From an uncultured Acetatifactor sp. (lineage in GTDB: Bacteria; Bacillota; Clostridia; Lachnospirales; Lachnospiraceae), in the NCBI GenBank assembly GCA_947594835.1, contig CANQEH010000004.1, positions 62,001 to 126,000 on the forward strand: a DNA stretch of 64,000 bases. The letters are read 5' to 3'. Shown here one piece after another: positions 1-64,000 of this stretch. The notes beneath the pieces were generated by a model, which was not told where the DNA came from, searched no databases, and was given only the letters and a program-made list of their open reading frames with translations. The number at the start of each line of letters is the position of its first letter. Positions within the stretch are counted from its first letter, which is position 1. The position numbers were made by a program, and so were the translations under genes.

Positions 1-3000
1 GAAAGCCGTTGCAGATTCCCAGCGCCAGGCCGTCCCGCTGATACAGCAGCCGCATGACGGCCTCCTTGAGCCTTTCATTGCGGAATGCCGTGGCGAAAAA
101 TTTAGCGCTTCCGTCCGGCTCGTCCCCCGCGGAAAAGCCGCCGGGGAACATGAGGATCTGCGCCCTGTCGATGGCCTCCCCAAAGGCTTCCACCGACTGG
201 CGGATATCCGCCGGGCTTAAGTTCCGGAACACCTTGATCTCAACGTCTGCGCCCGCCCGTTCAAAGGCCCTGGCGCTGTCTTCCTCGCAGTTTGTGCCCG
301 GAAATACGGGGATGAACACCCTGGGCTTTGCCACCTTCTGACGGCAGACATAAACCTGTTCCGCCCGGTAGCACTGGGGCGAAAGCGGAGTTTCGTCCGT
401 TCCAGCCTTCGTGGGAAACACCTTTTCCAGCGTGCCCGTCCATGCCTCCAGCGCTTCCTCCATGGAAATCTCCACGTCGCCGTAGGCAAATACCGGCCGC
501 TCCGTCACCCTGCCGATCAGCGTGTATTCCAGACCCAGCTCATCCAGAAGGGCAAGCTTTTCCTCCGATATCTCCACTAAGAGGCTTCCCAGGGCATTCC
601 CGAACAGCTGGCTGCGCGTCACCTGCTCTTCCACCGTCACGCCCAGCCTGTTGCCGAAGGCCATCTTGGGGATGGCCGCCGCAGCGCCTTTGGCATCCAG
701 GGCATAGGCGGAGAGGATATGGCCCTCCGATACCAGCTTGTGGATGGCTCCATAGAGCTCTGCCGCCGCATGGTACATGGGAAGGTCAAATTCATCCTTT
801 TCAATCTCAAAGCAGACCAGCCTGCTTCCCGGTTTTTTGAGTTCCGGCGTCACGATATCGCCCTGCTTTGCCACATCCACTGCAAAGGACACCAGGGTGG
901 GCGGCACGTCGATCTCCTGGAAGGTGCCGGACATACTGTCCTTGCCGCCGATGGAGGGAAGTCCAAACCCGACCTGGGCGTCGTAGGCGCCAAGCAGCGC
1001 CGCAAAGGGCTGGCTCCAGCGCTCCGGGGCCCCGGTCATCCGCCGGAAATACTCCTGGAAGGTAAATCGGATCTTTGCCGCGTCACCGCCGCTTGCCACG
1101 ATCTTTGCCATGGATTCCACCACGGCGTACACTGCGCCGTGATAAGGGCTCCAGGAGGACAGATAAGGGTCAAACCCGTAGCTCATCATGGTGACCGTAT
1201 CGGTCTTTCCCTTGAGGACGGGCAGTTTTGCCACCATCGCCTGGGCTTCCGTCAGCTGATATCTGCCGCCGTAGGGCATCAGGACACTGCCTGCCCCGAT
1301 GGAAGAGTCAAACATCTCCACTAAGCCCTTCTGGGAGCAGACGTTTAAGTCGCCCAGCAGGGCAAGCCACGCCCCTTTGACATCCCCGGCCTCCAGCTTT
1401 TCGCCCACCGCGGGCACGGCCCATTTTTCAAAATAATTTTCCTCCCTGTCAGGGATTTCCACCTTGACGGCAGTCTCCTGATGGGCGCCGTTTGTGTTTA
1501 GGAAAGACCTGGCCAGATCCACGATCTTTTTGCCCCGCCAGGTGAGCACCAGCCGGGGGTCTTCTGTGACCTCAGCCACCGGCACCGCCTCCAGGTTCTC
1601 CTCTGCGGCATAGCCCAGGAACTGCTCCACGTCCTTGGGCGACACCACCACGGCCATCCGCTCCTGGGACTCGGAGATGGCCAGCTCCGTGCCGTCTAAG
1701 CCCGCATACTTTTTGGGCACCTTGTCCAGATCCACTGTCAGGCCGTCAGCCAGTTCCCCAATGGCCACAGACACGCCGCCTGCGCCGAAATCATTGCACT
1801 TTTTGATGAGCCTGCTCACCTCCGGACGGCGGAACAGCCTCTGGATCTTTCTCTCTGTGGGAGCGTTGCCCTTCTGCACTTCCGCGCCGCAGGTCTCGAT
1901 GGACTGCTCCGTGTGCACCTTGGAGGAGCCGGTTGCGCCGCCGCAGCCGTCCCGCCCGGTTCTTCCCCCCAGCAGGATGATGACGTCTCCCGGATCCGAG
2001 GTGCCCCGCACCACGTTCTCCCGGGGCGCCGCGCCCATCACTGCGCCGATTTCCATCCGCTTGGCCACATAATCCGGGTGATAGAGCTCTTTGACAAACC
2101 CTGTTGCCAGGCCGATCTGGTTCCCATAGGAGGAATAGCCTGCCGCAGCGCCCCGCACCAGCTTTTTCTGGGGCAGCTTCCCCTTTAACGTCTCCGATAC
2201 GGGTACGGTGGGATCCGCCGCGCCGGTGATCCGCATGGCCTGGTACACATATCCCCTGCCGGAGAGGGGATCCCGGATGGCCCCGCCCAGACAGGTAGCA
2301 GCCCCGCCGAAGGGCTCGATCTCCGTGGGGTGGTTGTGGGTCTCGTTCTTAAAGAACACAAGCCACTCCTGCGTCTCTCTGTGATCGCCGTAATCCATCT
2401 CCACGGGCACCACCACGGAGCAGGCGTTGATCTCGTCCGACTCCTCCATATCCTGCAGTTTCCCGTCTTTTTTCAGTTTGCGCATGGCCATCAGCGCCAG
2501 ATCCATCAGGCAGACATACTTGTCCTTCCTCTCCCCGTAGATCTCCTCCCTGGTGTCCAGATAGCTCTGGTAGGTGATCTCCAGCGGGGTGCGGTAATAC
2601 CCCTCCCCGAATTCCACCCGGGCAAGCTCCGTGGAAAAGGTGGTATGGCGGCAGTGGTCGGACCAGTAGGTGTCCAGCACCCTGATCTCCGTCACGGAAG
2701 GGTCACGCTTTTCTTCCTCCCGGAAATATTTCTGGATGTGCAGAAAGTCCTGATAGGTCATGGCCAGGGAGAGGGAGTCGTAAAGCTCTTTTAACGCGCT
2801 CTCCTCCATCCGGGCAAAGCCCTCAAACACAGGGATGTCCGCCGGCTCCTCAAACTGCGCGATCAGCGTCTTTGGCTTTTCCATCCCGGTTTCCCTGGAG
2901 TCCACAGGGTTGATGCAGTAAGCCTTCACCCGTTCAAAATCGTCCTGGGACAGATCCCCCTGGATCAGATAGGTCACCGCCGTGCAGATCACAGGGGTTT

Positions 3001-3328
3001 CGTTCTCGTCCAGAAACTGTACGCACTGGACGGCCGAGTCGGCCCTCTGGTCAAACTGGCCGGGCAGATACTCCACAGAGAACACCCAGGCGTCCTCCGG
3101 GATGGGAATGGTCTCCCGGTAGAGCACGTCTACCGGCGGCTCTGAGAACACACACTCACAGGCCCGCTCAAACACCTGCTTGGACAAATTCTCCACATCG
3201 TAGCGGATGAACACGCGCACGCGCTCCGCCTTCACGCCCACATAGCTCTTTAACTCCTCCAGCAGTTCCTTTGCCTTCACTGCGTAAGGCTCTTTTTTTT
3301 CTACATAAATCCGTCTAACGTTTCCCAT
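1..3328 (-). CDS. purL: Phosphoribosylformylglycinamidine synthase, single-chain (3' end outside window)
   Basis: This enzyme converts FGAR, ATP and glutamine to FGAM in step four of purine synthesis. About 1109 residues are visible and the frame is still open at base 1; single-chain relatives are about 1240-1300 residues, so roughly the last 140 are missing. I translated the frame by eye. The synthetase core shows KNETHNHPTE and GGRTGRDGCGGATGSS. The C-terminal glutaminase shows FPGTNCEED, FPGGFSAGDEPDGS and the nucleophile motif GICNGF right at the edge; the catalytic His/Glu would lie outside. The ATG at 3328 fits the family N-terminus. It lies 38 bp after a TetR gene, with no obvious promoter between, and about 16 kb from purEMND on the same strand. 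Confidence 0.95.
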   Translation of the reverse strand, partial: MGNVRRIYVEKKEPYAVKAKELLEELKSYVGVKAERVRVFIRYDVENLSKQVFERACECVFSEPPVDVLYRETIPIPEDAWVFSVEYLPGQFDQRADSAVQCVQFLDENETPVICTAVTYLIQGDLSQDDFERVKAYCINPVDSRETGMEKPKTLIAQFEEPADIPVFEGFARMEESALKELYDSLSLAMTYQDFLHIQKYFREEEKRDPSVTEIRVLDTYWSDHCRHTTFSTELARVEFGEGYYRTPLEITYQSYLDTREEIYGERKDKYVCLMDLALMAMRKLKKDGKLQDMEESDEINACSVVVPVEMDYGDHRETQEWLVFFKNETHNHPTEIEPFGGAATCLGGAIRDPLSGRGYVYQAMRITGAADPTVPVSETLKGKLPQKKLVRGAAAGYSSYGNQIGLATGFVKELYHPDYVAKRMEIGAVMGAAPRENVVRGTSDPGDVIILLGGRTGRDGCGGATGSSKVHTEQSIETCGAEVQKGNAPTERKIQRLFRRPEVSRLIKKCNDFGAGGVSVAIGELADGLTVDLDKVPKKYAGLDGTELAISESQERMAVVVSPKDVEQFLGYAAEENLEAVPVAEVTEDPRLVLTWRGKKIVDLARSFLNTNGAHQETAVKVEIPDREENYFEKWAVPAVGEKLEAGDVKGAWLALLGDLNVCSQKGLVEMFDSSIGAGSVLMPYGGRYQLTEAQAMVAKLPVLKGKTDTVTMMSYGFDPYLSSWSPYHGAVYAVVESMAKIVASGGDAAKIRFTFQEYFRRMTGAPERWSQPFAALLGAYDAQVGFGLPSIGGKDSMSGTFQEIDVPPTLVSFAVDVAKQGDIVTPELKKPGSRLVCFEIEKDEFDLPMYHAAAELYGAIHKLVSEGHILSAYALDAKGAAAAIPKMAFGNRLGVTVEEQVTRSQLFGNALGSLLVEISEEKLALLDELGLEYTLIGRVTERPVFAYGDVEISMEEALEAWTGTLEKVFPTKAGTDETPLSPQCYRAEQVYVCRQKVAKPRVFIPVFPGTNCEEDSARAFERAGADVEIKVFRNLSPADIRQSVEAFGEAIDRAQILMFPGGFSAGDEPDGSAKFFATAFRNERLKEAVMRLLYQRDGLALGICNGF

Positions 3329-3366
3329 GCCGCTCCTTTTCCCGATCCGCGCCCTCTGCGCTTCCG

Positions 3367-3951
3367 TCAGCCTTCCACTCCCAGGGACTTTAAAATGTAC
3401 ATGATCTCCCGGTCTACCGCATCCGCCGTGATCCCGATGGTCTGGGCGGAAATTTTTAAGCCCTCCACCACAAACATGATATTGCGGGCCGTCCCGGCGC
3501 AGTCCTCACAGTAAAATTCCCCGTTTTCCACACCGGCCTCAATGAGTTTTTCGATGATCTTTACCGCGGAGTCAAACTGTTTTTTCAGCACGTTGTCCCG
3601 CTTGGAAGGCTGGTTTTCAAAATAATACTCATAGATTGCCTGGGTCAGGGTATCCTTCTTGCGCAAAAGCTCCTTTTTCTGCTCCTGAAGGAAGAGCACC
3701 AGGATATCCGCCGCCGTAGCGTCCTCGGTAATGCTGTCGGAAAAGACGTCGTCCGCCTCCTCGCTCTCCAGCTTCATCACCTCCGCAAAGATCTGGCTGG
3801 TACTGTCAAAGTACAGGTAGAGTCCGCCCCTGCTGATCTCACAGGCCTCCACGATATCCTTCATGGTGACTTTCTTAAAGCCCTTCTCCACAAATACCTT
3901 TCTGGCCGTCTCCAGAATGAACTTCCTCTTTTGTACAGATTTTTCTCCCAT
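3367..3951 (-). CDS. TetR/AcrR family transcriptional regulator
   Basis: A 194-residue TetR-type repressor. The N-terminal helix-turn-helix (residues about 9-55) contains ILETARKVFVEKGFKKVTM followed by DIVEACEISRGGLYLYF, a classic TetR pattern. The remaining helical part is the ligand and dimer domain, with no recognisable ligand signature. The ATG at 3951 follows a purine-rich GGAAAAGGAAAAGC. It sits between an unknown gene (48 bp upstream) and purL (38 bp downstream), all on the minus strand, so the three may be one transcript. That would place purL under a TetR protein, which is unusual. Function beyond DNA binding is inference. Confidence 0.85.
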   Translation of the reverse strand: MGEKSVQKRKFILETARKVFVEKGFKKVTMKDIVEACEISRGGLYLYFDSTSQIFAEVMKLESEEADDVFSDSITEDATAADILVLFLQEQKKELLRKKDTLTQAIYEYYFENQPSKRDNVLKKQFDSAVKIIEKLIEAGVENGEFYCEDCAGTARNIMFVVEGLKISAQTIGITADAVDREIMYILKSLGVEG

Positions 3952-3999
3952 GCTTTTCCTTTTCCTTCCGCTTTACAGCAGCTGCCCTCCGCTTTCCGC

Positions 4000-4467
4000 T
4001 CAACCAATCTCCAGGGGCTTGTCCCAATATTCGATGATCTTCTGCATCTGTTTTAACACCAGATAAAAAATGTTTTCCTGCACAGCCTGGCTCCAGAGCG
4101 TCCCCCGGGTTCTGCCGCCCAGCGCATACCTGGAGAGGATCCCCGTTAAGATCCCCCAGTCCTTTAACTCAGCGGAAGCGATCAGCCTTCTCTCGTCGTC
4201 ATGGGTCTTGATGTGATTGCGGGTATATACATATTGATAATTGCGATCCATCAGGGGAGATTGGGAAACCTCCCTGACAAAACGCATCAGAACAGGATCA
4301 TACACTGGGAAGCGCATGGTGTTTTCAGAGGCCTGCTCCCCCTCGTAGAGGGTGCTGCCTGTCTGGCCCATGTTCTTTTCCAGCCAGGGCAGATACTGCA
4401 GAAAAGGGACTACTGCGTTTTTATACTCTAAAAGCAGCTGCTGACGGTCCTGTACATTCTGTTCCAT
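4000..4467 (-). CDS. Hypothetical protein, about 155 aa
   Basis: Soluble, mainly helical protein with no family I recognise. It contains many aromatic and charged residues and no signal peptide or membrane segment. I prefer the ATG at 4467 (MEQNVQDRQQ...) over the more upstream ATG at 4512, because codons between them look unlike the rest and an AGGAG-like stretch precedes 4467, although its spacing is long. It is first in a possible operon with the TetR gene and purL. The divergent region up to 4663 is AT-rich and should hold promoters for this gene and for the plus-strand CNBD gene, but no hexamer pair is convincing. Confidence 0.6.
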   Translation of the reverse strand: MEQNVQDRQQLLLEYKNAVVPFLQYLPWLEKNMGQTGSTLYEGEQASENTMRFPVYDPVLMRFVREVSQSPLMDRNYQYVYTRNHIKTHDDERRLIASAELKDWGILTGILSRYALGGRTRGTLWSQAVQENIFYLVLKQMQKIIEYWDKPLEIG

Positions 4468-4663
4468 GACGCCCTCACACTCCTGTTTCCGATTGATTTC
4501 CAAAACTGACACATATGTATTTTTATTTTATCACAAATTTAATAAAAGTACAGTAGAAAATTGCAGATACTTTGTTGTATACTATTGTATGACGCATGGA
4601 TCAGGCATGGATACGCATCCGTCAAAGATACACATTTGATTTCTGGGAAGGAAGTAAAAAGAC

Positions 4664-6949
4664 ATGGCAGGAACCACACTTGCAAAGGACAAAGTCATCT
4701 ATCAGGCCGGGCAGCCCATGACGGCGCTGCACCTGATCGCCAAAGGTTGTGTTCAGGTACAATACCCCGGCGGCACCTATCAATTGAAGAAAGGGGATGT
4801 GATCGGTATCTGCGAGATCTGTTCCGAGGTACATTTCCTGGGATACACCGTCACAGAGGAAGCCAATGTGCTGACTTACCCGGTCAACAACATGGAGTCC
4901 CTGGACGACCTGCTCCAGAAGCACCCGGACGTGGCCAGGTTCTTCCTCCTGTCCCTGTACCGCCAGATCAATACCCTGCTGGGACAGAGCTCCATCTCGG
5001 AGATGCGCTGCGCCAGCCTGCACAAGGTTCTGACGGAGGACTATCAGACGTACACCGCCCTCTGCAGCCGTTATCGGACTGCGCCCAGATCCCTGGAAGG
5101 GCTGTTGGATCTGGCCGCCTACATCGTCAACGAAGACCCTGACCTCTGGCTCAACAGCTACTATATTGGCCTGCAGAATGTGTACTCCAAGGAATATGCA
5201 AAAGGGCTGATTATGGAACCCGGTATCTCCCTGGGAATGGTGCGCAAGGGAAGCCTGGACTTCCGCAAGACGTACACCGTCTTAGAGGAACAGTACAACT
5301 ACTGCAGCCAGATCCTGCAATACTATTTCAACGGCAATGCAAACGACCTGTTTGACTTTTACACCTCCCTTTACGCCCAGCTGGGCGCGGGCTGCGAGGA
5401 TGCAGACACAATTGTCGCCTCCATCCAGCGGATGATCGAGCTCTACGAGGCCTTCCCCACCCTCTCGGTTCCCCAGATGGAACAGCGCATCGAAGCATTT
5501 CGTTCAAAGCTGAATGCGGCGTCCAGACCCTCCGACGCCGACACACAGGAGGGTCACTCCCTGGAGACCGAGATCTACGGGGAACTGGCGGGCAGCCTAA
5601 ATACCATCTTAAATTTTGCCGGGGACGCCTTCGCACCGGCGGACGCATTCCGCCAGCACGTCATCGCCTATAAATCCATGGAAGACAAAGGGGCTATGGA
5701 CGACGTGAGCAGCCGTCTGCGCAAAAACCTGACCGCAGAATTCAACGACCTGTATGCCGCTGTGTTCGAGCGTTCCCTCACATCCTCCTATCTGCCCATT
5801 CCGGTCAAGATGTTCCTGTACTTCGGCTATGTGGACGAGGAGCTGGCCGGGCAGGCACATTGCGCCACCCTCTACAACCTGACCTTCGGCATGGAAGACC
5901 AGAGCAAATTCGGGGTATACACGTTCTATCACTGGCTGTTAGCCATCTACAACGGCGATAAGTCCCCCAGCCGCAACGAGTTCGACGAGGACTTTTTCGA
6001 TTACCTGCACAAGCAGAAGGCCCAGGGCAACCTCACCGCCTCCCAGGTGCAGTCCATGGAAAACGATCCCATGAGCCGGGTAAACTACGAGCTGCAGAAT
6101 ATGTTCCCCTCCGTCAACAAGGTGACCTTCGGGCGCATCAGCACCTTCTGTCCCCTGTTTACGGCGGAGAATGTGCTGAAGGATCTCAAGAGTTCCTATG
6201 TCACCGTCACACAGATCAACAAGGCCTTCGAGACCATCCGCCGGGTGGACTACTCCGCTTTCTACCGGGAGAGCTTAGATTACGATCACATGGATCTGAT
6301 GGGCAAGGAAAGCATCCATCTGGAATTTCTGCCCGACGTGATCCTGGCCCCCAACGTGGGCATCCGCGGCGTCATGTGGCAGGAGATCGAGGGCAAGAAG
6401 CGCAACAGCCCGGGCCGGATGGCGTTTTCCATCTTCCATATGGAAGACATCAATACATCCATCGTCCGGCTGGCCGGGGAGTTCCGCTGGGAGATGTGCA
6501 AGCGCGTCCAGGGCAGCCGCTGGAACGACGTGTCCGAGCGCTCCCTGACCAGCGAGTACTTCGACTACGTCCAGTTCTACCGCAAGAACAACGAGCTCAG
6601 CGCAGAGGCCAAGGAGCGCGTGCGCAACAGCTTACAGCGCTCCAAGAACAGCTTCAAGGAAATGTTCGTGCGGGATTACATCATCTGGATCCTCTTCGAG
6701 GGCAACAACTCGCCCAGGCTCAACAAGGTGGCCCGGCGGATTTTGTTCTTATACTGCCCTTTCCCCGCCGCCCTGCGGGCCGGGATCAGCCAGAACCCGA
6801 TCTACTCCGAACTTCTGGAGCGGTATAAGATCTTAGCCGGACAGCGTGTGCGCCATCTGGAAGTGCTGGCGCAGAAGATCCGCAATACCGGGGCGGAGGT
6901 GCCCGAGACCCTAACGCGGGAGATCCTCTTTGCCCAGGGCAAAGTATAA
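4664..6949 (+). CDS. Large protein with N-terminal cyclic-nucleotide-binding-like domain
   Basis: 761 residues. Residues about 1-125 have the Crp/CNBD beta-roll pattern (VIYQAGQPMTALHLIAKG, then YQLKKGDVIGICEI), but the phosphate-binding cassette with its conserved GE...RSA motif is not recognisable, so canonical cAMP binding is doubtful. No DNA-binding helix-turn-helix follows. The remaining 630 residues are a soluble, mostly helical region of unknown function without motifs I can name. The ATG at 4664 follows GGAAGGAAG. It is one of few plus-strand genes here, transcribed alone and ended by a strong hairpin terminator at 7008. Comparable long CNBD proteins occur in Lachnospiraceae as uncharacterised proteins (from memory, not searched). 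Confidence 0.75.
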   Translation: MAGTTLAKDKVIYQAGQPMTALHLIAKGCVQVQYPGGTYQLKKGDVIGICEICSEVHFLGYTVTEEANVLTYPVNNMESLDDLLQKHPDVARFFLLSLYRQINTLLGQSSISEMRCASLHKVLTEDYQTYTALCSRYRTAPRSLEGLLDLAAYIVNEDPDLWLNSYYIGLQNVYSKEYAKGLIMEPGISLGMVRKGSLDFRKTYTVLEEQYNYCSQILQYYFNGNANDLFDFYTSLYAQLGAGCEDADTIVASIQRMIELYEAFPTLSVPQMEQRIEAFRSKLNAASRPSDADTQEGHSLETEIYGELAGSLNTILNFAGDAFAPADAFRQHVIAYKSMEDKGAMDDVSSRLRKNLTAEFNDLYAAVFERSLTSSYLPIPVKMFLYFGYVDEELAGQAHCATLYNLTFGMEDQSKFGVYTFYHWLLAIYNGDKSPSRNEFDEDFFDYLHKQKAQGNLTASQVQSMENDPMSRVNYELQNMFPSVNKVTFGRISTFCPLFTAENVLKDLKSSYVTVTQINKAFETIRRVDYSAFYRESLDYDHMDLMGKESIHLEFLPDVILAPNVGIRGVMWQEIEGKKRNSPGRMAFSIFHMEDINTSIVRLAGEFRWEMCKRVQGSRWNDVSERSLTSEYFDYVQFYRKNNELSAEAKERVRNSLQRSKNSFKEMFVRDYIIWILFEGNNSPRLNKVARRILFLYCPFPAALRAGISQNPIYSELLERYKILAGQRVRHLEVLAQKIRNTGAEVPETLTREILFAQGKV

Positions 6950-7007
6950 GGCAAGGCAGACTGAAACCCTTCCGTCAGGGAAGCCAGAAACGGTTTCCCT
7001 GACGAGC

Positions 7008-7053
7008 AAAAAAAGACCTGAAACGCTGGAATCCAGCTTTTCAGGTCTTTTTG
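7008..7053. terminator. Bidirectional intrinsic terminator between the CNBD gene and tRNA-Trp
   Basis: An A-tract leads into AAAGACCTGAAA, a short inner stem GCTGGATTCCAGC-like, then TTTTCAGGTCTTTTT. It works on the plus strand for the CNBD gene and on the minus strand just after tRNA-Trp. A second perfect hairpin (CGTCAGGGAA with TTCCCTGACG, 6973-7003) lies just upstream but lacks a T-tract. Confidence 0.8.
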
Positions 7054-7058
7054 TCAAG

Positions 7059-7129
7059 CAGGGGAAGAGAGGCTCGAACTCCCGTTTACGGTTTTGGAGA
7101 CCGCCGCACTACCACTGTACTATTCCCCT
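7059..7129 (-). tRNA. tRNA-Trp (anticodon CCA)
   Basis: 71-nt cloverleaf on the minus strand. The acceptor stem AGGGGAA pairs with TTCCCCT with discriminator G. The anticodon loop CTCCAAA sits between GCGGT and ACCGT, and the T-loop is GGTTCGA-like (GAGTTCGAGCC). The 3' CCA is not encoded. A good promoter lies upstream at 7157-7186. Confidence 0.95.
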
Positions 7130-7156
7130 GTGCCTGTGTCATCACCGACGAAAGAC

Positions 7157-7186
7157 ATTATATCACAGAGCCATAGAAGTGTGCAA
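7157..7186 (-). promoter_or_regulatory. Promoter of tRNA-Trp
   Basis: Minus-strand -35 TTGCAC (7181-7186), 18-bp spacer, -10 TATAAT (7157-7162), about 25 bp before the tRNA. It lies just past the 3' end of radA. Confidence 0.7.
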
Positions 7187-7220
7187 GGGATAATTTTATT
7201 TTTCTTTTCCATTTTTCTTC

Positions 7221-8606
7221 TCAAAATAATCTGTCTAAGACCTCCTGCACGGATTTCACGCCGATGATCTCGATGGAGCTGTTTTTCCGGCAATCCTGTT
7301 CGCACACAAAGGGCACCACACAGGTTTCAAACCCCAGCTTTTCCGCCTCCGCCACGCGCTGCCTGGCCTGGCTCACGCCGCGGACTTCGCCGCTTAAGCC
7401 CACCTCGCCAAAAACAGCAAGCTTCGGGCTGATGACCCGGTTTTTGAAGCTGGAGAGGATGGCCAGGACAATCCCTAAGTCCACCGCCGGTTCCTGTACC
7501 TTCAGGCCCCCTGTGATGTTGACATAGGCGTCGCAGGAGGCGAGCTGCATCCCGGAGCGCTTTTCCAAAACCGCCATCAGGAGGTTCACCCGGTTGAAAT
7601 CCGTGCCGGTGGCCTGTCTGCGGGGGATTCCAAAGCTTGTGTGGCAGACCAGCGCCTGGATCTCCACAAGCAGGGGCCTGGTTCCCTCCATGGTACAGGA
7701 CACCACCGACCCGCTGGCATTTTCCGGCCTGCCGCTCAGCATATATTCCGAGGCGCCCGGCACCTCCGCAAGCCCCTGCTCCCGCATCTCAAAGACGCCG
7801 ATCTCGTCGGTGGAGCCAAACCGGTTCTTCACTCCCCGCAGAATCCGGTAGGAGGCGTGCCTGTCGCCCTCAAAGTACAGCACCGCGTCCACCATATGCT
7901 CCAACACCCTGGGCCCGGCCACCGTCCCCTCCTTGGTCACATGGCCCACGATCAGCACGGATATGCCAAGTCCCTTTGCCAGCTTCAAAAGCACCCCCGT
8001 GGATTCCCGCACCTGGGACACGCTGCCGGGAGCCGCAGAGACGTTCTCATTGTACATGGTCTGGATGGAGTCGATGACCACCGCCTCCGGCTTTTGCCTG
8101 CGGATCACCTCTGCGACCGCCTCCAGGTCAGTCTCGCACAAAAGAAACATTTTCTCATTGAACGGGCCGATCCGATCCGCCCGCATCTTGATCTGGGCGG
8201 GGGACTCCTCCCCGGATATGTACAGCACCGTATGTCCCTCTGCGGAAAGGTTCCGGCACACCTGCAAAAGCAGGGTGGACTTGCCGATGCCCGGATCTCC
8301 CCCCACCAGGGTCAGGGAGCCCTGCACAATGCCGCCGCCCAGCACTCTGTCCAGTTCGCCCATGCCGGTGGAGATTCGGTTCTCCTTTCGGATTGCGATG
8401 TCGGACAGCACGCTGGGCTTTGCCTCCAGCCCTCTTGCCCCCCGGCCCTGCTGGGCCGTCCCAAGGCTTCCGTAAGGCGCCCTGCTGACCGCCTCCTCCA
8501 CAAAAGTATTCCACTCTCTGCAGCCGGGGCATTGTCCCATCCACTTGGCAGATTCCTGTCCGCAGTTTTGGCAGTAAAACACGGATGCCGTTTTCGCCTT
8601 AGCCAT
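7221..8606 (-). CDS. radA: DNA repair protein RadA
   Basis: RadA (Sms) is a RecA-like, hexameric branch-migration helicase used in recombinational repair and transformation. The 461-residue length is normal. The N-terminal zinc finger has CQNC and CPGC (residues about 12-29). The Walker A motif is GGDPGIGKST at about 103. The RadA-specific VKNRFGSTDEIG motif is at about 262, and a C-terminal Lon-protease-like domain runs from about 300 to the end. The ATG at 8606 follows GAGGAGATAT, a clear ribosome-binding site. It is followed by tRNA-Trp on the same strand and preceded by a small conserved gene. Confidence 0.97.
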   Translation of the reverse strand: MAKAKTASVFYCQNCGQESAKWMGQCPGCREWNTFVEEAVSRAPYGSLGTAQQGRGARGLEAKPSVLSDIAIRKENRISTGMGELDRVLGGGIVQGSLTLVGGDPGIGKSTLLLQVCRNLSAEGHTVLYISGEESPAQIKMRADRIGPFNEKMFLLCETDLEAVAEVIRRQKPEAVVIDSIQTMYNENVSAAPGSVSQVRESTGVLLKLAKGLGISVLIVGHVTKEGTVAGPRVLEHMVDAVLYFEGDRHASYRILRGVKNRFGSTDEIGVFEMREQGLAEVPGASEYMLSGRPENASGSVVSCTMEGTRPLLVEIQALVCHTSFGIPRRQATGTDFNRVNLLMAVLEKRSGMQLASCDAYVNITGGLKVQEPAVDLGIVLAILSSFKNRVISPKLAVFGEVGLSGEVRGVSQARQRVAEAEKLGFETCVVPFVCEQDCRKNSSIEIIGVKSVQEVLDRLF

Positions 8607-8626
8607 ATCTCCTCCTCAATGACAAC

Positions 8627-8647
8627 GCCGGGGACCTCGTCCCCGGC
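8627..8647. other. GC-rich perfect hairpin upstream of radA
   Basis: GCCGGGGAC, a 3-nt loop, then GTCCCCGGC: a very stable perfect stem between the small gene ending at 8686 and the radA start. On the plus strand it is followed by a short T-run (CGTTTT); on the minus strand it is not. It may act as a weak terminator or processing hairpin ahead of radA. Confidence 0.45.
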
Positions 8648-8685
8648 GCCGTTTTCCCGTCATGCCCTGTTTTCGCTGGCAGCTT

Positions 8686-9099
8686 TTATACCCGTTCCAC
8701 CTTCACAGAGACTTCTCCGGTAGCTTCCAGCTCCACGCCCACAGAGAGCTTTCCGCCCAGCCCGGTTTTCATGACACCCATGTCTTTTCCCCCCACAGAC
8801 ACCCGGTACTCCGTCTCCTCCTCCAGGCCGATGATGATCTGTGCATCCTCGTCCCCCGCTACGGTAAACTCCACGCCGCTTGCTTTCTCCCGGAAACCGA
8901 AAACGCTGGTGCCCGGCACAGACTCATAGAGGAACAGATCGTTCTTCTCCAGCTTGGTCATCTCCTGGAAGGTCTTTACCTTAAAAATGTCCCCCGCGTG
9001 TTCATAATTTTCCAGCTTGGCCTTCTGTTTTCTCTTGTGATCGCCAAAGCTGATGCTGCCGTCCGCCTCGGTGCGGAGCAGTTCTTCCACAACTGCCAT
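8686..9099 (-). CDS. Conserved small beta-rich protein, function unknown
   Basis: 137 residues from the ATG at 9099, which has AGGAGG at ideal spacing; an open frame extends upstream to 9186 but lacks such a site and includes the promoter. The sequence is soluble and beta-rich, with repeated glycine/valine strands in the C-terminal half (IIIGLEEETEYRVSVGGKD, then LSVGVELEATGEVSVKV). Similar proteins in Lachnospiraceae are sometimes labelled 'endosialidase' by automatic pipelines (from memory). Nothing in the sequence supports that activity, so I leave the function open. A clear promoter lies at 9151-9179. Confidence 0.75.
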   Translation of the reverse strand: MAVVEELLRTEADGSISFGDHKRKQKAKLENYEHAGDIFKVKTFQEMTKLEKNDLFLYESVPGTSVFGFREKASGVEFTVAGDEDAQIIIGLEEETEYRVSVGGKDMGVMKTGLGGKLSVGVELEATGEVSVKVERV

Positions 9100-9150
9100 G
9101 TGTCCATCCTCCTGTTTGTTGTGCGCCAAAACTCCTCTGCCGCTTTTTTT

Positions 9151-9179
9151 ATTATAACAGTTTCCCGCCTGTTCCGCAA
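9151..9179 (-). promoter_or_regulatory. Promoter of the small gene at 8686-9099
   Basis: -35 TTGCGG (9174-9179), 17-bp spacer, -10 TATAAT (9151-9156), about 52 bp before the preferred start. It overlaps the frame extension, which supports the downstream ATG. Confidence 0.7.
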
Positions 9180-9182
9180 GGG

Positions 9183-10355
9183 TCACGGGGCCTGGCGATC
9201 TGACACTTCTTCCTCACACCGCGCTGCCAAAGAACAGCTTTCTTCCGACCAGCTCAGATTGCCTGTCAGCTTTTCGCCTGCCAGCTTTTCGCCTGCCAGC
9301 TTTTCGTAGACGGCGCTCTCCTCCGGCCCGCAGGATAAATAGGCTTCGCATATCCGGGCGATCTCCTTCTCATCTGCCAACAGGTCAGCCGCGATCTTCT
9401 GTGGGGATTCGCCCCTTTGCAGCTTGCTGCCGACAAGATGGATCATAAGTTCCTGTTTTCCCTGGATAAGTCCCCGCACAAGGCCTCGCTCCATGCCCTG
9501 GGCAAGGCCACGTTCTATGCCATCCTCCAAGCCCTCCTCATACCGCACTGCCAAAGCGTCGTCCATGTTAAACTGGGTAAACAGCATATTCTCTACCTCC
9601 GTCCCATGCTTCGTGACAAACTCTGCAAAGATTCCCTCCCGGATGCAGTCCTTGATGGCAAGGGTCACCGACGCATCCCGGTTCATCCCATCTTCCATGT
9701 AGCGTCTCACCCGCTCGATAAACCAGGAGTACTCATACAGCGGCATACATTCCCCCAGGAGCTTGTGCCCCACCGGGAGGTTGATATTGATCATCTTTAT
9801 TTTTAATTCTAGCATGGGTTCTTTTGTTTTGGCAATATATGCATCCGAAAGTTTTAATACTGTTTCTCTAGGTACGGGCTTTGCCCCGTTGTAGAATAAA
9901 TAGAACTCCGGCGTGGGGATGGGGATGAGTTTTTCCCGGTAGAGATCCTGGTTTTTCAGCAGTTTTTCCATGGTGCGGCCATAGTACAGGATACTCCGCA
10001 GGGGCATATTCTGGTTCACGGTGGACTGGTGCTCGCTGATGACCAATACCCTGTCTTTCACGAGAAATCCCAGATCATTTTTTCGGGCCAGGAACAGCAC
10101 GCCCTCCAGGGTAGCAATCTCGATGTCCTCCGGGGCTGTCTTTTCGCCGGAGAGAGCAGTATACAATTTGGCAGCGTTTTCCGGCTCGCTGAAAACGGCA
10201 GTAAACACATCGGATTTTAATTCCCGGTTGGATAGGGTTTTCGGGTTATCGCCAGGCTTTTCTGCCGACTTGCTCCTTGGCTTCTCTTCTGGTTGTCCTT
10301 TCAGCTTGTCTCTCGGCTCCTTTAATAGCCGCTTTTCTAACTTTTCTTCTGTCAT
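9183..10355 (-). CDS. Rpn-family recombination-promoting nuclease (PD-(D/E)XK)
   Basis: 390 residues. Residues about 45-260 match the Rpn/transposase_31-like PD-(D/E)XK nuclease fold: NDLGFLV supplies the catalytic Asp and VLVISEHQS the E-x-Q pair, then PLRSILYYGR and PTPEFYLFYNG. Such proteins cleave DNA and promote RecA-independent recombination; the family is often multi-copy and fast-evolving. The ends are unusual: the N-terminus is a lysine/glutamate-rich low-complexity stretch (KLKGQPEEKPRSKSAEKP) and the C-terminus carries short EKLAG repeats. The middle has glycine-arginine repeats (GLEDGIERGLAQGMERGL), typical of the family. It has its own promoter at 10460-10488. A second, broken member lies at 51150. 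Confidence 0.85.
   Translation of the reverse strand: MTEEKLEKRLLKEPRDKLKGQPEEKPRSKSAEKPGDNPKTLSNRELKSDVFTAVFSEPENAAKLYTALSGEKTAPEDIEIATLEGVLFLARKNDLGFLVKDRVLVISEHQSTVNQNMPLRSILYYGRTMEKLLKNQDLYREKLIPIPTPEFYLFYNGAKPVPRETVLKLSDAYIAKTKEPMLELKIKMININLPVGHKLLGECMPLYEYSWFIERVRRYMEDGMNRDASVTLAIKDCIREGIFAEFVTKHGTEVENMLFTQFNMDDALAVRYEEGLEDGIERGLAQGMERGLVRGLIQGKQELMIHLVGSKLQRGESPQKIAADLLADEKEIARICEAYLSCGPEESAVYEKLAGEKLAGEKLTGNLSWSEESCSLAARCEEEVSDRQAP
9263..9308. repeat. Three-copy 15-bp tandem repeat in the Rpn gene tail
   Basis: Near-identical 15-bp units containing CAGCTTTTCGCCTGC repeat three times in frame. They encode the GEKLA repeats near the C-terminus, a candidate slippage tract that could change tail length without shifting frame. 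Confidence 0.7.
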
Positions 10356-10748
10356 AGGCAGACTCCTCCTGTGAAAATGGATTTTAATCTTGAAAAATGC
10401 CGCAGAACTGCGTGATAGATACGATCGGTCAGAATGTCCGATTTTTCAATGACAGACTCATTATAACAGGATAAAGCCGCTTTGTCCAGCCTTCTTTTGG
10501 CCTTATTGCATCCTTTCGCGCTTTTCTTTCACTTTGGGAAAATGTCACAGATTTCATATCAGCTGTATCATTTATTCTTCGCGTTCTCCCCGCCCGGTCG
10601 GCTGCAAGGAACTCCGGCGCTGTGCCAACACTGGGAAACTGGACGAGACGGTTTTGCACCGCCTTATCCACAAGATTTTGATGGGCAGGGCCAGGAAGGC
10701 AGACGGCCAGAATGAGACGTTTCCTTGGCTGTCCTCCGACAGATGGAA
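10356..10748. other. Intergenic region between the Rpn gene and the ABC permease
   Basis: 393 bp with the Rpn promoter at 10460-10488 and otherwise no gene I can support. A minus-strand open frame crosses it from inside the permease gene, but in a shadow frame. No terminator with a clear T-tract was found for the permease. Confidence 0.5.
10460..10488 (-). promoter_or_regulatory. Promoter of the Rpn-family gene
   Basis: -35 TGGACA (10483-10488), 17-bp spacer, -10 TATAAT (10460-10465), about 105 bp before the Rpn start at 10355. Confidence 0.7.
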
Positions 10749-11441
10749 TCAATATAATTCTGGCACTTTCTTTTTGAAGATAAACAAAGCTGCTGCAAAC
10801 GTAACGACAGAGACCAAAAGGATTTGCAGCAAGGATTCCCGATTCGTTTCGTTTTTGCTGATAATGACTTGCCGGAACACAATGACAAGCAAAGAGGTTA
10901 CGATTGCAGCCGGAACAGATTTTCGTATCATTCCAATGATGAACGGCCATAGCGACAGCACCATACATACAACTACCATGGTGATTGCCATGGGTATCCA
11001 TGTCTGAAGCATGGAGATTTGGAAGGTTCCCTCCAGCACATCAAAAAATCTGTCCGCAAACACAATATAAGCGCTGCAGCAAACATAGCCAGCCGCCATG
11101 GAAAGCGCTGTATAAACCATAATGATCGCCAGTTTGCTGGCAATCAATTTCATCCGGTTCAAAGGATAGGAAAACAGAATTGTCATTGTCCGCTGCTCAT
11201 ACTCTCCAATGACCAGCCGGGCCGTTAAAACCGACGAGTACACAAGGAAAATCAAGGACAACAGTAAGCCAATCACAAGATATGTACTTTCAAACGTGTC
11301 TTTGGTCTGTTCCGGGTCTGTCATGCTGTCCCACAAAGATACGGTGATGAACAGTATGCTGAAAAGAATTGCGGCAACCGTAAAAATAACAGTTCGAGCC
11401 ATCCCAAATTTTTTTAACTCCAATTTCATCAGATGTGCCAT
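10749..11441 (-). CDS. ABC-2 type permease (BcrB-like)
   Basis: About 230 residues with six predicted membrane segments, ending IFKKKVPELY. Together with the upstream ATPase it forms a BcrAB/lantibiotic-immunity-type exporter that would move antimicrobial peptides or lipid-linked drugs out of the membrane; the substrate is inferred only from family. I choose the ATG at 11441 (MAHLMKLELKKF) because GGAGATTAAA gives good spacing; the ATG at 11453 has no ribosome-binding site. Unusually, 177 bp separate it from the ATPase gene, filled by four hairpins. A sequence 14-22 nt upstream of this start is complementary to one hairpin loop. The gene is AT-richer than its surroundings. Confidence 0.85.
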   Translation of the reverse strand: MAHLMKLELKKFGMARTVIFTVAAILFSILFITVSLWDSMTDPEQTKDTFESTYLVIGLLLSLIFLVYSSVLTARLVIGEYEQRTMTILFSYPLNRMKLIASKLAIIMVYTALSMAAGYVCCSAYIVFADRFFDVLEGTFQISMLQTWIPMAITMVVVCMVLSLWPFIIGMIRKSVPAAIVTSLLVIVFRQVIISKNETNRESLLQILLVSVVTFAAALFIFKKKVPELY

Positions 11442-11454
11442 TTTAATCTCCATT

Positions 11455-11611
11455 CCGGAGCGTTTACGCGACGGGGCGATGGAGAAAAAACTGTAAATAC
11501 AGTTTGCGAATGCGATTTCTCATCTGCCATCAAAGCAATTTGTGACGCTCCGGCACAAATTGCCAAACGAAGTTATTTCGTTTTGAGAAACAATAAGCTA
11601 TCGAGCTTATT
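11455..11611 (-). promoter_or_regulatory. Structured intergenic RNA region with loop complementary to the permease leader
   Basis: Four hairpins stand in a row: 11592-11611 (AATAAGCT stem), 11565-11583 (AAACGAA stem), 11535-11563 (GCAATTTGTG stem, 10 bp) and 11488-11505 (AAACTGTA stem). In the minus-strand RNA the last is followed by a U-run, so it resembles a weak terminator. The 9-nt loop of the 11535-11563 hairpin, CCGGAGCGT, is exactly complementary to ACGCTCCGG at 11455-11463, just before the permease ribosome-binding site. This could be an attenuator with a pseudoknot, or an inserted repeat element. The base pairing is seen; the function is inference. Confidence 0.6.
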
Positions 11612-11618
11612 TTTCACA

Positions 11619-12536
11619 CTATTTCCTCTCCTCCATAAGTTGGAAGAAATAATCTTCCAGAGTGTCCTGCTTGCGCCCTAAGCTTTCTAAACCAACGCCA
11701 TTTTCAATGAGCAATTTTGATAAATCTTTGCCGGAAATGTCTGAATCATAAATCCGGATGAACTCTTTGTCCAATACGCTGAAATTTGTAATGCCCATCT
11801 GTTCCAGTAAAGCTGCTGCATGAGCTGCATGATCCACTTGTAAACTGATATACTCCGTCTGATGCTTATGAATTTCCTCGATGGACAGTTCTGTCAGTAA
11901 TTTTCCGTGCTGAATCATTCCAATCGTATCGGCAATCAACTCCACCTCGGACAAGATGTGGCTGGAAATAAAAATGGTCGTTCCGTCTTCCCGGTTTAAC
12001 CGCTGGAACAGGTTCCGCATTTCACGGATGCCTTCCGGGTCTAATGCGTTGATGGGTTCGTCTAAAATCAGAAATTCTGGACGTGCAAGAATCGCTCTTG
12101 CGATTGCGAGCCGCTGTTTCATACCTAAGGAATAATGGCGAATTTGTTTTCCCTCAACATTTTGCAAATCCACCATCTGCAAAACCTCGTCTATCCGCTC
12201 TTTATTTGGAAAGCCCATGTATTCGCAATGCAACTCCAAATTCTGGCGCGCTGTTAGTTTCTCATAAAAATATGGATTTTCAATGATAGACCCTGTCTTC
12301 TTGAAAATCTCATAGCTATGGTCGGTCACTTTTTCGCCAAAGAGATAAACCTCCCCGGCATCTGGCTGAATCAGGTTTAACATCATTTTCATGACGGTGC
12401 TTTTCCCTGCTCCATTCGGCCCGACAAAGCCATAAACAGCCCCTTTGGGAATATGGATATCCACCTCGTTTACAACGGTATTTCCTTTGTAGGATTTTCG
12501 CAGCCCTGCGGTTTCCATGATATAATCCATTTTCAA
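11619..12536 (-). CDS. ABC transporter ATP-binding protein (BcrA-like)
   Basis: About 305 residues. It has Walker A GPNGAGKST, the BcrA-type signature YSLGMKQRLAIA in place of LSGGQ, Walker B FLILDEP and a C-terminal extension typical of bacitracin/lantibiotic exporters. It should drive the permease encoded downstream. The start is uncertain: GGGAGG lies 7 nt before a TTG at 12536, 13-14 nt before an ATG at 12530, and the far ATG at 12563 has a poor site. It follows the histidine kinase by about 75 bp, so the order RR-HK-ATPase-permease looks like one operon. Regulation by the adjacent two-component pair is likely, as in Bce/Bcr-type modules. Confidence 0.88.
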   Translation of the reverse strand: MKMDYIMETAGLRKSYKGNTVVNEVDIHIPKGAVYGFVGPNGAGKSTVMKMMLNLIQPDAGEVYLFGEKVTDHSYEIFKKTGSIIENPYFYEKLTARQNLELHCEYMGFPNKERIDEVLQMVDLQNVEGKQIRHYSLGMKQRLAIARAILARPEFLILDEPINALDPEGIREMRNLFQRLNREDGTTIFISSHILSEVELIADTIGMIQHGKLLTELSIEEIHKHQTEYISLQVDHAAHAAALLEQMGITNFSVLDKEFIRIYDSDISGKDLSKLLIENGVGLESLGRKQDTLEDYFFQLMEERK

Positions 12537-12610
12537 ACTGTATTCCTCCCGTACAGCTTTCATGATACAAAACAGACTTCTCTTTTCTCTGCCTGAAATC
12601 TAACTTTTTT

Positions 12611-13531
12611 CTAACTTTTCAAAACAACCGTGAAAACTGTCTGCTCATTCTGGATACTGTGAACCTGCAATTCCGCCCCTATCTGTACAGAAAGATTTTT
12701 TGCAATCGCCAACCCCAGACCGTTTCCTGATGATTTTGGAGCGGTTGTATAATTTCTTATAAAAATTTGCTTTTGCTGCCGCGATGACATTCCTTTTCCA
12801 TGATCCTCTATTTCAATGACGCTTTTCCCTTTTCCTGCGGTAAGCCGCAGGGCAATATACCTGCCGTCACCGCCATGCCGGATTGCGTTGTCTATCAGGT
12901 TTTTCAAAATACGCTGCAAGGCATCCCGGTCTGTGTCTGCATAGACCGGCGCAGCCGGTATCTGGATATCCACTTCAAATTTCTGCTTTTCAAGCAGATC
13001 ATAATATTCCAGAATGGTATCCTGGCATACTCTTGAAATATTCTCCTTTTGCAGCTTCAGAGGCAGGTCGCCGGAAGCAATTTTAGACATTGTAAAGTAG
13101 TCGTTTATCGTTGTGATCAAATCATCGGCTTTGCGGTCAATTTTGACGGCCATCGTATGAATGACCTCCGGCGCCGATAAATCACCTGCTTTCGCGGCCA
13201 GCATCTCACTGTTTCCTTTCAGCACGGCAAGAGGAGTCCGAATATCATGTGAGATATTTGTCAGGACCTGTGCCATTGCTTTCTGGGCTTGTTCAAATTC
13301 TGACTTCTTTTCATAAAAATCCTGAAGCAAGGTATTGATCGCAGCCCCCAATTTTTTGATGCAGACGTGATCGGCAGGAAGAAGAACAAAGCCATTTTCC
13401 AAAGCAATAGAAAGTGTTTCCAGCCTGTGGCTGATGTAACTGATTTCCTTTTCCAACTTCTTATACTGTATTCTCTGCCATACGAAAGCGACCAGAAAAG
13501 CAGCTGAAAAAGAGGCAAACAGGATCCACAT
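12611..13531 (-). CDS. Sensor histidine kinase with short N-terminal sensor
   Basis: 306 residues. One membrane segment (about residues 2-18), a coiled-coil-like linker, a dimerisation domain with the phospho-acceptor motif NISHDIRTPL (about 95), and an ATPase domain with NLIDNAIRHG, DHGKGM and GNGLGLAIAK. The short sensor has no sizeable extracellular loop, as in kinases that sense through a partner transporter. Its ATG abuts the stop codon of the response regulator (TAAATG), indicating translational coupling. The neighbouring ABC transporter is the likely target and perhaps also the sensory partner. Confidence 0.9.
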   Translation of the reverse strand: MWILFASFSAAFLVAFVWQRIQYKKLEKEISYISHRLETLSIALENGFVLLPADHVCIKKLGAAINTLLQDFYEKKSEFEQAQKAMAQVLTNISHDIRTPLAVLKGNSEMLAAKAGDLSAPEVIHTMAVKIDRKADDLITTINDYFTMSKIASGDLPLKLQKENISRVCQDTILEYYDLLEKQKFEVDIQIPAAPVYADTDRDALQRILKNLIDNAIRHGGDGRYIALRLTAGKGKSVIEIEDHGKGMSSRQQKQIFIRNYTTAPKSSGNGLGLAIAKNLSVQIGAELQVHSIQNEQTVFTVVLKS

Positions 13532-14224
13532 TTATTTATCCTCCATCTTGTAACCGATTCCCCACAAGGTCTTAATATAGATCGTTGTATCCTCCTCACC
13601 GTCTTTCAGCTTCAGGCGCAGCCGGTTGATATGCGTATTCAGCACGTTCTCATTTCCAAAATACGGCTCCTTCCAAATAAGTTCATACAGGCGTTCTTTT
13701 GAAAAAGCTTGTCCCGGATGGGTTGCCAGCAAATACAAAATCTCAAATTCAATGGGAGTTAACTCAATCAGGATTCCTTTGCGGCTGACCGTATGGCTGA
13801 TTGGATCAATCTCTAAATCCTTAATTTTGGCGCCCGTACCGCCTGGCATGGCCTGATAGGTTCTTGCCCGGCGGATATTGGCCTTCATTCTCGCCGTAAG
13901 TTCAATCAGAGAAAACGGCTTGACCACATAATCATCGGCTCCCAGATTCAATCCCATTGCTTTATCCGTATCATTGTCTTTTGCAGTGATTATGATAATT
14001 GGGATTGTGCTGACCTGCCGGATGGCCTTAATGATCTCCATACCGCTCATATCCGGCAGCATAAGGTCTATGAGCGCAAGAGCATATTCATCGTAATTTT
14101 TGATCGCGTGAACAGCGGTTTTCCCATCGCGAAAGGGAAACACTTGAAATTCTCCTGATAAATAGTCTTTCACCATGCCTCTGATTTCTTCGTCATCCTC
14201 AATCAATATAATTTTACTTTCCAT
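13532..14224 (-). CDS. OmpR-family response regulator
   Basis: 230 residues. The receiver domain has IEDDEE acidic residues, phospho-acceptor Asp in LIDLMLPDMSG (about 54), the Thr in IIITAKD and the Lys in YVVKPFS. The C-terminal winged helix ends IKTLWGIGYKMEDK. It is the first gene of a four-gene operon with the histidine kinase and ABC transporter and likely activates transport genes on antibiotic or peptide stress. The ATG at 14224 follows GGGGGCAATCGCG. Like the other three genes it is AT-richer than the flanking core genes, suggesting acquisition as a unit. Confidence 0.92.
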   Translation of the reverse strand: MESKIILIEDDEEIRGMVKDYLSGEFQVFPFRDGKTAVHAIKNYDEYALALIDLMLPDMSGMEIIKAIRQVSTIPIIIITAKDNDTDKAMGLNLGADDYVVKPFSLIELTARMKANIRRARTYQAMPGGTGAKIKDLEIDPISHTVSRKGILIELTPIEFEILYLLATHPGQAFSKERLYELIWKEPYFGNENVLNTHINRLRLKLKDGEEDTTIYIKTLWGIGYKMEDK

Positions 14225-14390
14225 CGCGATTGCCCCCTGTCTCTTTTCCTGCCCTCAACAGGCTTTTCTGCGTTCTTTGGAATCAGCCGGACAGTCCCCG
14301 TTTCCCGCCAGTTTCCTTCCTGTCAGGCAGTCTATATTGCCCTCGAATTTTCGTAGTATCATTCTTTTTTTAGAATACCTGACGAACAAT

Positions 14391-14440
14391 ATAAAACAGG
14401 CACTATGAAAAGAAAAATTCTTTGATAGTGCCTGTCTTTC
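14391..14440 (-). terminator. Terminator after thiN (usable in both directions)
   Basis: CAGGCACTAT (14397-14406) pairs perfectly with ATAGTGCCTG (14425-14434), followed on the minus strand by TTTTAT. It ends the clpC-thiN transcript and separates it from the AT-rich two-component/ABC island. On the plus strand it is followed by TCTTT. Confidence 0.8.
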
Positions 14441-14471
14441 CCTCTATGTCTTATCTCTAAACGGGCTGGCC

Positions 14472-15113
14472 TCATCGGTTCCATTTTCCCAGCCCTTCTC
14501 TCGGAAAGACGATCAGCAGCGTGCCGGAAGCAACGGAGATCCTGCTTTCTTTTCCGATAAATTCATTGCTGACGCCCAGGGGGAAGGTATTGGTCAAAAC
14601 GGCTTGATCCAGTTCATACTTTAACCCCTGCAGGCAGACGCCCTCTGATTTTTCCGAATAAGAGAACACAGACACATAACCGGAAGCCGCCCTGTCAAAG
14701 GTGAGCTCCCGGTTGGTGATCGCAGTGACGACGCTGCCGTGATCGGCCAGAAAGCCCCGCCTGCCGTTTTCTGCAAGAAAGGCCAGCACTTGAAGATTTG
14801 CCAGCGTGTGATCTATGCGCCCGCCTGTGGCGCAGGAAAGATAGAAATCGGAATACCCCGCCTTGATCCCCTCACGAACCGCCGCAAGCATATCCGTATC
14901 GTCCTTCTCGGCGCTTAACGGGATCACATTGCCGTGCTGCGGCAGGGCGTTCAGGGAATCAAAATCCCCGATCACAAGGTCTGCACGGATCCCTGCCTGC
15001 TCCAGATAGCGCAGCCCGGCGTCGGCGGCTATGACAAAATCGTCTGCTGCGGGCTGAAAATCAATCCCGCAGCTTTCGCCCGCCCCCACGATATAACAGA
15101 TCCCCTTCTTCAT
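14472..15113 (-). CDS. thiN: Thiamine diphosphokinase
   Basis: Transfers pyrophosphate from ATP to thiamine, giving thiamine diphosphate in the cytosol. 213 residues, the usual length. Visible motifs are VGAGE near the N-terminus, AADAGLRYL, DLVIGDFDSL, KDDTDMLAAV and the C-terminal binding region LPLGVSNEF-like (FPLGVSNEF). The ATG at 15113 is preceded by AGAGGACGGGAC. It lies 35 bp behind clpC on the same strand and is probably cotranscribed with it, ending at the terminator at 14391. No thiamine riboswitch is seen here. Confidence 0.93.
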   Translation of the reverse strand: MKKGICYIVGAGESCGIDFQPAADDFVIAADAGLRYLEQAGIRADLVIGDFDSLNALPQHGNVIPLSAEKDDTDMLAAVREGIKAGYSDFYLSCATGGRIDHTLANLQVLAFLAENGRRGFLADHGSVVTAITNRELTFDRAASGYVSVFSYSEKSEGVCLQGLKYELDQAVLTNTFPLGVSNEFIGKESRISVASGTLLIVFPREGLGKWNR

Positions 15114-15148
15114 GTCCCGTCCTCTGTCCTTCCACTCCCTCTGCCGCT

Positions 15149-17611
15149 TCAGCGCCCTGCCTGCGCTTCCTTCGGTTTTACCGTAAACGTCACTTTCCCG
15201 TTTTTAAACCCTGCGGATACCACGTCCCCGGGCTGGATCTTCTTGGAGAGAATCTCCTCCGCCAGCGCGTCCTCCACCACAGACTGGATCGCCCGCTTAA
15301 GCGGCCTTGCCCCCATCTTGTTGTCCGCGTATCTGTCCACCAGGTGCTCCTTTAAGGAGGCCGTCAGGGTCAGCTTGATGTCCATCTGGGATTCGCAGCG
15401 CTTGTACAGGTCGGACGCCAGCAGGTTGACAATGGCCTTCATGTTTTCCTTGTCCAGCTGATGGAAGACGATGATGTCGTCGATCCGGTTGATAAACTCC
15501 GGCTTAAAGCTTTTCTTGACCTCCTCCATCACGCCGGACTTCATCTTCTCATAGTCCCGCTTGACGTCGCTGCCGGTGGAAAAGCCCAGATTTTTGGGAT
15601 CCACAATGCGCTGGGCGCCTGCGTTGGAGGTCATGATGAGCACGGTATTCTTAAAGCTGACCTTCCGGCCCTTGGAGTCCGTGATATGGCCGTCGTCCAG
15701 CACCTGCAGCAGGATGTTGAACACATCCGGATGGGCCTTCTCGATCTCGTCAAACAGCACCACGGAATACGGGTTGCGCCGCACCTTCTCGCTGAGCTGT
15801 CCGCCCTCCTCAAAGCCCACATAGCCGGGCGGCGAGCCGATCATCTTGGACACGGAGTGGCCCTCCATGTACTCGGACATATCTACCCGGATAATGGCGT
15901 CCTCGGAGCCGAACATGGCCTCCGCCAGCGCCTTGGAGAGCTCTGTCTTTCCCACGCCGGTGGGCCCCAGGAACAGGAAGGAACCGATGGGACGCCTGGG
16001 ATCCTTCAGCCCTACCCGGCCCCTGCGCATGGCCTTTGCCACTGCGGCTACCGCCTCCTCCTGGCCGATGACCCGCTTGTGCAGGATTCCCTCCAGCTTT
16101 AAAAGCCGCTCGCTTTCCTTCTGGGCCAGCTTCTGCACCGGGATCTTGGTCCACATGGCTACCACTTCCGCGATCTCGTTCTCGCCCACAACAGATTTCC
16201 GGCTCAGTTCCTGGCTTTCCAGACGTTTTTCCATGCGCTGGTATTTTTTCACCAGTTCATCCTGATTGTGTTTGATCTCCGCCGCCTGGGAGAAGGCTTC
16301 CATGCGGATGGAACGCTCAATCTGCTGATCCATCTTCTTAATCTGATCTAACAGTTCCTTCTGCTTATCCGGCATATCCATGGCTTTGAGACGGATGCTG
16401 GCCGCCGCTTCGTCGATCAGGTCGATGGCCTTATCCGGCAGGTTCCTGTCGTTGATATACCGGGCGGAGAGACGCACCGCAGCGTCCACCGCTTCCGGAG
16501 TGATGACCACCTTGTGGTGTTCCTCATACTTCCCCTTGATGCCCTCTAAGATGCGGATAGCCTCCTCCTCTGTGGGCTCCTCCACGTTGACGGGCTGGAA
16601 GCGCCGCTCCAGGGCAGCGTCTTTTTCGATATACTTGCGGTACTCGGCGATGGTGGTGGCGCCGATCATCTGCAGTTCCCCCCTGGCCAGGGAAGGCTTT
16701 AAGATGTTGGAAGCGTCGATTGCCCCCTCTGCGCCGCCGGCGCCGATAATGGTGTGCAGCTCATCCAGAAACAGGATCACGTTTCCGTCGTCGATGACTT
16801 CCTTGATCACCTTCTTGATCCGCTCTTCAAATTCCCCGCGGTATTTGCTGCCCGCCACCATGCCGGAGAGATCCAGCGTCAGCACCCGCTTTTCCTTGAC
16901 GGTAGAAGGCACCTGCCCCGCCACAATGCGCAGCGCCAGCCCTTCCACCACCGCCGTCTTTCCCACGCCGGGTTCCCCGATGAGGCAGGGATTGTTTTTG
17001 GTGCGGCGGCTTAAGATCTGGATCAGGCGGCGGATCTCATCTTCCCTGCCGATCACAGGATCCAGCTTTCCCTCCCGGGCCATGGCGGTCAGATCGCGGC
17101 TGTACTGGCTCAAGGTGGTAGGCTTTGCGCGGCCGGACGCCTTCCGCCCCAGGTCTTCCTTGTACAGATTCCCGTCCTGGCCGATGGAGATCAGGGTGTC
17201 TACATAGATTTTCTGTACGTTGACTCCGATGGTATTCAACAGCCTGACCGCTACGTTTTCCCCCTCTTTGATGAGGGCCATCAGAATGTGCTCCGTCCCC
17301 GTGGCCTTCTGGCCGAACCGGGCCGCCTGCCTGTGCGCTTCCTCCAGCACCTTCCGGGCTCTTGGGGAATAGCCCTCCCGCTCCCGCAGGCTCACGCCGT
17401 TTTCAAAGGCGATCAGCTCCTGTATCATATCCAGTACCTGGGATACATTCACACCGTTGTCCGTCAGGACCTTATTGGCTACGCTGCCCGGCACCTTCAA
17501 CAGCCCCACCAGGATGTGCTCCGTACCCACATATCCCTGCTTCAGGCTTTTGGCACACCTGGCCGCCTGCTGCAGGGCCTCCCTTGCCTTATCGGTAAAC
17601 TGTGACTGCAT
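15149..17611 (-). CDS. clpC: ATP-dependent Clp protease ATP-binding subunit ClpC
   Basis: An 820-residue Hsp100 unfoldase that feeds substrates to ClpP. The N-terminal repeat domain covers residues 1-145. The first AAA module has [13 protein letters not shown] (about 210). A coiled-coil middle domain with UVR-like [17 protein letters not shown] follows. The second AAA module has [14 protein letters not shown], and the tail KPKEAQAGR is basic. The ATG at 17611 follows GGAGAGGAG. In many Firmicutes clpC lies in the ctsR-mcsA-mcsB-clpC operon; here those neighbours are absent, and upstream is an unrelated SH3 protein with its own terminator. No CtsR-like heptad repeat was identified. Confidence 0.95.
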
Positions 17612-17645
17612 AGTTTTCTCCTCTCCAAAATGCTCCTCACTCTGA

Positions 17646-17680
17646 TAAAGGGGACACTCCTGTTTAAGAGTATCCCCTCT
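17646..17680 (-). terminator. Terminator of the SH3-protein gene
   Basis: Minus-strand GGGGATACTC (17668-17677), loop, GAGTGTCCCC (17650-17659), then TTTAT. One mismatch in the stem. It lies between the SH3 gene and clpC. Confidence 0.7.
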
Positions 17681-17716
17681 CCCACTGCCCTATTCCGATT
17701 TTGCCGCAATTTCCCG

Positions 17717-19228
17717 TCACTGCTGCTCGTCGCCGTCATAGTTTAAAAACTCAAACTCGAACTCGTCGGTGTCCTCCGACATAAAATTCTTCGGCTGCGG
17801 CCTCTGCCCCTGGGGCGTCCCCGCCGGGCGCTGGTTCTGGGAAGGGCCCGCCGGACGCTGGCCCTGGGTGTTCCCGGCAGGCCTCTGGCCCTGGGAAGTC
17901 CCTGCGGGGCGCTGGCCCTGGGTACTCCCGGCAGGTCTCTGGCCCTGGGACGTCCCCGCCGGACGCTGACCCTGGGGGCCGCCTGCGGGGCGCTGGCCCT
18001 GGGCACTCCCGGCAGGTCTCTGGCCCTGGGATGTCCCGGGACGCTGACCCTGGGAAGCCCCGGCGGGACGCTGGCCTGCGGGGCGCTGCCCCTGGGAAGT
18101 CCCTCTCCGCTCCGCGCCCACGTTCTGCATCACGCGCTGGCCGCCCTGTCCATTTCTTCTGTGCAGCGTTTCCCGCTCTACCTCATGAATGTAAGCGGAA
18201 TCCGTTATATCTTTGATCTTGAAGACCAGCAGGCCGATCACGCCCATGGCCGCCACCAGCAGGATGGCCACGATGACGATCCCCACCTTCTGGGTCTTGA
18301 TCGTTTTTGCCATCTGGAGATAGGCATCGTTATTGCTCTGCATTGCGCTCAAAAGCTCGTCCACGGGATAGCCATAGGCCGGTTCCACCGTGTTGTTCAC
18401 CAAAAGCCACTGCCCGTCCTGGAACAGGGTGTCATACTCCTTTGTCTCCTGGGGCGCAGACACATCGCTCCCCTCCCCTTCCACAGGCGCTGTCTCCTCT
18501 GGCTCCGGCTCCGTATAAGGCGTCGGCTCCTCCGACAGGTTGACAAAATCCTCCCGGATAAACCCGCTCACTTCCGTGCCGTCCGAGATGAAATTCACAT
18601 ACCACCAGGTCTTGCCGTCGTTGTCCAGACTGTCGGCCCTGCCGTTTACGGTCAGCGCAAGCCCGCTGCGCACCGTGGTGACGATCTGGCTGTTGCCGGA
18701 GGTAGACGGGGTGCTGCGCACCCGGACCTTGTCGCCGCCTTTTACCGTGGCGCTGACGGGATTTAACTGCGTGACGCCGGAGGTGTCAACGGTGACAGAT
18801 GTGCCGCCTGCGGGCGTCGTATCGGCGCCCGTCCCCTGCTGCGTCTGGGTGTCGGTGGGAGTCACCTGGGTGGAGGCAGGCGGCGTGGAGCCGTCTGTGA
18901 TCTCTACCAGATCCGAGCGGACATATCCCAATTTGTCCGCGTCCACATAGACTTCATACCAGGTGTAACCGTCGCTGGCCGCGATCTGGCTGCGGATGGA
19001 GATGACGGCGTTCTGGGCATAGCTTGTCATCACGTCGGCGGTGGAGCTGGCGGAGCTTCGCACCTTCGCGCCGCCGCTGGCTGTGATGCGCCCTGCGCTC
19101 TCCGCGTGGCTCACGGTGGAAAACCACCCCGTACACAGTGTGAGCGCAAGCAGAAGCGTCAATGTCGAAACCATCATGCCCAAGGGCTTTAAAGCCCTCC
19201 TCGTCTGTACCTTGCTTCTCTTTCTCAT
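17717..19228 (-). CDS. SH3-domain membrane protein with QRPAG-repeat tail
   Basis: 503 residues. An N-terminal signal/anchor segment (about 17-40) is followed by two bacterial SH3 domains (about 45-110 and 155-235; ITASGGAKVRSSASS and VKGGDKVRVRSTPSTS mark their starts), a Thr/Gln linker, a second membrane segment near 312-336, and a cytoplasmic tail with about twelve QRPAG-type repeats, ending in an acidic patch. SH3 domains of this kind often bind cell wall, so the outside part may contact peptidoglycan while the repeat tail stays inside. The ATG at 19228 follows GGGGGAAAAGGGACGCT. No closer function can be assigned. Confidence 0.85.
   Translation of the reverse strand: MRKRSKVQTRRALKPLGMMVSTLTLLLALTLCTGWFSTVSHAESAGRITASGGAKVRSSASSTADVMTSYAQNAVISIRSQIAASDGYTWYEVYVDADKLGYVRSDLVEITDGSTPPASTQVTPTDTQTQQGTGADTTPAGGTSVTVDTSGVTQLNPVSATVKGGDKVRVRSTPSTSGNSQIVTTVRSGLALTVNGRADSLDNDGKTWWYVNFISDGTEVSGFIREDFVNLSEEPTPYTEPEPEETAPVEGEGSDVSAPQETKEYDTLFQDGQWLLVNNTVEPAYGYPVDELLSAMQSNNDAYLQMAKTIKTQKVGIVIVAILLVAAMGVIGLLVFKIKDITDSAYIHEVERETLHRRNGQGGQRVMQNVGAERRGTSQGQRPAGQRPAGASQGQRPGTSQGQRPAGSAQGQRPAGGPQGQRPAGTSQGQRPAGSTQGQRPAGTSQGQRPAGNTQGQRPAGPSQNQRPAGTPQGQRPQPKNFMSEDTDEFEFEFLNYDGDEQQ
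17800..18110. repeat. In-frame tandem repeats encoding QRPAG units
   Basis: Roughly 27-bp units built around CTGGCCCTGGG and GGCAGGTCTC/GCGGGGCGC variants repeat about twelve times and encode GQRPAG followed by TSQ, STQ, NTQ or PSQ. The units are imperfect, so this is an expanded coding repeat, not a CRISPR array. Copy number may vary between strains. Confidence 0.85.
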
Positions 19229-19251
19229 AGCGTCCCTTTTCCCCCATTTCC

Positions 19252-19707
19252 CTAGTGTCTTGTAAAGCGCTTTTGTCCTTCTGCTTCCTGCTGTCCCAGG
19301 CCGAAGCCCTGCAGATCCCTCTTGTGCTGTTCCCGCTGCTTTGCCTCCAGGTTGCGGTGCATCTTTACCTCACAATCCGGGCAGTAGCGCCCGGAGCGGA
19401 TGGGCCTGTCGCAGAGGTCGCAGCGCAGGAAGGCCCTGGAGCCCTCCGCCACCTCGAGACGCCCCTCCCTGAGGAGGCGCCGTATGGTCTTCTGGGACAC
19501 CCCTACGGCAGCCTCTATCTCCGCCGCCGTGGCGCCCTTGTGCTCCTCGATGTAACATCTCACTTTTCCATAATCGTCATAGGCCAGCTCGCCGCACTCC
19601 TCGCACCGATACTCGCCCAGACCTTTAAATACCATCACTCCGCCGCACTTCCCGCACACCCTGGGGATGTTAAAGGTCTCCGGCATCAATAAATTCTCAC
19701 GATCCAT
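19252..19707 (-). CDS. Zinc-ribbon and helix-turn-helix protein, function unknown
   Basis: About 151 residues from the ATG at 19707, which has GGGAGG 9 nt upstream; the frame continues to 19749 without a good start. Two zinc ribbons are visible: CGKC/CEEC near the N-terminus and CDLC/CPDC further on. Between them is a helix-turn-helix-like segment (TAAEIEAAVGVSQKTIRRLL). The C-terminus is Gln/Lys-rich. The layout resembles YvyF-type proteins seen near flagellar genes (from memory), but no flagellar genes are nearby. It lies 53 bp after purD on the same strand. Confidence 0.75.
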   Translation of the reverse strand: MDRENLLMPETFNIPRVCGKCGGVMVFKGLGEYRCEECGELAYDDYGKVRCYIEEHKGATAAEIEAAVGVSQKTIRRLLREGRLEVAEGSRAFLRCDLCDRPIRSGRYCPDCEVKMHRNLEAKQREQHKRDLQGFGLGQQEAEGQKRFTRH

Positions 19708-19760
19708 CCTGCAATGCCTCCCGTCTGCGAATCTGAACCCCTCTGTCACCAGACAACGTC

Positions 19761-21041
19761 CTATTCCCCCTCATCGACTGCTTTTGCGATATCCCTGCGC
19801 ATATACTTGTTGGCAAAAGACACCCACTCCGCCGCCTCGTAGGCTTTGGCCCGGGCCTCCTGCAGCGTTGCAGCCTTGGCTGTCACGCCCAGCACGCGCC
19901 CGCCGGACGTCACAATGCGCCCCTGGCTGTCCAGGCTGGTTCCGGCGTGGAAACAAAAGTAATCTTCCTTCCCCTCAAACCGCTCCAGCCCCGTGATCTC
20001 AAACCCCTTCTCATAGGAGACCGGATAGCCGTCGCTGGCCAGCACCACACAGACCGCCGCATCGTCCTCAAATTCCAGCTCTATCTCATCCAGCCTGCCG
20101 TCGATGCAGGCGTCCACCACGTCTAAAAGGTCATTTTTCATCCGGCACAGCACGGTCTGGGTCTCCGGGTCTCCGAACCGGGCGTTGTACTCCAACACCC
20201 TGGGCCCCTCCGGCGTCAGCATCAGCCCGAAGAAGATGACCCCTTGAAATGGCCTCCCCTCCGCCGCCATCGCGTCCACAGTGGGCTGATAGATGTACTT
20301 CCGGCAGAAGCTGTCTATCTCGGCGGTATAAAACGGGCTGGGGGAAAAGCTGCCCATGCCGCCGGTGTTGAGTCCCTGGTCATTGTCCTTTGCCCGCTTG
20401 TGATCCTGGGCGGAAGCCATGGTTTTTATGGTCTTTCCGTCCACAAAGGCAAGGACGGACACCTCCCGCCCTGTCATAAATTCCTCCACGACCATGCGGT
20501 TCCCAGCCGCGCCGAAATGTTTCTCCAGCATGATCTCCTGTACGCCGGCCTTCGCTTCCTCCAGGGTATTGCAGATCAGCACGCCCTTCCCCAGCGCCAG
20601 CCCATCCGCCTTTAAGACAATGGGCATTTTCGCCGTTTCCAGATACGCCAGGGCTTTCTGCGCGTCGTCGAAGGTCTCATAGCCGGCGGTGGGAATCCCG
20701 TATTTTTTCATCAGTTCCTTGGAAAACGCCTTGCTCCCCTCCAGGATGGCAGCCTTTTTGTCCGGCCCGAATACCCGAAAGCCTGCCGCCTGCAGTTCGT
20801 CCACCAGGCCGCCCACCAGTGGATCGTCCGGCGCTACAAACACCAGATCCACCTCTTTTTGCCTGGCATATTCCACGATCCTGTCAAATTCCATGACGCC
20901 AATGGAAGGCTCGCACTCCGCGATCTGCGCGATGCCCGCATTTCCGGGCACGCAGTAGAGTTTTTCCAGCCGTCTGCTCTTTTTCATGCTGGCCGCAATG
21001 GCGTGCTCCCTGCCGCCGCCGCCCACGATCAATACTTTCAT
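19761..21041 (-). CDS. purD: Phosphoribosylamine-glycine ligase
   Basis: Joins phosphoribosylamine and glycine using ATP to form GAR, the second step of purine synthesis. 426 residues, normal length. It starts VLIVGGGGREHAIA; the ATP-grasp part shows VLKADGLALGKGV, MVVEEFMTGREVSVLAF, NTGGMGSFSPSPF and LEYNARFGDPETQ. The ATG at 21041 follows GGCGGAAAAGAGGAACC. Last gene of a purE-purM-purN-purD series with tight spacing (18 bp to purN). Confidence 0.97.
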   Translation of the reverse strand: MKVLIVGGGGREHAIAASMKKSRRLEKLYCVPGNAGIAQIAECEPSIGVMEFDRIVEYARQKEVDLVFVAPDDPLVGGLVDELQAAGFRVFGPDKKAAILEGSKAFSKELMKKYGIPTAGYETFDDAQKALAYLETAKMPIVLKADGLALGKGVLICNTLEEAKAGVQEIMLEKHFGAAGNRMVVEEFMTGREVSVLAFVDGKTIKTMASAQDHKRAKDNDQGLNTGGMGSFSPSPFYTAEIDSFCRKYIYQPTVDAMAAEGRPFQGVIFFGLMLTPEGPRVLEYNARFGDPETQTVLCRMKNDLLDVVDACIDGRLDEIELEFEDDAAVCVVLASDGYPVSYEKGFEITGLERFEGKEDYFCFHAGTSLDSQGRIVTSGGRVLGVTAKAATLQEARAKAYEAAEWVSFANKYMRRDIAKAVDEGE

Positions 21042-21059
21042 GGTTCCTCTTTTCCGCCG

Positions 21060-21683
21060 TCAGATGTGTCTGACCCTGCCGTCTTCCACACGCAGCCTGT
21101 TATTTGCGATATCGTCGATGGCCTGGGGCAGCAGGATCCACTCCGCCTGCTCCATCACCCGTTTCTGCAGGCTCTGCGGGGTGTCGTCTTCCTGCACCTC
21201 CACCGCCTTCTGGGCAATGATGGGGCCCTCGTCCATGCCCTCGTTCACAAAGTGCACCGTTGCCCCGGTGACTTTCGCGCCCCGCTCCAGAACCTTCTCA
21301 TGAACCTTCAGCCCGTAATAGCCCACGCCGCAGAAGGAAGGAATGAGGGAAGGGTGGATGTTCACGATCCTGTCCGGAAACCGCTCCACCATCTCCCCCG
21401 GGATCCTGACCAAAAAACCCGCCAGCACGATCAGATCCGGGGCCAGTCTGCACATCTCTTCCGTAAAGGCGCGGTCAAAGGCCGCTCTGTCTGGATAGTC
21501 CCCGGGCCGCAGCAAAATGCCGGGGATCCCGTGCTGTTTTGCCCGCTCTAACGCCCTGGCATTGGCGTTGTTGCTGACCACCGCCGCCACTTCCGCGTTG
21601 GTGATGACGCCGCTTTCGATGGCGTCTAAAATTGCCTGCAGATTGGTGCCGCCTCCCGACACGCAGACCACCAGCTTCAGCAT
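21060..21683 (-). CDS. purN: Phosphoribosylglycinamide formyltransferase
   Basis: Transfers a formyl group from 10-formyl-tetrahydrofolate to GAR. 207 residues. It begins [15 protein letters not shown]; the active-site region shows [13 protein letters not shown] with catalytic Asn and His, [17 protein letters not shown] with catalytic Asp. The ATG at 21683 overlaps the end of purM by 7 bases, so the two are translationally coupled. GGGAAGTGACCTT precedes the start. Confidence 0.97.
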
Positions 21684-22702
21684 AAGGTCACTTCCCTTTC
21701 TCCCGCCTGGCAGCTTCCTACCACCCAGGCCTTTTCGCCTGCGGCCTCCAGAGCCTGTACCGTCTTGTCCGCGTCGGCGCTGTCCACTGCCAGCACCATG
21801 CCAAGCCCCATATTGTATGTGTTGTACATCATTTTTTCCCCGATGCCGCCCTGCCTCTGCAGAAGGCCGAAGATCGGGGGAATGGGATAACTGTCCTTCC
21901 GGATGGACGCGGTCACGCCCTGGGGCAGCATCCTGGGGATATTTTCATAAAAACCGCCCCCGGTGATATGGCTGCAGCCCTTTATGACGATACCGGCGTC
22001 CTTCACGGCCCGCAGGGCCTTCACATAGATCCGGGTCGGCGTAAGCAGGGTCTCCCCCAGCGTTTCGCCCAATTCATCGTAATAGGTCTCCAGGCTCTCC
22101 CGGGTCATCTCAAAGACCTTCCGCACCAGGGAAAAACCGTTGGAGTGTACTCCGGAGGACGCAATGCCCACCAGCGCATCCCCGGGTTTTATCGTCTCCC
22201 CGGTGATCAGATCTTTCTCATCCGCCACGCCCACGGCAAACCCGGCCAGGTCGTACTCATCCTCCGGCATCAGCCCGGGGTGCTCTGCGGTCTCGCCGCC
22301 GATCAATGCTGCGCCCGCCTGCTTACAGCCCTCCGCCACGCCTTTGACAATGGCGGCTATTTTTTCCGGGTAGTTCTTGCCGCAGGCGATGTAATCCAGG
22401 AAAAACAGGGGCTCCCCGCCAGCGCAGGCCACGTCGTTCACACACATGGCCACACAGTCGATGCCCACCGTGTCATGCCGGTCCAGAAGAAACGCCAGCT
22501 TGATCTTGGTGCCCACGCCGTCCGTGCCGGACAAGAGCACGGGATGCTCCATCCCCTTGATGGCTTTTAAGGAGAATGCGCCGGAAAACCCGCCCAATCC
22601 TCCCAGCACCTCCGGGCGCAGGGTGCCTTTCACAGATTCCTTGATCAGTTCCACAGACCGATATCCCGCCTCGATATCCACTCCGGCCTTTTTATAATCC
22701 AT
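21677..22702 (-). CDS. purM: Phosphoribosylformylglycinamidine cyclo-ligase
   Basis: Closes the imidazole ring, converting FGAM to AIR with ATP. 341 residues from the ATG at 22702 ([18 protein letters not shown]), which has GGAGAGAAG in front; an upstream ATG at 22777 is not preferred because the leading 25 residues are basic and unlike the family. Motifs include [35 protein letters not shown] and [14 protein letters not shown]. Lies 84 bp after purE and overlaps purN. Confidence 0.96.
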
Positions 22703-22786
22703 CTTCTCTCCATTTCTGCGCTGTCCTCTGCGCATGGCAGGCTTGTGCCGGGCCGCCCGCAGGACACAGCTTTGCAATCAAATCTT

Positions 22787-23308
22787 TCAGGCCTTCCTGC
22801 CGCTTTCCAGATAAGCCCGGTACCCTTGCTCCTTCAGCTTTGCGTCCTTTTCCTCCACCTGGGTTTTCATCTTCTCACTGTAAGCCTTCAGCTTTGCCAG
22901 AAGCCCGGCGTCTGACACCGCCAGGATTTTTGCCGCCAAAAGCCCGGCGTTCGCCCCTCCGCCGATGGCCACGGTAGCCACCGGGATGCCGCTTGGCATC
23001 TGCACGATGGAGTAGAGGGAGTCCCTGCCGCCCAGGGAAGTGGTGTGCATGGGAACCCCGATCACCGGCATGGGGAAGATCGCCGCACACATACCAGGCA
23101 GATGGGCCGCCATCCCTGCACCCGCGATAATCACCTTCAAGCCCCTTTCTTCCGCGCTCTTTGCATAGGAAAAAAAGACGTCAGGCTCCCGGTGGGCGCT
23201 GATGATGCTCATCTCATAAGAAATGCCCAATTCCTCCAGAATATCCGCAGCTTTCGCCATCACCGGCATATCCGAATCGCTGCCCATCACAATCCCTACT
23301 TGTGCCAT
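22787..23308 (-). CDS. purE: 5-(carboxyamino)imidazole ribonucleotide mutase
   Basis: Catalyses the carboxylation-linked rearrangement to CAIR. 173 residues. Motifs GSDSDMPVM, SAHREPD and AGAGMAAHLPGM are visible. Many PurE proteins have SAHRTP; the Glu in SAHREP is a small deviation. Class I PurE needs PurK, which is not in this window, so purK may lie elsewhere or the enzyme may be of class II; the sequence alone does not decide. First gene of the purEMND series, with a promoter at 23371-23399 and the start site preceded by GAGAGGAGAACAGC. Confidence 0.95.
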   Translation of the reverse strand: MAQVGIVMGSDSDMPVMAKAADILEELGISYEMSIISAHREPDVFFSYAKSAEERGLKVIIAGAGMAAHLPGMCAAIFPMPVIGVPMHTTSLGGRDSLYSIVQMPSGIPVATVAIGGGANAGLLAAKILAVSDAGLLAKLKAYSEKMKTQVEEKDAKLKEQGYRAYLESGRKA

Positions 23309-23370
23309 GCTGTTCTCCTCTCACACTCTGGCTCCTGCCGCCGGGGCGGCACTGCCTATACTTACTTTCT

Positions 23371-23399
23371 AGTTTACTAAAATTCATGCCCGGGTGCAA
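23371..23399 (-). promoter_or_regulatory. Candidate promoter of purEMND
   Basis: -35 TTGCAC (23394-23399), 17-bp spacer, -10 TAAACT (23371-23376), about 63 bp before purE. The -10 is weak. The leader is too short for a purine riboswitch, and no PurR box was recognised. Confidence 0.5.
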
Positions 23400-23402
23400 G
23401 CC

Positions 23403-25451
23403 CTAATTGAAAGCCTCGTTCAAAGGCTCCGTGCCCGGCAGCACAAACCGGCCCTCCCGGATGATCGGGATAACGCTTCCGTCTTTCCGTACTGCCGTCA
23501 GCTCTCCCAGCTCATCGTAGGGAATGGTGATGTCCGTGTGGCAGTTAAAGTACGCCTCCATGGGCTTCTCCCTGCGCAGGGCGGATCTCTCATTCTCCCG
23601 GGCCACGATCTCCTTGCCGTCCGGGTTATACACCTTCACGTCCTCCTCCCGGGAATAGCAGGTGTCACCCACCGCAAAATGGGGCCCCATCTTTTCCGCG
23701 ATCAGAATCGGAAGCTTTGACTCCACTTTCAGCCGCTTTGCCGCCACATAGGCAGTGGTGTTTGTGCCGATGGCAAATTCCCCTAAAGGCAGGCTGTCAT
23801 GGCGAAACAGCACGTTGTCCCTGACAAACCGCTTGTTTTCTGTCTGTTCTGCAAAGTTGCCGCAGTTGTAATCGCTGATCATGCCGTCCCGGAAGGTCAA
23901 AGACAGATCCCGAAACTCCAGGCCCTCCAAAAAGACCCTGGTCACATGGAGCACCCCGTCCGTGCCCTTTAAAACGGGGGAGGTGAACACTTCTCCCACG
24001 GGGATGTTCACATCCGCCACGCAGTTTTCAAAGATGGTCTCCCGGGAGGGGTCGGAGAGCTTGTGCAAATTCACCTTCAGATCCGTCCTGTTTTTCCCCA
24101 TCCCCCTGACCAAACAGTAATCCGCCTGATCCAGCGCGTCGATCAGCTTCTGCTGCACCTCCCGGTAGAGCATATAGTCCAGGGTGTTGATGCGGATGGT
24201 CTCCCGAAACAGCTCCTCAAACACCGGCCCGATCTCCGGCACGGGGAAGGCGATAATGGTAAAGCTGGACTCCTTGCGGGAAATATACTCCTGGGTCAGA
24301 AGGGAGGACTGGCTGCGGTATTCCACCCACAGCTTGTTCTGTTCGTCGCTCAGCTTGACGGCTTCCGGCTTGTTCACCGGATCAAAATCCGCCCTGCCGA
24401 ACGTCTCCACCACCGCAGGGCCCGCGTACTGCGCCGCCTCCTGCCTGTACTGTTCAAAGGCGCAGCGGGTTGCCTCCAGCTGCCGGGTGATGAAATTCTT
24501 GTCCAGATAAAAGGCATGGTCGTCGTCGTGGTCATAGTCGTACTGCCGGTTTACGTCCCCGCCCGAAAACCCAAAGTCCCTGGAGGCTGCGCACTTTAAG
24601 CCCATTTTTTCAAAATTCTCCGCCGCCCGGCGCATCATCCGCTCAAAGCCCAGCCGGTAGACCAGATCGACGATGCTCTTTTTGGAGAGATCCTTGCCTG
24701 CCACCTCATAACCCATGCGGAACCCTTCCGTGTAAGTGTCCGCCATGGCGGCGATGGTCTCCTCGTCCAAAGCGTTTAAAAACCGGGCCGTCTCCAGTTC
24801 GTTCTCGCCCACATATTCGCCGTAGGCGTACAGGTAGCGCAGGTCTTCCAGATCGCTTTCCCGGATGATCTTCATGCCCAGACAGTCCTTGGTGTCAAAG
24901 CGGGCTTTGACACTTCTCAGGGCTGCTTCCTCCGCATAGTCGCAGACAGACCAGTAATTGATCTGGCGGATGGACTCCCGGCCGGGCAGGCTGCCGTCCT
25001 CCTCCCACTGGTAGGTAAAAGCGGCATAGACCTGCACAAACAGCTCCATCAGAACCACCAGCTGCTCCAGATCCTGCTCGTACACCAGCCCGATGCCCCT
25101 GCGGAACCTCCGATACAGGAAAGCGCACAGCGCTCCCAGCTCCTCCCCCAGTTCTTTTACCGCAAAGGCCGGGTTTGCATAGCTTTTCCCGTAATTGTCC
25201 GGGATCACATCCTCATACAGCTTGTGATTGTGCTGTTTTAGCTCTTCCAGGGAGGCTTTCTGCCGGCCGCCGTCCTCCAGAAATCCCCGTTCGCTGTCCA
25301 GCAGAAGGAAAAATTCCGCCACAGATTTAAAATACCGCTCAAAAGCGGAATCCCCAAAGTGTTCCTCCGGGATCTGTCCGATGCGCGTAAGCGCCAGCCC
25401 ATAGCGCTCCTGTAAAACGGCGCTGTCCGCCTGCTGCAGTCTCTCTTTCAA
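23403..25451 (-). CDS. Aminopeptidase, M29-like
   Basis: 682 residues. The C-terminal half looks like family M29 metallo-aminopeptidases: VPVGEVFTSP-like (NIPVGEVFTSP), GEFAIGTNTTAYV, KMGPHFAVGDT and FNCHTDITIPYDE supply the Glu and His metal ligands. The N-terminal 300 residues are helical and unlike the classic 410-residue M29 enzymes, so this is a longer subgroup. It should remove N-terminal amino acids from peptides in the cytosol. The start is a TTG at 25451 behind GAGAGGGAAACACA; no ATG lies near. No strict link with its neighbours is seen. Confidence 0.8.
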   Translation of the reverse strand: MKERLQQADSAVLQERYGLALTRIGQIPEEHFGDSAFERYFKSVAEFFLLLDSERGFLEDGGRQKASLEELKQHNHKLYEDVIPDNYGKSYANPAFAVKELGEELGALCAFLYRRFRRGIGLVYEQDLEQLVVLMELFVQVYAAFTYQWEEDGSLPGRESIRQINYWSVCDYAEEAALRSVKARFDTKDCLGMKIIRESDLEDLRYLYAYGEYVGENELETARFLNALDEETIAAMADTYTEGFRMGYEVAGKDLSKKSIVDLVYRLGFERMMRRAAENFEKMGLKCAASRDFGFSGGDVNRQYDYDHDDDHAFYLDKNFITRQLEATRCAFEQYRQEAAQYAGPAVVETFGRADFDPVNKPEAVKLSDEQNKLWVEYRSQSSLLTQEYISRKESSFTIIAFPVPEIGPVFEELFRETIRINTLDYMLYREVQQKLIDALDQADYCLVRGMGKNRTDLKVNLHKLSDPSRETIFENCVADVNIPVGEVFTSPVLKGTDGVLHVTRVFLEGLEFRDLSLTFRDGMISDYNCGNFAEQTENKRFVRDNVLFRHDSLPLGEFAIGTNTTAYVAAKRLKVESKLPILIAEKMGPHFAVGDTCYSREEDVKVYNPDGKEIVARENERSALRREKPMEAYFNCHTDITIPYDELGELTAVRKDGSVIPIIREGRFVLPGTEPLNEAFN

Positions 25452-25526
25452 TGTGTTTCCCTCTCTTTCCTCAGCTTCGTCTATCGACGCGCAAAAATGC
25501 TTTTTGACCGTCCGTCCCCCAAACCG

Positions 25527-25847
25527 TTACAGATTCGCCCCCGCATAGAGAATCAGGCTCACCTCTCCCAGCGCTGCCAGATTCAGCAGGATCCCCAGCA
25601 CGGGAAACAGCCGGTAATAGTTTTTGTCGCTGGCAGTCACCACGCCCAGGCACAGGCCCACAAGGGAAAAGAGCGTGGCAAACAAGCCGGTGAATCCATA
25701 GCTGACGGGCACCTCCCCGGCTTCCAGATAAGACACAGACACCACCGCCCCTAAGGCAAGCAGGCTGATGCCTCCCAGGATCGCCGCCATGATCGCCCGG
25801 TTCGAGTGTCTCTTATTGGTAAAAATATAGCCTTTTCTTTTTTTCAT
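25527..25847 (-). CDS. Small membrane protein (possibly DUF6142 family)
   Basis: 106 residues with a basic N-terminus (MKKRKGYIFTNKRHSNRAI) and three hydrophobic segments. It resembles the DUF6142 family of Lachnospiraceae membrane proteins by length and N-terminal pattern, from memory. Function is unknown. The ATG at 25847 is preceded by TAGGGTTTT and by a small hairpin (AAAGGG with CCCTTT) that could end the upstream transcript or mask the site. Confidence 0.7.
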   Translation of the reverse strand: MKKRKGYIFTNKRHSNRAIMAAILGGISLLALGAVVSVSYLEAGEVPVSYGFTGLFATLFSLVGLCLGVVTASDKNYYRLFPVLGILLNLAALGEVSLILYAGANL

Positions 25848-25906
25848 AAAACCCTAAAAGGGCACTTCCCTTTGTCAACCATAGGAAATGCCCGCCAACG
25901 ACTCCT

Positions 25907-26059
25907 TTAAAATAAGATCTTGGATTTGCCTGCTATCAGCTTTGCGCCCGTGACGATCAGCAGAATCCCCGAGGCCAGGCCCACTGCCAGGGTGATCACA
26001 CCCACTACAATATTTGCGGCTCCCGCCCCTCTCATCACCTTATAGATTTTCTGTTCCAT
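25907..26059 (-). CDS. Small membrane protein, 50 aa
   Basis: From the ATG at 26059: MEQKIYKVMRGAGAANIVVG followed by one or two hydrophobic segments and a short basic tail (KSKILF). A frame extension to 26095 is strongly basic and lacks a convincing site. It lies between pyrE and the DUF6142-like gene on the same strand. Short single-family membrane proteins of this kind are common and uncharacterised. Confidence 0.6.
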   Translation of the reverse strand: MEQKIYKVMRGAGAANIVVGVITLAVGLASGILLIVTGAKLIAGKSKILF

Positions 26060-26101
26060 CCGTCTGCCCCTTTCCCGTTTTCCCATCTTCCGCACGGGGC
26101 T

Positions 26102-26779
26102 CTATTTTGCCCCGTAAACCTCATAGTAGCGGTCAAACTCCGCCTTGCGGCCATCGTCGATGTACACCTGCCCCTTGTAAGGCCTGTTGTACAGATGTTC
26201 AATGACCTCGCCCATGGTCACAATGGCTCGGGCCGCAAAGCCGTATCGCTCCTGTATCTCGTCCAGGGCGCTTAAGACGCCGTCCTGGCCCTTCTCCATG
26301 CGGTTTAAGGACACCATCAGCCCCTTGATCTCTACGTCCGCCTGGGCTTTCAGGATAGGCACGGTCTCCTCGATGGACTTCCCGGAGGTGGTCACATCCT
26401 CGATAATCACCACCCTGTCCCCGTCTTTTAAGCTGCTGCCTAAAAGGATGCCCGCATCGCCGTGATCCTTGGCTTCCTTGCGGTTAGAGCAATAGCGGAT
26501 CTCTTTTCCATACAGTTCGCTGTAAGCGATGGTAGCCGCCACGCTCAAGGGGATGCCCTTGTAGGCCGGCCCGAACAGTACGTCAAAGTCGTCCCCGTAG
26601 TTGTCGTGGATGGCCTTCGCGTAGTATCCGCCCAGTTTTTTCAGCTGTGCGCCGGTCACATAGGCGCCCGCATTCATAAAAAAGGGGGATTTCCTGCCGC
26701 TCTTTAGTGTAAACTCACCGAATTTCAGCGCCTGGCTGTCCACCATGAACTCGATAAATTCCTGCTTGTACTGTTCCAT
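26102..26779 (-). CDS. pyrE: Orotate phosphoribosyltransferase
   Basis: Converts orotate and PRPP to OMP in pyrimidine synthesis. 225 residues. The PRPP-binding loop VVIIEDVTTSGKSIEE, the FGPAYKGIPL loop and the N-terminal FGEFTLKSGRKSPFF stretch are diagnostic. The ATG at 26779 follows GGAGAAGGTCTG. pyrF, which uses the product, is 15 kb away on the same strand, so the pathway genes are scattered. Confidence 0.96.
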   Translation of the reverse strand: MEQYKQEFIEFMVDSQALKFGEFTLKSGRKSPFFMNAGAYVTGAQLKKLGGYYAKAIHDNYGDDFDVLFGPAYKGIPLSVAATIAYSELYGKEIRYCSNRKEAKDHGDAGILLGSSLKDGDRVVIIEDVTTSGKSIEETVPILKAQADVEIKGLMVSLNRMEKGQDGVLSALDEIQERYGFAARAIVTMGEVIEHLYNRPYKGQVYIDDGRKAEFDRYYEVYGAK

Positions 26780-26874
26780 CAGACCTTCTCCTTTTTTCTG
26801 GTTTTTGCCGATGCCCTTATCTTACCATAAATGCCCTGTATTTGCAATGCGCTCTTCGGGCCGGAATCTCCGCC

Positions 26875-29550
26875 CTATCTTTCCTTTTCCAGAAACAGCA
26901 GTCCAAAAGTGCCCGGGCCGCAGTTGGTGGAAATCGCCGGGGATGCCTTCTGATAGATCACGTTCTCAAAGGGCACCAGCTGCCGCACCTGGGCCGCGAT
27001 CTCATCCAGCTCTCCCGGGAGCAGTCCCGAGTAAGTGATAAACAAAAGTCTCCTGTCGATCCTTCCAGGGGCCTTCAGCGTCTGCCGGATATACTTCCTC
27101 CAGACGGCCTTGCGCATCCCGATATGGATTGCCCCCACCGTCATGCTGCTCTTTTTCAGGACGATGACCGGATGGAGCATACAGGTCTTACACACCGCAT
27201 GAACCCTGGAGGAGATTCTGCCCGAACGCCACAGATATTCCGTGCTCTCCATCACAAAACTGGTTCTGGCGCGTTCCTTCATGCGCCCGATCTCCTGCAG
27301 GACGTCCTCCGCCGACGCGCCTGCTGCCGCCGCCTTGGCGGCGTAGAGTACGATTAACCCCATCCCGCTTGAGAGATGTCCCGAATCCACTACCGTCACA
27401 TTGTCAAAGGAACCCGACGCCTCCAGCGCGTTCTGATACCCTCTGCTGGAGCCCTTGGCCATGGCGATATGGATGATGTGATACGCCCTGGTGAGCTGCT
27501 CTGCGAAAAAGGCCTCGTAGCCCGCCACATCCGGCGCTTCCGAATGGACGTTTTTTTCGCTGTTTAACAGGTATTCCAGCACGCCATCCGTCTCGATCTC
27601 CTCCCCGTCCAGAAACTCGCCGCCCCCGGTCAGCACCCGGTAGGGCTGCACTGCGATCTGATACTTCCCCACAAACTGCGCAGGCAGGTCGCTGACGCTG
27701 TCCGTGGTGATCAGAAGGGATTTCTTTTTCTCATGCCCCACCACCGGCCCCACCAGCACATCGCTGTTTTCCGATGCATTGGTCATCTTGACCAGTTTCT
27801 GGGGCAGGAGGCGCACAAGCTCCTCCTCCAGCTGGCTGCCGCTGACCGGCTTTAACAGATAGCCGTCGAAACCTTCCCGCTGATACAGGACAGTATTCTC
27901 TCCCCCCGCGTTGGCCGTAAGGGCCACCACCGGCGTCTCCACATTCAGGCCGCCCGCCTGGCTGCGGATCCGGTGCAGACACTCTATCCCGTCCATAACA
28001 GGCATCAGATGATCCATCAGAATCACCTCATACCTGGTCTTCATCGTCCTCTCCAGACATTCCTGCCCGCTGGACGCCGTGTCCACGCAGACTTTCGTAC
28101 CCTGCAGCAGCTTCCGCGCCACCATCAGGTTGTCGTCGTTGTCGTCCACGATCAGGATATGCGCCATGGGCGCCTCAAACAGGGAGCGGTACCGCTCCCG
28201 CTTCCTCCGCGTGTGCTTTGTCTCCAGATCCAGTTCTCCCAGCTGCGCTTCGCCCACCACTTTCTGGGGCAGCGTGACCAAGAAGGTGGAGCCCTTGGTA
28301 TACACGCTGTTGACCTCGATGCTGCCGCCCATCAGCGTCACGAGCTGCTTTACGATGGAAAGCCCCAGCCCAGTGCCCTCGATATACCGGTTCTGCGTTT
28401 CGTCCACCCGCTTGAACGTGGTAAACAGGTAATTTATGTTCTCCTTCTTGATCCCGATACCGGTGTCCGAGACGGAATAAGCGATATACACGGTGTCGTC
28501 TTCTCTTTTCTGGCACTGGATCGAGAGCGTGACGGAGCCTTCCGGCGTATACTTGACCGCGTTGTTTAACAGGTTGATCAGAACCTGTTTGATGCGGACC
28601 TCGTCGCCGTAGAGCTGGGCGGGGATGCTCTTCTCCACATTGATGTGGAAGGCAATCCCTTTTTCCTTGGCCCGCACCCAGATCATGTTGACGATATCGG
28701 AGAGCATGGCTCCCACATCATAGGCCGCGGGGACGATCTCCATCTTCCCCGACTCGATCTTTGACATATCCAGGATATCGTTGATCAGCGACAAAAGCAT
28801 CCTGCTGGCGTTTAAGATGTTCTGGGCGTCCTCCGCCACCTCGTCGGACACTTCTTCCCGCAGGATCATCTCGTTTAAGCCGATGATGGTATTGATGGGC
28901 GTCCTGATCTCATGGCTCATGCTGGCAAAAAAGCGGTTCTGGGCCTGGTTTAACTCCTCGATCTGCTTTCTCTGCTGTCTGGCCCGGTGGTTTTCGTCCC
29001 GGTACGCCGCCTTCTGGAACTGCAGCATGACGCAGATCACGCCGGAGACGATGGTCAGCGTGGCGATGGAATCGATATAGGCCATGTCCAGCGTATGCCC
29101 CACCACTTTGTCCGGGTAAAAATAAGCGATCAGATAACACGCCAGAAAGATGGCATAGCCCCCGGCCAGCAGGATATATTTGTACCGCCCTTCCACCACG
29201 ATCACGGCCAGCACAAAGCCTAAAATAAACCAGATGGGAGCGCCCCCGTAGATGCCTCCCGCCGTCAGGAAATTAAAGGGAAGCACCAGAAACATCACAA
29301 GCGCGGATAAGATCACCGCCCCCGCCTCGATCTTTCCCGTCCGCAGCGTGCCGTAGACGATGCCCGCAAGCAGAAGCAGCGCCAGAAGTATCACGGACAG
29401 ATTGAGGGGGCTTTCCCCGTTTAAGGCCCCTGCGACAAAGCCCAGCAAAAGCCCCACGAGCCCGATGAGGGTGATCAGGCGGAACAGCCGCTCCTGCAGG
29501 GAATGCTCCTGGTCCCCCAGGATCTTACGGATCCATTTTCTGATTTTCAT
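26875..29550 (-). CDS. Hybrid histidine kinase with receiver and C-terminal DegV domain
   Basis: 891 residues. About seven membrane segments (residues 22-180) form the sensor; the dimerisation motif FFASMSHEIRTP is near 212; the ATPase domain has NLLNNAVKYTPEG, DTGIGI and GTGLGLSIVK; a receiver domain runs from about 460 with acceptor Asp in LMDHLMPVMDG (near 511). Residues about 610-891 are a complete DegV/EDD domain: LLITTDSVSDLPAQF, AKGSSRGYQNA, VVDSGHLSSGMGL, WRSGRISS and HPVIVLKK. DegV proteins bind fatty acids, as in fatty-acid kinase FakB. The ATG overlaps the upstream kinase's stop (ATGA). Fatty-acid sensing or handling by this kinase is inference. Confidence 0.9.
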   Translation of the reverse strand: MKIRKWIRKILGDQEHSLQERLFRLITLIGLVGLLLGFVAGALNGESPLNLSVILLALLLLAGIVYGTLRTGKIEAGAVILSALVMFLVLPFNFLTAGGIYGGAPIWFILGFVLAVIVVEGRYKYILLAGGYAIFLACYLIAYFYPDKVVGHTLDMAYIDSIATLTIVSGVICVMLQFQKAAYRDENHRARQQRKQIEELNQAQNRFFASMSHEIRTPINTIIGLNEMILREEVSDEVAEDAQNILNASRMLLSLINDILDMSKIESGKMEIVPAAYDVGAMLSDIVNMIWVRAKEKGIAFHINVEKSIPAQLYGDEVRIKQVLINLLNNAVKYTPEGSVTLSIQCQKREDDTVYIAYSVSDTGIGIKKENINYLFTTFKRVDETQNRYIEGTGLGLSIVKQLVTLMGGSIEVNSVYTKGSTFLVTLPQKVVGEAQLGELDLETKHTRRKRERYRSLFEAPMAHILIVDDNDDNLMVARKLLQGTKVCVDTASSGQECLERTMKTRYEVILMDHLMPVMDGIECLHRIRSQAGGLNVETPVVALTANAGGENTVLYQREGFDGYLLKPVSGSQLEEELVRLLPQKLVKMTNASENSDVLVGPVVGHEKKKSLLITTDSVSDLPAQFVGKYQIAVQPYRVLTGGGEFLDGEEIETDGVLEYLLNSEKNVHSEAPDVAGYEAFFAEQLTRAYHIIHIAMAKGSSRGYQNALEASGSFDNVTVVDSGHLSSGMGLIVLYAAKAAAAGASAEDVLQEIGRMKERARTSFVMESTEYLWRSGRISSRVHAVCKTCMLHPVIVLKKSSMTVGAIHIGMRKAVWRKYIRQTLKAPGRIDRRLLFITYSGLLPGELDEIAAQVRQLVPFENVIYQKASPAISTNCGPGTFGLLFLEKER

Positions 29551-32378
29551 TCCTCCTCACCGCCTTCCACGCGCCCAATCAGCGCCGAAGCCTTTCCGGC
29601 CGCCTGGTCAAACTCGAAATTATCCACGTCCCGCGCAATATCCCGCACCAGTTCTCCCAGCGGGATCTCCCCATAGCGCAGGCCCTCCAGCTTCTCTAAC
29701 ACTTTCTGGGCCATGGCCGCCTCATAGGTGTCCAGATATCCTTTGAGCTCCCGAAGGGATGCCGCCAGTTCTGCCCCATCTGCCTCCTGGGACTGGCTCT
29801 GGCTGTCCCCGGCGGGCTGGGCGTCCTCTTCCCGGCCATTGTCGCCCAGGGCGTCTTTGATCTGCTCCACTGTCTTAAGGTATTGGCTGAGCAGTTCCCG
29901 GTGATGGCTTTCCAGATAGGCGGCGTCGCTTTCCTTGGCGGCGTCTTCCATCCCCTTCGCCGTCTGTGAGAGCGCGTCCGCGCCGATCATCCTGGCCGAG
30001 CTTTTCAGGGAATGCGCCTGAATGCGGTAATTCCCGTGATCCTTTTCCAGATACAGCTGCTCCAGCGTCTCCGCCTTTTGGGGCGCATCCTCTGCAAATT
30101 TTTCCAGAAGCTGTACATAAAACGCCTGGTCGCCCCGGCAGTAATTCAGCCCGGAGTCCGTATGGATGCCGGCGCTTTCCAGCGCGGCCATCCTGTCGGT
30201 CTCCCCGGCTGCTGCGGCTGCCCCTGCGTGGGGAAGCGTCTTTTCTTCCGGAGATTCCTCCCCTGTCTGTCCGCCGTCCGCCGTTTCCTCCCCGCCCTCC
30301 TGGGGCAGGAGGCCGTCCCCGTCGGTGTACTGTATATCCGCTTTGGGGAGCACCTTCTTGAGCACGCGCTCTAACTCCGCCGTCTCGATGGGCTTTGCCA
30401 GAAACTCGTCAAAGCCTTCCCTTAAAAACATCTCCCTGGCGCCGCTGACCGCATTGGCGGTAAAGGCGACGGCAGTCAGCCCATCCGCATTTTCCCTGTC
30501 GAGCCTGCGGAGCTGCTTCAACGTCTCCACACCGTCCATCTCCGGCATCATATGGTCGATAAACAGCAGGTCAAACTCCTCCCTCTGACAGATTGCGATG
30601 GCCTCCCTGCCGCTTGACACCGTCACCACGCTCATCCGGTAATCCTTCAGGATACTTTCAGCCACCATCCGGTTCATGGGCTCGTCATCCACCACCAGAA
30701 CCCGCACCCCAGGGCATACCATCCGGACGTCCTTTTCGCCGTCTTCCTCATCGGCCGCGGAGGAATTGAGCACACTGACGATCGGGAAGCAGTAAAAGGG
30801 CTTGGGCAGCAGCTTGATCCGGCTTCCCGCCCGCAGGGAAAAGCCCTGATCCGCCACCACGGTCACCACCATATCCCGGGCAAGCCCTTCAAAGTACTCC
30901 GGGTCTTCTTCGTATTCTTCTCTGGCCAGGAACAGATGGGTCAGAGAGTATGCAGAGATTAAGTGATCCAGCTCATCCTGCCGGAACACCCTGTGGGCCG
31001 TGATGTCCAGGCCCATGGCGATGTGGTTGATCATCGCGTCGTAGAAGCTGCGCACCTCCGAAACCTTGTATTTCTCCGGCATCAGATAGCAGGCAAGGCA
31101 CAGCGCCGCCGGATCCTCCACCGACATACTGGGGGATGCGTCCACAATCTTCTGGGGGATGCTGACCGTCGCCGTGGTGCCCTTGCCCGGCTTGCTTTCC
31201 ATGTGGACAAAGCCCTCCATGGCGGCCGCCATGCCGTGCACGATGGACAGCCCAAGACCCAGGCCGCCCGCCCGGCGGTTGCGCCCTCCGTTTGACTGGT
31301 AGAATTTCTCCCGGATCTTGGAGAGGCTTTCCTCGTCGATGCCGATGCCGGTATCCGACACCTGGATGCACAGATTGATCCCGTAGGGCTTGGGACGCGC
31401 GTAGATCCGCACATAGACGCCGCCCTCTTCCGTGAATTTCACAGCGTTGTTGACCAGATGCCGGATCATCTTTTTGATCTTTCTGCCGTCGCCGGAGAGC
31501 ACAGCCGGGATCCTCGCATCCACGTCAAAGATGAGCTCCACGCCCGCCTTTTCCTCGATGGCGTAGTGCTCGGTGATGATATCGTTGATCAGGGAGGAGA
31601 TCATATAGGGTTCTTCGCTGATCACGATCCTGCCCGCGTCGATCTCCGTGAAGTCCAGAAGATCCTCGATCTGCCCGAACAGCCGGTATCCCGCCTTCTG
31701 CATGGACAGCAGGTTTTCCCGCTTGACACTGTCCGTCTCCCGCTTTAACATCACGGCGGCAAGCCCCGTGACCGCGTTCACCGGGGTGCGCAGCTCGTGG
31801 GAGACATTGGTTAAAAAGTTCTCTGTCCGGCGGTTGGTTTCCTCCAGGTCGGCGATCCTGTCTTTCGCGTCCTTCATCTCGCCCCTGCGCCTCTCCGAGA
31901 TGACCCTGGTCACATAGGGGATCGTGATGACGAGCCCTCCGTGGAGCAGCAGCCTGGAGATGGAAAGAGGGGTAAATTCAAAGGAATCCCGGAAGGCATA
32001 TAAGATGCCGTAAAAGAGCACCGCAAAATACCCGATGACGAAGAAACGGATCATGTCGTAGGTTTCCGCGGCGAAGTAGACGACCATAATCACGATCATG
32101 ACTGGCGCCAGGTCATACAGGCTGGTGTAATGCCCCCCGTAAAAGGCAAAGCCGGCCATCCCGAGGGCAAAATGCAACCATTTTTCCACCGATTCCGGCA
32201 CCCGTCCCGCAATGTGCAGCATCCAGCACAGAATCAAACCCGCCGCCAGCTCCAGCACCACCATTATGTCCCAGCCCATCAAAATGCTTTCCAGCAGCAA
32301 AACGGCGATCATCACGGTATAGCTGATCAGAATGATCAGCTGCGATATCTGTCTCTTTTCCTGTTCGTACATACCCAC
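29547..32378 (-). CDS. Hybrid histidine kinase with receiver and HPt domains
   Basis: About 943 residues; translation starts at GTG 32378 or ATG 32372. Several membrane segments (15-175), dimerisation motif LTNVSHELRTPVNA (near 194), ATPase domain with HLVNNAVKFTEEG and GGLGLGLSIVHG, then a degenerate receiver-like stretch lacking the acceptor Asp, then a good receiver (VRVLVVDDEPMN near 558, acceptor in FIDHMMPEMDG near 608), and an HPt domain with the phospho-His in AHSLKSSARMIGA (near 789). It carries all stations of a phosphorelay. Middle gene of a three-gene signalling operon: 3 bp after the HD-GYP gene and overlapping the DegV-kinase gene by 4 bp. Confidence 0.92.
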   Translation of the reverse strand: MGMYEQEKRQISQLIILISYTVMIAVLLLESILMGWDIMVVLELAAGLILCWMLHIAGRVPESVEKWLHFALGMAGFAFYGGHYTSLYDLAPVMIVIMVVYFAAETYDMIRFFVIGYFAVLFYGILYAFRDSFEFTPLSISRLLLHGGLVITIPYVTRVISERRRGEMKDAKDRIADLEETNRRTENFLTNVSHELRTPVNAVTGLAAVMLKRETDSVKRENLLSMQKAGYRLFGQIEDLLDFTEIDAGRIVISEEPYMISSLINDIITEHYAIEEKAGVELIFDVDARIPAVLSGDGRKIKKMIRHLVNNAVKFTEEGGVYVRIYARPKPYGINLCIQVSDTGIGIDEESLSKIREKFYQSNGGRNRRAGGLGLGLSIVHGMAAAMEGFVHMESKPGKGTTATVSIPQKIVDASPSMSVEDPAALCLACYLMPEKYKVSEVRSFYDAMINHIAMGLDITAHRVFRQDELDHLISAYSLTHLFLAREEYEEDPEYFEGLARDMVVTVVADQGFSLRAGSRIKLLPKPFYCFPIVSVLNSSAADEEDGEKDVRMVCPGVRVLVVDDEPMNRMVAESILKDYRMSVVTVSSGREAIAICQREEFDLLFIDHMMPEMDGVETLKQLRRLDRENADGLTAVAFTANAVSGAREMFLREGFDEFLAKPIETAELERVLKKVLPKADIQYTDGDGLLPQEGGEETADGGQTGEESPEEKTLPHAGAAAAAGETDRMAALESAGIHTDSGLNYCRGDQAFYVQLLEKFAEDAPQKAETLEQLYLEKDHGNYRIQAHSLKSSARMIGADALSQTAKGMEDAAKESDAAYLESHHRELLSQYLKTVEQIKDALGDNGREEDAQPAGDSQSQSQEADGAELAASLRELKGYLDTYEAAMAQKVLEKLEGLRYGEIPLGELVRDIARDVDNFEFDQAAGKASALIGRVEGGEEE

Positions 32379-32381
32379 CGC

Positions 32382-33425
32382 CTATTTTTCCCTCATCTGG
32401 TAATCCGTGTCTGCGTCGATCATGGATAACATGATATCCGCAAAGACCGGATCAAACTGCGTGCCCTTTCCCGCTTCCACCTCTGCCCGCACCTGCGCCT
32501 GGGGGAGCACGCCGCGGTAACTGCGCCTGGAGCTCATGGCGTCGTAGGCGTCGGCCACGGCTATGATACGCGCTTCCACCGGGATGTCTTCCCCGGAAAG
32601 CCCGTCCGGGTATCCCCTGCCGTCGTATCTCTCGTGGTGATACCTGGCGCCCATCAGCAATTTGGGGAAATCGGGAATCTGTTTCAGGATCTTTTCCCCC
32701 AGGATGGGGTGGGTCTTGATGATCCCGTATTCCTCGTCGGTCAGCCTGGATGGCTTGTTGATGATGTCGTCCGGAATACCGATCTTGCCCACGTCATGGA
32801 TCAGGCCGATCATGTAGATCTCCTCCTGGGCCTCCCGGGAAAAGCCCGCCCGGGCGGCAATGGCTCTGGAATAATCCGCCACCCGCAGGGAATGGCCGTT
32901 GGTATAGGTGTCCTTTGCGTCGATGGCCCCAGCCAGAGCCATGGACACCTGGGTGGAGAGCCTGGCCAGCTTCTGTGCCTGGGTCAGCACCTCCCGCGTC
33001 TTCTCCTCCACCTCATGGGACAGATCTGCCTGCAGGCGCGTCAGGTCTATGGCATGATTTACCCGCAGAAGCAGCACATCCGGCACAAAGGGCTTTCGGA
33101 TAAAGTCCATGGCGCCGGCCTGAAGTCCCCGGCTCTCCACGTCGCTGTCGTCGTCCGCCGTGAGGAAAATCACCGGGATGTCCCGGGCCTCCTGGCTGCC
33201 TGAATGTCCGCCCCCCCGGATCGCCGCCAGGGTCTCAAAGCCGTCCATCCCCGGCATATGTACGTCCAAAAGAATCAGATCCGGCCTGTTTGTCTTCAGG
33301 AACCGGAGCGCCACCTCCCCCGACTTTACGCAGCTTACCCGCATTCCCTCCGCGCTGAGTATGCTGTTGGCCATTATGAGATTTGCCGTGTCGTCGTCAA
33401 CGACCAGTATTTTTTTCTCCTCCAT
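32382..33425 (-). CDS. Response regulator with HD-GYP c-di-GMP phosphodiesterase domain
   Basis: 347 residues from the ATG at 33425 (MEEKKILVVDDDTANL). The receiver has its acceptor Asp in LILLDVHMPGMDG (near 52). The C-terminal HD-GYP domain has NGHSLRVADYS, LIHDVGKIGIPD (near 209), HHERYDGRGYPDGL and VADAYDAMSS, so metal ligands and the GYP loop are intact. It should hydrolyse c-di-GMP, controlled by phosphorylation. First gene of the operon with the two hybrid kinases, and the likely output of their relay. The frame extends to 33476 but no good start lies there. The promoter is at 33506-33533. Confidence 0.93.
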   Translation of the reverse strand: MEEKKILVVDDDTANLIMANSILSAEGMRVSCVKSGEVALRFLKTNRPDLILLDVHMPGMDGFETLAAIRGGGHSGSQEARDIPVIFLTADDDSDVESRGLQAGAMDFIRKPFVPDVLLLRVNHAIDLTRLQADLSHEVEEKTREVLTQAQKLARLSTQVSMALAGAIDAKDTYTNGHSLRVADYSRAIAARAGFSREAQEEIYMIGLIHDVGKIGIPDDIINKPSRLTDEEYGIIKTHPILGEKILKQIPDFPKLLMGARYHHERYDGRGYPDGLSGEDIPVEARIIAVADAYDAMSSRRSYRGVLPQAQVRAEVEAGKGTQFDPVFADIMLSMIDADTDYQMREK

Positions 33426-33505
33426 GGCTGGATACCCCTTCCTCTTTTTTGGGCGCTCCTGCAGAGTCCTCCCCATCCGGTCCCTGCGGCCTGCCCCTAA
33501 CTACT

Positions 33506-33533
33506 ATTATATCCCCTTTCCCATTTTATTCAA
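33506..33533 (-). promoter_or_regulatory. Promoter of the signalling operon
   Basis: -35 TTGAAT (33528-33533), 16-bp spacer, -10 TATAAT (33506-33511). It overlaps the last codons of the upstream FecE-like gene and stands about 80 bp before the HD-GYP start. Confidence 0.7.
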
Positions 33534-34352
33534 CCGTCGATTCGCCGTTTCTTTTTCTTTCGGACAGACTGCCGCGTCCCGCACATCTTCCCGCGTCCTC
33601 TCCCATCGCGCCCGGCTGCGGCGCATATACCCGGGCACATCCATGCCGTACACCCGGCTCAAGGCCTCAAAATCCAGCTCTTTCGTCCTCCCCAGGAAAA
33701 CCGTCTTCCCCTGCTCCATCAAAAGCACCCTGTCCGCAAAGGAGAGCGCCAGGTCTAAGTCGTGGAAGACGCCGATGGCCGCCCGGCCCGGCTCACGGAC
33801 CCACCGCCCAAGCTCCTCCACCAGTTCCACCTGAAACCTTAAGTCCAGATGGTTGGTGGGCTCATCCAACAGGATGACCTTCGGCTCCTGGACAAAGGCC
33901 CGCGCCAGCAGAACCCGCTGCAGCTGGCCGCCGGAGAGTTCCGTGATCAGCCTGTCCCGTTCTTCCCACAAATTCAGCCGTCTGAGCTGCTCCTGGGCCG
34001 CCCTCCGGTCCTCTGGGCCAAAGGCCCCAAAAAGCCCTCTGGCCCTGTGGGGATACCGCCCCAGGAGCACCGTCTCCATCACCGTATACGAAAAAGCGGC
34101 GCCGCTCATCTGGGCAAACATGGCCAGGGCCCGCGCCCGCTCCCGCACCGTCATGGCCCGCAGGGACTTTCCCTCCAGTTCCAGAACGCCCGCAGACGGC
34201 AGGATGCCCATGATCCCCCGAAGGAGCGTGGTCTTGCCGCAGCCGTTGGGGCCGAGAACGGCCAGCCGCTCCCCCTCGGAAAGGGTAAGGGAAATGTCCC
34301 GCACCACCGGTTCCCTGCCATACCCGCAGGATAAGTTTTCCAACCGAAGCAT
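33507..34352 (-). CDS. ABC transporter ATP-binding protein, FecE-like
   Basis: 281 residues from the ATG at 34352 (MLRLENLSCGYG). Walker A GPNGCGKTTLL, signature LSGGQLQRVLLARA and Walker B VILLDEPTNHLD are intact. It powers uptake of an iron-siderophore, haem or cobalamin-type compound through the FecCD permease. The start follows GGGGGCGGTGAG and nearly abuts the permease stop (TGAGATG), so the two are coupled. Third gene of a binding protein-permease-ATPase operon. The substrate cannot be told from sequence. Confidence 0.93.
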   Translation of the reverse strand: MLRLENLSCGYGREPVVRDISLTLSEGERLAVLGPNGCGKTTLLRGIMGILPSAGVLELEGKSLRAMTVRERARALAMFAQMSGAAFSYTVMETVLLGRYPHRARGLFGAFGPEDRRAAQEQLRRLNLWEERDRLITELSGGQLQRVLLARAFVQEPKVILLDEPTNHLDLRFQVELVEELGRWVREPGRAAIGVFHDLDLALSFADRVLLMEQGKTVFLGRTKELDFEALSRVYGMDVPGYMRRSRARWERTREDVRDAAVCPKEKETANRRLNKMGKGI

Positions 34353-34353
34353 C

Positions 34354-35349
34354 TCACCGCCCCCTTTTCTGGAAAAATACAAAGAGGAAAAACGGAGCGC
34401 CCAGCAGGGCCGTCACCGCGCCCACCGGGATCTCCCTGGGCGAGAAAAGCGTCCTGGCCGCCAGGTCGCCAAGCACCATAAGGCTTCCGCCCAGCACGGC
34501 CCCGGCGGGCAGAATCCGCCTGTGTCCCGCCCCGAAAAGGCGGCGGGCAATGTGGGGGGCTGCCAGATCCACAAAGCCGATGATACCGCAAAACGCCACA
34601 GCGGTGCCCGTCAGCGCCGCCACCAAGAGGATCAGCCCCTGCTTTGCCCGGGTGGGATCCACCCCCATGGCCTGGGCCTGTTCCCCGCCAAAGGTCATCA
34701 CGTCTAACAGAGGCGCACAGGCCATAAAGACGCCCAGACAGACGAGCAATACGGGCCCCAGCACCGCCGCTCCCCGCCAGCCCCTGGCCGCAAAACTGCC
34801 CATCTGCCACAGGCTGATGCGCTGCGCATACTCCGGGGACATCGCCGCCATCAGATCCATGGCCGCAGAGAAAAACAGGGAGAGCACCATGCCGGTGAGC
34901 ACCACCGTCACATTGGAAAGCCTTGCGTCAAATGCCTTTGCAAGGGCCAGGGCCAGCAGGACTGCCGCCAGTCCCCCCGCAAAACCTGCCGCCGGCAGGC
35001 CGAAGACTGCGCCGATCCCTCCTGCCAGGCCCGTCACCATGGCAGCCGTAACCCCCAGCCCAGCCCCGGCGGAGACGCCCAGGCTAAAGGGGGAGGCCAG
35101 CGGGTTTCCCAGCGCCGACTGCATCACCGTGCCGCCCACCGCCAGTGCCGCCCCCGCCAGAAAGGCCAAGGCCACCCTGGGCAGGCGCAGACCCCAGAGA
35201 AGGGCGCGGACACTCTCCTCCCCTCCGCCGAAAAGCGCCGCCAGGATCTCCTTCGGAGAGAGCCAGACGCTCCCCACGCCGACGCCCAGGAGGATCGAAC
35301 CCGCCGCCAGGAGCGCAAGCCCCGCCGCGCCCCTTCTCCCTCTACTCAC
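34354..35349 (-). CDS. FecCD-family ABC transporter permease
   Basis: 331 residues with about nine or ten membrane segments. The family pattern is clear: LPRVALAFLAGAALAVGGTV, QSALGNPLASPFSLGVSAGA, and GIIGFVDLAAPHIARRLFG near the cytoplasmic ATPase contact. It overlaps the end of the binding-protein gene by 8 bases (35342-35349). Works with the lipoprotein outside and the ATPase inside to import a metal chelate or corrinoid. Confidence 0.95.
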   Translation of the reverse strand: MSRGRRGAAGLALLAAGSILLGVGVGSVWLSPKEILAALFGGGEESVRALLWGLRLPRVALAFLAGAALAVGGTVMQSALGNPLASPFSLGVSAGAGLGVTAAMVTGLAGGIGAVFGLPAAGFAGGLAAVLLALALAKAFDARLSNVTVVLTGMVLSLFFSAAMDLMAAMSPEYAQRISLWQMGSFAARGWRGAAVLGPVLLVCLGVFMACAPLLDVMTFGGEQAQAMGVDPTRAKQGLILLVAALTGTAVAFCGIIGFVDLAAPHIARRLFGAGHRRILPAGAVLGGSLMVLGDLAARTLFSPREIPVGAVTALLGAPFFLFVFFQKRGR

Positions 35350-36286
35350 CGTAATACTCCGGGTAAACGGCGGCGGCGATCTGCCGGAGAGCCTTCACCA
35401 CATTTTGATCCGGGCGGGAGGAGGCCACATTGTCGATGGAATAGACCGCTTTGTCCCGGACGGCGGCAACTGCCTCCCATCCCGGGCGGGACAGGATCTC
35501 GCCCACCGGATCCTCCAGATAGTCCACATTGGTCAGGATCACATCCGGGTCTGCGCTTACCACGGCTTCCTCCGTGACGCCGATCCAGCCGGATTCGGAC
35601 GCAAGGATATTCTCTGCGCCTGCCAGCTCCAAAAGCTCATTGAGGAATACCCCGTCCCCGAAACTGTACATACCGGGGGCTGCGGCAATCTCAAAATAGA
35701 CAGTTTTTTTGTCCTTGATGGTCTTTCCGATCCGGGCGATCTGATCCACCTGCTCCTGCATGGCGCGGATGACCTCCTGCCCTTTCTCCTCTGCGCCCAG
35801 CACCGAGGCCACAAAAGCGATATCGCTCTGGATATCCGCAATGCTGTCGCTGGTGGGCACACAGACCACACAGGTGCCTGCGTCGATGAGAGTCTGGTAG
35901 GGATTTTCCTGATCGTAGAGGGACAGATTGGTGACAAACAGCACGTCAGGCTTTAAGACAAAAAGCTGCTCCATGTCCGGCGATACCAGATCCAGCACCA
36001 GGGCGTCCTCCTTCAGCCCCTCCACGCCCACACTGGAAGCGTCGCAGGCAGCCACCTTTTCTCCATACCCCAGGGCTGCCACCATCTCGGCCAGGGACGG
36101 GCCCAGAACGGCCAGGGTATCCACCCGGTCCGGCACACGGATCTGGGCGCCGCTTGGATCCACAAGAACAGAACCCGCCGCGCTCTCCGGCGCGTCTTTA
36201 ACAGCGCAGGCAGTCAGGCACCAGAAAGCCGCCAGGCACAGCAGCAAAAGCCGCGCTTTTCTTTTTGTCTTGGCTTCTCTTTTCAA
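35342..36286 (-). CDS. FecB-type substrate-binding lipoprotein
   Basis: About 314 residues. A signal peptide ends in the lipobox LTAC (LCLAAFWCLTAC), followed by the periplasmic-binding-protein fold with IRVPDRVDTLAVLGPSLAEM and KPDVLFVTN. I choose the TTG at 36286 because GGAAGG sits just upstream and the signal peptide begins at once (LKREAKTKRKARLLLL); an ATG at 36331 falls inside the leader terminator. Binds an iron-siderophore, haem or corrinoid ligand. A promoter lies at 36421-36449, with a terminator hairpin between it and the start. Confidence 0.88.
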   Translation of the reverse strand: MKREAKTKRKARLLLLCLAAFWCLTACAVKDAPESAAGSVLVDPSGAQIRVPDRVDTLAVLGPSLAEMVAALGYGEKVAACDASSVGVEGLKEDALVLDLVSPDMEQLFVLKPDVLFVTNLSLYDQENPYQTLIDAGTCVVCVPTSDSIADIQSDIAFVASVLGAEEKGQEVIRAMQEQVDQIARIGKTIKDKKTVYFEIAAAPGMYSFGDGVFLNELLELAGAENILASESGWIGVTEEAVVSADPDVILTNVDYLEDPVGEILSRPGWEAVAAVRDKAVYSIDNVASSRPDQNVVKALRQIAAAVYPEYYGE

Positions 36287-36307
36287 TCGTATCCTTCCTT
36301 TCTCCCG

Positions 36308-36346
36308 ACAAAAAAACATCCCTCCACTCATGAAAGGATGTTTTTT
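36308..36346 (-). terminator. Leader terminator (attenuator) of the FecBCD operon
   Basis: AAAAAACATCC and GGATGTTTTTT pair over 11 bp around a 14-nt loop, with U-rich sequence after it. It lies between the promoter and the start, so transcription into the importer genes must pass it. Upstream small stems GGAGAGACTCC, CCAGAGGCTGG and AATGGA...TCCATT could form alternatives. This is a hallmark of transcription attenuation; the ligand is unknown. Confidence 0.75.
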
Positions 36347-36420
36347 CTATCAGAAACCAGCCTCTGGGAGTCTCTCCAAAATGGACAGGCAGCAAGCCCG
36401 ATTCCATTCATTGCAGGCTC

Positions 36421-36449
36421 AGTATAACAGAGCGTCCTGCGGCTGTCAA
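36421..36449 (-). promoter_or_regulatory. Strong promoter of the FecBCD operon
   Basis: -35 TTGACA (36444-36449), 17-bp spacer, -10 TATACT (36421-36426). Start of transcription should fall near 36413, giving a leader of about 127 nt. Confidence 0.8.
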
Positions 36450-36537
36450 GCCCGGCCCCGCCTTGGTCTGCCGGGCTTGGTCTGTGCAGCGCAGGCCTTG
36501 TGTTTTCCAGATCTCCCCGGCATCCTGCCGCCCCGTT

Positions 36538-37158
36538 TTAGAAGCCGTGCACGCGGTTATATGCTGCACAGATCGCATTGGTGTTCTTGATCAAAATGTG
36601 CATTGCGATGTAGGGGCCTATACCGCACAGAACCAGACCTACAATGCACCAAAGGATGACCGTAGTGCCATTCTCCTGAAAGTTCATCTGATAGCGGGGC
36701 GCGTTTGCGCAGAGACGATTGCCCAGCTTGTAATACCAGTAATATGCATACAGTCCGCAGGTGACGAAGGAAAGCAGGATAAATGCCAGCAGGCCGGCAG
36801 TCTGCTCTCCGTCGCCTTCACAGGCAATGTTCACATCCCTTGCCATAGAGTACAGAAAATAATATCCGTAAATGCCGCAAGTGATAATGGACAACACAAT
36901 GTAGGCAACCAGGCTCCTGTCGGTCTTGAGCGCCCCCCCTGTAGGCGGCATCCCATATCCCTGTGAGGTAAAATCCTGACGGACGTCATTGATCGCACTG
37001 TCCAGGGAACGGCTGGCCTGATCAAACGCGTTCTTGGCCCTGCCTGCCGCATTATTTACGGCATCCCCCATTTTGGCAGTGGCGCTCAAAGGGGCCCCGC
37101 AGCGAGGGCAGTTGTTGGCCCCATTCGGAACTTCCGATCCACAGTGGCTGCAAAACAT
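36538..37158 (-). CDS. Zinc-ribbon protein with DUF4234 membrane domain
   Basis: 206 residues. N-terminal zinc ribbon CSHCG...CPRCGAPL, a flexible Ala/Asn-rich linker, then four hydrophobic segments with the DUF4234 pattern (VLSIITCGIYGYYFLY and its repeat LLSFVTCGLYAYYWYYKL). The two halves of the membrane part look like an internal duplication. Function unknown. The ATG at 37158 follows AAAGGAGGAGAAAAGG. It lies 21 bp after the DUF2752 gene and is probably cotranscribed with it. Confidence 0.85.
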   Translation of the reverse strand: MFCSHCGSEVPNGANNCPRCGAPLSATAKMGDAVNNAAGRAKNAFDQASRSLDSAINDVRQDFTSQGYGMPPTGGALKTDRSLVAYIVLSIITCGIYGYYFLYSMARDVNIACEGDGEQTAGLLAFILLSFVTCGLYAYYWYYKLGNRLCANAPRYQMNFQENGTTVILWCIVGLVLCGIGPYIAMHILIKNTNAICAAYNRVHGF

Positions 37159-37179
37159 CCTTTTCTCCTCCTTTGTTCG

Positions 37180-37623
37180 TTAAAATATATTGGTAAAAAT
37201 ATATTGTACAGCCCGAAAGACAAACCCTTGTTCCGGCTGAAACTGTACAACGCTGTCCATAGAATCACACAACCTAACTATATATATGGTAACAAAGAAT
37301 CCTATAAATGTAAATATTAAAATTTTATAAAACTTATATGGGATTCTTTTTTGAAAAAGAAAGGCCAAAAAAGCTATGGGAAGAACATAGACCAGCGGGT
37401 GGTAATAAAATGCCGCGGCAAAGTCAAGCCGAAGAAGGGCCAGCACTGCGCGGGTCATACCACAACCGGGGCAGGATATGCCCGTAAAAAACCGGATGGG
37501 ACAACCGATCCCAGCGATGTGAAAGAACAGATAGACAAGGGAGACCGCAACAATCGCCGAACCGCCGGATAAGAGACGTTTCCATTTTTCTTTCGGGATT
37601 TTCTGAAACATATCCGACGCCAT
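37180..37623 (-). CDS. DUF2752 membrane protein
   Basis: 147 residues with three or four membrane segments and the DUF2752 signature CPGCGMTRAVLALL after GIGCPIRFFTGIS. The paired cysteines suggest metal binding or redox, but the function is unknown. The ATG at 37623 is preceded by ACGGAGGCA, and a good promoter lies at 37657-37685. The gene is AT-richer than most here. Likely first gene of a pair with the DUF4234 protein. Confidence 0.88.
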   Translation of the reverse strand: MASDMFQKIPKEKWKRLLSGGSAIVAVSLVYLFFHIAGIGCPIRFFTGISCPGCGMTRAVLALLRLDFAAAFYYHPLVYVLPIAFLAFLFQKRIPYKFYKILIFTFIGFFVTIYIVRLCDSMDSVVQFQPEQGFVFRAVQYIFTNIF

Positions 37624-37656
37624 TGCCTCCGTTTTTTCAACTGTCGCTTCGATGAC

Positions 37657-37685
37657 ATCATATCAAAGGCCGTTTTGAAAGTCAA
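37657..37685 (-). promoter_or_regulatory. Promoter of DUF2752-DUF4234
   Basis: -35 TTGACT (37680-37685), 17-bp spacer, -10 TATGAT (37657-37662), 34 bp before the start codon. Confidence 0.75.
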
Positions 37686-37820
37686 CACACTGCTCACAGC
37701 CGGCATACTGTCTGCCCATCCAGAAAGACGTTGTCATAAAAAATGGATGGATCCACGCAAAGATCATTCCGCCGCAGGTGAATTTTAATCCGAATACCAA
37801 CATGGAGGCCTAAAGTGTAG

Positions 37821-37860
37821 AAAAAAAGATCCGATCATGTCTGCATGAGCCGGATCTTTT
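37821..37860 (-). terminator. Terminator of hsp20
   Basis: AAAAGATCCG, a 17-nt middle part with its own TCATG/CATGA stem, then CGGATCTTTTTTT on the minus strand. Confidence 0.8.
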
Positions 37861-37982
37861 CTTCTATTATTTTTTCTATTCCCTTCTCCCTCTTTTGCGC
37901 AGGAGACCAGCCGTTTTGCCAGCCTCCTGCGGGAAAGCCCCCTACCCGAAACCTTCCTGAAACCGCCCTGCGGGAAAATTTC

Positions 37983-38459
37983 TTATCCCTCGATGGCAAT
38001 GTATCTCTTTTCCTCCACCTTCGGCTTTTCCGCTTCCTTTTTCGGGATGGACAGCTTCAACACACCGCTCTCATATTTCGCGCGGATGTCCTCCTGCTTA
38101 ATGTCTTCGCCTACATAGAAGGATCTGCTCACGCTGCCCGCATAGCGCTCCCGTCTGATAAACCGGCCGGGCTTCTTTTCCTCCCCGTTCTTGTCAAACC
38201 CTTTCGCCGCGCTGATCACCAGATAGCCGTCCCTCAGCTCCAGGGACAGTTCGTCTTTGTGAAATCCCGGAAGGTCGATGTCTACCTCGTAATGATCCTC
38301 GTGCTCCTGGACATCCGTCTTCATCATGTTGGCGGCATGGCGTCCGTACAGTTTTTTCTGTGCCTTCTGCATTGCCTTGTCGTCAATTGCGGGAAGATCA
38401 AAGAAGTCGTCAAAGAAATCATCAAACAGGTTTTCTCCAAAAATGCTCGGTAACATCAT
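37983..38459 (-). CDS. Hsp20/alpha-crystallin small heat-shock protein
   Basis: 158 residues. A short N-terminal arm (FGENLFDDFFDDFFDLP) precedes the alpha-crystallin domain: YEVDIDLPGFHKDELSLEL, DGYLVISAAK and the closing ESGVLKLSIPKKE with the conserved G-V-L. It acts as an ATP-independent holdase. A CIRCE operator overlaps its promoter (38536-38577), so HrcA very likely represses it. The ATG at 38459 follows GAAAGGAGAAATGACTT. Confidence 0.95.
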   Translation of the reverse strand: MMLPSIFGENLFDDFFDDFFDLPAIDDKAMQKAQKKLYGRHAANMMKTDVQEHEDHYEVDIDLPGFHKDELSLELRDGYLVISAAKGFDKNGEEKKPGRFIRRERYAGSVSRSFYVGEDIKQEDIRAKYESGVLKLSIPKKEAEKPKVEEKRYIAIEG

Positions 38460-38535
38460 AAGTCATTTCTCCTTTCCCATTCGTTGTTTCATCGGAACGA
38501 TTCCGTTCTTTTCGTTCCTCCCTTGTTCTGACTCT

Positions 38536-38577
38536 GTTATAGCACTTTTGTTAGCACTCGTCAATAGTGAGTGCTAA
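38536..38577 (-). promoter_or_regulatory. CIRCE operator and overlapping promoter of hsp20
   Basis: Perfect CIRCE: TTAGCACTC (38551-38559), 9-bp spacer, GAGTGCTAA (38569-38577). The minus-strand promoter lies across it: -35 TTGACG (38559-38564), 17-bp spacer, -10 TATAAC (38536-38541). HrcA binding would block the -35. Confidence 0.93.
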
Positions 38578-38656
38578 CAATTTTGATAAACTTTTTCTAA
38601 ACTATTTCAATAACGTCTGACATGACTGCATTTTGGGCGCAGGGGCTGGCGGATCT

Positions 38657-39859
38657 TCAGCCGCTGATCTCCAGGTTGCCGGATCGGGTAGACGCTTCCA
38701 CCCTGCAGCTGCCGTCTCCGAACGTATAGGTTCCTGCGGACACCTTTTTGCACTCCCCTGCCCAGGAGATATGGGCAGTTCCATAATGCGCGGCCACCTC
38801 GGCCTTCATCCCGCCTGCTCCCTCCAGCGTCAGGTAGATATCCCCTCTGACCGCGTTCACGCTGATCTGCTCCGCCGGGCCCGTGGCTTTTAAGTCAATA
38901 TCGCCTCTTACCGCCCCGCAATGGCACTTCTTTACCTCCGCGCAGGCTGCGATATCGCCGCTGGCCGACTCCACGGACAGATCGTCCGCAGAGATCCCCT
39001 TTAAATCCACATCCCCGCTGGCAGTGGAGATCTGCGCCGTCTGGGCCTTCGCATCCTCTATCTCTATGTCCCCGCTGGCAGTGGAGACCTGTGCTGTCTC
39101 AGTCTTCGCATCCTCTATCTCTATGTGGCCGCTGGCAGAGTTTACTTTCAGTCCCACCGCCCGAATCCCCGTCAGCTCCAGGTCGCCGCTTGCGACCTTC
39201 AGCTGAATCTGTTTCGCGGAAGCCTCCTTCATGGTCACATCCCCGCTGGCGGTGTTTCCCAAAAACGTATCCACCGAAATTCCCTGTGCGCAGACGTCCC
39301 CGCTGCTGGTGGAAAAGGAAAGACGCTCAAGCCCCTCCGGCAGTTTTACCTTTAACACAGGATTCCCAAGGCGGAACCACTCCTTGTTGATCCGGATGCT
39401 TTCCAGGATGCCCTTTGTTTTCTGCTTGTTTTCTTTGATCCCCGCGTAGAGCACATCCCCCTCTTCCCTTTGATAAAAAACCAGGCGGCGGTTGATCGTG
39501 TCGCTTCCCGGGATCTCGTACCAGATGGAAACCTGGCCGTCCGCAGAGCGCTCCAGCTCAATATCCGCCGCGTCACATTCCAGCTCGACGGCCCTGTATG
39601 GCCAGGCATACTGATGAAATCCGCTCTCTGCCTGTCCCGGGTCATTGCCTTCCCGGGCGTTTTCCTTATCCGCTTCGTCCAACTCCCGGATCATTTCTTC
39701 AATGTTTCCCAGCTCCCGGATGATCTCCTCATCCGACTTTCCCTGCTTTTGGCCCTCGGCAAAGTGCTGTCTATAATCTTCCATGATTTCCTCTTTCAGT
39801 TCCCTGCCGAATCTGTCCAGTTTTTTCTGCAGCTGCTCCATATATTCCGCCTTTGTCAT
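38657..39859 (-). CDS. DUF1700/DUF4097 beta-repeat protein
   Basis: 400 residues. Residues 1-65 are a DUF1700-like helical domain (KAEYMEQLQKKLDRFGRELK). From about 190 the protein is a beta-helix-like series with the recurring motif SASGD/TASGDIEI, the DUF4097 adhesin-like pattern. No signal peptide or membrane segment is seen, so it may stay in the cytoplasm. Two neighbouring repeat units are nearly identical (about 39015-39140 at DNA level). It is coupled to the upstream PadR gene (11 bp apart), a pairing common in Firmicutes, where PadR controls both. Function unknown. Confidence 0.87.
   Translation of the reverse strand: MTKAEYMEQLQKKLDRFGRELKEEIMEDYRQHFAEGQKQGKSDEEIIRELGNIEEMIRELDEADKENAREGNDPGQAESGFHQYAWPYRAVELECDAADIELERSADGQVSIWYEIPGSDTINRRLVFYQREEGDVLYAGIKENKQKTKGILESIRINKEWFRLGNPVLKVKLPEGLERLSFSTSSGDVCAQGISVDTFLGNTASGDVTMKEASAKQIQLKVASGDLELTGIRAVGLKVNSASGHIEIEDAKTETAQVSTASGDIEIEDAKAQTAQISTASGDVDLKGISADDLSVESASGDIAACAEVKKCHCGAVRGDIDLKATGPAEQISVNAVRGDIYLTLEGAGGMKAEVAAHYGTAHISWAGECKKVSAGTYTFGDGSCRVEASTRSGNLEISG
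39015..39140. repeat. Near-identical 63-bp tandem duplication in the DUF4097 gene
   Basis: Two adjacent units containing CCCCGCTGGCAGTGGAGA and TTCGCATCCTCTATCTCTAT differ at only a few bases and encode IEIEDAK plus TAQVSTASGD/TAQISTASGD. They suggest a recent in-frame unit duplication. Confidence 0.7.
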
Positions 39860-39870
39860 GACGCTCCTCC

Positions 39871-40179
39871 TTATCCCTTGATCAATTGGTTTACCGCATC
39901 CACAAACTCATCCCATTCTTTCCTGACCTCTGCCTGATACTGCCTGCCCTTGTCCGTCAGCCGGTAGTACTTTCTGGCCGGCCCGGACTCCGATTCCACC
40001 AGATAAGTGGTCACATAGTCTTCCTCCTTCAGTTTCCGAAGGATCGGGTACAGCGTACCGCTGGCAATGGACATCAGGTCTAAAATCCGCTCCGTCAGTT
40101 CATAGCCGTACTTATCGCCGTGTGTCAGCTGGGAGAGCACACACAGCTCCAGAGCTCCTTTTTTAAACTGAGTGTTCAT
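39871..40179 (-). CDS. PadR-family transcriptional regulator
   Basis: 102 residues from the ATG at 40179 (MNTQFKKGALELCVLSQL), preceded by GGAGGAAGGA. The PadR winged helix is clear: GDKYGYELTERI, ASGTLYPILRKLKEEDYV, RKYYRLTDKGR. It sits 11 bp upstream of the DUF1700/DUF4097 gene and should repress the pair. The promoter at 40277-40305 is embedded in ATAC/GTAT-rich near-palindromic sequence that could be the PadR operator. Confidence 0.92.
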   Translation of the reverse strand: MNTQFKKGALELCVLSQLTHGDKYGYELTERILDLMSIASGTLYPILRKLKEEDYVTTYLVESESGPARKYYRLTDKGRQYQAEVRKEWDEFVDAVNQLIKG

Positions 40180-40276
40180 TCCTTCCTCCATTCTTCTCTT
40201 TGGAATACGCCGTTGATCCGCTGTATGCGTCCATGCAGCAAATATCGTCGTACCCTTTCTTTCCGCCGGTGAGATT

Positions 40277-40305
40277 ATTGTAACACATACTACTATACAA
40301 TGCAA
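40277..40305 (-). promoter_or_regulatory. Promoter of padR-DUF4097
   Basis: -35 TTGCAT (40300-40305), 17-bp spacer, -10 TACAAT (40277-40282). The spacer and flank (GTATAGTAGTATGTG) form a loose inverted repeat, a candidate PadR site. Confidence 0.7.
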
Positions 40306-40374
40306 TATACTGCATTAAAATTAGTATTACATTTTTAAATTCTTTATGACTGGTTGAAGTTGGGGGAGTATTTC

Positions 40375-40505
40375 TGACTTTATATCTGATTTTGTTTCTG
40401 ATTCTTTCTCTGGTTTTCCCTCTGACTTTATTTCTGGATTTATCTCTGGTTCTATTTCTGGTTTTATCTCTGGTTCTACCTCTGGTTTTATTTGTCCCTT
40501 TTCTG
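40375..40505. repeat. 12-bp imperfect tandem repeat tract
   Basis: About ten units of the type TCTGGTTTTATT/TCTGATTCT, each 12 bp, in a region without a supported gene. The period keeps frame (K-x-R-x on the minus strand). Confidence 0.8.
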
Positions 40506-40681
40506 ATTTGTGGGCCTGGTCGAAGCCCTGCCTGATTTGGTATGCGCCCCGATAGGTACGGTTGATTTTTTAATTTTCCGAAAAAGGGATGGCGGAACAA
40601 GTTTAATGGAAATGTGATATGTATATGAGCATGATTGTGGTATTATGTTAGTGGAACAAATCAAAGTTTGGAGGAAATGAA

Positions 40682-40879
40682 ATGAAACGGATTATGTATT
40701 GGCTTGCCGTTGTTGCAACAATAATTCAAGCGTGTGCTTGTATCGCTATGGGATTTGAAATTTTTGTTGCAACACACTTAAATCCAGACGCTATTATAAT
40801 TGAAGCTTATCTCATGGGTGTATGTTTGATTGTTGAAATTGTTTGTATCCTTTATCGAGTTCACTCAAGTAAGCTATAA
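40682..40879 (+). CDS. Small membrane protein, 65 aa
   Basis: Two hydrophobic segments (IMYWLAVVATIIQACAC and IEAYLMGVCLIVEIVCILY) joined by a short loop, and a basic C-terminus. GGAGGAAATGAA precedes the ATG at 40682, which makes it credible despite its size. It is in an AT-rich island, isolated between minus-strand genes. No function can be given; no toxin or pheromone signature is seen. Confidence 0.65.
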   Translation: MKRIMYWLAVVATIIQACACIAMGFEIFVATHLNPDAIIIEAYLMGVCLIVEIVCILYRVHSSKL

Positions 40880-41022
40880 TTTTGCATTTATATCGAAATT
40901 TTTAACTTCCCATTTGTCGAACTAACAGTATTTATAATCACAATTAAACAGCAGCACAGGTCTCTTTTCATCATTGTAGTCAGTAGGGACACTTTTCCGA
41001 AAAGGGACTTTTATTTTCGGTT

Positions 41023-41655
41023 TTATTCCCGCTCTGCTTCCACCCAAAAATCCCGGAGGAGCCTTGCCAGCTCTTCCGGGGCTTCCCTGTTGACTTCGTG
41101 CCCTGCGCCGTGGACGACCGCCAGTCTGGCATGGGGAATCGCCCCGGCCAGTTTTTCGGATGCCTTCCGATTCGCCGTATCTTTCCCGCCGCAGACGATC
41201 AGCGCGGGACAGGCGATCTCATGGAGCGCACTGCTGAAATCCAATTTTGCCATTGTGCCGCACAGACGGATAGCCTCTCTTTTGGGAAATCCCATCTGTT
41301 GAAATGCGCTTTTGGGCATCACCCTGAACATGGCGTTTTGCAATGCCAGCAGCGCCCGGGGCATTTGGTACTGCGCTGCGATCAGAACCAGGGCGCCCGT
41401 CTTTTCCGGGTGGTCGATTGCATAATTTAAGGCCAGTACCCCGCCAAGGGAGATGCCGCACAGCGCTGCAGGGCCATCCAGACGGCTGCACACATCAGAA
41501 AAGGAAGCGTAGAGATTGCCGTAAGAAGCCTCGTTCCCGCCCAGGAGTTTTGTCAGGTCGGGGCAGATGCTGTGTTCCGCCCCGCCCGTCTTTTCGATGG
41601 TCTTTTCCCAGCTGTCCGGCGTCTGCCCCAGACCGTGCACATAAATTTTCTCCAT
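41023..41655 (-). CDS. Alpha/beta hydrolase
   Basis: About 210 residues from the ATG at 41655 (MEKIYVHGLGQTPDSW), preceded by GGGAGC. Oxyanion HGLG, nucleophile elbow CGISLGGV, Asp in VCGGKD and His in GAGHEVN form a complete catalytic triad. The size and motifs fit small esterases or MenH-like enzymes; the substrate is unknown. It lies 13 bp after pyrF on the same strand and may be cotranscribed with it. Confidence 0.87.
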   Translation of the reverse strand: MEKIYVHGLGQTPDSWEKTIEKTGGAEHSICPDLTKLLGGNEASYGNLYASFSDVCSRLDGPAALCGISLGGVLALNYAIDHPEKTGALVLIAAQYQMPRALLALQNAMFRVMPKSAFQQMGFPKREAIRLCGTMAKLDFSSALHEIACPALIVCGGKDTANRKASEKLAGAIPHARLAVVHGAGHEVNREAPEELARLLRDFWVEAERE

Positions 41656-41668
41656 GCTCCCTGTTTCC

Positions 41669-42598
41669 TTACCGCGCCTGAAGCGCCCCTTCAATGTCTG
41701 CTTTCATATCCAGCACCGCCGCCCGGGCCGCGTCAGCGTATCCCAGGCTTCCAAAGCGGGCGTACTGCTCCTGCTGATAGGCGGCGATGATGCCCCGGGA
41801 GGAATTGATGATAGCGCCCAGACCGTCTTCGTTGAAAAAATGCACCAGATCCGCACCCTTGCCGCCCTGTGCCCCATATCCCGGAACCAGGATAAATGTC
41901 TTCGGCATAACCCTGCGCAGCAGCTTCCCCTGCTCCGGGTAAGTGGCTCCCACCACTGCGCCCACACGGCTGTATCCCTTTTCTCCCATACAGCCCTCGC
42001 CCCAGCGGGCCACCTGTTCTCCCACCAGCTCATAGAGCGCCTTCCCGTCTACCAGACGGTCCTGAAATTCGCCGCTGCTGGGATTGGAGGTCTTGACCAG
42101 AACGAAGATTCCCTTTTTCTCCTCACCGCACACCTTCAAAAAGGGCTGGATGCCGTCGGAGCCCAGATAGGGGTTCACCGTGGCGAAATCCTCTCCAAAA
42201 GGGGAAACCGAATTGCCGCCTATCTGCACTTTCCCCAGGTGGGCCACCGCATAGGCCTCTGAAGTGGAGCCGATGTCCCCTCTTTTTACGTCCCCGATGA
42301 CCACCAGGCCCTTCGATTGACAATAGTCTACCGTTTTGCGGAACGCCTCCATGCCGGGCACCCCGAACTGCTCATACATGGCAGCCTGGGGCTTCACCGC
42401 CGGGATCAGGTCGCACACTGCGTCCACCAGGCCCTTGTTGTACTGCCAGATGGCCTCCGCAGCCCCCTCCAGCGTCTCTCCCAACTCTTTGAAGGCCGCC
42501 TCCTTGATGTGTTCCGGCACAAATTTCAGGGTGGGGTCTAAGCCCACCACAATCGGCGCCTTTGTCTTTTGTATCTTTTCAATCAGCTTGTCGATCAT
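41669..42598 (-). CDS. pyrF: Orotidine-5'-phosphate decarboxylase (type 2)
   Basis: Decarboxylates OMP to UMP. 309 residues, the length of the longer type-2 group. Motifs: IVVGLDPTLKFVP, IGDVKRGDIGSTSEAY with the catalytic Lys-Asp pair, NSVSPFGEDFA and VPGYGAQGG. The ATG at 42598 follows AAAGAGGGAAAAG, with a promoter at 42653-42681. No pyrD or pyrK neighbour is seen, unlike many Firmicute pyr operons. Confidence 0.95.
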   Translation of the reverse strand: MIDKLIEKIQKTKAPIVVGLDPTLKFVPEHIKEAAFKELGETLEGAAEAIWQYNKGLVDAVCDLIPAVKPQAAMYEQFGVPGMEAFRKTVDYCQSKGLVVIGDVKRGDIGSTSEAYAVAHLGKVQIGGNSVSPFGEDFATVNPYLGSDGIQPFLKVCGEEKKGIFVLVKTSNPSSGEFQDRLVDGKALYELVGEQVARWGEGCMGEKGYSRVGAVVGATYPEQGKLLRRVMPKTFILVPGYGAQGGKGADLVHFFNEDGLGAIINSSRGIIAAYQQEQYARFGSLGYADAARAAVLDMKADIEGALQAR

Positions 42599-42652
42599 CT
42601 TTTCCCTCTTTCCCGCGCGATCCGCCGCGCTGTTGTCTTTCTTATGTCTATC

Positions 42653-42681
42653 ATCCTATCATCCCGCTGTGGAAAAGTCAA
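42653..42681 (-). promoter_or_regulatory. Promoter of pyrF
   Basis: -35 TTGACT (42676-42681), 17-bp spacer, -10 TAGGAT (42653-42658), 55 bp before pyrF. No PyrR attenuator was recognised in this short leader. Confidence 0.65.
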
Positions 42682-42853
42682 TGAACTGTCCCGGTGTGCT
42701 TTGTCCCGGTGCGCCGCCCCGTCTCTGAGTTAGTTTTGCTAAATTCTGTGCGCCGCATCTTCCTATTTTTATTTTGTTTCTAAAAACCTATTTCACAAAA
42801 GTCAAAAGGCTATAAAATTGTTTTTAGGATTGCAAAAAGGAGGAAGAGGAAAC

Positions 42854-43213
42854 GTGGAAGTGGGAGAGATCCTTTCGATGCTCCGCAAAGAAAAAGGCCT
42901 GGGACAGAAGGAGCTTGCCTCCTATCTGAACCTCTCGACGGGCACCATCTCCAACTATGAAAACGGCGTCCACTCCCCTGACCTGACCACCCTGGACAAG
43001 CTGGCGGATTACTTTGGCGTCACCACGGATTATCTGCTCAACCGCACCCAGATACGCTACGACATCCGGCAGCTGAACCGGCAGTTGAGCGATGACTACA
43101 CCCTTTCCCAGGTCATCGACATCATCCTGGCCTGCAACGCCGGTTCCGTCGATCACCTGATGGCCTACGCCCGGTTCTTAAAAGCCAGTCAGGAAGAAGA
43201 CAAATCCCAATAG
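42854..43213 (+). CDS. XRE-family helix-turn-helix regulator
   Basis: 119 residues from the GTG at 42854 (VEVGEILSMLRKEKGLGQ); AAGGAGG with a somewhat long spacing precedes it, and a longer frame from 42818 has no site. The N-terminal HTH is clear: GQKELASYLNLSTGTISNYE, then LTTLDKLADYFGVTTDYLL. The C-terminal half is helical and of unknown role. Divergent from pyrF and ended by a strong terminator at 43221. Confidence 0.87.
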   Translation: MEVGEILSMLRKEKGLGQKELASYLNLSTGTISNYENGVHSPDLTTLDKLADYFGVTTDYLLNRTQIRYDIRQLNRQLSDDYTLSQVIDIILACNAGSVDHLMAYARFLKASQEEDKSQ

Positions 43214-43220
43214 CGCCATC

Positions 43221-43255
43221 AAAGCCCGGAACGAGTTGTCCGGGCTTTTCTTTTT
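43221..43255 (+). terminator. Terminator of the XRE gene
   Basis: AAAGCCCGGA (43221-43230), 8-nt loop, TCCGGGCTTT (43239-43248), then TTCTTTTT. The stem has A-rich flank, so it can also stop the convergent TPR-lipoprotein transcript. Confidence 0.88.
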
Positions 43256-43333
43256 GTGCGCCGTATGTGTCCTGTCTGTGCGCGGTTCTCCCATGCGGAT
43301 ATACAAGAAGCAGCAGACACCGGCCCGCTTTTC

Positions 43334-44389
43334 TCATCTGGTGCTCAAGAAGCCGTATTCCCGCCTGGCCTGTGTATCGTCAGGATAATTGCCCAGGTAA
43401 TCGTTTAACAGCGCCGCGGCCTTCTCATATTCCCCCAGATATTCATAGGCCACGATCTCGTTAAAGGACAGGGTCTGCAGGATGGGATTTTCCTCCAGCT
43501 GCATTCCCGCCTGGAACGCCTCCAGGGCTTTCTGGTAATCCCCCCTGGCCATCTGGCACAGCCCCAGCTGATTGTAAAGCTCCGCGCTGCCGTCGTTGGC
43601 GCTCAGATAGCTGTTATAGACGTTTGCCGCATAGTTGTAATCCCCGGTAGCCTCATAGGCGCGGCCCAGGTACAGGTAGCTCTCCTCGCCGCCCTTCTCC
43701 TTGGCCTCCTCCAGCGCCAGATAGGCCTTTTCATACTCCCCCAGGTAATAGTAGATCCTGCCGATGACGTCGTTTGTCATCTTTTCCCCGCCGGCGTCCA
43801 GCGCCGCCTGCAGATACGCCTGGCCCGCCTCCCCATGGCCGCTGTGCTCCAACACCTCATAGATCTCGATGAGCATATCGTAGTTTTGGGGTTCCATGGA
43901 AATGGCCTGGTCGAAATCCGCCTTGGCCCCTTCCACGTTTTCCTGGTTCATCCGCACATTCCCTCTCAGGAAATAGGCGTCCGTCTGGTTCGGCCGCAGG
44001 GCCAGGATGGCGTTGTAGGTCTCCTCCGCCTGGGCATACTGGCCGCTTTTGGTATAGGCCGCCGCCAGATAATAATTCAAGTCAAAGTCCACGTCCTGCA
44101 CCAGTCCGTTGCTTCCTGCCAGGGCAGAGAGAAACCATGCCGCGGCCTCGTCGTACTCCGTCAGCCCCATACAGGCGATTCCCCTGGCCCGGTCGATGAG
44201 CCTTTGATCCTCCCCCTGCTCTGCCGCCGCGTCCAGTTCGGCCAGCGCCCCCTGATAGTCAAAGGACTGTATCATCCCCATGGCGCTCTGGGTCTTCTCC
44301 CCCGTCTGTCCGCAGGCGGCCAGAAGCAGCGAAACCGCCAGGCACGCGCTTTGTGCTATCCACTTTTTCCGGTTGCTCTTTAACCGCAT
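43334..44389 (-). CDS. TPR-repeat lipoprotein
   Basis: 351 residues from the ATG at 44389 (MRLKSNRKKWIAQSACLAVS), which gives a signal peptide with lipobox LAAC. GAGGGAAT precedes it; the frame extension to 44536 is Arg/Pro-rich and not natural. At least seven tetratricopeptide repeats follow (for example YAQAEETYNAILALRPNQTD, YNQLGLCQMARGDYQKALEA). Such proteins act as protein-binding scaffolds on the outer face of the membrane. The partner is unknown. Lies 79 bp after mscL on the same strand. Confidence 0.87.
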   Translation of the reverse strand: MRLKSNRKKWIAQSACLAVSLLLAACGQTGEKTQSAMGMIQSFDYQGALAELDAAAEQGEDQRLIDRARGIACMGLTEYDEAAAWFLSALAGSNGLVQDVDFDLNYYLAAAYTKSGQYAQAEETYNAILALRPNQTDAYFLRGNVRMNQENVEGAKADFDQAISMEPQNYDMLIEIYEVLEHSGHGEAGQAYLQAALDAGGEKMTNDVIGRIYYYLGEYEKAYLALEEAKEKGGEESYLYLGRAYEATGDYNYAANVYNSYLSANDGSAELYNQLGLCQMARGDYQKALEAFQAGMQLEENPILQTLSFNEIVAYEYLGEYEKAAALLNDYLGNYPDDTQARREYGFLSTR

Positions 44390-44468
44390 ATTCCCTCTGC
44401 TCCCCTCGGGTCTGTCCGGATCCTCTGGACTGCATGGATCCTTCGGGCCATCCTGCCGCCAGGCCCCG

Positions 44469-44936
44469 TCAGCCCGCCGCCTCATCCTGCCCTTCCTCCA
44501 GTCTGGAAGTGCAGTGGGGGCACCTGGTTGCGTCAAGGGCGATCTCGCTCTTACAGAAAGGGCATTTTTTCGTGGCCGGCGCAGGCTTGTCCTTCTCCTC
44601 CCGGCTGAGCCTGCCGGTGATGCTGTTGATCCCCTTTAACAGCAGAAAGATCACAAAGGCCGTGATGAGGAAATTGATGACTGCGGTGATGAAATTCCCG
44701 TAGTACAGGACGGGAGCTTCCTCCCCCTCGCCCAGCCTGACAAACAGGTTGGAAAAATCCGTCCCGCCGAAAATGCCCAGGATCGGGGCCAGGATATCCT
44801 GGTTTAAGGAGGTGGCGATGGAGGTGAAAGCGCCGCCCACGATGACGCCCACCGCCATATCCATCACATTCCCCCGCATGATAAACTTTTTAAACTCGGC
44901 CATAAAGCCCGTTGCTTTTTCCCTGCTTTTTCCCAT
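44469..44936 (-). CDS. mscL: Large-conductance mechanosensitive channel with zinc-ribbon tail
   Basis: About 155 residues. The MscL core is clear: FKKFIMRGNVMDMAVGVIVG for the first membrane helix and ITAVINFLITAFVIFLLLKG for the second, separated by the periplasmic loop. It opens on membrane tension to release solutes. After the usual C-terminal helix, an added zinc ribbon CPFCKSE...CPHCTSRLEE is present; typical MscL lacks this. I prefer the ATG at 44936 (GGAGAAGATC) over 44948. Its promoter at 45029-45057 is back to back with that of the DUF4317 gene. Confidence 0.92.
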   Translation of the reverse strand: MGKSREKATGFMAEFKKFIMRGNVMDMAVGVIVGGAFTSIATSLNQDILAPILGIFGGTDFSNLFVRLGEGEEAPVLYYGNFITAVINFLITAFVIFLLLKGINSITGRLSREEKDKPAPATKKCPFCKSEIALDATRCPHCTSRLEEGQDEAAG

Positions 44937-45028
44937 GATCTTCTCCATTTCCGCGCCTTTTCCCGCGCAGGCTATGCCCCTGGCAGGCGGCGCAGGGCAC
45001 AGCGTCCCTCTTTTCTTCCGTTTTTCCT

Positions 45029-45057
45029 ATTTTATCATAGATGCCCTGCCTTCACAA
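45029..45057 (-). promoter_or_regulatory. Promoter of mscL
   Basis: -35 TTGTGA (45052-45057), 17-bp spacer, -10 TAAAAT (45029-45034). The -35 lies only 6 bp from that of the divergent DUF4317 promoter. Confidence 0.7.
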
Positions 45058-45063
45058 GCCCGC

Positions 45064-45092
45064 TTGTCCACTTTTCGGATCTGTGTTATAGT
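45064..45092 (+). promoter_or_regulatory. Promoter of the DUF4317 gene
   Basis: -35 TTGTCC (45064-45069), 17-bp spacer, -10 TATAGT (45087-45092), 46 bp before the start at 45138. Confidence 0.7.
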
Positions 45093-45137
45093 AATGGCAT
45101 ATTGCCAGGCCGCCCCGGGCGGCAGAAAAGAGGACAT

Positions 45138-46274
45138 ATGACAAGACAAGAGACAGCGGAGATCAAAAAACTGCTCACCCCCAAAAAATGCTCCATCACC
45201 CGCATCTGCGGCTGCTATGTGGACGGGGAAAAGAATAAGAAAACAGAGTTTGGACAGGCCTTTTTAGCCCTGCCCGAGGAAGAAATGTTCAAATACTTTG
45301 AACTGCTGCGCAAAACCCTCTCCGGCAGCATCGGGAAAAACCTGCTGACTTTGGACTTTCCCCTCTCCAGCGAGGAGACCGGCGGCCCCCAGGACTTTCT
45401 CCTGCGGCTCAGGGACAGCAGATTAAAAGACGATGCCCTGTTGGAGGAATTTTACGACCGCATCATCGACAGCTACGAATATGTGGGCAACTATCTGATC
45501 TTAGCCGTCCACGACGCATACGACGTGCCCGGCCGCACTCTGGATGGGCTGGAGATGGAGGACGCCTCCGACGAGGTGTACGAATATCTTTTGTGCTGCA
45601 TCTGCCCCGTGGAGCTCTCCAAACCCGGCTTAAGCTATAACGCGGTGGAAAACGCCTTTCAAAACCGCGTCCGGGACTGGGTGGTAGGACTGCCGGAGGC
45701 CGGTTTTCTCTTCCCCGCCTTCCACGACCGCAGCGCCGATATCCACAGCACCCTCTACTACTCCAAGGATCCCGAGGAGTTAAAGGACGGCCTGGTGGAG
45801 CGGCTGTTTGGCTGCGGCCTGCCCCTGTCCGCAGGCGGCCAGAAGGAGACCTTCCAGGCCCTGGTGGAGGAGACCCTGGGGGAGGAATGCGCCTTTGAGA
45901 CCGTAAAGGCCATCCACGAAAAGCTAAACCAGATGGCCGAGGAGCACAAGGACGAGCCCCAGCCCCTGGTGCTTGCCAAAAATGAAGTCAAGACCATCCT
46001 GGCGGACAGCGGCGTCTCCAACGAGTGCCTGGAGCGGTTTGAACAGCAGTACGACGAGACCGCCGGGGAAAACACCTCCCTGTTTGCCAGCAATGTCACA
46101 AACGCCCGGTCGTTTGAGGTAAAGACCCCGGATGTGGTCATCAAGGTAAACCCTGAGCGCACGGATCTGATCGAGACCAGGATGGTGGACGGCAGGGAAT
46201 GCCTTGTGATCGGCTTAGACAGCGACGTGACGGTAAACGGCATCGCGGTGCGCCCTGCCCGGCAGGAGGCGTAG
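45138..46274 (+). CDS. DUF4317 family protein
   Basis: 378 residues from the ATG at 45138 (MTRQETAEIKKLLTPKKCSI), with GAGGACAT just before it. The N-terminus ITRICGCYVDGEKNKKTEF is the DUF4317 hallmark. It is soluble, acidic and without a signal peptide. The family is common in clostridia and uncharacterised. The gene is alone on the plus strand, divergent from mscL and convergent with the S8 protease. Confidence 0.88.
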   Translation: MTRQETAEIKKLLTPKKCSITRICGCYVDGEKNKKTEFGQAFLALPEEEMFKYFELLRKTLSGSIGKNLLTLDFPLSSEETGGPQDFLLRLRDSRLKDDALLEEFYDRIIDSYEYVGNYLILAVHDAYDVPGRTLDGLEMEDASDEVYEYLLCCICPVELSKPGLSYNAVENAFQNRVRDWVVGLPEAGFLFPAFHDRSADIHSTLYYSKDPEELKDGLVERLFGCGLPLSAGGQKETFQALVEETLGEECAFETVKAIHEKLNQMAEEHKDEPQPLVLAKNEVKTILADSGVSNECLERFEQQYDETAGENTSLFASNVTNARSFEVKTPDVVIKVNPERTDLIETRMVDGRECLVIGLDSDVTVNGIAVRPARQEA

Positions 46275-46366
46275 CAGCCGCTTTCTGCTCCCTCCCGCCC
46301 TCCCTTGCGGGCCATTTCCCTTGCTGACCCTTGCTGACAATTCCCCGTTCTATCGGTCTTTCTCCC

Positions 46367-48127
46367 TTAGGGCAGGCTCTCCGCCAGACAGAGCCTGCCC
46401 CATCCATTCTTCGGATCCGGCACTTCGGACTGTCCCCGCAGCGGCTGCGCTCCACGGCGCAGATACGCCTTTAACTTCTCCCCGTACAGATAAGGGTCGT
46501 TGCCCCGGACGATGCCCCACTCCATGAGCAGGGCTGCACTGCCGCTGACGATGGGCGCGGCAAAGGAGGTTCCCGTCACCGGGATCAGGCCTCCGTACAC
46601 ATCCGGCGCCAGTATGCCCACCCCCGGCGCCACCAGATCCGGCTTTGCCATCCAGAGGATTGCCTGGGAGGCGCCGTCCAGCCCGCCGTACCCCCTGCCG
46701 GAAAAATCGGCATAGGCGTCATAAGTGCTGTCATAAGCCCCTACGGTAATTACCTTTCCCGCAGTGGAGGGAATGGTCAGCGTCACCTGGGGCGTGGAGC
46801 GGTAAAAGCCCGTGGCCGCGTTCCGCACCGCTCCCGAGGGCAGATAAAAATCATACCGCCCGGCGGCCACACGCACCGGCTCTATGAGAAACGTCCACAC
46901 GCCGCTGTCGATATAGGGCCCTGCCGCCGGAAGAAACTCCAGATAGATCTCCTGGGCCGCAGAGTAAGGGGCCGGCTCGCCGAAATAGGCAAGCAGTTTC
47001 GTCCCCTCCAGCACAAGCTCGTATTTCCCGCCCTCCGTCTCCGGGGACAGCTCTGCCTCCTGGCCCCCGGGGGAACGGAGCCGGATGCGGTATACGTCGC
47101 TGTAGCTTTTCCAGAGCTGCACGCTCAGCGTCCTCTCGTACTCCGCCACCGCCAGCTCCGCCTGGGCCGCTGGCGACTGCTCCCCCGCAAAGGCCCCCGC
47201 CAGATGCCCGCCGTTTGCCCCCTCGTTTCCGCTCCCCACGCAGATCGCCGTCCGGCCGATCTGGGCCGCGCTGTCCAAAAACTGTTCCAAAAGGGAACTG
47301 CCGTCGTGGGCCCCATAGCTATTGCCAAAGCTTAAGTTCACTGCCAGCGGCATTTCCATGGCCAGCGCCTTATTGACCACATAAGTCACTCCCCGCATGA
47401 TCTCTGTGGTTCTCGGGAAGGAACTGACGTCCGGCAGCCCCAGCCTGACGATCAGAAGCTCTGCCTCCGGGGCCACGCCAAGGTAGCCGTCTGCGGCGCC
47501 TGCCGCAATTCCTGACACGGCTGTCCCATGTCCCCCAGCGTCCACCGTTGGCAGGGCTTCAAATTGACTAATTGGGTCATTTATCGACAGGGCGGCGTTG
47601 ATCTGCTCCTGGTCAAACTCTGCCCCCATAGAGAAGCCTTCCGGAGGTCTCCTCCCCTCTCCGGGCGGCAGCGTCTGATCCCAGAGGAACCGGATCCGGG
47701 TGCTGCCGTCCGGGCGCAAAAACATTGGCAGCCGGTAGTCGATCCCGGAATCCAGCACCCCGATCAGCACCCCGGCTCCGGTCAGATCAGGGGCCCGCCT
47801 GGTCACCTGTGGAATACAGGATCCCTCTGCGGGCCCGATGGCCTCATAGAAAAAGCGCTTTGGTTTTTCCACATATTCAATTTCCGACACCTCTGTCACA
47901 CGCTCTACCAGCCCCTCTGGCACGGTTAAAATCGCATATCCCGCCAGCAGATACTCTACGGTGACACCCAGGCTCTTTAGCGCCTCCAGGCTGCCGTGGT
48001 ATTTCACGATCAGTTCCCAGGTTCTGCTCTCCCCGTCGTAGCCCACGTTCAGCTCCTGGGTTCTGCGCCGCTCCGCTGTGGGCGTTTGAAGCGCCAGCGC
48101 CAGCATATTCTCCAGCTTTTGATCCAT
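46367..48127 (-). CDS. Subtilisin-family (S8) serine peptidase, CspB-like
   Basis: 586 residues without a classic signal peptide. The catalytic triad is complete: Asp in GVLDSGIDY, His in GGHGTAVSGIAAG and Ser in GTSFAAPIVSGSAAL. A jelly-roll-like insert lies between His and Ser (roughly residues 280-460), and the N-terminal 90 residues look like a prodomain. This layout fits the Csp group, whose relatives process germination enzymes in clostridial spores; other members are present in non-sporulation contexts. No germination genes are adjacent. The ATG at 48127 follows GAAAGCAGGGCAG. Confidence 0.9.
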   Translation of the reverse strand: MDQKLENMLALALQTPTAERRRTQELNVGYDGESRTWELIVKYHGSLEALKSLGVTVEYLLAGYAILTVPEGLVERVTEVSEIEYVEKPKRFFYEAIGPAEGSCIPQVTRRAPDLTGAGVLIGVLDSGIDYRLPMFLRPDGSTRIRFLWDQTLPPGEGRRPPEGFSMGAEFDQEQINAALSINDPISQFEALPTVDAGGHGTAVSGIAAGAADGYLGVAPEAELLIVRLGLPDVSSFPRTTEIMRGVTYVVNKALAMEMPLAVNLSFGNSYGAHDGSSLLEQFLDSAAQIGRTAICVGSGNEGANGGHLAGAFAGEQSPAAQAELAVAEYERTLSVQLWKSYSDVYRIRLRSPGGQEAELSPETEGGKYELVLEGTKLLAYFGEPAPYSAAQEIYLEFLPAAGPYIDSGVWTFLIEPVRVAAGRYDFYLPSGAVRNAATGFYRSTPQVTLTIPSTAGKVITVGAYDSTYDAYADFSGRGYGGLDGASQAILWMAKPDLVAPGVGILAPDVYGGLIPVTGTSFAAPIVSGSAALLMEWGIVRGNDPYLYGEKLKAYLRRGAQPLRGQSEVPDPKNGWGRLCLAESLP

Positions 48128-48224
48128 CTGCCCTGCTTTCTATCCCTCATCCCTCATCTCTTATGGTATGCCCGTATGCCGCCGGGGAACACAAAAACCG
48201 CAAAAGCAAATGAAAAAAGAGGCC

Positions 48225-48890
48225 TTACATATATTTCCGCAAAAAGACACCCATGGCGTTTTTCGACAAAGGCAGGCGGTAGACCGCCAAAGACAACAGG
48301 TATTGCAGCAACCCTCCTAAGAGCAGCTGCGCCGCGTTGATGCCCAGGATGCCCCAAAGAGGGATCGTCCCCAGCCAATCCATCATCTGTGGCAGGCTGC
48401 CCCCAGAAACGATGAAGGGATAGAGAGACCCAAACGCCACAAAAAACAGAAAAATGGAGAGCAGGAAATTTTTATAGGCAAAGCCCAGATAGACCATCAT
48501 CAGCATCTGAAACAGCCCCATCAGCATCAGGGCGCCAGCCGCTTCCTCATAAGTCTGCTTTCCCCACCGAATCAGGATCAGATGCAGGAGGAAGGCGACA
48601 CCGCTGACCGCAAAACAACAGGGCAGCTCCACCAGCACCGGGATCAGGGTCTGCATCTGTTTTTTCCGGGGAGAAGCCTGCACCAGGGACGAGGCGCTTA
48701 TCCCCATCACCAGCTGCACGATATACAGTCCGCAGGTGCCAAGATACAGCCCTCCCATTCGGTTTGTGACACCATCCAGAAAAAACCACAGGATCCCCAG
48801 CCCGAAAAAGAAAGCGGTAAAGGCCGCCATCGTCCTGCGCCCGGGGGCATACCGCACCATTTTCATGCCAAGCCTGATCTGCTCAATCAT
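48225..48890 (-). CDS. ABC transporter membrane protein (YtrC/D-like)
   Basis: About 221 residues from the ATG at 48890 (MIEQIRLGMKMVRYAPG), preceded by GGAGGAAACGGAAT, with six membrane segments. It overlaps the upstream permease gene by 8 bases. With the second permease, the ATPase and a YtrA-type GntR repressor it forms a four-gene Ytr-like operon, often induced by cell-wall antibiotics in Bacillus relatives. The substrate is unknown. Confidence 0.8.
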   Translation of the reverse strand: MIEQIRLGMKMVRYAPGRRTMAAFTAFFFGLGILWFFLDGVTNRMGGLYLGTCGLYIVQLVMGISASSLVQASPRKKQMQTLIPVLVELPCCFAVSGVAFLLHLILIRWGKQTYEEAAGALMLMGLFQMLMMVYLGFAYKNFLLSIFLFFVAFGSLYPFIVSGGSLPQMMDWLGTIPLWGILGINAAQLLLGGLLQYLLSLAVYRLPLSKNAMGVFLRKYM

Positions 48891-49563
48891 ATTCCGTTTC
48901 CTCCTTTTTTCCATAGCTTTCTTCTAATCTGCCCATCACCACTTTTACGCCCAGACGGCTGACCGCCGCCGCCAAGAGGGAAAGCACCAGGAGCGCAGGC
49001 ATCGGCCAGAGGCTCCCGGGCCAAACGATGACCGCGACAAAGAGCATCCCTCCGATCCCCATCAGGGCGCCGTGATAATTGACATGGTCAAAGTGCCGGG
49101 CACATAGGGCCATTGCCTCCACGATCACATACGCTGTCAGGGCCAGGATCAGGTAAAACACCTTCTCCTCAGAAAACCCTTCTCCCCAGAGCCACTCCGG
49201 CCCTTCCTGAATGATACCGGCCAGCGCCATCCCGCCGGACACCAGAAAAACCTCCAGAAAAGTCCATGCCATCTGACCGGCCAGAGCGCCGGAGAGCAGT
49301 CCGCGCCCCCTGGGGGAGGTCTTCAGATAGGATGGCATCTCGGCCCCCTTTGCCGCCACCCCGGCAAACGCCCAATAATCCGCCAGCACATTGGCCGCCG
49401 TCAAAAACCACATCGCCGCCATCGCCCCGATCCGCCTTGCCTCCGTCCCAGTATGCGCTCCCACAGACAGGCTGAGCGCCTCTATGGCAAAAGCCGCAAG
49501 GGGAATCAGGAAGAACTGGAACACCCGGTAACCGCGGGTGGTAAACGCCAGATATTTTTTCAT
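48883..49563 (-). CDS. ABC transporter membrane protein, second subunit
   Basis: 226 residues with six hydrophobic segments and a basic Arg/Lys-rich C-terminus (GRLEESYGKKEE). The segment PSYLKTSPRGRGLLSGAL is a cytosolic loop likely touching the ATPase. It overlaps the third permease gene and lies 18 bp after the ATPase gene, consistent with one translated unit. Not matched to a named family by me. Confidence 0.8.
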   Translation of the reverse strand: MKKYLAFTTRGYRVFQFFLIPLAAFAIEALSLSVGAHTGTEARRIGAMAAMWFLTAANVLADYWAFAGVAAKGAEMPSYLKTSPRGRGLLSGALAGQMAWTFLEVFLVSGGMALAGIIQEGPEWLWGEGFSEEKVFYLILALTAYVIVEAMALCARHFDHVNYHGALMGIGGMLFVAVIVWPGSLWPMPALLVLSLLAAAVSRLGVKVVMGRLEESYGKKEETEYD

Positions 49564-49581
49564 ATCCCTGCCCGCCTTTCT

Positions 49582-50466
49582 TCAGCACGCCCGGGTCAGA
49601 TCCGTGTGCGCCTGCATCACCGCCACACAGATCTGGGACAGGGTGGGCGTTTCCATCCGCACATCCATCCCCGCCAGGCCCTCCAGATTTTGGGCTAGGC
49701 ACAGCCCTTCAAACCCGTATCTGCCGCCCGAGAAACTGTAGAGCACCCTGCGGGCCCTGTCCCCGTCCCCGGCCTCTCCCTTTACCAGAACATATTTTTC
49801 TTTTAAGTCCTCCACAAATCCCTGCTCCACGATACTTCCGTGCTCCAGAATGATGCAGTAGTCCGTCACGTTCTCCATGTCTGCCACATTGTGGGTGGAG
49901 AAAAAGACGCTCCGCTCTCCGGCTCCCTCTGCCAGGTAATTCCGGATCATCTGGCAGAGTCTGTCCCGCATCAAGGGATCCAGAGGGGAGGCCGGCTCAT
50001 CCAGCAGGAGACAGTCTGTGTCCCGGGCCAGCACCGCCGCCAGGGCCAGCTTCATCCGATTGCCGTCGGAGAGCTTGCCCACGCTCTTTTTCTCCTCCCA
50101 TAGTCCCAGTTCCTGACAGAGTTTTTCATAGCGCTCCCGGTGGAAGGTGTCAAACAAAAGCCCGCTCACCTCCGCCACCTGATCCACCGTCCAGTGGGGC
50201 AGGAAATAGCATCCCGGGCCGGTATAACCCAGCCGCTCCTTGACCTTCTCCACGTCCCGCTCCCTCTCGTCGAAATAAGTAAGACTGCCCTTATAGTCCA
50301 GGCGGATGCCCGCCAGAATATGAAACAGCGTCGTCTTTCCCGCCCCGTTTTCCCCGATCAGGGCTGTGGCAAACCCTTTGGGAATCTTAAGAGAGGGAAT
50401 ATCCAGGGCAAATCCCTTAAATTTCTTTTTTAGGTCTCTCCCGTTTATCACTTCCGTAAATTCCAT
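49582..50466 (-). CDS. ABC transporter ATP-binding protein, Ytr-like
   Basis: 294 residues from the ATG at 50466 (MEFTEVINGRDLKKKFKG), with GGAGTGGAAG upstream. Walker A is GENGAGKTTLF; Walker B is CLLLDEPASPLDPL. The signature reads LSDGNRMKLALAAVLA, not LSGGQ, as is common in YtrB-type ATPases. Follows the GntR gene by 146 bp and precedes two permease genes. Confidence 0.9.
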   Translation of the reverse strand: MEFTEVINGRDLKKKFKGFALDIPSLKIPKGFATALIGENGAGKTTLFHILAGIRLDYKGSLTYFDERERDVEKVKERLGYTGPGCYFLPHWTVDQVAEVSGLLFDTFHRERYEKLCQELGLWEEKKSVGKLSDGNRMKLALAAVLARDTDCLLLDEPASPLDPLMRDRLCQMIRNYLAEGAGERSVFFSTHNVADMENVTDYCIILEHGSIVEQGFVEDLKEKYVLVKGEAGDGDRARRVLYSFSGGRYGFEGLCLAQNLEGLAGMDVRMETPTLSQICVAVMQAHTDLTRAC

Positions 50467-50611
50467 CTTCCACTCCATTTCCGCGCCCCATGGGCGCATC
50501 TGCTCCACAGCGCCTTCCGCTGCCGCTTTTTCCCAGCCGTCTCTTTCGCCGTGCTCCGTTGCTGGTTTTGTTGGAACATTTGCCTCTGCAGATTTCTCTC
50601 CCCGCTGCCGC

Positions 50612-50995
50612 TCACGTTTCCTCGTCCTGGGAGCAGCGCAGCAAAAGCGCCAAGGTCTCCGTCAGCTCCTGGGAGGTCATCCCGGCGATCCGGGCCGCCG
50701 CAATGGCCTCCGCAAGGCAGCTCTCCACCTTCCGCAGATGCTGTTCCCTCAGCATCTGGCTGTCCTGGGCATTGACGTAAAAGCCCTTCCCCTGGACGCT
50801 GGTCACAAGCCCCTCCGCCTCCATCTGCTCATACGCCTTCATGGTAGTGATCACGCTGATGCGCAGTTCCCTGGCCAGCCCTCTGATCGAGGGGAGATAC
50901 TCCCCCTGTTTTAACCGTCCCGACAGGATATCTTCCTTGAACTGCCCGGCAATCTGCTGATAGATCGGCTCCCCCGTGTTCTGTAGTATCTTCAA
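50612..50995 (-). CDS. GntR/YtrA-family transcriptional repressor
   Basis: 127 residues. The winged helix PIYQQIAGQFKEDILSGRL then LPSIRGLARELRIS and VTSVQGKGFYV is diagnostic; the C-terminal dimer helices are short as in YtrA, with no ligand domain. It leads the ABC operon and should repress it. The promoter at 51060-51088 includes TATATAACATATA-like palindromic sequence, a candidate operator. The ATG at 50995 follows AGGAGGAGGGCAGGTTGAAG-like purine-rich sequence. Confidence 0.93.
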   Translation of the reverse strand: MKILQNTGEPIYQQIAGQFKEDILSGRLKQGEYLPSIRGLARELRISVITTMKAYEQMEAEGLVTSVQGKGFYVNAQDSQMLREQHLRKVESCLAEAIAAARIAGMTSQELTETLALLLRCSQDEET

Positions 50996-51059
50996 CCTGC
51001 CCTCCTCCTTTTTACAGTCTCCGCAGCAAAACTTCCTCTTTATAACTGTTTATATGTTA

Positions 51060-51088
51060 TATATACACCATAATCAGATAACTGTCAA
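51060..51088 (-). promoter_or_regulatory. Promoter and candidate operator of the GntR-ABC operon
   Basis: -35 TTGACA (51083-51088), 17-bp spacer, -10 TATATA (51060-51065). The -10 runs into TATATAACATATAAACAG, an AT-rich inverted repeat well placed for autorepression. Confidence 0.75.
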
Positions 51089-51096
51089 TACCAAAA

Positions 51097-51129
51097 TAAA
51101 AAAAGACCCTGCTGTCAGGATCTTTTTTC
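51097..51129 (-). terminator. Terminator after the Rpn pseudogene
   Basis: AAAAAAGATCCTG, 4-nt loop, CAGGGTCTTTTTTT on the minus strand, with one bulge pair. It separates the pseudogene from the GntR operon promoter. Confidence 0.75.
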
Positions 51130-51149
51130 TATCGGCCAGGGCTTTCCCC

Positions 51150-51729
51150 TCACCAGTATTTGCGGGCCGTCTCCAGCGCTTCCTCCGGGCTCATGCCGCA
51201 CTGGGCCGCCAGTTCCTGGGCCGCCGTTTCCAGGGTGCCCTTTAGGCGCTTTACGGTCTGGATGATGCCTTCTTCTTTCCCTTCCTCATACACATCCTGC
51301 TGCTTGGCATAGAAAGACTTGTACTCGAATTCCAGCCACTTATTGTTCTTCACCGTTTCCACTTCTTCCACCAGCCTTTCCGTAAATTCATCCACCGGCC
51401 TGCCATTCCTGAGAAACTGCAGAAAATTGGCCAGTTCCGGGCGCAGGCCGTCCAAATCTGCACAGGGATTCAGAAATATCTTAGTTGTCCCGTCCCCAAG
51501 GGAAACATCCAGATCTTCCACACACCGATTCTCAAAGGTATATATGGCTCTGCCTTCTCCAAAAATATCCTGCAAGCAGGGTCTTCTGGTTCTCCGGGTA
51601 CTCGATACGCTCAATCTCCACGCCCAAAATCACTTCCAGAAGACGCTTGCACAGCTTTGGATTCTGCATGACTTTAAAAAAGACAAAGTCGCTGGTGAGG
51701 TCAAGATCCTTTAACTCCTTCATCCTCAT
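51150..51729 (-). pseudogene. Rpn-family nuclease, internally deleted and frameshifted
   Basis: Two frames hold the ends of one Rpn/PD-(D/E)XK transposase-like gene. Frame one gives the N-terminus (MKELKDLDLTSDFVFFKVM, then ILGVEIERIEYPENQKTL). The other frame then resumes with LQDIFGEGRAIYTFENRC and continues to a family-like C-terminus (MSPEEALETARKYW). In intact relatives about 70-75 residues, including the catalytic Asp and E-x-Q, lie between these segments (family knowledge). The join falls in CCTGCTTGCAGGATATTTT near 51565-51585. The nuclease core is lost, so the gene is dead. A good promoter is still present. Confidence 0.85.
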
Positions 51730-51746
51730 TGGCCCCACCTGCCTTT

Positions 51747-51775
51747 ATTATAGGATACTTTTGCTTTCTTTACAA
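51747..51775 (-). promoter_or_regulatory. Promoter of the Rpn pseudogene
   Basis: -35 TTGTAA (51770-51775), 17-bp spacer, -10 TATAAT (51747-51752). Confidence 0.6.
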
Positions 51776-52030
51776 TCAATAGTTCGTCCCCGGCGCATTT
51801 TTTCGCACCGATGCAGACAGTTGTTCCTTTGTACTTCTGTGCCACTTACACCTTCCTCTCCGCATGGGAAAGTGCCAGGCGACGCAAAAGCCAGCCCGGA
51901 TGTCTGTCCCATGCCCTGTTTTGTTGTGGGTTTCCTTTTCGTTGGGATGCTGCTTGAAATGTAGTAAATCAGCATGATTCCGATGACGGAATGTAGAATA
52001 CGAGCAGCGTGCATTGCTGCCGATGGTTCT

Positions 52031-52059
52031 ACTATAACAGAAGACCGAAGGGTTGGCAA
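52031..52059 (-). promoter_or_regulatory. Promoter downstream of the ABC exporter
   Basis: -35 TTGCCA (52054-52059), 17-bp spacer, -10 TATAGT (52031-52036). It points away from the exporter into a 300-bp region without an accepted gene. Confidence 0.65.
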
Positions 52060-52074
52060 GCGGTTTTGTATCAG

Positions 52075-53757
52075 CTAAACCGATACCCCGGCAGCGTATA
52101 AGTTTCGGAAAACCCCTGACCGGCCCGACAATTCTTCAAAAGTCCCCTGTTCCACAATTCTTCCATCCTCCATGACAAATATTTTGTCATATTTCTTCAT
52201 GGTATCGGAATACAGATCGTGTGTCACCGCAACGCAGGTCATGTTTTCCAGTCCAAAAATACTTTCTTCGATTTTCCGGGCACACTCATTGTCTAAGGAA
52301 GAAGTCGCCTCGTCGAGAAGAAGGAGGCTCTTATGATACAGGAATGCCCTGGCGATCGCTATCCGCTGCTTCTCTCCTCCAGAGAACCGGGATCCGTTTT
52401 CTTCCACGCTTGTGTCAAGCCCTTTTTCCAGACAGTCTATCGTCTCCTTTAACCCCGCCATACGGATTGCCTCATCAATTTGTGCCTCCGGATATTCCCT
52501 ATATAGAGTTATATTGTTTCTGACGGTGTCATCAAACAAAAATATGTCCTGAGAAATCAGTGCCAGGCTGCAAAACAGATCTCCAGCTCCATCTATCTCC
52601 ACCCTGCCTGTGTAATCTCTGTAATAGCCTGCCAAAATTTTCAGCAAAGTACTTTTCCCGCTTCCGCTGCGCCCGACGATGGCATACTTTTTCCCAAAAT
52701 CGAATTGCGCCTGCACGTGCTTTATGACGGGGTTGTCTTGATAGGAGAAGGAAAGATCCTCTAACTTCATCCAATGCTTCATTTCCTTTTGTCTGATTTC
52801 CTCCTCTGGATGCTGTGAAAACTGCAGCAAATCCTGAATCTGTCCGCAGATTGGCCGTACCGATTTCAGCTGGCTGAATTTTGCGGAAAGTTGAAAGGCC
52901 GGAGAAATGACCTGCCCGGTCAGCTGTGTCACAGCGATGACACTTCCAATGGTGATCGAGCCGCCTACGGCCAAAACGCCGCACAGAGTCATGATGAAAA
53001 ACTGCACAGAAACCGAAGCTGCATTGACAAGACCATACAGTCCGGCCATTGTGCCTGCTGATAAAACCTTGCTCTGCTCTAATTTTTCAGCATCCTCTTT
53101 GTGTTTTCTGCGCATCGTATCCTTTAACTGATAGGCCTTGATCACCTCATAGCCATTCAGAATATTTTTGATTCTCATCGTATAATCAGCTGCACACTGC
53201 ATGATATCTGCCTGCTGTCTGCCAAGCCTGCCGCCGAACAGCTTCGGTATCAGGCTAGGGATTGCCATGGCAAAAATAGAGATCGCTGCAGCCATCGGAT
53301 GGATATAGACCAACAATCCCACCGCAATCAGGATGCCAGCCAATGATTCATAAATAGAAAGCAGGTTTTTGAGATAATTCTGTTCAAACAGAGTGAGGTT
53401 TTGGTTGAACAGAGTAAGATACTCTGCACTGTTCGTTTTTTGCCGTTCCGATATATTTTTATTCAGAACCCCCTCTAACAGCCCTGCACGAATCTGCAGC
53501 ATCACAGATTTGATCCACCCAGCCTGGCTTTTTTCGTGCCAAAAAATGACCAGCCCAAGGATCAACGCATAAACACAGCACAGGACGGCACATCGGATCA
53601 GCACAGACGTCTGTCCTGAAGAAATTGCCAGCGATACAGAATCGATCAGGTAATTGATCAGTAGCGCAACGCCAATGGTTCCAAAAATCCTCAATGTGTG
53701 GAACAATAGGAGCAATGCAAGCCTTGCCTTGCTTTTATCAATCAGATACCGAAACAT
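52075..53757 (-). CDS. ABC exporter, fused membrane and ATPase domains
   Basis: 560 residues from the ATG at 53757 (MFRYLIDKSKARLAL), preceded by GGAGG at good spacing. Six membrane helices (10-310), then the ATPase with GRSGSGKSTLLKIL, RFSGGEKQRIAIARA and LLLDEATSSLD. There is no N-terminal C39 protease domain, so it is not a self-processing bacteriocin exporter. It exports an unknown small molecule, peptide or lipid. It lies 123 bp after an HTH-TPR regulator and is AT-richer than the core genes, suggesting a laterally acquired regulator-exporter pair. Confidence 0.9.
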   Translation of the reverse strand: MFRYLIDKSKARLALLLLFHTLRIFGTIGVALLINYLIDSVSLAISSGQTSVLIRCAVLCCVYALILGLVIFWHEKSQAGWIKSVMLQIRAGLLEGVLNKNISERQKTNSAEYLTLFNQNLTLFEQNYLKNLLSIYESLAGILIAVGLLVYIHPMAAAISIFAMAIPSLIPKLFGGRLGRQQADIMQCAADYTMRIKNILNGYEVIKAYQLKDTMRRKHKEDAEKLEQSKVLSAGTMAGLYGLVNAASVSVQFFIMTLCGVLAVGGSITIGSVIAVTQLTGQVISPAFQLSAKFSQLKSVRPICGQIQDLLQFSQHPEEEIRQKEMKHWMKLEDLSFSYQDNPVIKHVQAQFDFGKKYAIVGRSGSGKSTLLKILAGYYRDYTGRVEIDGAGDLFCSLALISQDIFLFDDTVRNNITLYREYPEAQIDEAIRMAGLKETIDCLEKGLDTSVEENGSRFSGGEKQRIAIARAFLYHKSLLLLDEATSSLDNECARKIEESIFGLENMTCVAVTHDLYSDTMKKYDKIFVMEDGRIVEQGTFEELSGRSGVFRNLYAAGVSV

Positions 53758-53879
53758 AGGGGTCTTCCTCCAAGCAGTTTTTCTTTTTCCAGCCGCTGTA
53801 TCAATAATTATAGCCCTCCAGAGGAAAAATCCCATATCGTCAGATGTATAAAAAAACTTACATGAAATATTATATCCGT

Positions 53880-54791
53880 CTAGATGATAAGATGCAGTTC
53901 TTTCCTTGCGTAATCCCGTGCCATTGCCGCAAATTCAGACTTTTTTACAAGTTCCATATAGGGAATGACCGCTTTTAGTATGGCGCTGCTCTCTGCGTCG
54001 TCGCCCAACAGATGCAGTATTTTGGCTTTGATAAACTGGATCTCCGGCAGCAGCATCTGCTCCTGGCTGTTCATGCTTAAGTCTTCCGCCTCCTGACAGT
54101 ACAGGAAAGCTTCCTGATATCGATGTTCTTTTTCCATGTACTGGGCAAGATTAAACGCCACATTGACCTGCAAAAGGCGATAACCGCTGACCGCAGAAAT
54201 ATGTTTTTTCAGGGAAACGTATAAGTCCTCTCCCAAATGAATCGCCCTGCGTATCTCGCCGGATTGAAAAAGCAGGACTGCGATCAGATTCAGGATATTC
54301 GCCTCCCTGACCGTCAAGAGCGCATTTCGCACATCATCCAGATCAAGGGATGGTTTTGTGATTGCAATGGCCCGATGCAGCGAGGACATAGCCTTTTGCC
54401 TGTCTGCTCCTTCAGACAGCATAACGGCTGCCTCCAGCAATAAATAGTACTGCATATTCACGGGATCGCTCATGGCCGTTTTCTCTAATACCGCTAATTT
54501 TTCTTTTGCCTGCGGCAGCCGGCCCGCCCTCAAGAATTCTGCCGCCTGGTCTGCCTCCCTGTCAAACGCCAGCTGCCTGTCGGTCTGATAATAAACGTTA
54601 CAGATCTGATAAGTGCTTGTTCCGAGCCTGTCTAACAAAGCCTCCAGCACAGAATTAGAAGGCATCTGGGTTCCATTTTCAATTCTGGACACCGATACCG
54701 GCGAACATATCCCTTCCGCCAGTTCCTCCTGTGTCATATGCGCCCTTTTTCTCAACGAGCGAATCATCTCTCCCATCCTGTTGTCACTCAT
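53880..54791 (-). CDS. HTH regulator with TPR-like C-terminus, RRNPP-like
   Basis: 303 residues. An XRE-type helix-turn-helix fills residues 8-60 (MIRSLRKRAHMTQEELAEGI, VSRIENGTQMPS). The rest is a row of helical pairs like tetratricopeptide repeats (NVAFNLAQYMEKEHRYQEAF and similar). This two-part layout is that of Rgg/PlcR-type regulators, which bind short signal peptides in their TPR groove. Whether this one senses a peptide is inference. It stands directly upstream of an ABC exporter on the same strand, a sensible pairing for peptide or drug response. GGGAGGTATGGC precedes the ATG. Confidence 0.85.
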   Translation of the reverse strand: MSDNRMGEMIRSLRKRAHMTQEELAEGICSPVSVSRIENGTQMPSNSVLEALLDRLGTSTYQICNVYYQTDRQLAFDREADQAAEFLRAGRLPQAKEKLAVLEKTAMSDPVNMQYYLLLEAAVMLSEGADRQKAMSSLHRAIAITKPSLDLDDVRNALLTVREANILNLIAVLLFQSGEIRRAIHLGEDLYVSLKKHISAVSGYRLLQVNVAFNLAQYMEKEHRYQEAFLYCQEAEDLSMNSQEQMLLPEIQFIKAKILHLLGDDAESSAILKAVIPYMELVKKSEFAAMARDYARKELHLII

Positions 54792-54957
54792 GCCATACCT
54801 CCCAAAAATCCTATTTCATACAAAACGCCCAACCCCGGCGCGCTGATCTGTTCAGCTGCCTGAGATGGGCGCTATGTTTTACGCCGGACTGTCGGCGGTT
54901 TGCTTGTCATGCCGCTCCACGTGGACAGCCGTCTCTATCCCTGCTGCCCCCAAAGCT

Positions 54958-56415
54958 TCATTCCCGTCCTGCGCGGAGCTTCTGTGCGATCTCTTCTACT
55001 TTCTCCTCCGTCAGCTGGTATTTCTTGTGGAAATAGAATACGGCGATCAAAAGCCCGATGACCGGGATCACGGTCATGGTCATGCGCAGACCCACCGCGG
55101 AGGAAGGGGCAATCGCATTGTCCACCGCCGCTTCCGTGTCCTGGCTGATGTGGAAGACCCCAAGACAGATGGAAGCGATTAACGCCGCCACGCCGGAGGC
55201 CAGCTTCACCACAAAGGTCTGCATGGAAAAGATCACGCTCTCATCCCGCCTGTGGTTCTTTAACTCGCCGTAGTCCACCGTGTTGGCCAAAAATACGGTA
55301 GTCAGCACGGACAGCATCCCGTTTGCGGCAAAGATGAAAAAGCCCGGGATAAACAAAAGGTACACATTGGACATATTGGTGAACGCCAGCACCAGCAGGG
55401 TCACATAGCCCAAAATCGCCATGCCGAAGCTCACATAAAAGATGTGCAGGGCACTCAAAAACTTCCGAAGCAGCGGGAACAGAAGCATCATGGCCAGAAT
55501 CTGGATGCCGCCGCCAAAGGTATTGAACAGGGTGTAGGCGTCCCGCCAGCCCTCTCCGCCAAAATCGTATTTGAAGAAATAGATCACCAGATTGGAAGTG
55601 ATGTAGATGGAGCTGTTGATCAGCACAATGGCCACCACCACCGTCATCGCCTGGTCGTTCTGGAGCAGTGCCTTGAACATCTGGCCAACGGAGGGCGCTT
55701 CTATGTCCACGGTGGATTTTTCCTTAATGTTTAAGCAGGTGGTCAGGATGAACACCACAAAAAGCACTGCCACGATCAGGGAAAACCATATAAAGCCTTC
55801 CCGCTCAATACCGCGCTCTATAACCTGTCTTAAGGCCGACCCTTCCTCCGGCATCTCCGTCAGACCGTTGGCGGCAAGCAGCGCCGCCCGCTTCCTCTGT
55901 CCCAATGCCGCCACGCAGATCATGGTGACAATCGTAATGATGGCGGAACCCACGCCGGCACAGGATCTGGCCAGCGTCGTCAGGCCCTCTCTCTCTTTTC
56001 CTCCCTGGGTAAACGCAGGAATCATGGACCAGTAGGGAATGTCCATCATGGTGTATGTGACGCCCCAGAGAATGTAGATTACCGCCGCATAAGCCACCAG
56101 GCCGCCGCCGTTTAACGCAGGAGGCGCCGTAAACATGAGAAACAATACCACCGCGTTCAACAGGGTCCCGATCAAAAGCCAGGGCCTGAATTTGCCCCAT
56201 TTCGTCCGGGTCTTTGCCACCAGCACGCCCATGATCGGATCGTTGAAGGCGTCAAACACCCTGGCCGCCATCAGGATAATCCCCATGGCCACTGCATTGA
56301 CGCCTAAGATGTCCTGATAATAGTAGAGCACATAGCTGGCGGACAGCATATACACCATGTCCTTGCCCACTGCCCCCAGGCCGTAGGAAACTTTTTCTTT
56401 TCCCGTCAGTTTCAT
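54958..56415 (-). CDS. GPH-family sugar:cation symporter
   Basis: 485 residues from the ATG at 56415 (MKLTGKEKVSYGLGAVGKDM), preceded by GGAGAAAGCTT, with twelve membrane segments. DAFNDPIMGVLVAKTRTKWGKF-like N-terminal signature (VFDAFNDPIMG, TRTKWGKFRPW) marks the glycoside-pentoside-hexuronide group of the MFS. It should import a glycoside with a cation. It follows a TetR gene by about 130 bp; no glycosidase is adjacent, so the substrate is not evident. Confidence 0.92.
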   Translation of the reverse strand: MKLTGKEKVSYGLGAVGKDMVYMLSASYVLYYYQDILGVNAVAMGIILMAARVFDAFNDPIMGVLVAKTRTKWGKFRPWLLIGTLLNAVVLFLMFTAPPALNGGGLVAYAAVIYILWGVTYTMMDIPYWSMIPAFTQGGKEREGLTTLARSCAGVGSAIITIVTMICVAALGQRKRAALLAANGLTEMPEEGSALRQVIERGIEREGFIWFSLIVAVLFVVFILTTCLNIKEKSTVDIEAPSVGQMFKALLQNDQAMTVVVAIVLINSSIYITSNLVIYFFKYDFGGEGWRDAYTLFNTFGGGIQILAMMLLFPLLRKFLSALHIFYVSFGMAILGYVTLLVLAFTNMSNVYLLFIPGFFIFAANGMLSVLTTVFLANTVDYGELKNHRRDESVIFSMQTFVVKLASGVAALIASICLGVFHISQDTEAAVDNAIAPSSAVGLRMTMTVIPVIGLLIAVFYFHKKYQLTEEKVEEIAQKLRAGRE

Positions 56416-56546
56416 AAGCTTTCTCCGTTTCTGCGCCGCCTGAAGAAGATGCAGGCATCCCTCTCCCACAACGGGTCTGTGTCAGGCAGCGCGCAGGCAC
56501 AGCTCCCGGGATTGAAACATTTCAACTTCCGCCTTTTTGGGCCCTC

Positions 56547-57113
56547 TTACGGTTTCCGCACCGCGATCCCGTCCACCAGGATTTCCACGATCTCCTCCAG
56601 CGCCTGGCTGTAAGAGATGTCAACCCGAAGCAGGATATCACTCTGGAAAAACTGTTCCAGGGCTGCCTCCAGCATCAGTTTCACCAGCGGAATCGGGACC
56701 GGGCGTATGACCCCCTCCCGGATGCCCTGCTCTATCAGGGCGATGGTTCCCTCCCAGCCGGTCTCCAGCCGCTCCTGCACCTTGGCGTAGATGCTGGGAT
56801 ATTTCTCCTTTAAGGGATAGAGCTGCCTGAAGTCGATGTTCCGATACCTCTCCGGCATTGCGCCCAGGATCTTGCGCACCTTTTCCAGGGTGCTTAAGCT
56901 TTCGTCCTCCGTCACCTGGCGCTCGCACTCCTTGATGCTGTCAAAGAGATAATCCACCATGCACAGAAACAGGGATTCCTTGTCTGCAAACACCGTGTAG
57001 ATGGTCTTTTTGCTGATGCCGAGCTGTCTGGCAATGTCATCCATGGTAAACTTCAGGCCCTTTTGGTTGAAAACGGCGATGGTACCCTCCAATATGGACT
57101 CCCGAAGCACCAT
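56547..57113 (-). CDS. TetR/AcrR family transcriptional regulator
   Basis: 188 residues. HTH: ILEGTIAVFNQKGLKFTMDD then IARQLGISKKTIYTVFADKE. The C-terminal part is helical with TetR_C-like spacing. The ATG at 57113 follows GGGGGAGGTGAGCGGGT. It lies just upstream of the GPH symporter gene and likely represses the pair. An inverted repeat GGAAACT...AGTTTCC upstream (57133-57160) is a candidate operator. Confidence 0.9.
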   Translation of the reverse strand: MVLRESILEGTIAVFNQKGLKFTMDDIARQLGISKKTIYTVFADKESLFLCMVDYLFDSIKECERQVTEDESLSTLEKVRKILGAMPERYRNIDFRQLYPLKEKYPSIYAKVQERLETGWEGTIALIEQGIREGVIRPVPIPLVKLMLEAALEQFFQSDILLRVDISYSQALEEIVEILVDGIAVRKP

Positions 57114-57132
57114 ACCCGCTCACCTCCCCCTT

Positions 57133-57160
57133 GGAAACTTACTTTTGTTTTTTAGTTTCC
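57133..57160. promoter_or_regulatory. Candidate TetR operator
   Basis: GGAAACT (57133-57139) and AGTTTCC (57154-57160) form an inverted repeat with 14 bp between, 20-50 bp before the TetR start. The same GAAACT word recurs in the terminator stem at 57197-57232. Confidence 0.45.
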
Positions 57161-57192
57161 TCCGTTTTCATCATTGTAGCAGGAATCCCATA

Positions 57193-57235
57193 AAAAAACA
57201 AGAAACTGAATAGCTAAAATCAGTTTCCTGTTTTT
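57193..57235 (-). terminator. Terminator of the M18 aminopeptidase gene
   Basis: AACAGGAAACTGA (57220-57232), loop, TCAGTTTCTTGTT (57197-57209), then TTTTTA on the minus strand; one mismatch. Confidence 0.85.
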
Positions 57236-57256
57236 ATTCAGAATAGACAAAGAACG

Positions 57257-58540
57257 TCATTGTGCAAAATATGCTTTAAAAAATTCTACCGCGTATCCGG
57301 TGTCTTTCCCGCCCCCGGTCTCCACTGCCGCGTGCATGGCCAGCTGGGGAAGCCCCACGTCCGCTGCGTTCACGGAGAGGTGCCCGGTGAGGATGTTGCC
57401 CAGGGTAGATCCCCCCGGTATGTCGGAGCGGTTTGCGTAGGTCTGGCAGGGCACTCCCGCCTGCCTGCACAGCATCCGCACCGTTGCTCCGGAAAATCCG
57501 TCCGTGGTGTATTTCTGCCCGCCGTGGTACTTCAGGACAATTCCGCCGTTTAAATAGGGCCTGTTGGTGGGATCTGCCTTCTCCGGGTGGTTGGGGTGGA
57601 CGGCATGGGCATTGTCCGCAGAGATCAAAAAGCTTTCCGCCAGCATCCGAAGATACTCCTCCCGGCTTAAGAAAAGTCCCTCCGCGATCCGAACGAGCAC
57701 ATCCTCCAGAAAAGTAGAACCCGCGCCCTGCTTGGTGCTGCTGCCCACTTCCTCGTTGTCGAAGACGGCGCAGACATTGCCGTACTCTCCCGGCACGCTC
57801 TCGGAAAAAGCCTTGCCGCAGGCGTAAACGCACTGCAGATCATCCAGCCTGGGAGAGAGCACAAACTCCCCCTCTCTGCCGATGATGCGCCCCGGCTCCC
57901 GCACATACAAAAACAGATCCTGATCCAGAATATCCTCTCTGTCCACGCCAAGCTCCCTGGCGATCCGCTCCAGGAGCACGTCCTTTTCCTCCCCCTTGCC
58001 GCAGGCCCCGTACAGAGGGAGCAGATCCACCTGCGGATTGTACTCCGGCGCCTTGCTCCGATCCGTCTGCATATGGATGGCAAGGCTGGGAATCACCAGA
58101 AGATCCTCCGCCAGATTCAAAAGGGCCGGCTGTATCTTCCCGCCCTTTCGCAGCATCACCCGGCCCGCCACAGACAAAGGCCTGTCCATCCAGGTAGACG
58201 GGATCATGCCGCCGTATTTTTCCGTATTCAGCTTCAGATAGTGCTCCTCCACCGCCATCTCCGGGTTTGCCTTGATCTTAAAGCAGGGGGAATCGCTGTG
58301 GGCGGCGGCAATGTGAAAGCCCCGGGGCTTATCCTTTGGCAGGGAAAAAGCGATCAGAGAGGAATCTCCCCGCAGCACATAAAAGCTCCCGCCGCCGCTG
58401 ATGTCCCACTTTTGCGACTCCTCCAGTCTGCCAAACCCCTGTCTGTCCAGCATCTTTGCCAGATTGTCCACTGCGTGGAAGCAGCTTGGACTGTCCTGGA
58501 TAAATTGAAGCATCTCTTCGGTATACTGTCTCTCTTCCAT
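57257..58540 (-). CDS. M18 family aminopeptidase
   Basis: 427 residues, normal for bacterial M18 aspartyl-aminopeptidase-like enzymes. Metal ligands and catalytic residues lie in AAAHSDSPCFKIKANP, FDNEEVGSSTKQGAGST (Glu-Glu pair), ISADNAHAVHPNH and the C-terminal MHAAVETGGGKDTGYA. It is a cytosolic dodecameric zinc peptidase removing N-terminal residues. The ATG at 58540 follows AAAGGGATTCAG. It is transcribed after fcl (82 bp) and may be in one transcript with it. Confidence 0.95.
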   Translation of the reverse strand: MEERQYTEEMLQFIQDSPSCFHAVDNLAKMLDRQGFGRLEESQKWDISGGGSFYVLRGDSSLIAFSLPKDKPRGFHIAAAHSDSPCFKIKANPEMAVEEHYLKLNTEKYGGMIPSTWMDRPLSVAGRVMLRKGGKIQPALLNLAEDLLVIPSLAIHMQTDRSKAPEYNPQVDLLPLYGACGKGEEKDVLLERIARELGVDREDILDQDLFLYVREPGRIIGREGEFVLSPRLDDLQCVYACGKAFSESVPGEYGNVCAVFDNEEVGSSTKQGAGSTFLEDVLVRIAEGLFLSREEYLRMLAESFLISADNAHAVHPNHPEKADPTNRPYLNGGIVLKYHGGQKYTTDGFSGATVRMLCRQAGVPCQTYANRSDIPGGSTLGNILTGHLSVNAADVGLPQLAMHAAVETGGGKDTGYAVEFFKAYFAQ

Positions 58541-58621
58541 CTGAATCCCTTTCCCGTTATGCCGCGCTCATGTCGTCTTTTCTCCGCGTGCTTTCCCTTG
58601 GCCGCGCCACAGGCAGGCCGC

Positions 58622-59563
58622 TCAGCGCTCCGCCCGCACAGGGTTCTCCAAAAAGTCCTGATAGGCAAGCCGGATGCCGTCTTCCAGCTCCGTCTTGTAG
58701 TGATATCCCAGAGCCTCCAGCTTGCTCACGTCCAAAAGCTTTCTGGGCGTGCCGTCCGGCTTGGAGGGATCCCATCTGATCTCTCCCGTGTACCCTACCA
58801 CCTTGGCCACCAGTTCCGTCAGCTCCCGGATGGTCAGCTCTTTTCCCGTCCCCAGGTTGACCGTCTCGTTTCCGCTGTAATGGTTCATCAAAAAGATGCA
58901 GGCCTCCGCCAGGTCGTCCACATACAGAAACTCCCGAAGCGGCGTCCCGGTTCCCCAGCACACCACCTCCTTGGCCCCGGACTCCTTTGCCTCGTGAAAC
59001 CGGCGGATCAGCGCCGGCAGCACATGGCTGTGGGTGGGATGATAGTTGTCGTTTGGCCCGTAGAGGTTGGTGGGCATGACACTGATAAAGTCCGTTCCGT
59101 ACTGGCGGTTTAAATATTCGCAGTACTTTAAGCCGGAAATCTTCGCCAGGGCGTAAGCCTCGTTTGTGGGCTCCAGCGCCCCGGTGAGCAGGCAGTTCTC
59201 CTTCATGGGCTGGGGGGCCATCCTGGGATAGATACAGCTGCTGCCCAAAAACAAAAGCTTCCGGCAGCCGTTCTGCCAGGCGGCGTGAATCACGTTCATC
59301 TCCAGCGCCATATTCTCATACAAGAAATCCGCCAGGGCCTGGCTGTTTGCGACAATACCGCCCACCTTGGCCGCAGCCAGGAACACATAGTCCGGCTTCT
59401 CCCTTTCAAAAAACTCCTCCACCTGATCCTGCCTGCACAGGTTTAATTCCCCGTGGCTTCTGGTGAGAAGGTTGTGATACCCCTCCCGCGCAAGGGCCCT
59501 GCAGATGGCGCTGCCCACCATGCCCCGATGGCCCGCCACATAGATTTTCGCATCTTTTTCCAT
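58622..59563 (-). CDS. fcl: GDP-L-fucose synthase
   Basis: Epimerises and reduces GDP-4-keto-6-deoxymannose to GDP-L-fucose with NADPH. 313 residues from the ATG at 59563 ([20 protein letters not shown]), preceded by GAGAGGAAAC. The Rossmann motif is GHRGMVGSA; the SDR catalytic pair is in [28 protein letters not shown] carries the family Ser/Cys. Acts after Gmd, encoded just upstream. GDP-fucose is used for surface polysaccharide, so fucosylated capsule or glycan is likely. Confidence 0.95.
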
Positions 59564-59703
59564 GTTTCCTCTCATTCTGCCGCCCCCGCGGCATAAGCCC
59601 CCAAAAGGGCCACTGTATCCTGTACTTTTTCTGCCCGGAAAGACGCCCTTTCACAGCCCATGAAAGGCTCCTGCCCAGCCCCAGAAAAACTTTCCAGTTC
59701 CGG

Positions 59704-59806
59704 GAGAATCGCCGCTCCTGCGATTCTCCTGCGCGAGAAAGGCATCCGCGATGCCGTAGGATTTCTTAGCCTGCGTACTCTGCAGGCTTAGAAATCCTTC
59801 TCACGC
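59704..59806. repeat. Multi-hairpin element between gmd and fcl
   Basis: Three stems: GAGAATCGC/GCGATTCTC (59704-59728, perfect), GGCATC/GATGCC (59741-59755, perfect) and a 17-bp stem AGGATTTCTTAGCCTGC/GCAGGCTTAGAAATCCT (59758-59798, one mismatch). GCGCGAGAA (59731-59739) and TTCTCACGC (59798-59806) can close the last two into a cloverleaf. The gmd stop codon (59788-59790) lies in the last stem, so the last few codons of gmd come from the element. No T-tract follows. It resembles REP-type repeats. Confidence 0.65.
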
Positions 59807-60825
59807 TTTATCAAAGCCAAATCATGCTCCGCCATCATGCGGCACAACTCCTCATAGCTGGTCTTCAAGGGGTTCCAGCCCAGCACAGTCTTTGCCTTAG
59901 TGGGATCCCCCCAGAGATTTACCACGTCCGTAGGCCGATAGAATTCCTTGCTCACCTCCACCAGCACTCTGCCGTCCGCCCGGTCTATGCCCTTTTCCTC
60001 CAGGCCCGTCCCCTGCCATTTCAGTTCGATCCCCACATAGTGGAAGGCCAATGTGGCAAACTCCCGCACCGTGTGCTGGACACCGGTGGCAATGACAAAA
60101 TCCTCCGGCTTATCCGCCTGGAGCATCAGCCACATACACTCCACATAGTCCTTGGCATAGCCCCAGTCCCGCAGGGAATCCAGATTTCCCAGATACAGCT
60201 TCTCCTGCAGCCCGCAGGCAATACGCGCTGCGGCCATGGTGATCTTTCTGGTGACGAAAGTCTCCCCGCGCCGCTGCGACTCGTGGTTAAACAGAATACC
60301 GTTTACCGCGAACATCCCGTATGCCTCCCGGTACTCCTTTACGATCCAGAAGCCGTACTGCTTTGCCACCGCGTAGGGGCTGTAAGGGTGAAAGGGCGTA
60401 GTCTCCCGCTGAGGCGCCTCCTCCACCTTGCCGTACAGCTCCGAGGTAGACGCCTGGTAGATCCGGCAGCTTTCTGTCAGCCCCGCGATCCGCACCGCCT
60501 CCAGGATCCTGAGCACCCCCAGGGCGTCCACATCCCCGGAATACTCCGGGGCGTCAAAACTGACGTGCACATGGCTCTGGGCCGCAAGGTTATAGATCTC
60601 ATCAGGCCGCACCTGGCAGACGATGCGGATGATGCTGGAAGAATCCCCCATATCGCCCTCATGCAGAAACAGCCTTTCCTCCCCCAGCAGATGATCGATC
60701 CGGGCCGTGTTGCTCACCGAAGCCCGGCGCAGCATACCGTGCACTTCATATCCTTTCTCCAGCAGAAACTCTGCCAGGTAAGAGCCGTCCTGCCCGGTAA
60801 TCCCTGTGATCAGCGCCTTTTTCAT
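59788..60825 (-). CDS. gmd: GDP-mannose 4,6-dehydratase
   Basis: Converts GDP-mannose to GDP-4-keto-6-deoxymannose with a bound NADP. 345 residues. [20 protein letters not shown] is the Rossmann loop; [13 protein letters not shown] and [13 protein letters not shown] carry the catalytic Thr, Glu, Tyr and Lys; [17 protein letters not shown] is the family signature. The ATG at 60825 follows GGAAGGAGAGGTACG. Operates with fcl downstream. Its last codons fall in a hairpin element. Confidence 0.96.
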
Positions 60826-60864
60826 CGTACCTCTCCTTCCGCCGCCTCAGACGGCACTGCATTT

Positions 60865-61416
60865 TCATCTATGATACACGATCGTTTCCGCCATCTCCCT
60901 CGCCTTCTCTTCCCCGCAGAGTATACCCGCCACGGCAAGGCCAAAGTCAACGGCGGTCCCCATGCCCCGGGAAGTGATCACATGATCGGAGATCTCCACC
61001 GGGCCGTCCGTCACCTGGGCGCCCTCCAGATGGCTCTCAAAACCGGGATAACAGCAGGCCCTCCTGCCCCGCAGAATGCCCCTGTGCCCAAGGATGCTGG
61101 GCGCCGCACAGATCGCCGCCAAGTATTTCCCGTCCCGGTAAAAAGCGTCCACCTGCTCCATCAGCTCTGCATGGGCCTCCAGATTTTTCGTGCCCAGGCC
61201 GCCCCCGGGCAGCACCAGCATATCATACGCCGCAAAATCCGCCTGTTCAAAAGTCTTATCCATTTCCACCAGAATGCCGTGGGAACCCTTCACCTGCTTC
61301 TGTCCATACGCCGACACCATGTCCACGGACAGCCCGCACCGGCGGCAGATATCCACCACGGCCAGCGCCTCGATCTCCTCATACCCTTCCGCAAAGAAAA
61401 CAGCCAGTCTGCTCAA
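60865..61416 (-). CDS. DJ-1/PfpI family protein
   Basis: 183 residues. The DJ-1 fold shows FFAEGYEEIEALAVVDI with the conserved Glu, LPGGGLGTKNL, and nucleophile Cys in AAICAAPSILG. Bacterial relatives are glyoxalase III or deglycase-like, or chaperones; the precise activity is not settled. The start is a TTG at 61416 behind GAGAGGACGGGACA. It lies 39 bp upstream of gmd on the same strand and may share its transcript. Confidence 0.9.
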   Translation of the reverse strand: MSRLAVFFAEGYEEIEALAVVDICRRCGLSVDMVSAYGQKQVKGSHGILVEMDKTFEQADFAAYDMLVLPGGGLGTKNLEAHAELMEQVDAFYRDGKYLAAICAAPSILGHRGILRGRRACCYPGFESHLEGAQVTDGPVEISDHVITSRGMGTAVDFGLAVAGILCGEEKAREMAETIVYHR

Positions 61417-61523
61417 TGTCCCGTCCTCTCTTTCCCAGATTCATCCAGACGCGCAAAAGCACGCGCATATAATCAGTATACACAGTTTCGGCAAAGAATC
61501 AAGCCCCTGCAGATTTCCCGTCC

Positions 61524-61552
61524 TTTACCTTTTTCAAAAAATAATGTATAAT
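61524..61552 (+). promoter_or_regulatory. Promoter of the CYTH gene
   Basis: -35 TTTACC (61524-61529), 17-bp spacer, -10 TATAAT (61547-61552), 52 bp before the start. Confidence 0.65.
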
Positions 61553-61603
61553 AATGCTGTTGGGGACAACACCGACAAGCAGAACAGACAAAGGGAAAAA
61601 ACA

Positions 61604-62092
61604 ATGGAAATAGAACGGAAATTTACGATCAAACACCTTCCTGCAGATTTAGAGCGTTACCCTTTCCATCAGGTGGAGCAGGGTTATTTGTGCACTGCCC
61701 CTGTGGTGCGGATCCGCCGGGAGGACGAAGACTATTATCTGACCTATAAGGGCAGCGGCATGATGGCCCGGGAAGAATATAATCTCCCCCTGACCAAGGA
61801 GGCCTACTGCCATCTGCTCCAAAAAATTGACGGCAAGCTGATCTCCAAGCGCCGCTATTTCATCCCCCTGACCGATCCCCAGGTGCAGGACGGATCCCCC
61901 AAGCCGCCCAAGGGCTACAGCCTGACCATCGACCTGGACGTGTTCGACCCGCCCTTTGCCCCTCTGGTCATGGCAGAAGTAGAATTTGGCAGCACGGAGG
62001 CCGCGGAAGCCTTCCTGCCCCCCGATTGGTTTGACGAGGACGTAACTTACCGGCAGGAGTACCACAATTCCTATATGGCCCTCAAGGGCTGA
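61604..62092 (+). CDS. CYTH-domain protein
   Basis: 162 residues from the ATG at 61604 (AAAGGGAAAAAACA upstream). The N-terminal MEIERKF is the ExExK signature of CYTH/triphosphate-tunnel enzymes; alternating charged strands follow (VVRIRREDEDYYLTYKG, LISKRRYFI, MAEVEFGS), with the tunnel Arg, Lys and Glu present. Bacterial members hydrolyse inorganic triphosphate or similar substrates; some relatives make cAMP. The substrate is not evident. Transcribed alone on the plus strand. Confidence 0.88.
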   Translation: MEIERKFTIKHLPADLERYPFHQVEQGYLCTAPVVRIRREDEDYYLTYKGSGMMAREEYNLPLTKEAYCHLLQKIDGKLISKRRYFIPLTDPQVQDGSPKPPKGYSLTIDLDVFDPPFAPLVMAEVEFGSTEAAEAFLPPDWFDEDVTYRQEYHNSYMALKG

Positions 62093-62517
62093 CGCCCTTC
62101 TCTCCTCAGACTGGCAAAGTCCCCGCCCCAGCACAGCGGCAGGATATTACTTCCCAGCCTGGCCTTTTCATAGCGCCGAAAAACTATATGGCCTCCAGCG
62201 AATCCTTGGATTCCCTGCTGTCACAGGGCTATACCACCTGCGGAAACTGCTTCCAGTAAATTTCATCGTATCCGTGCGGAAAACTGTGACATCATTCCCA
62301 GGAGAAACCAGATGTGTAGATCATTGAAAAAAGATGATATTATCCAGCACAAAAAGTGTGCGATAAAAAAGTGAACCATCAGTTAAGTTGATTATCGTGA
62401 CAAAATCTGTGTCCAATATGACAACGCAACATAGAACGGGCCGAATTTTTCGTGGATAAAAAACGGGAGAAACACTTGTTTTCAAGCGCTTCTCCCGTTT
62501 TACCCACTTCCTGCAAA
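62093..62517. other. Intergenic region with a possible gene remnant
   Basis: 425 bp. At 62185-62260 a start-less plus-strand frame reads KNYMASSESLDSLLSQGY then TTCGNC and a stop, similar to the end of Ada-type zinc modules (YRPCKRC-like, from memory). The rest is AT-rich, with a 20-codon frame at about 62312 behind AGGAG and the tRNA-Leu terminator at 62456-62502. No gene can be supported. Confidence 0.4.
62456..62502 (-). terminator. Terminator of tRNA-Leu
   Basis: AAAACGGGAGAA pairs with TTCTCCCGTTTT, closed by a GCTTG...CAAG inner stem, then TTTTTTAT on the minus strand. Confidence 0.88.
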
Positions 62518-62598
62518 TGCGGATAACAGGACTTGAACCTGCACGTCGTAGACACCAGAACCTAAATCTGGCGCGTCTGCCAATTCCGCCATATCCGC
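62518..62598 (-). tRNA. tRNA-Leu (anticodon UAG)
   Basis: 81-nt cloverleaf on the minus strand. Acceptor GCGGATA pairs with TATCCGC, discriminator A. The anticodon loop TTTAGGT sits between CCAGA and TCTGG. A 13-nt variable arm makes it a class II tRNA. T-arm CAGGTTCAAGTCCTG. The 3' CCA is not encoded. Confidence 0.95.
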
Positions 62599-62629
62599 AG
62601 AGGATGCCGCCTTGGGCTGCATCTTTTTT

Positions 62630-62659
62630 ATTATATCCGCAGGGCGCAGCCCTTGTCAA
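62630..62659 (-). promoter_or_regulatory. Promoter of tRNA-Leu
   Basis: -35 TTGACA (62654-62659), 18-bp spacer, -10 TATAAT (62630-62635). The -35 overlaps the stop codon of the MATE gene. Confidence 0.8.
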
Positions 62660-63999
62660 TAGCTGCCTTCGGCGGGACTCTCCCCGATGTGCCGGATGAT
62701 CTTTTTGTTGATCCGCATCAGGAAATACGTACTCATACAGAGACTTACGATCTCCGCGATCGGGAATGCCCACCAGATCAGATTTACATTCCCGCTTAAG
62801 GAAAACAGATATGCCACAGGCAGCAGTACGCAGAGCTGTCTGGCGATGGAGACGCACATACTGTAGACGCCGTTTCCCAGCGCCTGGAATACGCTTCCCA
62901 CCACAATGCAGTAGCCCGCAAAGCAAAAGCTCAGACAGATGGTGCGCAGGGCGGGAACCCCCTGCTGCAAAAGCTCCGGCGTGGGGTTGAACAGCCCGAT
63001 CATCTGGGCCGGGAAGATTTCCATGGCGAGAACCCCTACCAGCATGATTCCCACCGCATACCGGATGCTGCTTTTCATGGCCTGCACCACCCGCTCCCTG
63101 CTGCCGGCGCCATAGTTGTACGCCACGATAGGCACCAGCCCGTTGTTTAAGCCAAACACCGGCATAAACACAAAGCTCTGCAGTTTAAAGTACACGCCGA
63201 ACACGGTCTGGGCCGTGCCGTAAGCCTCCAGGATCAGGTTCATGCCGTAAGTCATCACGCTTCCGATGGCCTGCATGATAATGGAAGGGATGCCCACCCG
63301 GTAAATGCGCAGAATCAGGCTTCCGCTGGGACGGAAGCCCTTCAGGGAAAACTTCAGTTCCCGGTTGCGTGTCAGATTGAACAGGATAGCCAGGATGGCC
63401 GCCACAATCTGTCCCACCACGGTGGCAGTGGCCGCTCCGGCCACCCCCATGCGGGGCGCCCCAAAAAGCCCAAAGATCAAAACAGGGTCTAAGATCAGAT
63501 TGATAATGGCCCCCGCCCCCTGGGTAATCATGGCATAAAAGGTCAGACCCGTAGACTGCAGCAGCCGCTCAAAGGTGGTCTGCATGAAGATCCCGATGCT
63601 TGACACACAGCAGATGGTCAGATAAACGACTCCGTACTCTCTCACCTGGGGAATCTGGCTCTGGCTGGCATAAAAGGGGCCGCTTCCGAACAGGCCCACC
63701 AGCACGAACACCAGATAGCTGAGCACTTCGATGAAAATGCCGTTCATGGCGATGGTGTTTGCCTTTGCAAAATCCTTTTCCCCCAGGGTCTTTGACAAAA
63801 ATGCGTTGATGCCCACCGCCGTTCCCGCCGACAGCGCGATCATCAGGCTCTGGATGGGAAAGGCCAAAGACACCGCCCGCAGGGCATATTCGTCTATCTG
63901 GGCCACGAAGATGCTGTCTACAATGTTGTACAGCGCCTGCACCAGCATGGAGATCATCATGGGCAGAGACATACTCAGAAGCAGCCTGTCCACCGGCAT
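62656..63999 (-). CDS. MATE-family efflux transporter (5' end outside window)
   Basis: 447 residues visible, and the frame is open at the window edge. The first visible residues (MPVDRLLLSMSLPMMISMLV) match the start of the first membrane helix, and family members usually have 10-30 more residues before it, so the true start probably lies beyond 64000. Twelve membrane segments are predicted. ALYNIVDSIFVAQ and QGAGAIINLILDPVLIFGLF are typical of the NorM/DinF group. It exports drugs or metabolites by cation antiport. The C-terminus is intact, ending just before tRNA-Leu. Confidence 0.92.
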   Translation of the reverse strand: MPVDRLLLSMSLPMMISMLVQALYNIVDSIFVAQIDEYALRAVSLAFPIQSLMIALSAGTAVGINAFLSKTLGEKDFAKANTIAMNGIFIEVLSYLVFVLVGLFGSGPFYASQSQIPQVREYGVVYLTICCVSSIGIFMQTTFERLLQSTGLTFYAMITQGAGAIINLILDPVLIFGLFGAPRMGVAGAATATVVGQIVAAILAILFNLTRNRELKFSLKGFRPSGSLILRIYRVGIPSIIMQAIGSVMTYGMNLILEAYGTAQTVFGVYFKLQSFVFMPVFGLNNGLVPIVAYNYGAGSRERVVQAMKSSIRYAVGIMLVGVLAMEIFPAQMIGLFNPTPELLQQGVPALRTICLSFCFAGYCIVVGSVFQALGNGVYSMCVSIARQLCVLLPVAYLFSLSGNVNLIWWAFPIAEIVSLCMSTYFLMRINKKIIRHIGESPAEGSY

Positions 64000-64000
64000 G

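Follow-up and report, generated by a model that had tools for sequence, protein, structure and literature searches.

The window analysed here is a stretch of 64,000 nucleotides from an uncultured Acetatifactor sp. of the Lachnospiraceae. Three genes on its reverse strand make up the locus, and they have the following features:

32382..33476, reverse strand: response regulator with REC and HD-GYP, a putative c-di-GMP phosphodiesterase (Pfam)
29547..32378, reverse strand: partner hybrid kinase, HisKA-HATPase_c-REC-Hpt, 943 aa (Pfam; gene order)
29874..30113, reverse strand: Hpt of the partner, residues 756-835 (Pfam)
26875..29550, reverse strand: hybrid histidine kinase with a C-terminal DegV domain, 891 aa
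28966..29550, reverse strand: its N-terminal membrane region, spanning residues 1-195 and with about six hydrophobic helices (hydropathy and model helices)
28747..28944, reverse strand: its HisKA, residues 203-268, phospho-acceptor His213 (Pfam)
28261..28608, reverse strand: its HATPase_c, residues 315-430 (Pfam)
27820..28158, reverse strand: its receiver (Response_reg), residues 465-577, phospho-acceptor Asp513 (Pfam)
26887..27714, reverse strand: its DegV/EDD domain, residues 613-888 (Pfam PF02645)

The gene at 26875-29550 is a single open frame that starts with ATG, and Pfam together with a structure model gives the domain order membrane helices, HisKA, HATPase_c, REC, linker and DegV. All four Pfam domains (HisKA, HATPase_c, Response_reg and DegV) score far over their cut-offs, while residues 1-195 gave no Pfam match at E 0.001. 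With HisKA, HATPase_c, REC and the phospho-acceptors present, the protein is a hybrid histidine kinase. In an alignment of close relatives 7 of the 81 rows are gapped at His213 and the other 74 all keep it; Asp513 is kept in 78 of the 79 rows with a residue at that position. An earlier note had read this frame as a kinase fused to DegV, and the reading holds: at residues 613-888 PF02645 scores 144.8 bits (cut-off 27), and NCBIfam TIGR00762 (DegV) scores 164.4 bits (cut-off 99.7). The motifs quoted for the domain are also there; TTDSVSDLP and DSGHLSSGMGL were found, and GSSRGYQNA and SGRISS lie within the frame. The domain had been placed at about residues 610-891, which is right as to the C-terminus and needs a small shift, the start being near 608-613, after a linker. 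The DegV domain has the two-domain EDD fold and is modelled as a separate block with pLDDT mostly 78-94, while the linker at 591-608, between receiver and DegV, has pLDDT < 50. Overall the full-length single-chain model has a mean pLDDT of 77.3 and a pTM of 0.43; it predicts no confident contact of DegV with the remaining chain, and the position of DegV is not fixed in it.

A whole-genome search gave six DegV matches in the window genome, four of them stand-alone frames and two fusions. The second fused copy is a 908-aa frame on another contig, 45% identical to the window protein over residues 4-889. Downstream of it (L006, 2362-3252, forward strand) lies a gene for 296 aa that by eye looks like hemerythrin plus a CheX-like portion.

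The same architecture was then counted in other genomes. A single frame spans the kinase and DegV parts in 78 out of 80 contigs taken from named records, and in the remaining two the frame is cut by the contig start; it reaches at least 880 aa in 69 of the 80 and is shorter in nine. That an assembly or sequencing error joined two genes, which the earlier note had considered and for which the draft state of the window genome (47 contigs) might speak, is ruled out by these 78 contigs, and 90 of the 101 matches listed for 397 family genomes also lie in frames of at least 700 aa. At least 47 fused proteins occur in 200 family genomes, window genome included; this set consists of the listed rows that reach into DegV, with a maximum of four candidates scored per genome, and is thus a lower bound. 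A fused-DegV profile matches 73 of the 397 family genomes at E <= 1e-83. Among its 11 matches in frames below 700 aa, that of L063 in genome G163, truncated where its contig ends, and nine others were examined, and G721 was left out. In a phylum-wide sample 3 of 398 genomes match, the window genome among them. In a class scan of 391 genomes, among the matches listed, frames above 700 aa score at least 322 bits and belong to the family of the window and to one genus of another family, while the other matches all score 276 bits or less.

Among the named contigs the closest ones, L071-L079, bear the label uncultured Lachnospiraceae or Acetatifactor, with other labels lower down, and the isolate names of the relatives (Lapin, Sheep_Rumen) suggest animal guts. 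In six pairs with close relatives dN/dS is 0.09-0.17 for DegV and 0.11-0.22 for the receiver, at rather saturated synonymous sites. In L023 (6001-8994, forward strand) the fused protein enters a stretch of proline and unknown bases and its partner is split in two, which looks like an assembly problem.

The partner gene (29547-32378) lies directly upstream of the fused gene and overlaps it by 4 bases. Among 121 distinct loci, 105 had at least 3 kb of upstream sequence, and in 101 of these the next upstream gene is a hybrid kinase like the window partner, a partner being the nearest same-strand frame of more than 400 aa that matches the kinase core of the window partner. The 4-base overlap is the commonest arrangement (55 loci). 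Four loci were counted as having no partner: L125, which does have a 102nd partner of 970 aa whose 83-base overlap exceeded the limit used in the count; L023 and L083, where the partner region is fragmented; and L076. A small control of eight DegV-less loci with a similar N-terminus (L171-L175 and L182-L184; in L172 and L174 the sequence ends soon after) had a kinase directly upstream in none of the eight.

The HHExxDGxGYP motif is visible in the 32382-33476 frame of the window. An HD-GYP gene holds this next place in 62 of the 98 loci whose upstream sequence reaches 4.2 kb or more, and 58 of the 62 carry the motif. In 13 of the 98 another REC gene stands there, three of these being kinases, and in 23 no recognised regulator, neither HD-GYP nor other REC, was found next to the pair. 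REC-GGDEF genes adjoin the system in L038, L197, L198, L201 and L217. In L054 (1206-3118, forward strand), the one locus of its branch searched here with Pfam, MCP and CheW genes precede the kinase pair, and L055-L058, L060 and L061 have similar-sized genes in their place, a hint that this branch may use a chemotaxis-type link where others have HD-GYP. Given the 23 loci with no such regulator and the MCP and CheW genes of one branch, c-di-GMP is not the sole possible output. In the window genome 14 GGDEF matches were found, and c-di-GMP signalling is therefore likely to be present there. The HisKA motif is absent from both kinases of L058, from the fused one of L057 and from the partners of L059 and L060. 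Between 26000 and 34600 there are 5 promoter and 10 terminator sites against 2.9 and 6.7 expected, which adds little.

When it comes to Hpt, that of the partner is the only one found in the window pair. In 94 of 101 pairs Hpt is found solely in the partner, in five solely in the tail of the DegV protein, and two pairs are Hpt-free, with an extra kinase inserted and the Hpt kinase one gene further away. Two Hpt domains within one pair were seen in none of the 101. In both L117 and L120 the Hpt kinase and the DegV kinase are separated by an additional hybrid kinase. L043 is a sixth tail case with too little upstream sequence for the count; its Hpt scores 29.0 bits in Pfam (cut-off 24.6), and Pfam finds no Hpt in its partner. 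L200 and L201 encode DegV-Hpt proteins lacking a kinase, and in L195 and L202 DegV comes first in a kinase that carries Hpt; no Hpt was found in the partners of these four. Pfam confirms the Hpt of L195 (25.9 bits) and of L202 (25.1 bits), and that of L200 (20.4 bits) is below the cut-off. The L195 protein (808-5544, reverse strand) is a chain of 1578 aa with the order DegV-dCache-HisKA-HATPase_c-REC-Hpt. Since the tail form L033 pairs in the tree with L036, which has no tail, the Hpt tail need not have a single origin. An Hpt that switches chain and is never doubled is as expected if both chains share one phosphorelay.

A tree of 85 DegV domains separates 60 signalling members from 25 stand-alones by a split with branch support 100/100; L203, cut by a contig start, was excluded. 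L196-L199, where DegV is encoded alone beside an HK-REC-Hpt kinase, fall outside the 56-row branch (95/99) that holds the fused forms. Judged from the tree, the likely history is that DegV first stood beside a hybrid kinase, was then fused to a second kinase, and that rearrangements followed. Across 42 loci the divergence of DegV correlates with that of the partner (r 0.716) and with that of its own kinase part (0.647), the maximum of 2000 permutations being 0.146; shared descent alone may give the correlation among the three parts compared. The kinase pair and regulator also occur in three genomes of the same class that belong to one genus of another family (L215-L217). These nest inside the tree of the window's family, a distribution that suggests transfer. 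The neighbourhoods of ten high-scoring stand-alone DegV genes from other families (L205-L214) gave no match to the kinase segments of the window, the DegV frame itself being absent from the picked genes in L208 and L211.

The residues of the DegV domain were compared with those of FakB in 47 fused proteins, 81 close relatives and 25 stand-alone domains; the first two sets share the window protein and five near-identical loci, and the third is a non-random one of 20 hand-picked loci of the class scan, mostly near the top of the listing, plus the four of the window genome. Around residue 810 the multiple alignments were followed, one pairwise alignment placing this stretch differently. According to the accessible part of PMC8892158, Arg205 is completely conserved in FakB and key for FakA binding, and it also serves in binding to the membrane. 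The window protein has Ile810 at this position. Of the 25 stand-alones 23 have arginine there, compared with 1 of the 47 fused proteins and none of the 81 close relatives. Arg813, three residues further on, is present in the window protein and in 13 of the 47 fused proteins in all, while 24 of the 47 have no arginine whatever at 808-814. His270, part of the carboxylate network, is replaced by Asn876 in the window protein; the position is Asn in 42 and His in 1 of the 47, Asn in each of 11 additional branch members, and His in 22 of the 25 stand-alones.

Other parts of the pocket are retained in the window's own group, where four positions hardly vary (77-80 of 81). Arg778 corresponds to the latch residue Arg173 of FakB and is kept in 79 of the 81 close relatives, yet in just 22 of the 47 of the wider set. 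Ser670 stands at Thr62 (Ser in 80 of 81) and Ser702 at Ser95 (Ser in 77 of 81), both weaker in the wider set. All three features together, Thr or Ser at 62, Ser95 and Arg173, are kept in 16 of the 47 fused proteins and in all 25 stand-alones (Ser or Thr being allowed at 95 in the latter), so fatty-acid binding may not be general among the fused forms. In the window genome one stand-alone DegV has a FakA match at a distance of about 3 kb, and a second match to a FakA-like middle domain (L018, G000 C13:2310-2540) lies in an open frame of 98 aa. With Arg205 and His270 replaced, a FakB function exerted through FakA is unlikely, Arg813 calling for some caution. The suggestion of the earlier note that the fusion might gate fatty-acid phosphorylation is not supported, Arg205 being replaced in 46 of the 47 fused proteins and His270 by Asn in 42.

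We propose, with a probability of about 0.55, that the three genes from 33476 to 26875 on the reverse strand form one c-di-GMP phosphorelay with DegV as its lipid-reporting input. The observations behind this proposal are the architecture, its recurrence, the gene order, the one-Hpt pattern, the fold, the residue changes and the separate DegV of the basal loci. A hybrid kinase that ends in Hpt and another that ends in DegV, both of them membrane proteins, would operate as a pair, and phosphate would pass from the pair to the single Hpt and on to the neighbouring REC-HD-GYP regulator, which when phosphorylated would alter the c-di-GMP level. DegV would be a cytosolic regulatory input on a flexible linker, belonging to a signalling branch of the FakB/DegV family. 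It probably binds an acyl chain or a similar lipid and reports to the kinase pair, and would no longer pass lipid on to FakA. We infer the phosphate flow, the direction (input rather than output), the ligand and the effect on c-di-GMP. The loose linker of the model and the basal loci with DegV alone suggest a tethered regulator able to act on the partner. Against an input stands the place of DegV, which in most members comes behind the receiver, a position often taken by output domains. The coupling of lipid status to a phosphorelay, as the earlier note had it, is well supported in its phosphorelay half by gene order and domains, with the Hpt of the conserved partner and the often adjoining REC-HD-GYP gene; its lipid half is a possibility suggested by the fold and a partly kept pocket.

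One alternative makes DegV a docking or dimerisation element with no ligand, joining both kinases in the manner of the regulator subunits of the wider fold. We regard this as unlikely; the four near-invariant pocket positions have no obvious need in docking. Somewhat more doubtful still is that DegV senses a ligand other than a free fatty acid, for instance an acyl compound with no free carboxylate. The Asn in place of the carboxylate-network His and the serines retained in the close group would agree with this, the support being that of sequence. It is quite improbable that DegV is instead an output, with the phosphorylated receiver allowing the FakB-like domain to take up fatty acid, or to give it off, for use by FakA. 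Its position directly after the receiver, the FakA gene near a stand-alone DegV, the retained Arg778 and Ser702, and Arg813 as a conceivable replacement of Arg205 speak for an output. Against it are the near absence of Arg205 and His270 from the fused proteins, the lack of any arginine at 808-814 in about half of them, and the basal members, whose DegV has no attached receiver. These basal loci make a pure receiver output unlikely, the fused form being less constrained by them.

If DegV is the input, as proposed, a fatty-acid-carrier fold has been recruited to a relay probably controlling c-di-GMP, with key parts of its metabolic role lost; a metabolic carrier would have become a signalling part, the residues for its former partner being replaced. 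As a possibility that we hold only tentatively, DegV, freed from fatty-acid metabolism, could be the lipid sensor of the c-di-GMP network, switching Lachnospiraceae between attached and free life; the fatty acid may be self-made, dietary or of host origin. The relay parts are ordinary, and what is new is the DegV input, the changed FakA side and the Hpt on either chain. The branch is not rare, as the 73 of 397 sampled family genomes show, and an Hpt found on either chain of the pair and never on both is a natural experiment.

Full-text literature searches of partial coverage gave no description of a DegV-kinase fusion by title or abstract start, in agreement with the earlier note, which knew of no characterised example. 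In the parts of PMC9912610 and PMC10269507 available to us a table lists DegV as a gene of its own, and the accessible text of PMC12288450 briefly remarks that DegV occurs within multidomain proteins, none of which it describes. A review names a PAS domain that receives the fatty-acid signal BDSF, and the gap therefore concerns lipids other than quorum signals of this type. A FakB-type domain in a phosphorelay beside HD-GYP or GGDEF regulators is a direct candidate to fill it.

Compared with FakB/DegV proteins (PF02645, TIGR00762; S. aureus FakB1), the fold and the length are alike, and the pocket residues Ser/Thr at 62, Ser95, Ser171 and Arg173 are common to the window protein. Unlike FakB, this DegV has Ile at Arg205 and Asn at His270, and it belongs to a signalling operon, either joined to a hybrid kinase or encoded next to one. 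In DhaQ/DhaS and DhaK/DhaR a carrier-type fold of a kinase system has turned regulator, and the DegV system would likewise reuse such a fold in regulation. The RpfC-RpfG system, as described in the accessible part of PMC5391125, couples the fatty-acid signal DSF to an HD-GYP regulator through a kinase with REC and HPt. The layout, which is all that is compared here, is similar in that an HK-REC-Hpt kinase is paired with a REC-HD-GYP regulator. RpfC senses DSF via a short N-terminal region, according to the same text, whereas the DegV system has an extra kinase carrying DegV. If the more tentative reading of DegV as the lipid sensor of a c-di-GMP network is true, the system would be a Gram-positive counterpart of DSF-RpfC-RpfG, derived from FakB.

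As an analogy, the closest working parallel is HnoX-HnoK-HnoB, in which, according to the available text of PMC8846402, an auxiliary binding protein controls a kinase and the regulator degrades c-di-GMP. Both this system and NosP-NahK-NarR of the same text combine a ligand-binding protein, a kinase and a regulator of c-di-GMP turnover, as the DegV system would with its putative ligand. The binding protein is here a DegV/EDD protein and not an NO sensor as HnoX and NosP are, and most members, unlike the Hno and Nos systems, have it fused to a second hybrid kinase. The basal loci with DegV alone, some with an adjacent REC-GGDEF gene, share the gene layout of the Hno and Nos systems.
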